Below, piece by piece: positions 1-36,059 of a stretch of DNA of 36,059 nucleotides. This DNA is from Balneolales bacterium (GTDB lineage Bacteria; Bacteroidota; Rhodothermia; Balneolales; Cyclonatronaceae): assembly GCA_022565805.1 (NCBI GenBank), contig JAIULZ010000029.1, positions 1-36,059 of the forward strand, read 5' to 3'. Within the stretch, counting starts at the first letter, position 1; every line of letters starts with the position of its first letter. The notes under the pieces are model-generated. The model had not been told where the DNA came from, searched no databases, and was given only the letters and a program-made list of their open reading frames with translations. The position numbers and the translations under genes were made by a program.

Positions 1-8
1 GGCAGAAT

Positions 9-28
9 AACATTTGAAGTGCCCGATT
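9..28 (+). repeat. IS30 left terminal inverted repeat
   Basis: Twenty bases identical to the reverse complement of 1118-1137. It lies 6 bases beyond the transposase stop codon. The preceding AAT at 6-8 is the left copy of the target duplication. Confidence 0.92.
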
Positions 29-34
29 TTTCAG

Positions 35-1024
35 TTAGGGGTCATCAGTTAGTTTTTCGAGATTTGAATCATTAAAGAATACTTCTTTGGGCGTTAAATA
101 TCCAAGTTTTTTTCGTGGTCGGTTGTTAAGTTTTTCGCAAATTTGAGCCAACTCTTTGGGTTGTACAAATCGAATATCCCTCTTTTTGGGAATATATTGA
201 CGCACAAGCTTATTTATCTGCTCAATTCTGGAGCTTTCGTTTGTCTGGTAGGGATGACAAAACCAAACTGTGGTGTTCAAATATTTGGCCGTAATCAGGT
301 GATCGGCAAATTCAACTCCGTTGTCGTTGGTCAACGAATAAACGCGGTGACGTACGTCTTTGAGCAGTTTACGGGTAGCGATGTGATTGTCACGCGCAGA
401 CTTGGAATGTACCTGTGCCAGCCAGCAGTAGCTTGATTTTCGGTCTGTGATGCTCTGTATGGCTCCTTTGTTTGCCGGTCCGACAATCGTATCCCGCTCA
501 AGGTCGCCGATTCGCTCTACGGCATCGACTTCTTTGGGTCGGTCGTCAATCCATCGCCTGTTTTTGATCAATTGACGCACTGTTTTGATCTTTTTTCGAG
601 GTTTGGGACGTTTACGTGCCGTTCTCAGGTGCTTGTAAAGGGTTCCGCCCTGGCGAGCATCCTCATAAATATACCGGTAAATGGTCATGTGGGAGACGGA
701 CATATCCGAGCCGTGTTCCAGCATCAACCGAGGCCCGATGGCAGCGGGTTCGAGATCCGTTTTGGATAAAAGGGTAAGTGATCGTTCTTTTAATAATCCC
801 TTAAACCGGTATGGAGTTCGTTTTTGGCAGCCCTGTTGCTCATAGCGGCGTTGAGCGGCTTCAGCGTCATACTGGTTATACCCACCTGACCGGCTAATTT
901 CACGGCGAATAGTGGTAGGGTCTCGCCCCAGTTGAGCGGCAATGTAAGGAATGGAATGGTTGAGTTGAATTAATCCATGAATACGGTATCTTTCGGTGTA
1001 GGTAATGTGCGTGTAGTTTTTCAT
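35..1024 (-). CDS. IS30-family transposase
   Basis: Encodes about 329 residues that would cut and join the ends of the surrounding element. The N-terminus (MKNYTHITYTERYRIHGL) is the IS30 helix-turn-helix region that binds the inverted repeats, followed by a second HTH-like stretch (IAAQLGRDPTTIRREI). The C-terminal RNase H-fold core shows the DDE triad: D in GDLERDTIVG, D in LTNDNGVEF, and E in SSRIEQINKLVRQYIPKK, the last matching the IS30 signature ending in NGLIRQY-P-K. I chose the ATG at 1024 because family members begin with such an MK-Y sequence. The open frame runs back to 1132, but that extension only translates the hairpin and the inverted repeat. No frameshift or stop is seen, so the enzyme appears functional. 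Confidence 0.93.
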   Translation of the reverse strand: MKNYTHITYTERYRIHGLIQLNHSIPYIAAQLGRDPTTIRREISRSGGYNQYDAEAAQRRYEQQGCQKRTPYRFKGLLKERSLTLLSKTDLEPAAIGPRLMLEHGSDMSVSHMTIYRYIYEDARQGGTLYKHLRTARKRPKPRKKIKTVRQLIKNRRWIDDRPKEVDAVERIGDLERDTIVGPANKGAIQSITDRKSSYCWLAQVHSKSARDNHIATRKLLKDVRHRVYSLTNDNGVEFADHLITAKYLNTTVWFCHPYQTNESSRIEQINKLVRQYIPKKRDIRFVQPKELAQICEKLNNRPRKKLGYLTPKEVFFNDSNLEKLTDDP

Positions 1025-1076
1025 GTGCTGGATTCTTTGGTCGGAAAAAAGCAGAAAGCTACGCAAACTTTCCGAA

Positions 1077-1104
1077 AATCCTTGGGGGCTCGCCCCCAAG
1101 GATT
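1077..1104. promoter_or_regulatory. GC-rich hairpin at the 5' end of the IS30 transposase transcript
   Basis: AATCCTTGGGGGC pairs with GCCCCCAAGGATT around a 2-base centre (13-bp stem). It lies upstream of the transposase start and just inside the right inverted repeat. Hairpins at this position in other insertion sequences block translation driven by transcripts entering from outside; that role here is inferred. There is no U-run, so it is not a typical terminator. Confidence 0.6.
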
Positions 1105-1117
1105 CATTTTTCCGCAG

Positions 1118-1137
1118 AATCGGGCACTTCAAATGTT
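1118..1137 (-). repeat. IS30 right terminal inverted repeat
   Basis: Exact reverse complement of 9-28, followed by AAT at 1138-1140, the right copy of the target duplication. A possible alternative upstream ATG of the transposase frame (1132) lies inside this repeat. Confidence 0.92.
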
Positions 1138-1140
1138 AAT

Positions 1141-1562
1141 TAGCCTTCCCTTAACACAAAAAACTTATGCTTAAAACAAAGCCTAAGTTTTTTTAAAGCC
1201 CTCGATAAGTCATTATATTCATCACATAAAGGTTTATCATCCAGATAATTAAGGTTTTTTCTATATACTCAAAAAGTTAGGATAATCTTAATTCATCTCA
1301 ATTAATGCTATATAATTCTTTGGCAATCTTGAGAATTCTGGATAAAATAAAAAACAAACCTAATTAGATCGCTTTATAAATTATTCTATTAAGCCGTATT
1401 TAATGCTATAATAAAAACAAAATCATAGTTTCCGAAGTATCCGAAGTATCCGAAGCATAGGGAGCAAGGATTTTATTTTTATGACAAGGCAAAAAATGGC
1501 AAAATATAAAGGTTTAGCAAAGTCTTCTATTTTAGTAAACCATACTTTCTAAAATTAAATAC
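1141..1562. other. Intergenic region between IS30 and the GH13 gene
   Basis: Very AT-rich, with no convincing gene. It holds an A/T-only inverted repeat, AAAAAACTTA at 1158-1167 with TAAGTTTTTT at 1184-1193, which could act as a weak terminator. It also holds three tandem copies of a 9-bp unit at 1431-1457. The promoter of the downstream GH13 gene should lie here, but I see no confident -35/-10 pair or SD. Confidence 0.5.
1431..1457 (+). repeat. 9-bp tandem repeat, three copies
   Basis: TCCGAAGTA, TCCGAAGTA and TCCGAAGCA stand head to tail, 105 bases before the ATG of the GH13 gene. A slippage-prone tract in a presumed promoter region could vary in copy number. No function is shown by sequence alone. 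Confidence 0.75.
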
Positions 1563-3269
1563 ATGAAATTAGAGCAATCAGTTAAAGAAAAAATATCAGA
1601 ACGTTTATCCTATTTATATCAAGTACCGGCCGATGATCTCTTGCGGAGACTTACAAATCTTATTCAAAAATATGGTACTATTAAACCAGCTCCTGAGTTT
1701 AAAAAGCATTATTCGCATAAAGATGTCTATGTAATTACCTACGGGGATTCGATTACTTCAAAGGAAAGAACACCACTTCAGGAATTACATAAGTTCCTGA
1801 AAAGTAATTTCTCAGGACTTATAAATAATGTGCATATCCTTCCTTTTTTCCCATTTTCATCAGATGATGGCTTTTCTGTTATAGATTATCGTAAGGTAAG
1901 AGAAGATTTAGGAGAGTGGAACGACGTTACCAATATGTCCAGAGATTTTACCGTAATGTCCGACCTGGTTATTAATCATGTTTCCAGTGAAAGTAGCTAT
2001 TTCAAAAATTTTCTTGCAGGAAGCGGATATGGAAAGGACTTTTTCCATTTAATAGATCCTGATGAGAATGTACGGATGGTTACCCGGCCACGAAGTACAC
2101 CCCTTTTGTCCCCAATTCAAACTAATCATGGTACCTATTATTTATGGACTACCTTTAGCCCGGATCAGGTTGATGTTAATTTTTCGAACCCGGATGTTTT
2201 ATTCGAGTTTATAGATATACTCTTATTTTATTTAAGTAAAGGTGTTAGGGTAATCAGATTAGATGCCGTCGCTTTCCTTTGGAAGAAAAAAGGAACAAGC
2301 TGCATACATTTGGAAGAAACTCATCAGGTAGTGAAACTAATTCGGGATGTGGTGGAATCAGTAGCCCCCGAAACGATCCTGATTACTGAAACCAATGTGC
2401 CTCATAAAGAAAACATCAGCTATTTTGGTGATGGAGATGAAGCCCATATGGTATATAATTTTTCTCTGCCTCCGTTATTATACCATGCGATTATCACTCA
2501 AAATGCTACATATTTAACAAAATGGAGCAGAGAGCTTACCCCACCACCGGAAGGATGTACCTATTTTAACTTTGCTTCATCTCATGATGGAATTGGAGTA
2601 AGACCACTTGAAGGCCTTGTTCCTGATGATGAATTCCAAAAGGTTATTCTCGCTGCTCAGAAAAGAGGTGGTCATGTGTCGTATAAAGAAAATCCTGATG
2701 GCTCTAAATCACCCTATGAGCTTAATATTACTTATTTTGATGCCTTTAAAGATGTTGAAGAAGGTTCTCTTGATATTCAGATTCGCAAGTTTATATGCTC
2801 TCAAGCTCTAATGATGAGTTTCCGGGGTGTACCAGCCGTGTATATCCATAGTTTACTTGGTACACAAAACGACCACGAAGGAGTTGCCAAAACGGGTATC
2901 TTACGTTCTATAAATCGGCGTAAATGGGATGCGGAAGAAATTTATGAGCTTCTGAATAATCCTGAAAGCCATCATTATAAAGTGTTTAAAGCATGGAAAA
3001 AACTGCTGAAGGTTAGAACCACTGAACCGGCTTTTGATCCTCAGGGAGGAAAACGCGTCTTGGAAACGCCGGAAAGTCTTTTTTCAATGTGGCGTACATC
3101 ACCAGAAGGATCTCACAGGTTGCTTGTTGTGGCCAATGTAACCTCAAAACCTGTAGAGTGGAATGCTCCTTTTAGATGGAATAGTGCAACTGATTTAATT
3201 TCCGGAAAACGTATTGGAAGTACGCTTCTTAACTTAAAGCCCTGGCAGGTCTGCTGGATAAAATATTAG
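1563..3269 (+). CDS. GH13_18 sugar phosphorylase, probably glucosylglycerate phosphorylase
   Basis: A 568-residue cytoplasmic enzyme of the sucrose phosphorylase subfamily of GH13. Family members cleave an alpha-glucoside with phosphate to give glucose 1-phosphate. Visible landmarks are FPFSSDDGFSVIDY near residue 100, nucleophile D234 in VIRLDAVAFLW, acid/base E276 in ITETNVPHKENISYFG, and transition-state D342 in SSHDGIG. Sucrose phosphorylases are usually shorter, near 490. The length, the motif GDEAHMVYNFSLPPLLYHA and the ending KPWQVCWIKY resemble glucosylglycerate phosphorylases such as E. coli YcjM as I recall them, so I prefer glucosylglycerate over sucrose, which would imply turnover of a compatible solute. 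The gene stands alone and converges on its downstream neighbour. It is AT-rich compared with genes right of 6.2 kb. Family is secure; substrate is inferred. Confidence 0.85.
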   Translation: MKLEQSVKEKISERLSYLYQVPADDLLRRLTNLIQKYGTIKPAPEFKKHYSHKDVYVITYGDSITSKERTPLQELHKFLKSNFSGLINNVHILPFFPFSSDDGFSVIDYRKVREDLGEWNDVTNMSRDFTVMSDLVINHVSSESSYFKNFLAGSGYGKDFFHLIDPDENVRMVTRPRSTPLLSPIQTNHGTYYLWTTFSPDQVDVNFSNPDVLFEFIDILLFYLSKGVRVIRLDAVAFLWKKKGTSCIHLEETHQVVKLIRDVVESVAPETILITETNVPHKENISYFGDGDEAHMVYNFSLPPLLYHAIITQNATYLTKWSRELTPPPEGCTYFNFASSHDGIGVRPLEGLVPDDEFQKVILAAQKRGGHVSYKENPDGSKSPYELNITYFDAFKDVEEGSLDIQIRKFICSQALMMSFRGVPAVYIHSLLGTQNDHEGVAKTGILRSINRRKWDAEEIYELLNNPESHHYKVFKAWKKLLKVRTTEPAFDPQGGKRVLETPESLFSMWRTSPEGSHRLLVVANVTSKPVEWNAPFRWNSATDLISGKRIGSTLLNLKPWQVCWIKY

Positions 3270-3310
3270 AATAATTTTAACTATAGTATAGTATAGGTGG
3301 TAAGTAATTA

Positions 3311-3982
3311 CTACCAAAGTGGTTTAGACATCCTATCTATGTTATTCATAGCTCGCTCTGCTTCGCTGGCATAGCGACCACCAAGAGCAAAAGATTCCCG
3401 GAATGCACCGTACGCATTCCGGTAGTTCATGGTTTGTAATATGATGTGCCCACGATAATAAAAGACATCCGACATAAAAATATTGTCGTATGGATGCCTG
3501 CTTTGTATAAATCGTGCAAATTCTCGTGCACGTTCAAAATCTTCGTTAAATATATGTGCTCGTAATAAATAGAGATATAGTTCTTTTCTGGCCTCTACAT
3601 TATCATCGCCTTGAAAGGTATCTGTTAATAGCAGTCTTTCTCCTACAGGTATAAACTGAGAAAAGTTTTCCTGATTCCAGTAACCAGCTGTAATTAAGTA
3701 TAAATCGGTTTCAAAAACAGGATTATCGGAGTTAAGAGGTAGTTCAAATTGGCCTTTTACCATTGGAGCTACTATTTCCGGTTTAATTACATATTGGATA
3801 ATTACAATTGCAATTAAAATAAGGCCGATAGCAATAGTAAAAGCAAGTCCAATTGAAGGACCTGAAAACCGAAATCCCTTATCTTCAATAGGATCTTTTC
3901 CTCTAAAAAGAGCCTTTCGCTCTTCCGGAGTCATTTTTTTCAGATCCTCTTCTGTCAGTCTTATTTTAACTTCGTTAGACAC
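3311..3982 (-). CDS. Membrane-anchored tetratricopeptide-like protein, function unknown
   Basis: 223 residues. A charged cytoplasmic N-terminus (about 1-40, with EEDLKKMTPEERKALF) precedes one clear transmembrane helix at about 44-65 (IGLAFTIAIGLILIAIVIIQYVI). A C-terminal part of paired helices follows, reading like degenerate TPRs: ARKELYLYLLRAHIFNEDFERAREFARF, then SDVFYYRGHIILQTMNYRNAYGAFRES. With no signal peptidase site the topology is probably N-in, with the helical repeats outside the membrane. The stop lies 42 bp from the convergent GH13 gene. I do not recognise a named family; a scaffold or assembly role is only a guess. Confidence 0.75.
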   Translation of the reverse strand: MSNEVKIRLTEEDLKKMTPEERKALFRGKDPIEDKGFRFSGPSIGLAFTIAIGLILIAIVIIQYVIKPEIVAPMVKGQFELPLNSDNPVFETDLYLITAGYWNQENFSQFIPVGERLLLTDTFQGDDNVEARKELYLYLLRAHIFNEDFERAREFARFIQSRHPYDNIFMSDVFYYRGHIILQTMNYRNAYGAFRESFALGGRYASEAERAMNNIDRMSKPLW

Positions 3983-4285
3983 CGGTGCAGTCGTAAATGA
4001 ATTTTAATTTTGATAGGATTTCCTGATTAATACGATCTTACTTTCAAGAGATTTGTAGAGATTACCTTTTAGAGAAGTAATCAAGGAAAGAAAAAACTTC
4101 ATGGAATAATAAACGGAAAAATAAGTTTTTTCATACGCGGATCTCCCTTTTTTCGAATGCCTACTCGTACAGTTTATTACTTAGAAAAAAAATTCTTCAT
4201 TCTTTTCATTTCTATATTGTAAACAAAAAAAGAAGATATTTCCAAGTTTGAATTGAGATTAAAGCATTGATTATAATAGCTTTAT
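3983..4285. other. Intergenic region upstream of the TPR-like gene
   Basis: AT-rich, no gene seen. An inverted repeat GAAAAAACTT (4090-4099) / AAGTTTTTTC (4123-4132) ends in a T-run when read on the minus strand. It may be a weak terminator of the purM/AtuA-like transcript, or part of the promoter region of the gene ending at 3311. Confidence 0.4.
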
Positions 4286-4633
4286 TTAATTTTTATTAAC
4301 TAAAGCGAGTAGATTGTCCGGCACATTTATTTTCATTCTAAGAACTTGCGCTGCATGAGTTTTACCTTGTGCATCAAGTTTAAGAGAAACGGTCCCACCT
4401 CCACCCAAACTTTCATTAAGGATAAAATTGAGTGCTCCAATATTAGGTAACTCATATCGCTCAACTTTACCTTGGCATACATGTTTCATATGCTCTTTTA
4501 CGCGCTCTGTGGTTAATTCTTTTACCAGGAAGGGATAAATTTCGGGATGACGAGCGATAATTCCGACATTGCTGCCATTTCCTTTATCGCCGCTTCTGCC
4601 GTGGGCAATTTCAAGAAGATGTACTTCTGCCAT
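4286..4633 (-). CDS. AtuA C-terminal-domain-like protein
   Basis: A 115-residue small protein beginning MAEVHLLEIAHGRSGDKGNGSNVGIIAR. That opening is typical of the ferredoxin-like C-terminal domain of AtuA/DUF1446 proteins found as a free-standing gene. The motif NFILNESLGGGGTVSLKLDAQGK is also characteristic. In acyclic terpene utilisation the domain accompanies AtuA; stand-alone versions are widespread with no settled reaction. No AtuA N-terminal partner is present here. It starts 42 bp after purM on the same strand and is probably co-transcribed. Family confident, role unknown. Confidence 0.78.
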   Translation of the reverse strand: MAEVHLLEIAHGRSGDKGNGSNVGIIARHPEIYPFLVKELTTERVKEHMKHVCQGKVERYELPNIGALNFILNESLGGGGTVSLKLDAQGKTHAAQVLRMKINVPDNLLALVNKN

Positions 4634-4675
4634 AATTTTTTTATAAATTTAAAATATAGTTACTGTTACAAATCG

Positions 4676-5683
4676 TCATTTAATATGGCCAATTTCAAAA
4701 TATGGCTCATTCATTTTATCGAGTGTCGAAGTTACTGATTTAACCGAATCTTTCGAAATAACTGCAATAAGCCCAATTCCCATATTAAACGCTTCGCGCA
4801 TGGATTCATCAGGTACATTTCCAATATCTTGAATAAGCGAAAAGATAGATGGTATATCCCAGCTATTCCAATTTATATGTAGTTTAAGATCCTTTGGTAT
4901 AATTCTTTTTGTATTTCCTTCGATTCCACCTCCTGTGATATGAGAAAATCCTTTTACGCCTTTTATAGCTTTAAGTTTTCTTATGATATGTAGATAAGAT
5001 CTATGTATTCTTAAAAGTTCTTCTCCAATCGTCTTATCAAGTACTTCCGGCTTATCGTTTATGCTAAACTTGTCAAAAAGAACTCTCCGTGCTAAAGAAT
5101 ATCCATTTGTATGAAGTCCGTTTGAAGGTATTCCAATAAGCACATCAGTAGATTTAATCTCTTTTCCGCTTATTAGATTATTTTCGTCTACAATTCCTAC
5201 TATAGTACCTGCAAGATCAAATTCACCAGTTTTATAAATGTCTGGCATTTCTGCAGTTTCCCCACCTATAAGAGCACAGTTGTTTTCTTTACAGGCAGTT
5301 GAAAATCCTTTTATGACATCAAAAGCAATTTTTTGATCAAGTTTTCCTGTAGAAAAATAGTCTAGAAAAAATAGAGGTTCAGCTCCGCAAACAGCAATGT
5401 CATTTACACAATGGTTAACTAGATCCTGGCCTACGGTATCGTATTTTTGGGCTTTAAAAGCTACAATAAGCTTGGTTCCTACACCATCTACGCTGCTTAC
5501 AAGCACAGGTTTTTTCCATTTTTTGAAGTCAAGACGAAATAAACCACCAAAGCCGCCAATATCACTTAATACCTCAACTCCATGTGTTTCGCGAACTATG
5601 TCTTTTATTGATGTAACAAGTTCTTCTCCGGCTTTAACATCTACACCGGCATCTTTGTAGGTGAATTTTTTTTTATCAGACAT
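4676..5683 (-). CDS. purM: Phosphoribosylformylglycinamidine cyclo-ligase
   Basis: 335 residues, the normal length for PurM. This cytoplasmic enzyme performs the fifth step of purine synthesis, closing the imidazole ring of AIR from FGAM with ATP. Recognisable PurM blocks are YKDAGVDVKAGEELV at the N-terminus, VSSVDGVGTKLIVAF (the glycine-rich nucleotide segment), GQDLVNHCVNDIAVCGAEPLFFLDYF, LIGGETAEMPDIY, LIGIPSNGLHTNGYSL and GFSHITGGGIEGNTKRI. The ATG at 5683 gives the usual start. No other pur gene is adjacent; the downstream partner is the AtuA-like gene. Upstream lies the DnaA-box-rich region, with dtd divergent beyond it. The coding sequence is AT-rich (a sampled 60-bp stretch is about one third G+C), unlike genes to the right. 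Confidence 0.97.
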   Translation of the reverse strand: MSDKKKFTYKDAGVDVKAGEELVTSIKDIVRETHGVEVLSDIGGFGGLFRLDFKKWKKPVLVSSVDGVGTKLIVAFKAQKYDTVGQDLVNHCVNDIAVCGAEPLFFLDYFSTGKLDQKIAFDVIKGFSTACKENNCALIGGETAEMPDIYKTGEFDLAGTIVGIVDENNLISGKEIKSTDVLIGIPSNGLHTNGYSLARRVLFDKFSINDKPEVLDKTIGEELLRIHRSYLHIIRKLKAIKGVKGFSHITGGGIEGNTKRIIPKDLKLHINWNSWDIPSIFSLIQDIGNVPDESMREAFNMGIGLIAVISKDSVKSVTSTLDKMNEPYFEIGHIK

Positions 5684-6217
5684 TATTGTATGTGCTTTCA
5701 GCTTAAGATTTTCAGATGCAGATTTTGCATCAAATAATTAGCAGCTACCTGGTTTTTCTCTTCCATTAATTTACAGCTCAATTTTTTAAAACTCTAAGCT
5801 GATATTATTCATTTTCTGAAAAGCTTTCCACATCCTCTATTATTAGTAGGTGGTAGAGAACAAGCAAAGTAGTAGTTTTAGTAGGCACTGTTGAAATGTG
5901 TATAAAATTGATATCCCCTTTATTTTTAACCCAACTGTGGATATGTTGAAAACATTGTGGATAAATACATGGCCTGATTTTATTACTCTTTAGCCTCTTA
6001 TAAACATGTTATACACCTTTATATTTTGTTATTCACTTGCCTTGTGGAGAACAATGTGATGAACGTTTCACAGGCTTATGATCTTGAAAACAGTGTGGGA
6101 AAGCCACAAAAAGGGGTTGAAAGCTTTTTATAACTTTTCTTGGAAAAACAGATTAATCACTTACCCACCGTAAGTAGCTACCTTTTCCACAAACTTATTA
6201 ACCAATTTTCTATAGTT
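5684..6217. other. Candidate chromosomal replication origin (oriC): DnaA-box cluster
   Basis: Non-coding 534-bp gap between divergent purM and dtd. Against the box TTWTNCACA I find three exact matches: 5897-5905 (minus), 5956-5964 (TGTGGATAA, minus) and 6183-6191 (plus). Six more sites have one mismatch: 5824-5832, 5936-5944, 6009-6017, 6029-6037, 6043-6051 and 6094-6102. The spaces are AT-rich (for example TATATTTTGTTATT at 6020-6033), suitable for unwinding. A random AT-rich stretch of this size should rarely contain even one exact box. Genes to the right are mainly rightward, as expected for a leading strand. No dnaA, dnaN or gidA lies in the window, so the call rests on the boxes. The ATG-less-likely upstream frame of dtd overlaps its right edge. 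Confidence 0.6.
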
Positions 6218-6670
6218 ATGAAACTTGTAATACAGCGAGTGAGCGAAGCAAAAGTAGAAATAGACGGGCGCATATCGGGTGCTATTGGCCCTGGTTTAAT
6301 GGTGCTTTTAGCTATTCATAAAAATGATGAAGAGGAGCAGCTAAAATGGCTGGCCAATAAACTGGTGAAGCTCAGAATTTTCCATGATGATGAAGGAAAG
6401 ATGAATCGTTCGGTTGCCGATACAGGTGGCGGTATTCTGGTAATATCTCAGTTTACCCTTTATGGAGATGCCCGAAAAGGAACCCGACCCGGTTTTACCG
6501 AGTCGGCACCACCCGAAAAAGCAGAAGCTTTATACGATGCATTCGTAGCATATGTAAAAACAATATTTTCGGGTAGCGTACAAACAGGTGAGTTTGCCGC
6601 AATGATGGATGTTTCTCTGATTAACAGCGGGCCGGTTACCATTATTCTTGAAAAGGAAAATGAAATCTGA
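6218..6670 (+). CDS. dtd: D-aminoacyl-tRNA deacylase
   Basis: 150 residues, the normal Dtd length, starting MKLVIQRVSEAKVEIDG. Dtd hydrolyses D-amino acids mischarged on tRNA (and Gly on tRNA-Ala), protecting translation. The signature blocks are GILVISQFTLYGDARKGTRPGFTESAPP, with the SQFTLYGD active-site motif, and the C-terminal GEFAAMMDVSLINSGPVTIILE, which contains the NSGPVT (cross-subunit Gly-Pro) motif. An in-frame ATG exists at 6140, but that extension lies in the DnaA-box region and has no family counterpart, so 6218 is chosen. The stop overlaps the start of the next gene by one base (TGATG), implying translational coupling. Confidence 0.95.
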   Translation: MKLVIQRVSEAKVEIDGRISGAIGPGLMVLLAIHKNDEEEQLKWLANKLVKLRIFHDDEGKMNRSVADTGGGILVISQFTLYGDARKGTRPGFTESAPPEKAEALYDAFVAYVKTIFSGSVQTGEFAAMMDVSLINSGPVTIILEKENEI

Positions 6671-7566
6671 TGTCTCTTATTTTTTTGTTTATTGATGGCA
6701 TCGGCGCAGGCGAAGAAGTGCCTGAAAATCCATTTTTTAGTTATTCTTTCGAAAGTATAGAAATGCTCACAGGATGTGAGAATGGAAATTTTACGTCCAA
6801 AACTCATCCCATAAATAAAGCAGCTCAGCTTTCGGTTTTAGTGGATGCTAATCTTGGTATGGATGGGCTGCCTCAAAGCGGTACGGGACAAGCCTCGCTC
6901 TTTACAGGTCAAAACGGAGCAGGTTTAGTAGGCCGGCATTTTGGTCCTTTTCCGCACTCGAAGCTTAAGCCGGCTTTAAAATCATCTACCTTTTTTCATG
7001 AGGCCCGGCAAAATGAAAAGAAAGCTCTTTTCCTGAACGCTTACCCACCAGTGTTTTTTGAAAGAACTCAAAAAACAGGACGCTGGAGCTGTTCTACACT
7101 TATGGTGAAAAGCAGTGGTTTTCCGCTAAGCAGTACCAGAGATGTGCTCGACGAAAGAGCGGTTACAGCAGAAATTTTTGGGGATTTCTGGCGCGATAAA
7201 CTAAACATTATCCTGCCCAAAAGAAGCGGCAAAGATATAGCAGAAATAATTATGGAGCAGGCACGGATTCACGACCTGCTTTTCTGGGAATATTATTTAA
7301 CCGATAAAGCAGGTCATGCGCAAAAAAAAGACTTCGCTTTTGACGTGTGGAAACGGCTCGATTCGGTTTTAGTACACTTAATTCCATCGCTGGGCGAGCA
7401 TACCCTGCTTATTTGCAGCGATCATGGTAATTATGAAGATCTTTCTACCAAGTCGCACACCCGAAATAAAGTACCGCTCTGGGTTATGGGCCCGCTTGCC
7501 GAAAACTTTGCTGAGTCAAAATCAATTACGGATGTAGGAAATCTCATTAAAATGCACCTTCACTAA
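6670..7566 (+). CDS. Alkaline-phosphatase-superfamily metalloenzyme (phosphomutase-like)
   Basis: 298 residues beginning LIFLFIDGIGAGE, the metal-binding DG(I/V)G opening of the PF01676-type metalloenzyme fold shared by phosphopentomutase and cofactor-independent phosphoglycerate mutase. LPQSGTGQASLFTG carries the likely phospho-acceptor T72. ICSDHGNYED (D251, H252) and SHTRNKVPLWVMG supply further metal ligands. It is much shorter than iPGM (about 510) and shorter than phosphopentomutase (about 390), lacking a full cap insert, so I cannot name a substrate. It overlaps dtd by one base and is very likely co-expressed with it. It converges with the DUF3857 gene. Confidence 0.82.
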   Translation: MSLIFLFIDGIGAGEEVPENPFFSYSFESIEMLTGCENGNFTSKTHPINKAAQLSVLVDANLGMDGLPQSGTGQASLFTGQNGAGLVGRHFGPFPHSKLKPALKSSTFFHEARQNEKKALFLNAYPPVFFERTQKTGRWSCSTLMVKSSGFPLSSTRDVLDERAVTAEIFGDFWRDKLNIILPKRSGKDIAEIIMEQARIHDLLFWEYYLTDKAGHAQKKDFAFDVWKRLDSVLVHLIPSLGEHTLLICSDHGNYEDLSTKSHTRNKVPLWVMGPLAENFAESKSITDVGNLIKMHLH

Positions 7567-7582
7567 ATCAATTTTTTAATGA

Positions 7583-9859
7583 TTACCGCCTTTCCAGAAT
7601 AACCTGCTCCTGATCTATCCGGTAAACATGATTCATAAAACGAATGTATTCACCATATTTTTCAACCGGAATAACACCCGATTCAATACGAATAAATCTG
7701 CGAAACATAAGCGTGCCGTCTTCGAGAGGCAGGTAACTTACCTTGTATGAACCAAGTGGGAACTGTATTTCAACATTATCGGGTAAACGGGCTATTCTAA
7801 AACCTTGTGGAAGAATATAGCGCAGATGTTCTTCATCGGTATAACCGTAATTAATGTAAATAGGTTGGGTACGTGGTTCGAGGGCGGTAATACTGCTGCT
7901 GCGCCGCTCTAAGAGGTTTGGCCGAAATAATATTCGGTTTCCGGCTGCGGCAGTTACGCCAAAACCCCGGATATCCAGTTCCAAATGCAGCTGCGCACTG
8001 TCGCTGTAATCGTTGGGAATTACCTCAATTTCTCTGAAATCGTAGTTTGGGATAGCCAGCCGCTGGTAAAGAAGTTGTTGTTGCATGGATTCTTCCTGCT
8101 GAGATAAATGCCGGATAAACTCGTGTTGCTGGCCATAAAAAGTGGTTTCTATCGTGCTTTGGGCATGTCCATTTTCCAGTATTCGGGTTGTGGCTTGTCT
8201 TACCAAACGATTTTCGTCGGCATCGAGTCTTTTGGTTGAAGTCATCGAAATGGTATTTCGGTCCACTAAAAGTGCCGGACGATTTGAAGCTGCATAGCCC
8301 GGGTAAGCAGGCGGAAAGCCGGAAATCTGAGCAGCCGGATCGAGCCAAAGCGTATCTGCATCTACAACGGCTACCAGAAGAACATGGTTAAAAAATGCAG
8401 AGTGAAGCTCCGGATCGGTGTTTGTTACTAAGCTTGTACCCTGGGCATCTGTATTAATGAAAGCCTGCCATGCAGGTATACGGGCAAACTGAAGCAGTGT
8501 GCGCAGATAATAGGTAATGTCATTTGCGTTACCAAAACCATCATTAAAGGTATCGATGGGCATTTTTGGTAAAAATCCGGTGTGCAATAAAGATTCAGGC
8601 CTGTATTCAATAGCAGTAAAAATACGGTCGGTAATTGTCTGGAAAACTTCCATATTAGATGCTAAGCTTTCTTCAGTGTCTGATATTTCGGTTTCTTTCA
8701 AAGCACTTTCTGCAATTTTTCTCAGAGCAGCCTCACGATTTAGCCAATACAACTCCAGCTCCCATCTGTCGGGCAGTGGCTTAAGGGCCTTAAGCCCGTT
8801 CTCATCACTTTTAGAAAGAAAATCAAATAGTGAGCGGGTATCCGGTAGTTGTAAAGGACGTGGAATAAGAGGCCTTATCTGCCTTAAATCCTCTAAGTTA
8901 ATAAGCATATCATATAAAAACTGATACTCCGGTAGAATAGGTCGTAGCTCTCTGGCAAGCTCCATATCTTCGGGTGAAAGATGGTGTCTGCCTTTTTGTA
9001 CGCTTTGAATCCATTTCCCGAACGATTCGGGATTTTGCGCCGAACCTTCTTTGTTGTGCATTAAAAAACGGTTCGGAAAACTAAATAACCTGGGTACAAG
9101 TTCTTCAACAGATGGCGCATTGCTTTCTCTGCGTATACGGTAAAAAGATTGCAAAGACCAATAAAAACGCTGTTGCTGCGCAGTTCTCGTTTCGCGCGGA
9201 TTAAGCGCTTCGGTATGAAAGGCGCGGTAAGAAATATCTTCTGAGGTCGGTACAGCAATGGTAAATTCGGCCTGCTCGATCGATACAGCATTGCCTGCGG
9301 GCATCCAGACCGGAAACTGCATAAAAGACGAATAGCTAATCTGGTACCGTACTTCCACCGTAAATGGAAATGCCGGCCCACGAAGCAAAGCCTCGTATTC
9401 TGTAAAGCCAGTACCGGAATCTGTGCTGTTGAAATCGCTGAAGTTTGCGGTGCCGGTTTCATTTCCAAAACGATCGAAAATTCTGGCCCTTACAAAATCA
9501 ATTTCAGAAAAGGAGTCTTCAATAAATTTAAACTTGGCGTGCTCTAAACCACTTTGTGACAAAATTGTGACACTCCTTATAACTTCAAACGTGCCCGATA
9601 AATATCGGTGCATAGTAAAAGTTCGGGAGTCGTTTCTAACAACCGCATCGGCATCGACCATAAGGTCAACCGGTATTCTGCGGAAATCGTAGGGCAATGC
9701 GTTTGCGGGTAAATCAGAGCTTTTTTTTGATGTCTTCAGTGTTTCTGAAGCATAACTTTCTATGGTGTTTAAAGGTAATCCGGAATATGACAATAAATTG
9801 TCATTAATTGGTTCAAAATGAAAAAATGATAAAAAAATAGTAGTTAAAAGGAGCATCAT
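7583..9859 (-). CDS. DUF3857 / transglutaminase-fold exported protein, catalytic Cys apparently lost
   Basis: 758 residues. A hydrophobic N-terminus (MMLLLTTIFLSFFHF) suggests export. Residues of about 70-230 match DUF3857 (RTFTMHRYLSGTFEVIRSVT, FTVEVRYQISYSSF). A transglutaminase-like core lies near 415-515 and beta-rich sequence fills the rest. In this family the Cys sits in a GDCKD-type motif; here the matching stretch reads GFGNANDITYYLRTLL, with Ala at 445. The partner residues remain: H492 in FFNHVLLVAV and D507 in LWLDPAAQ. It may therefore be a non-catalytic binding protein. The gene stands alone, convergent with the metalloenzyme and divergent from thrC. Domain assignment is strong; function is unknown. 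Confidence 0.8.
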   Translation of the reverse strand: MMLLLTTIFLSFFHFEPINDNLLSYSGLPLNTIESYASETLKTSKKSSDLPANALPYDFRRIPVDLMVDADAVVRNDSRTFTMHRYLSGTFEVIRSVTILSQSGLEHAKFKFIEDSFSEIDFVRARIFDRFGNETGTANFSDFNSTDSGTGFTEYEALLRGPAFPFTVEVRYQISYSSFMQFPVWMPAGNAVSIEQAEFTIAVPTSEDISYRAFHTEALNPRETRTAQQQRFYWSLQSFYRIRRESNAPSVEELVPRLFSFPNRFLMHNKEGSAQNPESFGKWIQSVQKGRHHLSPEDMELARELRPILPEYQFLYDMLINLEDLRQIRPLIPRPLQLPDTRSLFDFLSKSDENGLKALKPLPDRWELELYWLNREAALRKIAESALKETEISDTEESLASNMEVFQTITDRIFTAIEYRPESLLHTGFLPKMPIDTFNDGFGNANDITYYLRTLLQFARIPAWQAFINTDAQGTSLVTNTDPELHSAFFNHVLLVAVVDADTLWLDPAAQISGFPPAYPGYAASNRPALLVDRNTISMTSTKRLDADENRLVRQATTRILENGHAQSTIETTFYGQQHEFIRHLSQQEESMQQQLLYQRLAIPNYDFREIEVIPNDYSDSAQLHLELDIRGFGVTAAAGNRILFRPNLLERRSSSITALEPRTQPIYINYGYTDEEHLRYILPQGFRIARLPDNVEIQFPLGSYKVSYLPLEDGTLMFRRFIRIESGVIPVEKYGEYIRFMNHVYRIDQEQVILERR

Positions 9860-10255
9860 AGCAAGTGCATATCATATTACAATTTTACGAAAACCGGAAT
9901 TGCCGGGAATACAGCTACATACACGAAGGGTATCACCAAATGAAGGAATAGAAAAACCTTGTGGATAAAACAATTTTAATCTGACATCAGATCAAAAGCA
10001 CAGAAAAAGTTAATCAAATTCTGTACTTAAAAAATTTTAAAACCTGATGAATTGATAAAATTTTCAATTAGCGAATTGTAGCTATTTGTGATGGAAAGCT
10101 TACTTTTCAGAAATATAGGACTCCTGAAACACATCACAATGAAAAGTCTGTGAAAAAAGAGCAAAATAACGAAGGAGTACTCAAAAAACTGACTCATTTA
10201 GCTATCTTAAACGAGAAAAGAACAAATTGAAATTTCCAAACGCTGATGAAATCTT
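9860..10255. other. Divergent intergenic region, DUF3857 gene / thrC
   Basis: AT-rich, no gene. It must carry promoters for both divergent genes; no clear motif was recognised. One exact DnaA-box sequence TGTGGATAA occurs at 9960-9968, but it is solitary, unlike the cluster at 5.8-6.2 kb. Confidence 0.5.
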
Positions 10256-11425
10256 ATGAATCTGACTCACCTTGAGTGTTCCAAAACCGGAAAAAACTAC
10301 GATGCAAGCCGTGTTCATAATCTGAGCGAGGCCGGCGCTCCACTGCTTGCCAGATACGACCTTGAAAAAGCTGCTCAAAGCATGACGGTAGAAGACTTAC
10401 GGAGCAGAAGGACAGATATGTGGCGCTATGCTGAGGTTTTACCCCACAAGAACTACGAAACGCTCATTAGTTTAGGAGAAGGATGGACCCCACTGCGTAA
10501 GGCGCCGAGGCTTCAGAAAACATTTGGCATGGATAGCATCTTGATTAAAGATGAATCGGTTAATCCTACCGGATCTTTTAAAGCAAGAGGACTTTCTGCT
10601 GCGGTGAATGCTGCAATGGAGCGGGGAATACGATCTTTTGCAATCCCGACTGCCGGAAATGCCGGCGGAGCCCTTGCTGCTTATGCGGCTCTTGCTGGCG
10701 CAGAAGCCGTAGTTTATATGCCCGCAGATACGCCTGCTGCATTTCGTCAGGAGTGTGTATCGGCGGGCGCCACAGTAGTTCTGGTGGATGGGCTTATAAG
10801 TGATTGCGGAAAAATGATAGCAGGAATTCGTAATGAAAAAGGCTGGTTCGATGTTTCAACCCTTAAAGAACCCTACCGGCTGGAAGGGAAAAAAACAATG
10901 GGCTATGAGTTATATGAGCAAATGGATGGAAAACTTCCCGACGTAATTTTATACCCGACTGGCGGCGGAACCGGACTCATAGGTATGTGGAAAGCCTTCG
11001 ATGAAATGGAAAAAATGGGATGGATTACCAAAGATATGAAGCCGCGAATGGTGAGCGTACAGGCAGAAGGATGCGCGCCTGTTGTAAAAGCATGGAAAGA
11101 AAATGAACCGAAAGCAACATTCTGGGAAAATGCACATACCTGCGCATCGGGATTAAGGGTCCCGGCCGCCGTAGGCGATTTTTTAATGTTGGAAGCCATT
11201 CGAGAGTCTTCGGGCTCTGCCATTGCGGTATCCGATACCGAAATGATGGAATTTAGCAACGAGTTTGCCCGTCTAACCGGCATATTTCCGGCGCCAGAAG
11301 GCGGAGCTGTGCTTGCGGCAATGGTAAAACTTCGTGATAGTGGTTATATAAAAAAGCACGAAACAGTTGCACTGTTTAATACCGGTAGTGGCTACAAATA
11401 TTTGGAAGCCTATTTACAGAAATAG
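10256..11425 (+). CDS. thrC: Threonine synthase (PLP-dependent)
   Basis: 389 residues. Converts O-phosphohomoserine to threonine with pyridoxal phosphate in the cytoplasm. The short N-terminal segment (THLECSKTGKNYDA) is the zinc-ribbon-like start seen in class II-type enzymes, here with a single Cys. SLGEGWTPLRKAP, DESVNPTGSFKARGLSAAVNAA (Schiff-base lysine K109), IPTAGNAGGALAAYAALAG and YPTGGGTGLIGMWKAF (phosphate loop) follow in order. FNTGSGYKYLEAY closes the fold. Sibling PLP enzymes such as threonine dehydratase share the fold, but the N-terminus and the GEGWTPL motif favour synthase. It stands alone between long non-coding stretches; no thrA or thrB is nearby. Confidence 0.92.
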   Translation: MNLTHLECSKTGKNYDASRVHNLSEAGAPLLARYDLEKAAQSMTVEDLRSRRTDMWRYAEVLPHKNYETLISLGEGWTPLRKAPRLQKTFGMDSILIKDESVNPTGSFKARGLSAAVNAAMERGIRSFAIPTAGNAGGALAAYAALAGAEAVVYMPADTPAAFRQECVSAGATVVLVDGLISDCGKMIAGIRNEKGWFDVSTLKEPYRLEGKKTMGYELYEQMDGKLPDVILYPTGGGTGLIGMWKAFDEMEKMGWITKDMKPRMVSVQAEGCAPVVKAWKENEPKATFWENAHTCASGLRVPAAVGDFLMLEAIRESSGSAIAVSDTEMMEFSNEFARLTGIFPAPEGGAVLAAMVKLRDSGYIKKHETVALFNTGSGYKYLEAYLQK

Positions 11426-12192
11426 ATGCCGCAAAATTAACATGAAGAACAGCTTTTTAAGTTGGGGTATAGCATTAATCATAATAAGATAATCTGCAAG
11501 ACCGGCCCGGGTTCTGAAAAGTCAATAAAAATACCTATAATACAATTGCTTTATTCCTTTATAAATAACCGGAGTAGAAATTATCTATCCGAATCACTTT
11601 AGAAAAGTATTTACTTGTAGCAAAAAGTATTGGTAAAACCAGCTATTAAATTAGCAGACAACATATTATCTCTGCATCTTTAAACTATAAAATGCACGAA
11701 GATAGATTAAATGTTTACGGTTTATAGTAGAACATATCTGGTAATGCGCCCGTCTTTCCTCTATTTAATTACCTTCTCTTTGGTTAAGTCGACTGTTTTC
11801 TATCGTTTTGCAGAGGCATAAAAGCGAGTTCTAAGCAAAGAAGTTTCACGAGAAAACTTTTTTAAAAGAAGCCTGAATAGGTTAAAAAAGTTTTTTTAAG
11901 CCCTTCTGCTTCATCAACTACACTAAAAAGCCTGTCAGAAAACTATTTTGGCCCGTCTTTTAATACATTTGATGAATGAACATATTTGTAACATCTAATA
12001 CGATTGAAGAATAAAACGACTGTAGAAAATTAATTTATCGCAAAAATTAATACCCGGCATTTCTTGCCTGTTCTCACGCTATTTTGGAATAAATGGTAGT
12101 CTGGAACATTAAAATAAGCGGGTTCTCTTAAAAGCGTATATGTCGAAAAATTCCATCAATCTTTACATTTCCAACTTGTAATATCCTTCTCT
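11426..12192. other. Long intergenic region upstream of the secreted PLD gene
   Basis: 767 bases with no supported ORF. It contains a perfect 13-bp inverted repeat, AAAACTTTTTTAA (11853-11865) / TTAAAAAAGTTTT (11882-11894), with a 16-base spacer and a trailing T-run, which is terminator-like. The remainder is AT-rich with no recognised motif. A promoter for the gene at 12193 should lie in the right part. Confidence 0.5.
11853..11897 (+). terminator. Possible intrinsic terminator or transcript hairpin
   Basis: Two 13-base arms pair perfectly around a 16-base spacer, and the second arm runs into TTTTTTT. The stem is nearly all A/T, so it is weaker than a standard terminator. It lies 430 bases past thrC, implying a long 3' UTR or a separate small transcript. 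Confidence 0.4.
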
Positions 12193-15100
12193 ATGATTCA
12201 AGCACTACTGAGGTTAAGTATAGCCCTTAGCTTTGTGATGTTCCCGGTATGGGTACAGGCACAACTATTCGAAAATTTTGAAAGCGGAACCAAAGGTGGT
12301 TATGCCGCTGCACCCGTGGATTTAACCACCGGGACCTGGCTTTTTGATGATGCCTTACTAGGAACTGCCGCTAATGACCGTAAAAATGGTTTACAATCGG
12401 CCAGAATTCGCGACGGCTTCATCCGCATGGAATTTGACTATCCTAATGGTATGTCTGAAGTTTCTTTTTTTGCTGCTAATTCCGGTTTTTCCGGCGATAC
12501 AGGCGGTATTGTTCAGGTTTCTTATTCTACCAATGGAGGCGGTACCTGGCAGAATCTGGGCGACCCTATAGTTTTAACCGCAGAGCTTGTACAATACAGT
12601 ATTGATGCAGAAGTACCGGGTAACGTAAGATTACGATTCGCGCGTACAGCCGGTAATCGTATTAACGTAGATGATGTACGCATTGTAGATTTTGTTGAGA
12701 CCAACGAAGAGCCCACGCTTAACGTATCTATAAACGACGAACCGTTTGAGACCGGCGGCAGCTACAACTTTGGCACGACCACAGGTTCTGCGCAGGCTAA
12801 TTTCCGCGTTCGTAATACGGGTCAGGAAGATCTGGTAATTACGGGAGCTTCTTTCTCGGGCGATCCTGTTTTTTCTGTAAATGGCGACCTTAATATTACG
12901 CTTGAAACGCTTCAGTCTCAAACATTTTCGCTAATGTACTCAGCACCTGAACCGGGTGTTTATGATGGAGAATTATCCTTCCAAACCAACGATCCTGAAA
13001 CTCCCGTCTTTACTTTAAGCCTATCGGGCGAAACGCTGGATACAAGCGCTCCACTACCAATTGCAGAGGCCAGACAGCTTCCTGCCGGTACTGTTGTAAC
13101 GGTTGCAGGTCGCGTAACGGTGAGTAATCAGTTCGCGGGTCCGGTTTATTTCCAGGATGATACCGCTGGTATGGCCTGGTATAGCGATGCTATTATGCGT
13201 CAAGAATGGCTTGTTGGTGCTACAATTGGTGATTCACTTGTGGTAACCGGCGAAATTGGCGCATTTAACAACTTGCTGCAAATCGTAAATCATACTTCAT
13301 TTGAGGTTGTTCCCGAATCAAACCAACCGGTAGAGCCTCTTGATATTACGCTTGAGCAGCTTAATTCCGGTAATTTTGAATCTCAGCTGGTTCGCATAAC
13401 CGATGTAAACTTTGCAGCTGGTGGTGTATTTTCAGGCGGTACAAACTATGATATCACCGATCCTACAGCATCTGGTCAGCTTCGTGTCGATAATTTCACC
13501 AATATTGGCGGTACGAATATTCCGAATTCTGAAGCGGAAGTAGTAGGCGTTGCAGGTCGATTCCTGAATACAAGACAAATTTTACCCCGCTTCACAACAG
13601 ATATAACCGTGCTAAGCGGCCCCGTAATTTTAACTTCTGCGCCCTACGAAGTTTCGGCCACAACTAATTCCATAACATTTGAGTGGGTTACAGAAAATCC
13701 GGGTCACTCCGAAATTCGTTACGGCCTTACCCGTAATCTGGAATTTGGTGCCGTAGTTGATGAGGAGCATAAAACAGAACATAGCATAACTTTGAGTGGA
13801 CTTGAGCCGGCTATGAGATACAAGCTGGAGATTCGCTCCGGTGCAGGACCCGATACAAGCGCTACTAATCTGTATATTAGTTCCACCAGATCTCCACAAG
13901 GATCAACCGGAGAGATTCTTACCTTCTTCAATAAGTCTGTTGCAACAGAACTGGCTACGTTTCAAGAAGCAGTTGGAAATGTAGATTTCAGCGAGCGTCT
14001 AATCGAAATGATTAATGCCGCCGAAGTAAGCGCAGAATTTGCTTTTTACTCTATAAGCGGTGCTGCTGGAAATGCAGTTGCAGATGCCATTATCGCGGCC
14101 CATAACCGGGGTGTTGATGTTAGGGTGATTCAATCGGGCCATACCGGAAATACAAATGCTGTAGTTACCCGAATGGCTAATAATGGCGTACGGGCTGTGC
14201 AAAGTCTGGGTCTGGAGCAAATGCACAATAAGTTCGCCATAATAGATGCATGGCACGAAGACTACGATAAGGCATGGGTAATTACAAGCTCGTGGAATGC
14301 TACAGACCAAGGCACAAATCAGCAGTTTCAGAATATGTTAAATATTCAGGATGTGGCGCTTGCCCGTGCTTATTGGTACGAGTTTAACCAAATGTGGGGA
14401 GCAGATTTCGGGAATTTTAGTCCGTCTAACGCTCGCTTTAGCGAAAATAAAGAAGTTGTGAACCCATCTGTGTTCTGGATTGGAGACGAGCAGGTTCATG
14501 TACAGCTTTATTTTAGCCCGCAAGGAAGCACGGAGTCACAAATAAATCGTGCTCTTACAAGCGCACAAAATAGTATAGATCTCGGTCTTAACTTACTAAC
14601 ACGCCGCTCAATTTCTAATACTATGCTTAGTAGGTTTAATCAGGGTGTTGCTGTTCGTGGCGTGCTTGGCCAGATAACAGGTCAGGGCAGTGAGTGGGAC
14701 TATCTGAGCTCATGGGCCGATGTTCACCATTTCGAGCAGTCTCAGTTTGGCCTTTTACACCATAAATACGGTATTGTAGATGGCGAAATGACATCAAACA
14801 ATTCTAAAGTTATTACCGGCTCGCATAACTGGTCTGCTAACGCGAATTTCTTTAATGATGAAAACACGCTCATAATTCGCAACGAGCGGGTTGCCAATGA
14901 GTTTTTCCAGGAGTTTGCAGCACGCTACTGGCAGGCAGGTGGTCAGGAAACCTTTAACGTAGGCTCGGTAGACATCAGCGATCCGGATCTGGATATTCCG
15001 ATTCATGCTTCGCTTTCGCAGAACTATCCGAACCCGTTTAACCCGATGACCAATATACAGTTCGAGCTGCCTCAGCATCAGCAGGTTACACTGCAGGTCT

Positions 15101-15270
15101 TTGATGTAACTGGACGTGTGGTGGCAACGTTGCTAAACAATCAGCCGATGCAGGCTGGTCTGCATACAATGGTATTCGACGGCAGCAGACTTGCCAGTGG
15201 AGTTTACCTGTACAGGCTACAGCTGGATAACGGTCGTGTGATGACGCGTAAAATGACGCTCATTAAATAG
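12193..15270 (+). CDS. Secreted two-HKD phospholipase D/nuclease-like protein, T9SS cargo
   Basis: 1025 residues. The signal peptide is about 1-24 (ending VWVQAQ). A jelly-roll-like region follows to about 160, then an Ig-like choice-of-anchor D stretch at about 175-280 (NFGTTTGSAQANFRVRNTGQEDLVITG). An OB-fold-like region at about 285-475 (GTVVTVAGRVTVSNQFAGPVYFQDD) is next, then a fibronectin III-like domain at about 480-570. Two PLD domains follow with intact HxKxxxxD motifs: H678-K680-D685 (MHNKFAIID) and H856-K858-D863 (HHKYGIVDG, then TGSHNWS). The last 85 residues are the sorting domain ([11 protein letters not shown] to RKMTLIK). The OB fold with PLD suggests a secreted nuclease rather than a lipase; that is inference. 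It stands alone with a strong terminator behind it. Confidence 0.9.
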   Translation: MIQALLRLSIALSFVMFPVWVQAQLFENFESGTKGGYAAAPVDLTTGTWLFDDALLGTAANDRKNGLQSARIRDGFIRMEFDYPNGMSEVSFFAANSGFSGDTGGIVQVSYSTNGGGTWQNLGDPIVLTAELVQYSIDAEVPGNVRLRFARTAGNRINVDDVRIVDFVETNEEPTLNVSINDEPFETGGSYNFGTTTGSAQANFRVRNTGQEDLVITGASFSGDPVFSVNGDLNITLETLQSQTFSLMYSAPEPGVYDGELSFQTNDPETPVFTLSLSGETLDTSAPLPIAEARQLPAGTVVTVAGRVTVSNQFAGPVYFQDDTAGMAWYSDAIMRQEWLVGATIGDSLVVTGEIGAFNNLLQIVNHTSFEVVPESNQPVEPLDITLEQLNSGNFESQLVRITDVNFAAGGVFSGGTNYDITDPTASGQLRVDNFTNIGGTNIPNSEAEVVGVAGRFLNTRQILPRFTTDITVLSGPVILTSAPYEVSATTNSITFEWVTENPGHSEIRYGLTRNLEFGAVVDEEHKTEHSITLSGLEPAMRYKLEIRSGAGPDTSATNLYISSTRSPQGSTGEILTFFNKSVATELATFQEAVGNVDFSERLIEMINAAEVSAEFAFYSISGAAGNAVADAIIAAHNRGVDVRVIQSGHTGNTNAVVTRMANNGVRAVQSLGLEQMHNKFAIIDAWHEDYDKAWVITSSWNATDQGTNQQFQNMLNIQDVALARAYWYEFNQMWGADFGNFSPSNARFSENKEVVNPSVFWIGDEQVHVQLYFSPQGSTESQINRALTSAQNSIDLGLNLLTRRSISNTMLSRFNQGVAVRGVLGQITGQGSEWDYLSSWADVHHFEQSQFGLLHHKYGIVDGEMTSNNSKVITGSHNWSANANFFNDENTLIIRNERVANEFFQEFAARYWQAGGQETFNVGSVDISDPDLDIPIHASLSQNYPNPFNPMTNIQFELPQHQQVTLQVFDVTGRVVATLLNNQPMQAGLHTMVFDGSRLASGVYLYRLQLDNGRVMTRKMTLIK

Positions 15271-15325
15271 CCAGAAAATCCTTGCCTTGAGCTTCCGTAT
15301 TTCGATTTAAATAATATTTACGGAA

Positions 15326-15378
15326 TTAAAAAACCCGCCGCAGAGCCGAACCAAAAACGGCCTGCAGCGGGTTTTTTG
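15326..15378 (+). terminator. Strong intrinsic terminator after the PLD gene
   Basis: AAAACCCGCCGCAG pairs with CTGCAGCGGGTTTT with one mismatch. The stem is extended by GCCG/CGGC around an A-rich loop and followed by TTTTTT. The A-run on the other side makes it usable from both strands. Confidence 0.88.
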
Positions 15379-15465
15379 CTTTTGGGGAACAGCAGAAACC
15401 TAATTGTGAATGGTGAATTGCGAATTTTTTTTGCAAAATCTTTATTCATGTTTAAGGAGTTGCCG

Positions 15466-15516
15466 ATGAAAGAAGTGTCAGATTTCTACACACCTGATAC
15501 TTCTTTGGCTTTGTAA
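15466..15516 (+). CDS. Possible 16-residue peptide or broken gene start
   Basis: AAGGAG at 15454-15459 sits six bases before an ATG opening a 16-codon frame (MKEVSDFYTPDTSLAL). This is one of the best SD sequences in the window. Within the frame, 15471-15481 and 15494-15504 form an 11-base hairpin with one mismatch. It could be a leader peptide, a small secreted peptide, or the remnant 5' end of a lost gene. Nothing is recognised by homology. Confidence 0.25.
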   Translation: MKEVSDFYTPDTSLAL

Positions 15517-15797
15517 GACATTAATACTTAACCACGACCCCATATATCAGCATTTTGAATTTCTGCTTCTACCTAGTTTCAGACAATACAGATGTTTCGA
15601 ATTTTGAGCGCACTCCGGAAAGTATAATTTGGAAAAAAATTGGCCATTATCAGCCAATTTAAGGTGGTGGGAAATGCTCTAAATATACCCACCACGGGAA
15701 TCACGAATTTGCCACAGAGCAGGGCGAGGTAAAACTACCTGAGCGGAGTAGAAGATGTGCGGTAACTCTTCAATTATCAACCAAGGTGAAAATAATA

Positions 15798-15830
15798 TTG
15801 TATTTTAATGTGGTAGTGTATATAATACCA
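15798..15830 (+). promoter_or_regulatory. Toxin-antitoxin promoter with overlapping palindromic operator
   Basis: TTGTAT (15798-15803), a 17-base spacer, then TATAAT (15821-15826) form a near-consensus vegetative promoter. The -10 box is inside an imperfect 20-bp palindrome at 15811-15830 (TGGTAGTG ... AATACCA). Transcription would begin at or within a base or two of the toxin ATG at 15833, so the message would be leaderless. The palindrome is the natural site for repression by the RHH antitoxin. Primary sigma factors of Bacteroidota prefer a different consensus, so the promoter call is moderate. Confidence 0.6.
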
Positions 15831-15832
15831 TT

Positions 15833-16261
15833 ATGAAGCCAATTCAAATCATACTGGACACGAATATACTCTATTCTGCCATTCGATCGCGTAACGGAGC
15901 ATCTTTTCTTTTGTTATCTTTACTACCAAATGAAAAATTTGCATTAAATCTATCGGTACCGCTCGTACTCGAGTACGAAGACGTTCTGAAAAGATCGGTA
16001 TCTGAATTGAATTTCGACTTAGAAGAGATCGATCAAATCCTGAACAATCTCTGTGCCATGGCGAATCGACACGATGTATTCTATCTTTGGAGACCACAAT
16101 TACGCGACCCTGGAGACGACTTGATCTTAGAATTGGCTGTAAAAGCTAATTGCAATTACATCATAACTTACAATAAACAAGACTTCGTAGGCGTCGATGC
16201 CTTTGGAGTCAAAATCGTAGATGCCCGCGAGTTTTTGCAAATAATAGGAGAATTATCATGA
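15833..16261 (+). CDS. PIN-domain toxin (COG1569-type ribonuclease)
   Basis: 142 residues, typical of single PIN domains, which are Mg-dependent RNases of type II toxin-antitoxin systems. Acidic residues are in place: D9 in IILDTNILYSAI, E47 in VLEYEDVL, D95/D96 in RDPGDDLILELAV, and a fourth near D117 in YIITYNKQDF. This arrangement matches the putative toxin family COG1569. The ATG lies three bases after the operator palindrome with no room for an SD. Its last four bases overlap the antitoxin start (ATGA), giving toxin-first order, the reverse of the common arrangement. Target RNA is unknown. Confidence 0.9.
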   Translation: MKPIQIILDTNILYSAIRSRNGASFLLLSLLPNEKFALNLSVPLVLEYEDVLKRSVSELNFDLEEIDQILNNLCAMANRHDVFYLWRPQLRDPGDDLILELAVKANCNYIITYNKQDFVGVDAFGVKIVDAREFLQIIGELS

Positions 16262-16494
16262 GTACTTTAAGTGTTAGGTTGCCCGAATCCGTTCATCGTA
16301 AACTCAAACAGATGGCCGAAAAAGAGGGTGTATCGATGAATCAACTTATAAGTTTAGCCGTTTCAGAGAAATTATCGTCATTACTAACGGTAGATTATCT
16401 CAATGAACGAGCAAACCAAGCAAATCCGAGTGATTTTAAAAAACTATTAGGCAAAGTACCCGACATCGAACCTGAATCTTTTGATAAAATATAG
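16258..16494 (+). CDS. Ribbon-helix-helix antitoxin
   Basis: 78 residues. STLSVRLPESVHRKLKQMAEKEGVSMNQLISLAVSEKLS is a classic RHH/Arc-type DNA-binding domain (beta strand TLSVRLP, then two helices). The C-terminal tail (about 45-78, LNERANQANPSDFKKLLGKVPDIEP) is the part expected to wrap and neutralise the PIN toxin. It overlaps the toxin by ATGA and has AGGAGA within the toxin's last codons as an SD. It likely represses its own operon through the palindrome at 15811-15830. Confidence 0.9.
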   Translation: MSTLSVRLPESVHRKLKQMAEKEGVSMNQLISLAVSEKLSSLLTVDYLNERANQANPSDFKKLLGKVPDIEPESFDKI

Positions 16495-16954
16495 TCTGCG
16501 AATGTTTTCATGATTTGGTAGTTATAGCCAATAGCATATTTCTCGATTAAAAAAGCTTTCCTATCTATTGTGAGTCGCGTTGCTCCTAATGGTGAATTGT
16601 TCCAGAATGAACGAAGAACGGAAAAGCATAAAAAAACTATAATATAAAGCCCTTTCTTATAAGGAATAATACATTTAGTTCGCGTTAACCTTTCGAAGGA
16701 TTGGAGCGCGTTGCGTAAATTCGCTGGACAAAAATGACGGTAGACCGAGGGTCGGCTCAATAACAAATTAGCATATTAAAACCAAGCCGCAACGCGGTGA
16801 TATATCTATAACCCGGGAGGCAGCCCGCAGCAAAGCCCGGCTGTGAGCTGCGAATGTTTGAATTATAAAAACTAATTTATCCACCGACATACATCAGGAT
16901 TTTGTAATTTCTCAGCACTAAAATTAATGTCAATCCGGCCCATAACTAAATAAT
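16495..16954. other. Intergenic region after the toxin-antitoxin pair
   Basis: No supported gene. A 12-bp direct repeat CTGCGAATGTTT occurs at 16496-16507 and 16848-16859, bracketing about 340 bp. The right part is unusually GC-rich and foldable: CCGC-AAC-GCGG near 16787-16797, and CAGCC ... GGCTG within 16821-16843. No inverted termini support calling it a mobile element. A promoter for the methyltransferase gene is expected near 16900. Confidence 0.45.
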
Positions 16955-18160
16955 ATGTCAACGAGTACTTATGATAGAAACGGACAGCCGCTGGAAATAT
17001 CCCGCTATCCGGAAACCAATGATCAATCACTAAAACCCTACAGCGCGGCCGATGAGCTTTTGATTTCCTTTTGTGATACAAAAATCACAGAGCTTAAAGA
17101 GCAGGGAATTGCGCCACGAATAATTCTGTACAATGATAACTTTGGCTTTCTGGGTACCGTGTATCATGAGTATGATCCCTACTCGGTTATAGATAGTAGC
17201 AGCAGCGAAAAGTCTTTGCGAATGAATCTGATGAAAAATAATCTGGAGCTTAACGAGCAAAGCTGGCATAACCCGGACGATGCTCCGGATGAGTCGCCGC
17301 ATATAGCGCTTATAAAAATTCCGAAACAGCTGCAGAGATTCAGGTACTATCTGTATGAAGCGTGGAAAAACATTCATGAAAATGAATTTGCGACCATATA
17401 TGCCGGTTTTATGACACGGCACTTTTCGCCTTCAATGATAACCGCCGCAGAAGAGTTTTTTGAAGTGTGCGAACAAAGTAAGGCCGAAAAAAAAGCGCGT
17501 GTAATCTGCCTTAGCCGTCCTCGTAAATCTATTCCCTACAATTCTGCAGAAGAGCTTTGCGATTTTATAGATGCCGGTGAATATCTGAAACCTTCAGATA
17601 CGAATCCTTCGGAAGAAGAAGTAAAGCTTATGCAGTATCCCGGCGTTTTTTCTTCTTCGGGAATTGACGAAGCAACGGCTATGATTATGCGGGAGCTAAA
17701 ACCCACAGCCAATGAAAAATACGTGCTCGATTTCGGCAGTGGAAACGGAATTCTGGCCAAATGGGTGGCACGTTCTAACCCGGAAGCGGAAGTTCATGCT
17801 ATGGATGACGATTGGTTTGCGGCTGAATCTACCCGGTTTAATACCCGTAACGAGAATGTGCTGGTTCATTTATACGACGGACTCGATATGTTTCCGGCGC
17901 GTTTTTTTAACCTCATCATTAGTAACCCACCATTTCACTTTGGCCACGAAAACAGCATTGATACGGCGCAGAAACTAATACAAAAAGCATCTGGTCGCCT
18001 TAAGAAAGATGGCAGACTCGTGCTGGGTTGCAGCAAACACCTAAACCTGACAACCCATCTTAAGCGATATTTCGGTGTTGTTGCTCAACTTTCAGAAACG
18101 ACCAAGTTCGAGCTTCTGGAAGCCCGTGATCCTAAAAAAGAACCGGAAGTCGAAGTATAA
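16955..18160 (+). CDS. RsmC/RlmG-like methyltransferase
   Basis: 401 residues with two halves: an N-terminal domain of about 1-220 lacking an intact SAM site, and a C-terminal MTS domain. The latter shows the SAM loop VLDFGSGNGILAKWVA (D259 to G265), an acidic residue at HAMDDDWFA, and the base-flipping motif SNPPFHFG (N324-P325-P326-F327). This architecture is that of enzymes making N2-methylguanosine in rRNA: RsmC (16S G1207) or RlmG (23S G1835). The sequence alone does not decide between them. It stands alone, convergent with nei. Confidence 0.85.
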   Translation: MSTSTYDRNGQPLEISRYPETNDQSLKPYSAADELLISFCDTKITELKEQGIAPRIILYNDNFGFLGTVYHEYDPYSVIDSSSSEKSLRMNLMKNNLELNEQSWHNPDDAPDESPHIALIKIPKQLQRFRYYLYEAWKNIHENEFATIYAGFMTRHFSPSMITAAEEFFEVCEQSKAEKKARVICLSRPRKSIPYNSAEELCDFIDAGEYLKPSDTNPSEEEVKLMQYPGVFSSSGIDEATAMIMRELKPTANEKYVLDFGSGNGILAKWVARSNPEAEVHAMDDDWFAAESTRFNTRNENVLVHLYDGLDMFPARFFNLIISNPPFHFGHENSIDTAQKLIQKASGRLKKDGRLVLGCSKHLNLTTHLKRYFGVVAQLSETTKFELLEARDPKKEPEVEV

Positions 18161-18283
18161 TTAGTTGATTAGCTGGACAATTAGAATACACGTTCTAACT
18201 GCGAAAGTTTAGGGTTTTTTAATCAATAGGTAAGACGTATCGCAAACAAAATTGGTTATTGTTCAATGTTTGTTCCTTATTGA

Positions 18284-19099
18284 TCAGTTCTGGCATGTTG
18301 GGCAAGAATAAAGCCTCCGGCCTGCTTCTTTTGTTTTTAAAATGGTATCTCCGCAAATGTAGCACGGTTTTCCGTCTCTGCCGAAAACGTAATGGCGATA
18401 TTGTCTGCGTGTTTTGCCTTGTTTTTTAGCTTCTAAAACCCGCGCATCGTCGAGGGTAATCCCCTTTTCGTTATATGCACGCCATGTAATTAAGCTTGCG
18501 GCTTCACAAAAAAGTTTGAGCTCATCTTCGCTCAGTTCGGCTGGTTTTGTATCGGGCGATAGCTTGCTGAAAAACAGGATTTCTGACCGAAGATAGTTTC
18601 CAATACCGGCAAAAAACCGCTGATCGAGCAATAAGCCGGATAACTTTTTGTTCCTGAAATTAGAACTCAGGCATTGATCAGCAAGTTTTGTGACATCTTT
18701 CTGTCGCAGCAAATCTGGTCCGAGGGTGCTCAGGTATGGATGCTGCTTTACGGATTCATCATCAAGCACGTCTATCTCGCTTGCGCTGTACAGAAGAGCA
18801 GATTTATTGGCCGTTTGTATTTCAAGCCGAAGACTTCTGCTTGTTTTGGGATAATTTCCCGCTTTGGCGGTATACCATTTTCCGTAAAGCTGGTTGTGTG
18901 AGAAAATATGGGCATCACCTTCAAAAGAAATCACCAAACCTTTGCCGTAGGCCTCAACAGAAAGGATCTTTTTATCGGTTAATTCGGCTTCAAAAGGCTT
19001 TAGATGTTCGTGATAAAAGGATATAAAAACACAATTTTGGTCACCAACAGCGTTTCTTATCCGGTCAGCTTCAATATGAATTTCGGGTCCTTCGGGCAT
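18284..19099 (-). CDS. nei: Endonuclease VIII (Fpg/Nei-family DNA glycosylase)
   Basis: 271 residues starting MPEGPEIHIEADRI. After Met removal the N-terminal Pro is the Schiff-base nucleophile, with Glu as general acid. Bifunctional glycosylase/AP lyase that removes oxidised pyrimidines. FSHNQLYGKWY, TANKSALLYSASEIDVL, FRNKKLSGLLLDQRFFAGIGNYLRSEIL and the C-terminal zinc finger CYICG ... YSCPTC align with E. coli Nei rather than Fpg (MPELPE start). The gene is monocistronic, divergent from ppc. Confidence 0.93.
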   Translation of the reverse strand: MPEGPEIHIEADRIRNAVGDQNCVFISFYHEHLKPFEAELTDKKILSVEAYGKGLVISFEGDAHIFSHNQLYGKWYTAKAGNYPKTSRSLRLEIQTANKSALLYSASEIDVLDDESVKQHPYLSTLGPDLLRQKDVTKLADQCLSSNFRNKKLSGLLLDQRFFAGIGNYLRSEILFFSKLSPDTKPAELSEDELKLFCEAASLITWRAYNEKGITLDDARVLEAKKQGKTRRQYRHYVFGRDGKPCYICGDTILKTKEAGRRLYSCPTCQN

Positions 19100-19455
19100 A
19101 ATAAATCAAAAAAAGAGTGAAATTGTACTTCGGGAAAAATTATGATCAGTCTTATTTCCCATGTAAATAACAGCGTATGCAACGGCAAAGAAGTCTTTCA
19201 CGTTCAAACAAATAAATTATAGCTCTTCGATTGGACAATGCATCTGTATACATACAAGAAAAGCCAATGATGTTTATTTAAACTGGATATGGTAGATGAT
19301 AAGCTGACTTAATCAGCTGAAATTTAATATATTCGAAACGATTGTTGCATCGGCAAAGAATTAGATTTTTATTAAATCTGATTCTGTTTTTAATTGTGCT
19401 AAGAGAAAAAAATGGCCGAATTTAAACCGGCCCGAATTTTAAAATTGAGATAAAT
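19100..19455. other. Divergent intergenic region nei / ppc
   Basis: Non-coding, AT-rich. A perfect inverted repeat AGCTGA-CTTAA-TCAGCT at 19302-19318 could be a regulator site for ppc. No other structure was recognised. Confidence 0.45.
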
Positions 19456-22281
19456 ATGAGTACATCTTCTGGATGGAAGGGGATAAAAGTAGAAGCTGAA
19501 GGCGACGGAATTTCGGTATCGCTAAGCAAGCAGGTTAACTTATTGGGAGCGCTTATCGGCCAGGCTGTTCGTGATCAGGCCGGTGAGCCAACATTTGAGC
19601 TGGTAGACTCTTTAAGGGCTTTATGCAAGCAGGCATATGCGCAGCAGGATAGTAATGGGAGAGATCAGGCTGCCGAAACGATTACATCTCTTGGTATGAG
19701 TGAAATCGACTGGCTTTTACGGTCGTATACCGCTTTTTTTCATATGGTGAATAAAGCCGAGCAGCAGGAAATTATACGCATTAATCGGGAAAGAGAGCTG
19801 GCATCCGATGCGGAAAAACCCAGGGCAGATTCTATTTCAGAAGCTGTTGGCATGCTTAAGCAGGCCGGACTATCCTACGAGCAGGTGCTCGAGGTTTTGC
19901 AGCGAATGGACGTGCAGCCCACGCTTACAGCGCACCCGACCGAAGCCAGAAGAAGAAGCGTACTGCGTATACAAAATAAAATATCCCAGTCTCTTGGTAA
20001 GTTGGGTGCAGGAAAATTAACGCCATCGGAAGAACGCTTTGAAGTGGCAGAAATGTACCGCCAAATCAAGCTTATGCTAAATACAGATGATGTACGCAGT
20101 AATAAGCTTACTGTTTATGATGAAGTAAAAAACGGTCTGTATTTCTTCACAAATACCATTTGGAAGACGCTGCCGCTCATTTACCGCGACATGAAAAATG
20201 CGCTTGAGGCACACTATGGAAAGTCGCCGGACCTGCCGGTTTTTGTGAGATATCGCTCATGGATAGGCGGCGATCGTGACGGAAACCCCTTTGTTACACC
20301 GCAGGTGAGTCGCTATACACTTCAGGCGCAACGAAATGCCGTTGTTGAACTGTATCTCGATGCTCTGGAAGAACTCAGGCGCGAGCTTAGCATTTCTACA
20401 CGGCAGGTAAAAATGCCGGAACGTCTTGTAAAAGCTATTGAAATAGATAATAGTGTGGTAAGCATAGATTCGGAGTTCGAGAAAATACACAAATACGAAC
20501 CGTTTAGAATTCGCATAACTCAGATTATGGAAAAGCTAAAAAAGGCTTTTCCACCGGATGATCGTGGTTTGCTACGACCGGCAAAACCGGATGATGATGT
20601 CTTCCTCTACACCCTCGATGAGTTTTTACATGACCTGAGCTTGATGCAAAAAACGCTGGAAGATCTCAATTTTGTGGAGTTGGCCAGAAACGGAAGCATT
20701 GCCACTCTCATCATGCAGGTGAGAACATTCGGGCTGTCTATGGCGGCACTCGATATTCGGCAGCACAGCGGTATTTTCGAACACACTATTGATGAGCTCC
20801 TGCGTCATGCCGGCGTTACGGCTTCATATTCTCGTCTCGACGAAGAAGAGCGGATTAGCCTGCTTAGTGAAGAGCTCAAAAACCCGCGGCCGCTTGTACG
20901 GTTCAGCGCAGAATTAAGCCCAAGTACGCAGGACACTATAGATATTTTCCATACAATTCGGAAAACCATCAGAATTGATAAGCAGGCCATAGGCAGCATA
21001 ATCATAAGTATGACCCATGATGTTTCCGACCTGCTTGAAGTGCTCATAATAGCTAAAGAAGCCGGGTTATGGCTCTATGAGCGAGGAAAAGTACATAGTC
21101 AGGTAGATGTTGTTCCGCTATTTGAAACTATCGAAGATTTAAAAAACAGCCATCTGTTGATGGCCAGACTTTTTGAAAACCCGGTCTACAAGCTGCATTT
21201 GGAAGCGCGTGGTCGGTTCCAGGAGATAATGCTGGGGTACTCCGACAGCAATAAAGACGGTGGCTACTGGATGGCAAACTGGTCGCTGCATCTAGCGCAG
21301 GAAAGCCTTGCTTCTATGTGTAGAAGCTACAATGTAGATTTCAGGCTGTTTCATGGTCGCGGTGGTTCTGTAGGTCGTGGTGGCGGGCGCGCAAATCAGG
21401 GGATGCTGGCGCTGCCAAGTGTTTGTCATAGCGGCAGAGTTCGATTTACCGAGCAAGGAGAAGTAATTTCTTTCCGCTATGCGCATAAAAATGTTGCACA
21501 CCGGCATATTGAGCAAATTATAAACGCGGTACTTCGCGCCACGGCAGCCGGAATGGACTATTATGAGCTTGAAGAAACCAGCGTACAAAGCGATCATAAA
21601 GCTGTAATGCAACAAATTGCCGACAGCTCTATGGAAGCCTATACCGGCTTAATCCATCATGAAGACTTTTGGCCGTGGTACACCAGTGTAACCCCTATCG
21701 AGCATATCTCAAGGCTGCCCATAGCATCGCGGCCCGTTTCCAGGAAAACCGGCAGTGAAGTAGATTTTACTAGTTTAAGAGCTATACCCTGGGTTTTTGC
21801 ATGGACCCAAATAAGGCATAATATACCGGGCTGGTACGGGGTAGGAACGGCGCTCACCAAAATTCTTGAGCAAGAAAATGGGCTCGAAAAATTGAAGGAT
21901 ATGTACCAGAATTGGTCATTTTTTAGAGTAGTGCTCGATAATGCGCAGCGCGAAATGGCAAGAGCTAACTTCCCGATTGCTCCTTACTATCATCAGTTTT
22001 CACCGATAAAAACCATACCATCGAGCATTGAGAAAGAGTTTGAAATAAGTAAAGAAGCCTTGCTTAAGATAACAGGCCAGGAAAAGCTGCTGGATAACAA
22101 TCCCGTAATTCAGAAATCTATACAACTCCGTAATCCCTACACAGATGTGCTGAACATTATTCAGGCCGACCTGATGCATCGTTGGCGCCAAAAAGATGAA
22201 AAGGATGAAGGCGCAGAGCTTCGGTATTTCCTGTTTACCAGCATTAATGGTTTGGCAGCAGCTATGCAAAGCACTGGTTAG
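19456..22281 (+). CDS. ppc: Phosphoenolpyruvate carboxylase
   Basis: 941 residues, in the family range. Adds bicarbonate to PEP to give oxaloacetate, the anaplerotic feed for the TCA cycle and aspartate-family amino acids. Catalytic blocks are present in order: TAHPTEARRRSVL (H160), WIGGDRDGNPFVTP, MLGYSDSNKDGGYWMANWSL (second signature), FHGRGGSVGRGGGR (glycine loop with catalytic Arg) and RAIPWVFAWTQIRHNIPGWYGVG. The C-terminus ends QSTG, keeping the conserved terminal Gly (NTG is usual). The start MSTSSGW lacks a strong SD. It stands alone; thrC and dapA in the same window use its product's descendants but are not linked in an operon. Confidence 0.97.
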   Translation: MSTSSGWKGIKVEAEGDGISVSLSKQVNLLGALIGQAVRDQAGEPTFELVDSLRALCKQAYAQQDSNGRDQAAETITSLGMSEIDWLLRSYTAFFHMVNKAEQQEIIRINRERELASDAEKPRADSISEAVGMLKQAGLSYEQVLEVLQRMDVQPTLTAHPTEARRRSVLRIQNKISQSLGKLGAGKLTPSEERFEVAEMYRQIKLMLNTDDVRSNKLTVYDEVKNGLYFFTNTIWKTLPLIYRDMKNALEAHYGKSPDLPVFVRYRSWIGGDRDGNPFVTPQVSRYTLQAQRNAVVELYLDALEELRRELSISTRQVKMPERLVKAIEIDNSVVSIDSEFEKIHKYEPFRIRITQIMEKLKKAFPPDDRGLLRPAKPDDDVFLYTLDEFLHDLSLMQKTLEDLNFVELARNGSIATLIMQVRTFGLSMAALDIRQHSGIFEHTIDELLRHAGVTASYSRLDEEERISLLSEELKNPRPLVRFSAELSPSTQDTIDIFHTIRKTIRIDKQAIGSIIISMTHDVSDLLEVLIIAKEAGLWLYERGKVHSQVDVVPLFETIEDLKNSHLLMARLFENPVYKLHLEARGRFQEIMLGYSDSNKDGGYWMANWSLHLAQESLASMCRSYNVDFRLFHGRGGSVGRGGGRANQGMLALPSVCHSGRVRFTEQGEVISFRYAHKNVAHRHIEQIINAVLRATAAGMDYYELEETSVQSDHKAVMQQIADSSMEAYTGLIHHEDFWPWYTSVTPIEHISRLPIASRPVSRKTGSEVDFTSLRAIPWVFAWTQIRHNIPGWYGVGTALTKILEQENGLEKLKDMYQNWSFFRVVLDNAQREMARANFPIAPYYHQFSPIKTIPSSIEKEFEISKEALLKITGQEKLLDNNPVIQKSIQLRNPYTDVLNIIQADLMHRWRQKDEKDEGAELRYFLFTSINGLAAAMQSTG

Positions 22282-22311
22282 GGGAACGAGCTTTTAGTAA
22301 ATGGGATTAAA

Positions 22312-23046
22312 TCAGCCGTTTTCAATAAAATTGATGAGCTCCATAGTTTTATCCAGAATTCTTTCGTAATACTGCACGCTTGTCATGTTCATTACAGATT
22401 GAAGAGTTAGCAGACTATTCAGGAGTGGTATAAGCTCCTGATGGTCTGCATTTTCCCAGATCTTATCATAAAGCGGGCCATCATTGATTACACCAAACTC
22501 GTAGGTGTAGCTCAGTATATATGTTTTAGTAATAGATCTGAGTACATCCATATTACCATGTCGGAAGTGAAGCTCATCTTCGTGTAAATCATACAGTTGT
22601 TGCAACATGCGAAGTTGGGTTACGTCGAGTAAATCGAGGTCGCCGGTAGATAGCAGGGTTTGGTAAGTAGAGTTATTATAGTTTACAAAAGGCGGCACGG
22701 AAACCTGAAAATCGTTACGCGCGATGTATATAACCGTATCTATAGTGGCTTCCGGAGAGCTAAGCCGGGACGTATAAGCAGAAAGTGTTTCGCTGTAATT
22801 ACCATAAAGTTCGATAAAGCGGGTAATGCTTGCAACATCATCGTTTAAATCCCGAAGCAGCGCTTCTGTATAGGTATCGCTTAAGGCGGCTCTTTTTCGG
22901 TTCTCGTTCCAGCTGTTTACCTGTACGGCAATAAGAATTCCCGTAACCAGCAGAAAAATCTCCCCCACAGTATAGCTCAGGTAACGACGGAACGAGCCGG
23001 TTGAGCCTGCTATTTTATTGCGCTTCTTGCTAAATATTCCCGGCAT
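22312..23046 (-). CDS. DUF6090-family membrane-anchored protein
   Basis: 244 residues. RRYLSYTVGEIFLLVTGILIAVQVNSWNENRK near the N-terminus (helix about 26-44) is the hallmark of DUF6090 proteins, abundant in Bacteroidota-related genomes. A short basic cytoplasmic N-tail precedes it. The rest (about 45-244) is a predicted mostly helical extracytoplasmic domain (EALLRDLNDDVASITRFIELYGNYSETLSAY). No catalytic residues or partners are recognisable. It converges with ppc. Confidence 0.82.
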   Translation of the reverse strand: MPGIFSKKRNKIAGSTGSFRRYLSYTVGEIFLLVTGILIAVQVNSWNENRKRAALSDTYTEALLRDLNDDVASITRFIELYGNYSETLSAYTSRLSSPEATIDTVIYIARNDFQVSVPPFVNYNNSTYQTLLSTGDLDLLDVTQLRMLQQLYDLHEDELHFRHGNMDVLRSITKTYILSYTYEFGVINDGPLYDKIWENADHQELIPLLNSLLTLQSVMNMTSVQYYERILDKTMELINFIENG

Positions 23047-23884
23047 TGTAATTAGGTTAAGTCATTAATTCATCGTATGGGTAAACCATACTGCGGTTTT
23101 GCTTTGCTCCGGCTCTTAAGCCGTGTAAAATCGCGCAGTCGCTTTGCTTCGGTTTAAGTATATTGAATACTTCAAAATATGGCTTAAAATATACTCTAGA
23201 AAAACATGGTTTCAAGAATGTACTACCTTATTTAAGGCAGGGCAAATCCCTGCCTTTATCATTGGTTGAGGGTGTTCGGGTTTTATATAGGTTCTAATAA
23301 GCCCCCTGTCCCGTTTAAATCTCTGATTAGCAACTATCAAAATTACCATGCAAAGAGGTTGGTAGTGGGCGTTAAAACGGCTGGATTTGCCACTTTGATT
23401 TGTTTAGATAGTTGCTCAATGGGAATTTACAGGTTACAAAGACATTGCGGCTCAGGCGTTTTTGAGATTCATTGAGAACCATTCTCAGCCATAGCAGTGT
23501 CGATAGAAATTCAGAGCTTTACCATAGAATCGGCCACTTTAGAGTGTGATGTTTTTTATCTGTCACTCACACCTATTAAAAATCTTATCAGGTTGTATAA
23601 ATACCGATCTTTAACGGTAATAATTGAGTCTCAGGCTTGTCTCGAGCAAATTAAAACTTTTTGCACTGTGCCGGAAAATTAGTTTAATTTTATAAAATAG
23701 TTCAGAATAATTCTGCCAATTACGAAAGGCAATAGTTGCTAATAAGCGATATTAGTGCTGTTTAGGAAAAAATAATTAACGACTGTACAGAGGCTTTTTG
23801 AAATAGCGATTTTCATCAATTTTGTTTTTCCAGCTCTGTTTCTCAGCTTTTGAAAGCCATTATTTACACAAACCAACCAACATT
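23047..23884. other. Long intergenic region before dapA
   Basis: 838 bases holding hairpins but no supported gene. CGGCT/AGCCG is at 23110-23123, a terminator-like stem at 23234-23256, and an inverted repeat AGCAACTATC (23329-23338) / GATAGTTGCT (23407-23416). ATAGTTGCT recurs at 23732-23740. Short frames at 23266-23475 and 23497-23682 have no SD and no recognisable product. Promoter elements for dapA are not evident. Confidence 0.45.
23234..23260 (+). terminator. Terminator-like hairpin
   Basis: AAGGCAGGG (23234-23242) pairs perfectly with CCCTGCCTT (23248-23256) around a 5-base loop. Only a short T-tract follows, so termination is plausible but weak. No plus-strand gene lies directly upstream. 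Confidence 0.5.
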
Positions 23885-24772
23885 ATGAAATTTGAAGGAC
23901 TCTATACCGCCATTGTAACACCATTTAGTAAAGATGAATCTTTAGATGAACCGGCATTTCGGCACTTGCTAAACCTGCAAATAGAAGGTAAGGTTAATGG
24001 TGTGGTTATTTGCGGAACAACGGGTGAAGGTCCAACTGTAAGCGACTCCGAGTTTGTGCGGCTCATTCGAATTGCCAAAGAGGTTGGCGGGGGGATGTAT
24101 CAGGTGGTGGCCGGTACGGGTTTAAATAGTACTCAAAAAACGATTGAGCGTTCCGAAATGGCCGTTAAGGCTGGGGCAGACGCGCTTTTGGTGGCTTCGC
24201 CCTATTACAACAAACCAACTCAGGAGGGACTGATACGGCACTTTTACGCAGTTGCAGACGCGACATCTGCTCCGGTAATGGTTTACAACGTGCCGGGCAG
24301 AACGGCTGTTAATATCGAAACCGAAACGCTGCTTGAGCTTTGTAAGCACCCATTAATTCAGTCGGTGAAAGAAGCAAGCGGGAGCATCGATCAGATAATG
24401 GACGTAATTGCAGCGGTACCAACTGGTTTTAGCGTACTTGCGGGCGATGATGCCATCACCCTCCCAGCCATGGCAGCCGGTGCCCGTGGCTCGGTTTCTG
24501 TGCTGTCGAATCAGGCTCCGGCCATGATGAAATCGCTTGTAAACTATGCGCTTGCCGGCAATTTCGCCAAGGCAAGGGAAGAGCACTATCGCTTATTACC
24601 GCTGATGCGAGTCAACTTTATGGAATCTAATCCCATTATGGTAAAAAACGCTCTCTCTCAAATGAGCCTGATCGAAAATGTGCTGCGCCTGCCCATGGTG
24701 CCTGCATCCGAAAAGGCTTCACAAAAAATGAACGAATTACTAAAAGTTCTTAATCTGCTCCCAAAGAAATAA
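23885..24772 (+). CDS. dapA: 4-hydroxy-tetrahydrodipicolinate synthase
   Basis: 295 residues from ATG 23885, the expected DapA size, starting MKFEGLYTAIVTPFSKDESLD. Condenses pyruvate with aspartate semialdehyde in lysine/diaminopimelate synthesis. The TIM-barrel motifs are VICGTTGEGPTVSD, ASPYYNKPTQEGLIRHF, Y134 in VYNVPGRT and the Schiff-base lysine K162 in SVKEASG; GDDAITLPAMAAGARGSVSV closes the site. An upstream in-frame ATG at 23822 adds 21 residues without family support. N-acetylneuraminate lyase shares the fold, but GTTGEG and the overall sequence favour DapA. Confidence 0.94.
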   Translation: MKFEGLYTAIVTPFSKDESLDEPAFRHLLNLQIEGKVNGVVICGTTGEGPTVSDSEFVRLIRIAKEVGGGMYQVVAGTGLNSTQKTIERSEMAVKAGADALLVASPYYNKPTQEGLIRHFYAVADATSAPVMVYNVPGRTAVNIETETLLELCKHPLIQSVKEASGSIDQIMDVIAAVPTGFSVLAGDDAITLPAMAAGARGSVSVLSNQAPAMMKSLVNYALAGNFAKAREEHYRLLPLMRVNFMESNPIMVKNALSQMSLIENVLRLPMVPASEKASQKMNELLKVLNLLPKK

Positions 24773-24823
24773 TTTGAGCATCAGATTGCGCTTTTCACAA
24801 GTTTGAGAGTAGTTTTAAACTGT

Positions 24824-24976
24824 ATATATGAGGCTACTCCGATTAATCTCTAATTCGAAATTTATGTCTTTAAGCGTAAAATCTTGTGTCATAAAAACAG
24901 TTACTTCCCTTCGTGAAATTTCGAGTCTTCGTGACCCTGTGGTTCAAATTTGACTTTTCGGAGCGGACTCATATAT
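24824..24976. repeat. Interspersed repeat with imperfect terminal inverted repeats
   Basis: Left end ATATATGAG (24824-24832) and right end CTCATATAT (24968-24976) are exact complements. Past a 4-base patch with one match, CTCCGA/TCGGAG also match. Bases 24829-24882 recur at 36006-36059 with a single difference. The interior has the duplicated word CTTCGTGA. No ORF. It sits in the convergent gap behind dapA. It resembles a small non-autonomous or REP-like element; the family is not known to me. Confidence 0.75.
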
Positions 24977-25013
24977 GCAGCGCCAAAGTTAAACTATACG
25001 CGAAACGAATGGG

Positions 25014-25050
25014 CATAAAAAAACCGGAAACAAAGTTCCGGTTTTTTTTA
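25014..25050. terminator. Bidirectional intrinsic terminator between dapA and the GH16 gene
   Basis: AAACCGGAA pairs with TTCCGGTTT around a short loop, flanked by an A-run on the left and a T-run on the right. It can stop transcripts from both converging genes. Confidence 0.9.
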
Positions 25051-25088
25051 TAATGCAAATCTACTTAAAGGTTAAGGCTGCCCAACGG

Positions 25089-27236
25089 TTATTTGATGAG
25101 CATCATTTTTCGGGTGTCGCTAAAATTACCGGCCTGTATACGGTATATGTACATACCTGTAGAAAGATGAGAGGCGTCGAATGTTACGCTGTGCCATCCT
25201 GCGGTTTGGTTTCCGTTTACAAGAGTTGCTACATGCTGACCCATCACATTAAAAACATCTACCCTTGCATGGCCCGCCTGCGGCAGGGAGTAGCGGATTT
25301 GAGTTGTCGGGTTAAACGGATTCGGGTAGTTTTGCATGAGCTCAACTTTTTGTGGAATCTCGTTTTGCCCGCCGGCTATGGATGTACCCACTTCTCCGGC
25401 AAAAACTTCAACATCATCGAAATACCAGGTAAAGTTTTCGCTTCCGTCGCCAATCTGACCGGGCTCGAAATCGAAAATGAGGGTAATAATGTCCCATTGG
25501 CGGGTAAAACCAGCTCCGCTCATATCCCAGGTCATTTCTTCCCATTCTCCGCTTGTAGTGGTGTTTACCGCTATTTCGTAATCCTGAACTCCGTTTTGTT
25601 GCTCTACTTTCATAAGAACGGGTACGTTTTCTCTGGGCGACCACACTTTCATGGTAATCGTATGATTTTCTTCATCAAAAACGAACACGTTACTGGTGTG
25701 GAAAAACGCGCCACCCCAAAATGCGCCGGCATTTTTTACCATTTTACCAACCCAGTTACTGCTGTTGAGCTCGTCTGGGGCGGGGTTTTCTACTCTTGTT
25801 ATTTCGCCACCGGAAAATCCGGTAAATACGTTATTCCAGTTTATGGAGGTGTTTTCGAAAGTTAGCGGAAGCGTAATGGGCACAATTCCGCCTGGATCGT
25901 TACCTTCATCCAGGTTCAGGCCAAAAACGTCCATATCATCGAAGTACCAGGTAAAGTTTTCGCTGCCATCACCCACCTGACCCGGTTCAAAATCGAAAAT
26001 AAGGGTGATGGTATCCCAAGTGTGATGATAGCCTTCGGGCTCAACCGGAAATGTGAGCACTTCCCACTCGCCGGAAACCGATGTATGCACAACGGCTTCG
26101 TATTCTGCAGTTCCATCTTTTTGTTCCAGTTTTACAAGAACCGGAACATCGGCTCTGGGCGACCAAACCTTCATTGAGATTTCGTTGTGGTCTGCATCAA
26201 AAGAAAACGTCCGTTCTACTTCGAAGGAAGATCCGCCAAAAAACTCGCCGCCATTTTTCACCATTTTGCCAACCCGGCTGCTTGAGTTTATTTCGTCGGG
26301 CTGTGGATTATCTACAACGGTAACCGAGCCACCTTCGAAATCGTTAAATGCGGCATCCCAGTCGAAGAAACGGTCTTCGAAAAGCAGGGGCATAGATACT
26401 CTGGCTTCGGCATTCGGGTTTTGATAAACACGAACATAGTCGACAACCATTTGCTGCGGAAAAACAGTGGTTTCGTCGGGGTCGCCGGGCCAGTTGCCGC
26501 CCACAGCAAGATTCAGCAAAAAATGAAAACGCTGATCAAACGGAGCCGGAAAGCCCTGCCCCTGCGAAAACCAGTCTGTTTCGGTATGGTATAAAATGTC
26601 GTCTATATACCAGCGGATTTCCCCGTTTTCCCACTCAACTGCAAAGGTGTGAAAATTATCGCTAAAATTACCGGATGGAAGCGTGTATGAGCCACCGCTA
26701 AATGTGTGCGGCGGACCATAGTGGATGGTGCCGTGTAAAATATTAGGCTCGTGGCCAACCAGCTCCATGATATCTATTTCGCCGCTTGCGGGCCATCTGC
26801 CGTAAACCCCATCGGTGGGCATCATCCAAATAGCGGGCCACATTCCCTGACCTTCCGGCATTTTTGCACGGGCTTCGAATCGGCCATAGCGCCAGTCGCC
26901 CTGATTAATGCTGCGAATGCGCGCCGAAGTATAATCCATACCGCCAAAAGATTCTTCACGAGCTACAATATGCAGCATACCGTTCTGCACAAAAATATTC
27001 TGTGGTCTGTCGGTATAATACTGAAGCTCTGCGTTGCCCCAGCCCGAAAGCCCCTCCGAAGCGCCCGTACCATATTGATAGGACCATTTTGTGAGGTCGA
27101 GCTCGTTGCCCTCAAAATCATCTGACCAAACAAGCTCCCATTCTATATTTGATGTTGACTGAGCATTCAGGTTAACGCTCAACAATCCCAAGCCCCAAAT
27201 CAGGGAAAGACCAAGTAAACAGCCGAATTTTTTCAT
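25089..27236 (-). CDS. GH16 beta-glucanase (laminarinase-like), T9SS cargo
   Basis: 715 residues. The signal peptide is about 1-25 (ending LNAQS). The GH16 domain covers about 28-275: [41 protein letters not shown] with the ExDxxE active site E153-D155-E158, then GTIHYGPPH and [19 protein letters not shown]. The ExDxxE form (with the extra Met) is that of beta-1,3-glucanases. Two homologous modules of about 165 residues follow (about 280-450 and 460-625), each with KMVKN, MKVWSPR, DVPVL/NVPVL and [13 protein letters not shown]; they are probably carbohydrate-binding-like. The end is the sorting domain ([10 protein letters not shown] to TRKMMLIK). Likely digests algal or fungal laminarin outside the cell. 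It stands alone; no SusCD pair is in the window. Confidence 0.94.
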
Positions 27237-27785
27237 AGATAATTTTTATATGGTGAAAAATAATTTCAAAAAAATATAAAATTTTTCACTCATTCCGGCA
27301 AGAATTAAGCAAGCATTTTGTCTGATTTGTCTGTGGTATTTAAGACTATTTTTTTTGCAATCTATCTGTTTGTTTTCCTTCACCTGGAATAGGAATTACC
27401 GTTTATGCTTAAAAATGTCTGTTTTTAGCTTTAGATATTCAATTAAAGCGGCTTAAAACACGTATTTGTAAAAGGCTTGCTTTAAGCCGTGTGTGCTAAA
27501 AGTACTCAGTATAAGATTATTTAAGAGCTAAGCAGAATTGATTAGAGGTCTCTCAAAGAGGAATAGTTGTGCAAAATTTGCAAAGGATTACATAGAAAAA
27601 ACGAACATCCTCAAGAAGACTCTGCATGGGTAAAAAACCTTCGTACTTTTCGGCTACACTTCATTAAATTAAGTTTCAATACTTCTTTTCATACTAACAG
27701 TATCTGTTACGAAAAAACGAATGGGTTTATCAACCGGCCGTTACTGCTACAGGTATTATTTTTACTGACTGATTTCAAAACTTAT
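27237..27785. other. Divergent intergenic region GH16 / M14 peptidase
   Basis: Contains a perfect 9-bp inverted repeat CGGCTTAAA (27449-27457) / TTTAAGCCG (27481-27489). The open frame of the peptidase extends left to 27567, but that part does not look like a secreted protein N-terminus. Promoters for both genes must lie here; none is clear. Confidence 0.45.
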
Positions 27786-30377
27786 ATGCCGTCATTATTT
27801 CAAATTCGCTACCTATTTGTTGCATTCTTGCTAATTACATCTATCCATGGGTACTCTGCATCGGCATCTGCCACCACCCTTCAGTATTCGGTGCAGGAAA
27901 CGGAGCTTTCTGGTCCGGAGGAGTTTTTAGGCTATGCCATGGGCGAAAGACTCACACCGCATCACCGTATTATAGATTATATAGAATACGTAGCGGATAA
28001 CAGCGATAAAGTGCTGTTGGAGTATTACGGACATACGTACGGTGGCAGAAAGCTGGCTGTTGTTTATGTTAGCAGTCCCGACAATATTGGTCAGATCGAG
28101 GAAATACGCAGCAACAACCTTATTCGCGCCGGCTTGTACGATGCAGAGCCAACCGATTTGCCCTCCCGAGCAATTGTATGGCTAAGTTATAATGTGCACG
28201 GTAATGAAATTTCTGCCTCAGAAGCGGCTTTGTTCACCTTGTATGAACTTGCATCCGGTATAAGACCCGGCTCGGATGAGTGGCTGGAAAACACCGTAGT
28301 TATTATAGATCCGCTATTAAACCCCGATGGTAGAGACCGTTATGTTAACTGGTACCACTCTGTAGCGGGCCGAAGCCCGAATGCATACCCGGTTTCGAGA
28401 GAGCATATAGAGCCCTGGCCAAACGCGCGCACCAACTATTATCAATTCGACCTTAACCGCGACTGGGCCTGGCAATCCCAAATTGAAACTCGACAGCGTA
28501 TGGCTCTTTACCATCAGTGGATGCCCCATATACATGCCGATTTCCATGAAATGGGTGTCGATTCTCCCTACTATTTTGCTCCGGCCGCAGAGCCGTTTCA
28601 CGAAAGTATTACCGATTGGCAGCGGGAATTTCAAACTACGATTGGCGAAAACCATGCCCGCTACTTCGACGAAAACTACCGGGTGTATTTTACCAGAGAA
28701 ATTTTTGATCTGTTTTATCCCAGCTACGGCGACACCTACCCCACTTACAACGGCGCTATTGGCATGACTTACGAGCAGGCCGGTAATACCCGCGGTGGTC
28801 TTTCGGTTATTACCGCCGAGGGAGACACACTCACCTTCGAAAGACGCATTCTTAACCAGCACATTGTGGGTATGTCTACGGTAGAGGTAACTTCGAAGCA
28901 TTTCGAGCGGGTTACCGAAGAGTTTTTCCGCTTTTTTCGGGAAGGCGCCCGCAATCCTTACTCTCCATTTAAAACCTACGTGGTATCGGGAAACAATCAT
29001 CCCGATAAACTGCAGCTCTTAACAGACTATCTCGATGCATGGGATATCACATATGGCCGGGCACCATCTGTGCGCTCGGTTAACGCTTTCGACTATCAGT
29101 CGGCAACGAACAGATCTGTTTCACTAAGCGAACAGGATATCGTAATATCTGCATATCAGCCTAAGTCGGCACTTTTAAACGTGCTTTTCGAACCCAGAAC
29201 CACCATTGTAGATTCTCTTACTTACGACATTACGGCTTGGGCCGTTCCTTATGCAATGGGGCTCGAAGCCTACGCTTTGGAAAGCAGGGTAAACCCCACG
29301 GGCGCTTATTTCCTGCCCGATGCAACCGTAGCTGAGCCGGTGCCGACCGAAGTGATAAATGAAAGACCTTACGCATACATTACCAGCTGGAACTCGAAGC
29401 ATGATGTTCGTTTCTTGTCTAATTTGCTTCAGCAGAATATTCGGGTACATGTGGCCAGCCGCCCTATTGAGCTTCAGAACGGGAACCGGTACGAGCGCGG
29501 CTCACTCATAATTATGAGAAGGGGTCATGAAAGATTAGAAGAGCAGTTCGATCGCGTAGTTACAGAAACGGCTCAAAAATACAACAGAAGTCTTGAAGCT
29601 GTACAAACCGGAATGGTTCGTACCGGACCAGACTTCGGCTCGCAAGCAGTACGTAGAATTCATGCTCCGAGAGTGGCCTTAATAGCCGGCCCGGGAGTAA
29701 ACCCCAATAATTTTGGTGAAATCTGGCATTTTATGGATCGCCAGATAGAATACCCGGTTACCGTTTTTGAGCATAGCCATCTTGGAATGGTTAATATGAA
29801 TGATTTCGACGTGCTCATTATGCCACAGGGCGGGTATGCCTCGTCGATTTCTTCGGAAGTTGCCGCAGGTATTTCGCGCTGGGTGCGAAGTGGCGGTAAA
29901 TTAATTGTATTTGGTGATGCCTCCCGTGGCCTTGGCAATGGCTTGCCAGAACAAAGTATACGGCAGAGAGAAACCGATACCGAAAATGATGCACACAGAT
30001 TGTTGCTTAGAAATGAAGACCGGCAGCGCGATTCTGCATCCGAATTAATAACTGGCAGTATCTATTATTTGCATCTGGATAATTCACATCCGCTTGCCTT
30101 CGGTTATCCGGAGTTTTACTATACCTTAAAAAGCGGAGCCCGCGCATTTGATTATCTTAGCAATGGCAGCAATGTTGGTACGCTCCGGGAGGGCGCGCAC
30201 CGCTCCGGGTTTGAAGGTTATCGCGTGGCTCGACATATAGAAGACTCCATGGTTTTCGGAGTACAGCCACATGGAAGCGGAGAACTCGTCTTTTTGAACG
30301 ATAATCCCCTGTTTCGCGCTTTCTGGCACAATGGAAAGCTGCTATTTTCGAATGCGCTCTTTTTTGTGGGTCAATAG
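27786..30377 (+). CDS. Secreted M14-family zinc carboxypeptidase
   Basis: About 863 residues from ATG 27786, chosen because it starts a textbook signal peptide (MPSLFQIRYLFVAFLLITSIHGYSASASA). An in-frame ATG at 27567 would bury it. Zinc ligands H138 and E141 lie in YNVHGNEISASEAAL and the third in HIHADFHEMG (probably H254). NPDGRDRYVNWYH is the substrate-binding Asn-Asp-Gly-Arg motif, and catalytic Glu is probably E330 in MTYEQAGNTRGG. The C-terminal third has a glutamine-amidotransferase-like Rossmann segment (FDVLIMPQGGYASS ... RWVRSGGKLIVFGDAS) commonly fused to this M14 type. There is no C-terminal sorting domain, so it is probably periplasmic. It precedes the DUF1499 gene by 93 bp and may be co-transcribed. 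Confidence 0.9.
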   Translation: MPSLFQIRYLFVAFLLITSIHGYSASASATTLQYSVQETELSGPEEFLGYAMGERLTPHHRIIDYIEYVADNSDKVLLEYYGHTYGGRKLAVVYVSSPDNIGQIEEIRSNNLIRAGLYDAEPTDLPSRAIVWLSYNVHGNEISASEAALFTLYELASGIRPGSDEWLENTVVIIDPLLNPDGRDRYVNWYHSVAGRSPNAYPVSREHIEPWPNARTNYYQFDLNRDWAWQSQIETRQRMALYHQWMPHIHADFHEMGVDSPYYFAPAAEPFHESITDWQREFQTTIGENHARYFDENYRVYFTREIFDLFYPSYGDTYPTYNGAIGMTYEQAGNTRGGLSVITAEGDTLTFERRILNQHIVGMSTVEVTSKHFERVTEEFFRFFREGARNPYSPFKTYVVSGNNHPDKLQLLTDYLDAWDITYGRAPSVRSVNAFDYQSATNRSVSLSEQDIVISAYQPKSALLNVLFEPRTTIVDSLTYDITAWAVPYAMGLEAYALESRVNPTGAYFLPDATVAEPVPTEVINERPYAYITSWNSKHDVRFLSNLLQQNIRVHVASRPIELQNGNRYERGSLIIMRRGHERLEEQFDRVVTETAQKYNRSLEAVQTGMVRTGPDFGSQAVRRIHAPRVALIAGPGVNPNNFGEIWHFMDRQIEYPVTVFEHSHLGMVNMNDFDVLIMPQGGYASSISSEVAAGISRWVRSGGKLIVFGDASRGLGNGLPEQSIRQRETDTENDAHRLLLRNEDRQRDSASELITGSIYYLHLDNSHPLAFGYPEFYYTLKSGARAFDYLSNGSNVGTLREGAHRSGFEGYRVARHIEDSMVFGVQPHGSGELVFLNDNPLFRAFWHNGKLLFSNALFFVGQ

Positions 30378-30470
30378 CTGGAGCCGAATAAGAAGGCCTG
30401 AAAGCATACAGATTCCCAATAATTTATCTGAAACGAAAGATCATACCAAAATTAATCAGGTTAAAACAGC

Positions 30471-31259
30471 ATGGAAACACCGCTCACAGAACAGCCGGAG
30501 CAAAAAAAAGAGAATGCTTTTGCAGTCTACTTTTATCAGTTGCTTGCTGGTATAACTGTTGTCATTTTTCTGGCACTTGTGCTTTCCGGATACGGCTATC
30601 AATGGGGAATCTGGAGCCTGAGCTTCGCTTTTGCCGTGCTCAGGATTTCTGTATACATGCTTATGGTAACGGGCGTAATTGCTTTACTGGCTTTTTTGGC
30701 ATCGCTTAAGTTTTTCAGTAAAAAGTCTTTTATGGCTCTGTCTCTTGTTGCGCTAATGCTTAGTATTGCCACAACAAGCTTTGCTTTATACTGGAATTAT
30801 CAGGGAGATTCGAATCCATTTCTTCATGATATTACCACAGATACAGTAAATCCACCGGAATTTAACGCTGTACTGCCTGCCCGGCAAAATGCCCCTAACC
30901 CGCCAGAATATGCAGGAGAAGAGGTCGCATCCTTACAAAAAGAAGCCTTTCCGGATTTAATAACTATTTATCTGGATGCCCCGTTTAGCCGGGTATACGA
31001 CGAAGCCCTTGCCCTTATCGGAAGCAGAGGCTGGAAAATGGCCGGAGCCGACCGCGAAAATGGAACCATCGAAGCAACCGAAAAGCTACCCTGGTTTGGC
31101 TTTCGGGATGATGTGGTTATTCGCCTTAGAGACGCCGACGGCAGAACCGTTGTTGATATGCGCTCTAAATCCCGTGTGGGCGGAACTGATCTGGGTGTAA
31201 ATGCAAGACGCGTAAAAGATTTCCTGTCTGACCTTAAATCGGAGGTTAGGTCGAATTAA
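30471..31259 (+). CDS. DUF1499 membrane protein
   Basis: 262 residues. Three transmembrane helices at about 22-44, 50-80 and 87-108 precede a soluble DUF1499 domain (about 118-258). FLHDITTDTVNPPEF is the DUF1499 opening signature, and GTIEATEKLPWFGFRDDVVIRL with VDMRSKSRVGGTDLGVNARRVKDFL supply the rest. Function unknown; the family appears in envelope contexts. The gene follows the M14 peptidase at 93 bp on the same strand. Confidence 0.87.
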   Translation: METPLTEQPEQKKENAFAVYFYQLLAGITVVIFLALVLSGYGYQWGIWSLSFAFAVLRISVYMLMVTGVIALLAFLASLKFFSKKSFMALSLVALMLSIATTSFALYWNYQGDSNPFLHDITTDTVNPPEFNAVLPARQNAPNPPEYAGEEVASLQKEAFPDLITIYLDAPFSRVYDEALALIGSRGWKMAGADRENGTIEATEKLPWFGFRDDVVIRLRDADGRTVVDMRSKSRVGGTDLGVNARRVKDFLSDLKSEVRSN

Positions 31260-32079
31260 CAGATTCCTTTAGCAGACAGCTTCTTTTCATGTTCAAAAAA
31301 ACGCATTAGCCAACTGTAAATAGTTGTTAGAAAAATTGGAAAAGGTGACATTTACTACGGGCTATTCCCTCAAAACCCGTAGTTAGAAAAAAATGTGTTC
31401 TTAAGAAGTTATCCCAGAAGAACCGTTTTTCAATATGAAAGCAGATGATTACGAACTGCAGTAAAAGCTCAAAAACGCAGAATAAATCAATTTTTAGATG
31501 ATTTTATAATTCCGGAATGGCTTATGGTCTGTTAATAGCTGGTTTTTGGCAGAGCTATGGCTGCAGGATAGTTTCTGCCTCGGTTTAATCAAGCGTTTAG
31601 AAGGTTTTTTGTATACAGAGCTTTACATCTTTTTGGGTTAGACTATGGTTCGTGTTTTGAATATATGCCGAATATGTGACATTTTTATAGTCGTGTTATG
31701 AGCCTTGTGTGTTTATAGTAAATAGCATTCGCAATGATATTGCTCGAAAAATAAATTATAAAACTTATGAATGCTTTCAAATATCCCGGTATTTCGCACT
31801 GCCGAGGCATTAAAGGTCACAAATACACGCTTTCTTAATTTTTAAACAATTGTAGAATCAGGTTTAGCCCGACGACCTTTTTACCCCAACTTTACTTACT
31901 ACCCAATACTGCATTACTTCATTGCATCACAGAGCTATGGTGTTGCTGGTTTGTTGTTCTGTTCTGCACACCAAAACAGAAATGCAATAGCATACTATTA
32001 CCAAACCGTGATCTAATCGAGTTGTTCTGTGAATACTTTGAAAGTAATTATCTACTAATAAGAATAAAATAAACCAGAC
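31260..32079. other. Long intergenic region before the 1237-residue cargo gene
   Basis: 820 bases, no supported gene. It has a hairpin ACTACGGG (31354-31361) / CCCGTAGT (31376-31383). A nested structure occupies 31921-31988: ATTGCAT pairs with ATGCAAT outside TTCTGTT (31957-31963) / AACAGAA (31975-31981). The latter may be a structured 5' UTR, about 90 bases before the start codon. Confidence 0.45.
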
Positions 32080-35000
32080 ATGAAAAGAATTGAGCTACTA
32101 CTCTTTTACTTAGTCCCTGTGTTTTTCTTTTTTGCTGCGCATTCTGTTTATGCACAGCAAATACAGAACGAAGACAACGGAATTGATTTCGTCTTTTTCG
32201 AAGATTTTAATGATGAAACCCTGCCCGAAGGCTGGCAAACCGTAAATTTTGGCACAGAAGGCCGCGAATGGATTTTTCTGGAGCCGGTAGAGCCTGTTCG
32301 TTTAGATGGCCAAATCGGAACTGGTTACACTACTTTTGAGCCATTTAGCGGTGGTATTGCTTTGGCAGAAGCCGTTGGTACATTTCCCGGGCCCACTGTG
32401 CATATTGGCATGGTAACTCCTGCGATTGATGTTTCGGGGCTGGATGAGGTTATCCTGCGTATGGATCAGCAGCTGCGTGCAGTAGGAACTTCTTTTGGCC
32501 GGATTGATATCAGTACAGATGGAAATTCCTGGCAAGAAGTGGCGGTTGTAACCGAAGCGGGCTCTTCTGTAAATAATGCACCACTGTTTCAGCCATTTCA
32601 GTACGATATTTTCCCGGAAACTACAGAGTATAATCTTACAGCATTTGCCGCCGGCGAGAGCGAAGTATATCTGCGTTTTGTATTTAATGATAACGGTGGC
32701 GCTGCATTTTGGTGGATGCTCGATAATATTGGTATTTATGAGCCCGGACCAAGACCGAATCCGGCTGTGGCGGTTAACCCAACAGATGGTGCAGAAAACA
32801 TACGCTTAACTACAGCTCTTGAGTGGGTTCAGGGTTCGGGAGTTACACCGGATGGCTATTTCCTAAGCTTTGGTACCGACAATCCTCCGTCTAATATCGA
32901 AGACATGCTCGATGTAGGAGATGCAAACAGCTATCAACCCGAATTTGAGCTGGAGTACAGCACCGAATACTTCTGGCAGGTAATTCCCTACGATGCTCTC
33001 GGAATAATTGATGATGAAATTGAGGTTTTTTCATTCACTACAAAAGATGATCCAGTTGTTACCGAATTTCCATTCAATGAGATTTTCGAAGATGCAACAG
33101 CGCCGGGATTTCCACTTGGCTGGCGCTTTGAAGATGCCAATGGAAACGGCATTACCTGGGGAACCAACAGTTTTCTGCCAAGAGCCGGTGAATTAGCGGC
33201 CCGCGTAAATTTCGATGCCAACAACCCCAAAGACGACTGGCTCTTTTCCCCACCTTTTGAATTTGAGGCAGGCGTAACCTACGAGCTCGGCATGTGGTAC
33301 ACACGCGGCGAATTTATAGCGCCAAGAGTAGAGAAACTAAAGGTGCACCTCGCCAGCGGTACTTCTTCTGATTTGGTAGAAGAAGATCCTTTTTTTAATG
33401 ATGATAACATAATAAGCCAAATCTACATACAGGGTGGCTCAACGTTTACGGTTCCCGAAGACGGACGCTACCACCTTGCCTTCCACGCCTATAGCGATGC
33501 CAACCAGCGCACGCTATGGCTCGATGATATAACGGTTAGTATTGTTCCACCAGATCCGGATTTGGTATTTGAGCCGGAGTCGATTGATTTTGGGAGTATT
33601 TTTGTCGGTGCCGAGGAAATACGTCTTCTCAGTTTTAATAATGCCGGTGCAGAGCCGCTCGAGATTACGCTTGAAATTGAAAACGAAGGCGACTTTTCTC
33701 TCTCGGAAACCTCTATAACCGTAGAGTATAATACCATAGAAACTGTAGCTGTAAGCTTTAATCCGCAGCAGGCTGGCGATCTTTCTACCAGTATTTCCCT
33801 CACAACGAACGACCCTCAACAGCCTGCCGCAACTATTGCTGTTGCAGCTGAAGCGCTGCCGGCACCAGAGGCTCTCATCCTTCCCGATCAGCTCAATTTT
33901 AGTCTTGGTCAGGGTGATTTGGGCTCAGAAACCATCACCCTGCAAAACAATGGCGGAAGCCCGCTTAGCTTTGCATTTAGCTCTTTACCGGCTTCTGAGG
34001 CGGCTGTACAAACACAGCGGGTTTTTTCTGTAAAAGAAAATGAAAAACTGTTTACGAGTCCGGTAGATTTATTCCGTTCGTCTGCGATTGCTTTTGAACA
34101 AAATGAAGCAGCAAATGAAGTTATTCAAAACTCGGTATTCACCAACGGCTTTGTAATCCAGGATAGTCTGTTTTACGACGGGCCGGATCTTGACCCCGAC
34201 GTTGTAGTGGGAATCCCAAACCCTGATATTCCTTTTTGGGGTGCTACGCGCTTTACAGCAGGTGATGGCGGGTTTTATCTTACTCATATCCGCAATTGGT
34301 TTAGAACAGAGGTTGGTCAAGCGACTGTAAATGTGCAGATTTTCCGTGGTGGTGATTCTCCTGCTACGGGGCAGCTGCTTACCCAGCAAAATATAACGGT
34401 AAATACGCCAAACGGAGCATCTGTACTTTTCGAGGTTCTGGAGCCACAGCTTTTCGATCCCGGTGAAGACTTTTGGATTTTATTTCGCTTCCCGAATCAA
34501 ATACTGAGTCCACAGGGCGTGGATGAAGGAATTGAAGGCGTTACCGACCGATTTGTATACTGGTTTGCCAACGAACAAGAGTGGATTGAACTACCCGACC
34601 CGGAATGGGCGTACAAAATGAGGGCTGTAAGTGCCGGCCTCGACTGGATAGAAATGGATCCGTTAACGGGCACCACTTCTCCGGATTCTGAATCGGAGGT
34701 TATGCTCACCGTAAATCCGCAGGGGCTTGATGTAGGAACATATAACGCCTTTATTAATATAGCCACTAACGATCCGCTTGCGCCGCTTGTAAGTATTCCG
34801 TTGCAGCTTGAAGTAACCGATGCTGGCCCGGCTTTAGCTCAAATCGTGCATAATGCCGCAGATCCTGCGTTGCAAAGCGTGGATGTTTTCGTGAACGGAG
34901 ATTTGGCAATTCCTGAATTAACTTTCCGGACGGCTACCTCGTATCTGGAGCTTCCCGCTGGTGAAATAGAAGTAGCGCTGGCTTCAGCCGGAGAAGGGTT

Positions 35001-35793
35001 AGACGCAGCTGTATATACAACCACGCTATCGCTAAATAGCGGGCAGGCCTATCAGGTTTTTGCTACAGGCATGCTCGACCCGGCTGCATTTCCTCCAAAT
35101 CCGGAAGGATTGAGCACAGCCTTCGATTTATACGTACTTGATACGGCTCGTACCGAAGCAGATGCAGAAGACAAAGTTGATACAGCTGTATTTCATGGGG
35201 CTACCGATGCTCCGGCGGTAAGCATATCTTCATCGGGCGCAACTCTTGTAAATGAAGCCGCCTTTGGAGAGTTTGCGGGTTATCTCGAGCTTGATCCCGA
35301 CGCATATACGCTGGTAATTGCGGAAGCATTTAGCGGTGATGAGCTTGCCCGGTTTAATGCAGATTTAAGCATGTTAGATGGTGAAGCATTAACTGTTATG
35401 GCATCGGGCTTTCTCGACCCATCGGCTGCGGGCGAAGAGCGTGCTTTTGGCTTGTTTGCCGTATTGGCGAGCGGACAGGTTGTAGCTCTGGAAAATGTAA
35501 CATCGCTGGAGCCGGGTGATGAGTTACCCACAGAAGTTGCGCTTGAGCAGAATTACCCAAACCCGTTTAATCCGGTAACGCAAATAACGTACGGACTACC
35601 CGAAACTGCAAATGTAACGCTTGAAGTATTCAACTTACAGGGTCAGCGCGTGGCCGTGTTAGTAAATGGCCAGCAAACTGCCGGCACTCACACTGTACAG
35701 TTTGATGGCAGTCGCCTTGCATCGGGCATGTATATGTACAGACTGCAAACAGGAAGCGTAGTACAGGTAAGGAAAATGATGCTTGTAAAGTAG
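32080..35793 (+). CDS. Large secreted multi-domain adhesin-like protein, T9SS cargo
   Basis: 1237 residues. The signal peptide is about 1-26 (ending SVYAQ). Choice-of-anchor J domains lie at about 30-220 (FFEDFNDETLPEGWQTVNFG) and 335-490 (FEDATAPGFPLGWRFEDANG), separated by an FN3-like stretch. Choice-of-anchor D/ASPM-like Ig modules follow at about 495-600 (FEPESIDFGSIFVGAEE) and again near 600-650 and 870-915. Two DUF4397 domains come at about 920-1015 (AQIVHNAADPALQSVDVFVNG) and 1035-1125 (AVFHGATDAPAVSI). The sorting domain occupies the last 85 residues ([11 protein letters not shown] to VRKMMLVK). No catalytic residues; probably a surface or released structural/adhesive protein. It stands alone between long non-coding stretches. 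Confidence 0.88.
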   Translation: MKRIELLLFYLVPVFFFFAAHSVYAQQIQNEDNGIDFVFFEDFNDETLPEGWQTVNFGTEGREWIFLEPVEPVRLDGQIGTGYTTFEPFSGGIALAEAVGTFPGPTVHIGMVTPAIDVSGLDEVILRMDQQLRAVGTSFGRIDISTDGNSWQEVAVVTEAGSSVNNAPLFQPFQYDIFPETTEYNLTAFAAGESEVYLRFVFNDNGGAAFWWMLDNIGIYEPGPRPNPAVAVNPTDGAENIRLTTALEWVQGSGVTPDGYFLSFGTDNPPSNIEDMLDVGDANSYQPEFELEYSTEYFWQVIPYDALGIIDDEIEVFSFTTKDDPVVTEFPFNEIFEDATAPGFPLGWRFEDANGNGITWGTNSFLPRAGELAARVNFDANNPKDDWLFSPPFEFEAGVTYELGMWYTRGEFIAPRVEKLKVHLASGTSSDLVEEDPFFNDDNIISQIYIQGGSTFTVPEDGRYHLAFHAYSDANQRTLWLDDITVSIVPPDPDLVFEPESIDFGSIFVGAEEIRLLSFNNAGAEPLEITLEIENEGDFSLSETSITVEYNTIETVAVSFNPQQAGDLSTSISLTTNDPQQPAATIAVAAEALPAPEALILPDQLNFSLGQGDLGSETITLQNNGGSPLSFAFSSLPASEAAVQTQRVFSVKENEKLFTSPVDLFRSSAIAFEQNEAANEVIQNSVFTNGFVIQDSLFYDGPDLDPDVVVGIPNPDIPFWGATRFTAGDGGFYLTHIRNWFRTEVGQATVNVQIFRGGDSPATGQLLTQQNITVNTPNGASVLFEVLEPQLFDPGEDFWILFRFPNQILSPQGVDEGIEGVTDRFVYWFANEQEWIELPDPEWAYKMRAVSAGLDWIEMDPLTGTTSPDSESEVMLTVNPQGLDVGTYNAFINIATNDPLAPLVSIPLQLEVTDAGPALAQIVHNAADPALQSVDVFVNGDLAIPELTFRTATSYLELPAGEIEVALASAGEGLDAAVYTTTLSLNSGQAYQVFATGMLDPAAFPPNPEGLSTAFDLYVLDTARTEADAEDKVDTAVFHGATDAPAVSISSSGATLVNEAAFGEFAGYLELDPDAYTLVIAEAFSGDELARFNADLSMLDGEALTVMASGFLDPSAAGEERAFGLFAVLASGQVVALENVTSLEPGDELPTEVALEQNYPNPFNPVTQITYGLPETANVTLEVFNLQGQRVAVLVNGQQTAGTHTVQFDGSRLASGMYMYRLQTGSVVQVRKMMLVK

Positions 35794-35869
35794 AGGAGCA
35801 AAAAAAACGAGCATCTGCAGCTAAAAGCTTTTAGCTGCGGGAAAACGTACTAAAGTAAATTAAATTAAG

Positions 35870-35910
35870 AAAAAGGGGAAGCCTGGTTAAGCAGGGCTTT
35901 CCCTTTTTTT
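35870..35910 (+). terminator. Intrinsic terminator after the 1237-residue cargo gene
   Basis: AAAAGGGGAAGCC pairs with GGGCTTTCCCTTT around a TGGTTAAGCA loop, followed by a T-run. The A-run on the left also allows minus-strand use. Confidence 0.85.
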
Positions 35911-36005
35911 ATGCTTAATCGTAAGAATTGAACCATTTATGACCAGCTAAGAGCCGGTTATTGGTTAGAGGTGTTTCTAAAACTGATTTATTGAATCAGT
36001 AAATT

Positions 36006-36059
36006 TGAGGCTACTCCGATTAATCTCTAATTCGAAATTTATGTCTTCAAGCGTAAAAT
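36006..36059. repeat. Second copy of interspersed repeat, truncated by window edge
   Basis: Matches 24829-24882 over 54 bases with one substitution (C for T at 36048 or thereabouts, in GTCTTCAAGCG versus GTCTTTAAGCG). The bases left of it are not conserved beyond the TGAG, so the element boundary is near TGAGGCTACTCC. Confidence 0.85.

Follow-up and report, generated by a model that had tools for sequence, protein, structure and literature searches.

The DNA examined here (the window) is a 36,059 nt contig, C29 of a 290-contig draft genome of a Balneolales bacterium, and the region of interest is the gap between the divergently oriented purM and dtd genes. The names of both genes were confirmed, as the scores against TIGR00878 and TIGR00256 were well above the cut-offs, and the initial annotation was right to describe the DNA between them as AT-rich and non-coding, as it is 32% GC and gene-free. 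The plus-strand bias reported for the genes to the right of the gap was also seen, in approximately 11 of 15 long genes, close to the original figure of 12 of 16. The dnaA gene is on a separate contig (C14). A gene for an IS30-family transposase (bases 35-1132, minus strand) is found at the left edge of the contig, and this is probably the reason for the assembly break there.

The three exact matches to TTWTNCACA that had been claimed for the gap are all present, at bases 5897-5905 and 5956-5964 on the minus strand and 6183-6191 on the plus strand. Sites with a single mismatch were also found between bases 5824 and 6191, though there are nine, some of them overlapping, rather than six. Dinucleotide shuffles of the 534 bp gap (5,000 for exact sites and 1,000 for sites with no more than one mismatch) were used as the null. 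The shuffled sequences contained a mean of 0.135 exact sites, and three or more occurred with a probability of 0.0004. When one mismatch was allowed, 12 sites were observed versus a mean of 2.3 and a maximum of 8, and none of the 1,000 shuffles reached 12. The box density is therefore far above chance, as had been proposed. The gap is also the densest 400 bp interval in the 36 kb, with 12 sites compared to six in the next non-overlapping interval.

Organization of the purM-dtd intergenic region

The features identified in and around the gap are listed in Table 1.

Table 1. Features of the purM-dtd region, with positions as in the window
Feature	Position	Strand	Remarks
purM	4676..5683	-	TIGR00878; left neighbour, directed away from the proposed origin
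purM-dtd intergenic region, proposed oriC	5684..6217	no strand	534 bp, 32% GC; skew switch in relatives
Left-hand DnaA box CTTTCCACA	5824..5832	+	most relatives have TTTTCCACA; position ~360-390 bp upstream of dtd is conserved
Stretch between left box and DnaA-trios	5833..5869	no strand	AT-rich in most relatives (alignment)
DnaA-trios TAG TAG TTT TAG TAG	5870..5884	no strand	plus-strand reading (3'-GAT-5' motif); definition from PMC8287927
GCAC spacer linking trios to box pair	5885..5888	no strand	4 nt; sequence comparison
Tandem DnaA-box pair	5889..5905	-	core reads TGTTGAAATGTGTATAA; TTATACACA (5897-5905) and weak ATTTCAACA (5889-5897)
Second DnaA-box group	5936..5964	-	ATATCCACA (5936), TTTTCAACA (5944), TTATCCACA (5956)
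Degenerate single-mismatch boxes	5998..6051		5998, 6009, 6029 (+), 6043 (-)
Degenerate box TTTCCCACA	6094..6102	-	
dtd-proximal DnaA box TTTTCCACA	6183..6191	+	exact site; conserved in relatives
dtd (D-aminoacyl-tRNA deacylase)	6218..6670	+	TIGR00256; right neighbour, directed away from the proposed origin

A basal unwinding system (BUS) has been described for the oriC of Bacillus subtilis and occurs broadly in bacteria (PMC8287927, PMC6669920). It consists of a box pair, a spacer averaging ~4 bp and 3'-GAT-5' trinucleotides, known as DnaA-trios, and is recognized by a DnaA box or box pair 0-16 bp away from at least three consecutive 3'-NAN-5' trios (PMC8287927). The central part of the gap has the same arrangement as the B. 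subtilis BUS, namely tandem DnaA boxes followed by a short spacer, here 4 nt, and then 3'-GAT-5' trinucleotides. However, the second box of the pair is weak in the window (three mismatches to TTATCCACA), the run of four GAT trios is broken by a TTT, and the neighbouring gene is dtd, not dnaA. The DNA separating the left box from the trios is likely to be part of the unwinding element. The most unstable 50 bp of the gap is at base 5977; 256 of the 36,009 intervals in the 36 kb had lower values, and some intergenic stretches outside the gap are weaker still.

Conservation within the order

The gap was aligned with those of 25 relatives (26 gaps in total) drawn from several families of the order. 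A single order of elements was conserved: a TTTTCCACA box, an AT-rich stretch, TAG repeats, 4 nt, the tandem boxes TGTGGATATGTGGATAA, reverse boxes and the dtd-proximal box. The distances of the boxes are fixed with respect to dtd rather than purM, at ~360-390, 295-320 and 245-265 bp upstream of dtd, the last of these being the position of the second box group. In family f2 the distance between dtd and the start of purM is larger than in family f1, at ~950-1,160 bp, yet the spacing of the array from dtd is unchanged. The f2 loci (for example L096, L101 and L180) include extra sequence between purM and the box array, which is apparently a small minus-strand gene.

The box pair was found in the expected place in 37 of 40 gaps. 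The first trio is strong across the relatives, with each base conserved in ~80%, and the later trios are only loosely conserved. Hence the trios match the BUS well in several genomes, including some with four uninterrupted TAG (e.g. L106), and partially in others such as that of the window.

A 24-mer representing the core, TAGNNNNKGTKGAWWWGTKNANAA, was used to search 129 genomes of the order, with the reversed pattern as the control. The signature was found in 75 genomes, once in each, and the control produced two matches in total. As the signature was built from the 26 aligned gaps, those genomes are not independent of it, while the remaining genomes are. In 72 of the 75, the match was 281-351 bp upstream of dtd and on the same strand, and the linkage of dtd to the proposed origin is fixed through the order. 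The exceptions were G080 and G098, where the match is on a different contig from dtd, and G127, where it is at a contig end and dtd was not found. The match in G098 (C20:3983-4006) is a good one, and its separation from dtd may be due to a rearrangement around the origin or to the assembly. Among the inspected genomes that lack the exact signature, most have a variant at the same place. Conservation of the boxes in related genomes had been proposed as a check of the initial annotation, and both boxes and core have been retained through the order.

Strand-composition skew in complete genomes

The cumulative GC minimum of the window falls at base 6250 and the T-A maximum at base 6000, although so short a stretch (36 kb) is weak evidence by itself. 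Because the genome containing the window is a 290-contig draft, skew was computed on three complete, one-contig genomes that retain dtd, namely G093 from the same genus, and G003 and G041 from another family (f2). The core is at a considerable distance from dnaA in all three: measured round the circle, it is approximately 270 kb away in G093 (dnaA at 0.7 kb), 346 kb in G003 (dnaA at 1.30 Mb) and 448 kb in G041 (dnaA at 3.62 Mb).

In G093, the GC skew is mostly negative from ~2.3 Mb through dnaA to ~270 kb, where it turns. The cumulative minimum was at 265.8 kb using 5 kb steps (over an arc sampled between 4.10 Mb and 0.83 Mb, crossing zero) and at 268 kb using 1 kb steps (contiguous from 0 to 665 kb). 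The boxes orthologous to those in the gap map to 270 kb, with the core at bases 270,022-270,045. The minimum in this genome is flat (265-395 kb) and a T-A signal was absent. In G003 (800-1,120 kb examined), cumulative GC skew reaches its minimum and T-A skew its maximum in one and the same 1 kb bin, which ends at 956,000, and the core, at bases 955,634-955,657, falls within this bin. In G041 (200-420 kb examined), the core, at 320,212, lies just beyond the 1 kb bin with the T-A maximum, which ends at 320,000. The raw GC signal of this genome has a wide minimum, spanning 283-321 kb, and the third-codon-position skew changes sign between the samples at 260-280 kb and 310-330 kb.

A two-arm skew model was also used to compare an origin centred on the core with one centred on dnaA. 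The errors relative to the best fit were 1.008 versus 1.188 in G093, 1.000 versus 1.331 in G003 and 1.071 versus 1.655 in G041. The best-fitting origin coincided exactly with the core in G003; in G093 and G041, which have a flat optimum, it was 235 kb and 105 kb away from the core, respectively.

Three properties of an oriC are thus found together at the purM-dtd gap: an intergenic cluster of DnaA boxes, conservation of position and boxes among relatives, and a skew switch at the locus and away from dnaA, seen in G093, in G003 and also, by T-A skew, in G041, where the GC minimum is broad. These data bear out the initial proposal of a chromosomal origin, and from these comparisons of sequence we consider that the gap is very probably oriC, with a probability of about 0.93.

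The DnaA boxes close to dnaA were considered as an alternative. Three TTATCCACA sites are present in the 273 bp upstream of dnaA (C14:7090, 7255 and 7354; G000:C14:7090-7362, L227) and two are found beside dnaA in G093, as might be expected if replication began at dnaA and the purM-dtd cluster were a DnaA-titrating or regulatory site. Sites of the latter type, such as datA, DARS and DBT, are also intergenic DnaA-binding clusters located away from dnaA. However, the cumulative curve of G093 continues to fall for 270 kb past dnaA with no change of sign there, and the dnaA-centred model was the poorer one in each of the three complete genomes. Furthermore, the purM-dtd cluster is at the skew switch rather than off it, and neither this position nor a core made up of trios, spacer and box pair would be expected of a titration site; to our knowledge, datA, DARS and DBT lack an unwinding core and are not expected at skew extrema. 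An origin at dnaA is therefore quite improbable, and the sites upstream of dnaA probably serve in autoregulation of dnaA or represent a former origin. Another group of three TTWTCCACA sites is present in the same genome (C20:14380-14604), apparently within coding sequence.

The flat minima in G093 and G041 would permit the true origin to lie within tens of kb, with the purM-dtd cluster an accessory element, but two skews resolve the position to 1 kb in G003, T-A does so to ~1 kb in G041 and the genome-wide search found one site per genome, leaving very little room for this reading. DnaA is a known transcription factor and the cluster lies between two divergent genes, yet binding that controls purM and/or dtd transcription with no origin present is just as implausible, since the array stays at a fixed distance from dtd in f2 where the start of purM is farther away, and a promoter does not account for the skew switch.

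Proposed function and relationship to known origins

Binding of a DnaA oligomer to trios, melting and helicase loading are established steps in DnaA biology. At the purM-dtd gap, DnaA would bind the double-stranded boxes, and a DnaA-ATP oligomer would extend from the pair at 5889-5905 over the 4 nt spacer to reach the TAG trinucleotides at 5870-5884, where it would stretch open the adjacent AT-rich DNA. The opened DNA would then allow helicase loading, and two forks would leave in opposite directions, one co-directional with purM and the other with dtd. The remaining boxes (5824, 5936-5964 and 6183) may help to build and regulate the complex. It is conceivable, though unlikely, that the dtd neighbourhood itself aids initiation and so keeps the origin in place, for example if dtd transcription helps melting or reports growth. 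The cluster at dnaA would then be another site responsive to DnaA that has been kept, for instance an ancestral origin that has become a regulator.

An oriC in the purM-dtd gap would belong to a kind that is already known, because the oriC of Bacteroidetes is often distant from dnaA and DnaA-trios with box pairs are widespread in bacteria (PMC8287927). According to PMC4755523, which cites DoriC, a location far from dnaA is common in Bacteroidetes, and the initial annotation was correct that the absence of dnaA from the window is no argument against an origin. The locus resembles the origins described there, such as that of Prevotella intermedia, in having a box cluster at the GC-skew transition with dnaA distant, and differs from them in its dtd/purM context, which is fixed across one order. 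No description of such a context for oriC, or of its fixation across an order, was found in the literature searched. No oriC described in connection with purM, Balneolota or Balneolaceae was retrieved, and a search linking oriC to dtd led to genome papers on actinobacteria and a spirochaete, though DoriC may include predictions for complete members. The locus is a well-supported member of this known kind, and the dtd/purM context and its order-wide fixation are what appears to be new.

The analysis places a replication origin for an order in which no published one was found in the literature searched. As the anatomy and the position next to dtd are shared across the order, the 24-base signature, with its one match per genome, can locate the origin even in fragmented draft genomes. 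This supplies the correct zero point for analyses of gene dosage, strand bias, growth rate (from coverage ratios) and genome rotation; taking dnaA instead would introduce an error of ~270-450 kb in G093, G003 and G041.

The core signature outside the order

Upstream box clusters were found in none of the 21 dtd loci examined from a set of 80 that share <60% identity and come mainly from other phyla. The signature is rare outside the order, with matches in only six genomes when the phylum was sampled evenly. In all five examined (G141, G156, G280, G230 and G216), dtd was absent from the 8.5-10 kb around the signature, and in G141 and G156 it is located elsewhere in the genome. This indicates that dtd is a marker of the origin for this order but not for the phylum as a whole. 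Four of the five matches are inside or adjoining box-rich DNA.

Two of these, in G141 (contig C2, L245 bases 4761-4907) and G156 (contig C1, L246 bases 4569-4968), represent two other families of the class and include the trio-spacer-box-pair core in box-rich intergenic DNA. They are candidate origins with neighbours other than dtd. The G156 genome is complete, with the core at 2.394 Mb and dtd at 2.067 Mb, and a clear minimum at the core was absent in the 200 kb of contiguous skew available. In G280, which is more distantly related within the phylum, a box cluster including TAGTAGCTGTGGAAATGTGGATAA (contig C3, L247 bases 4448-4847) is a possible origin.
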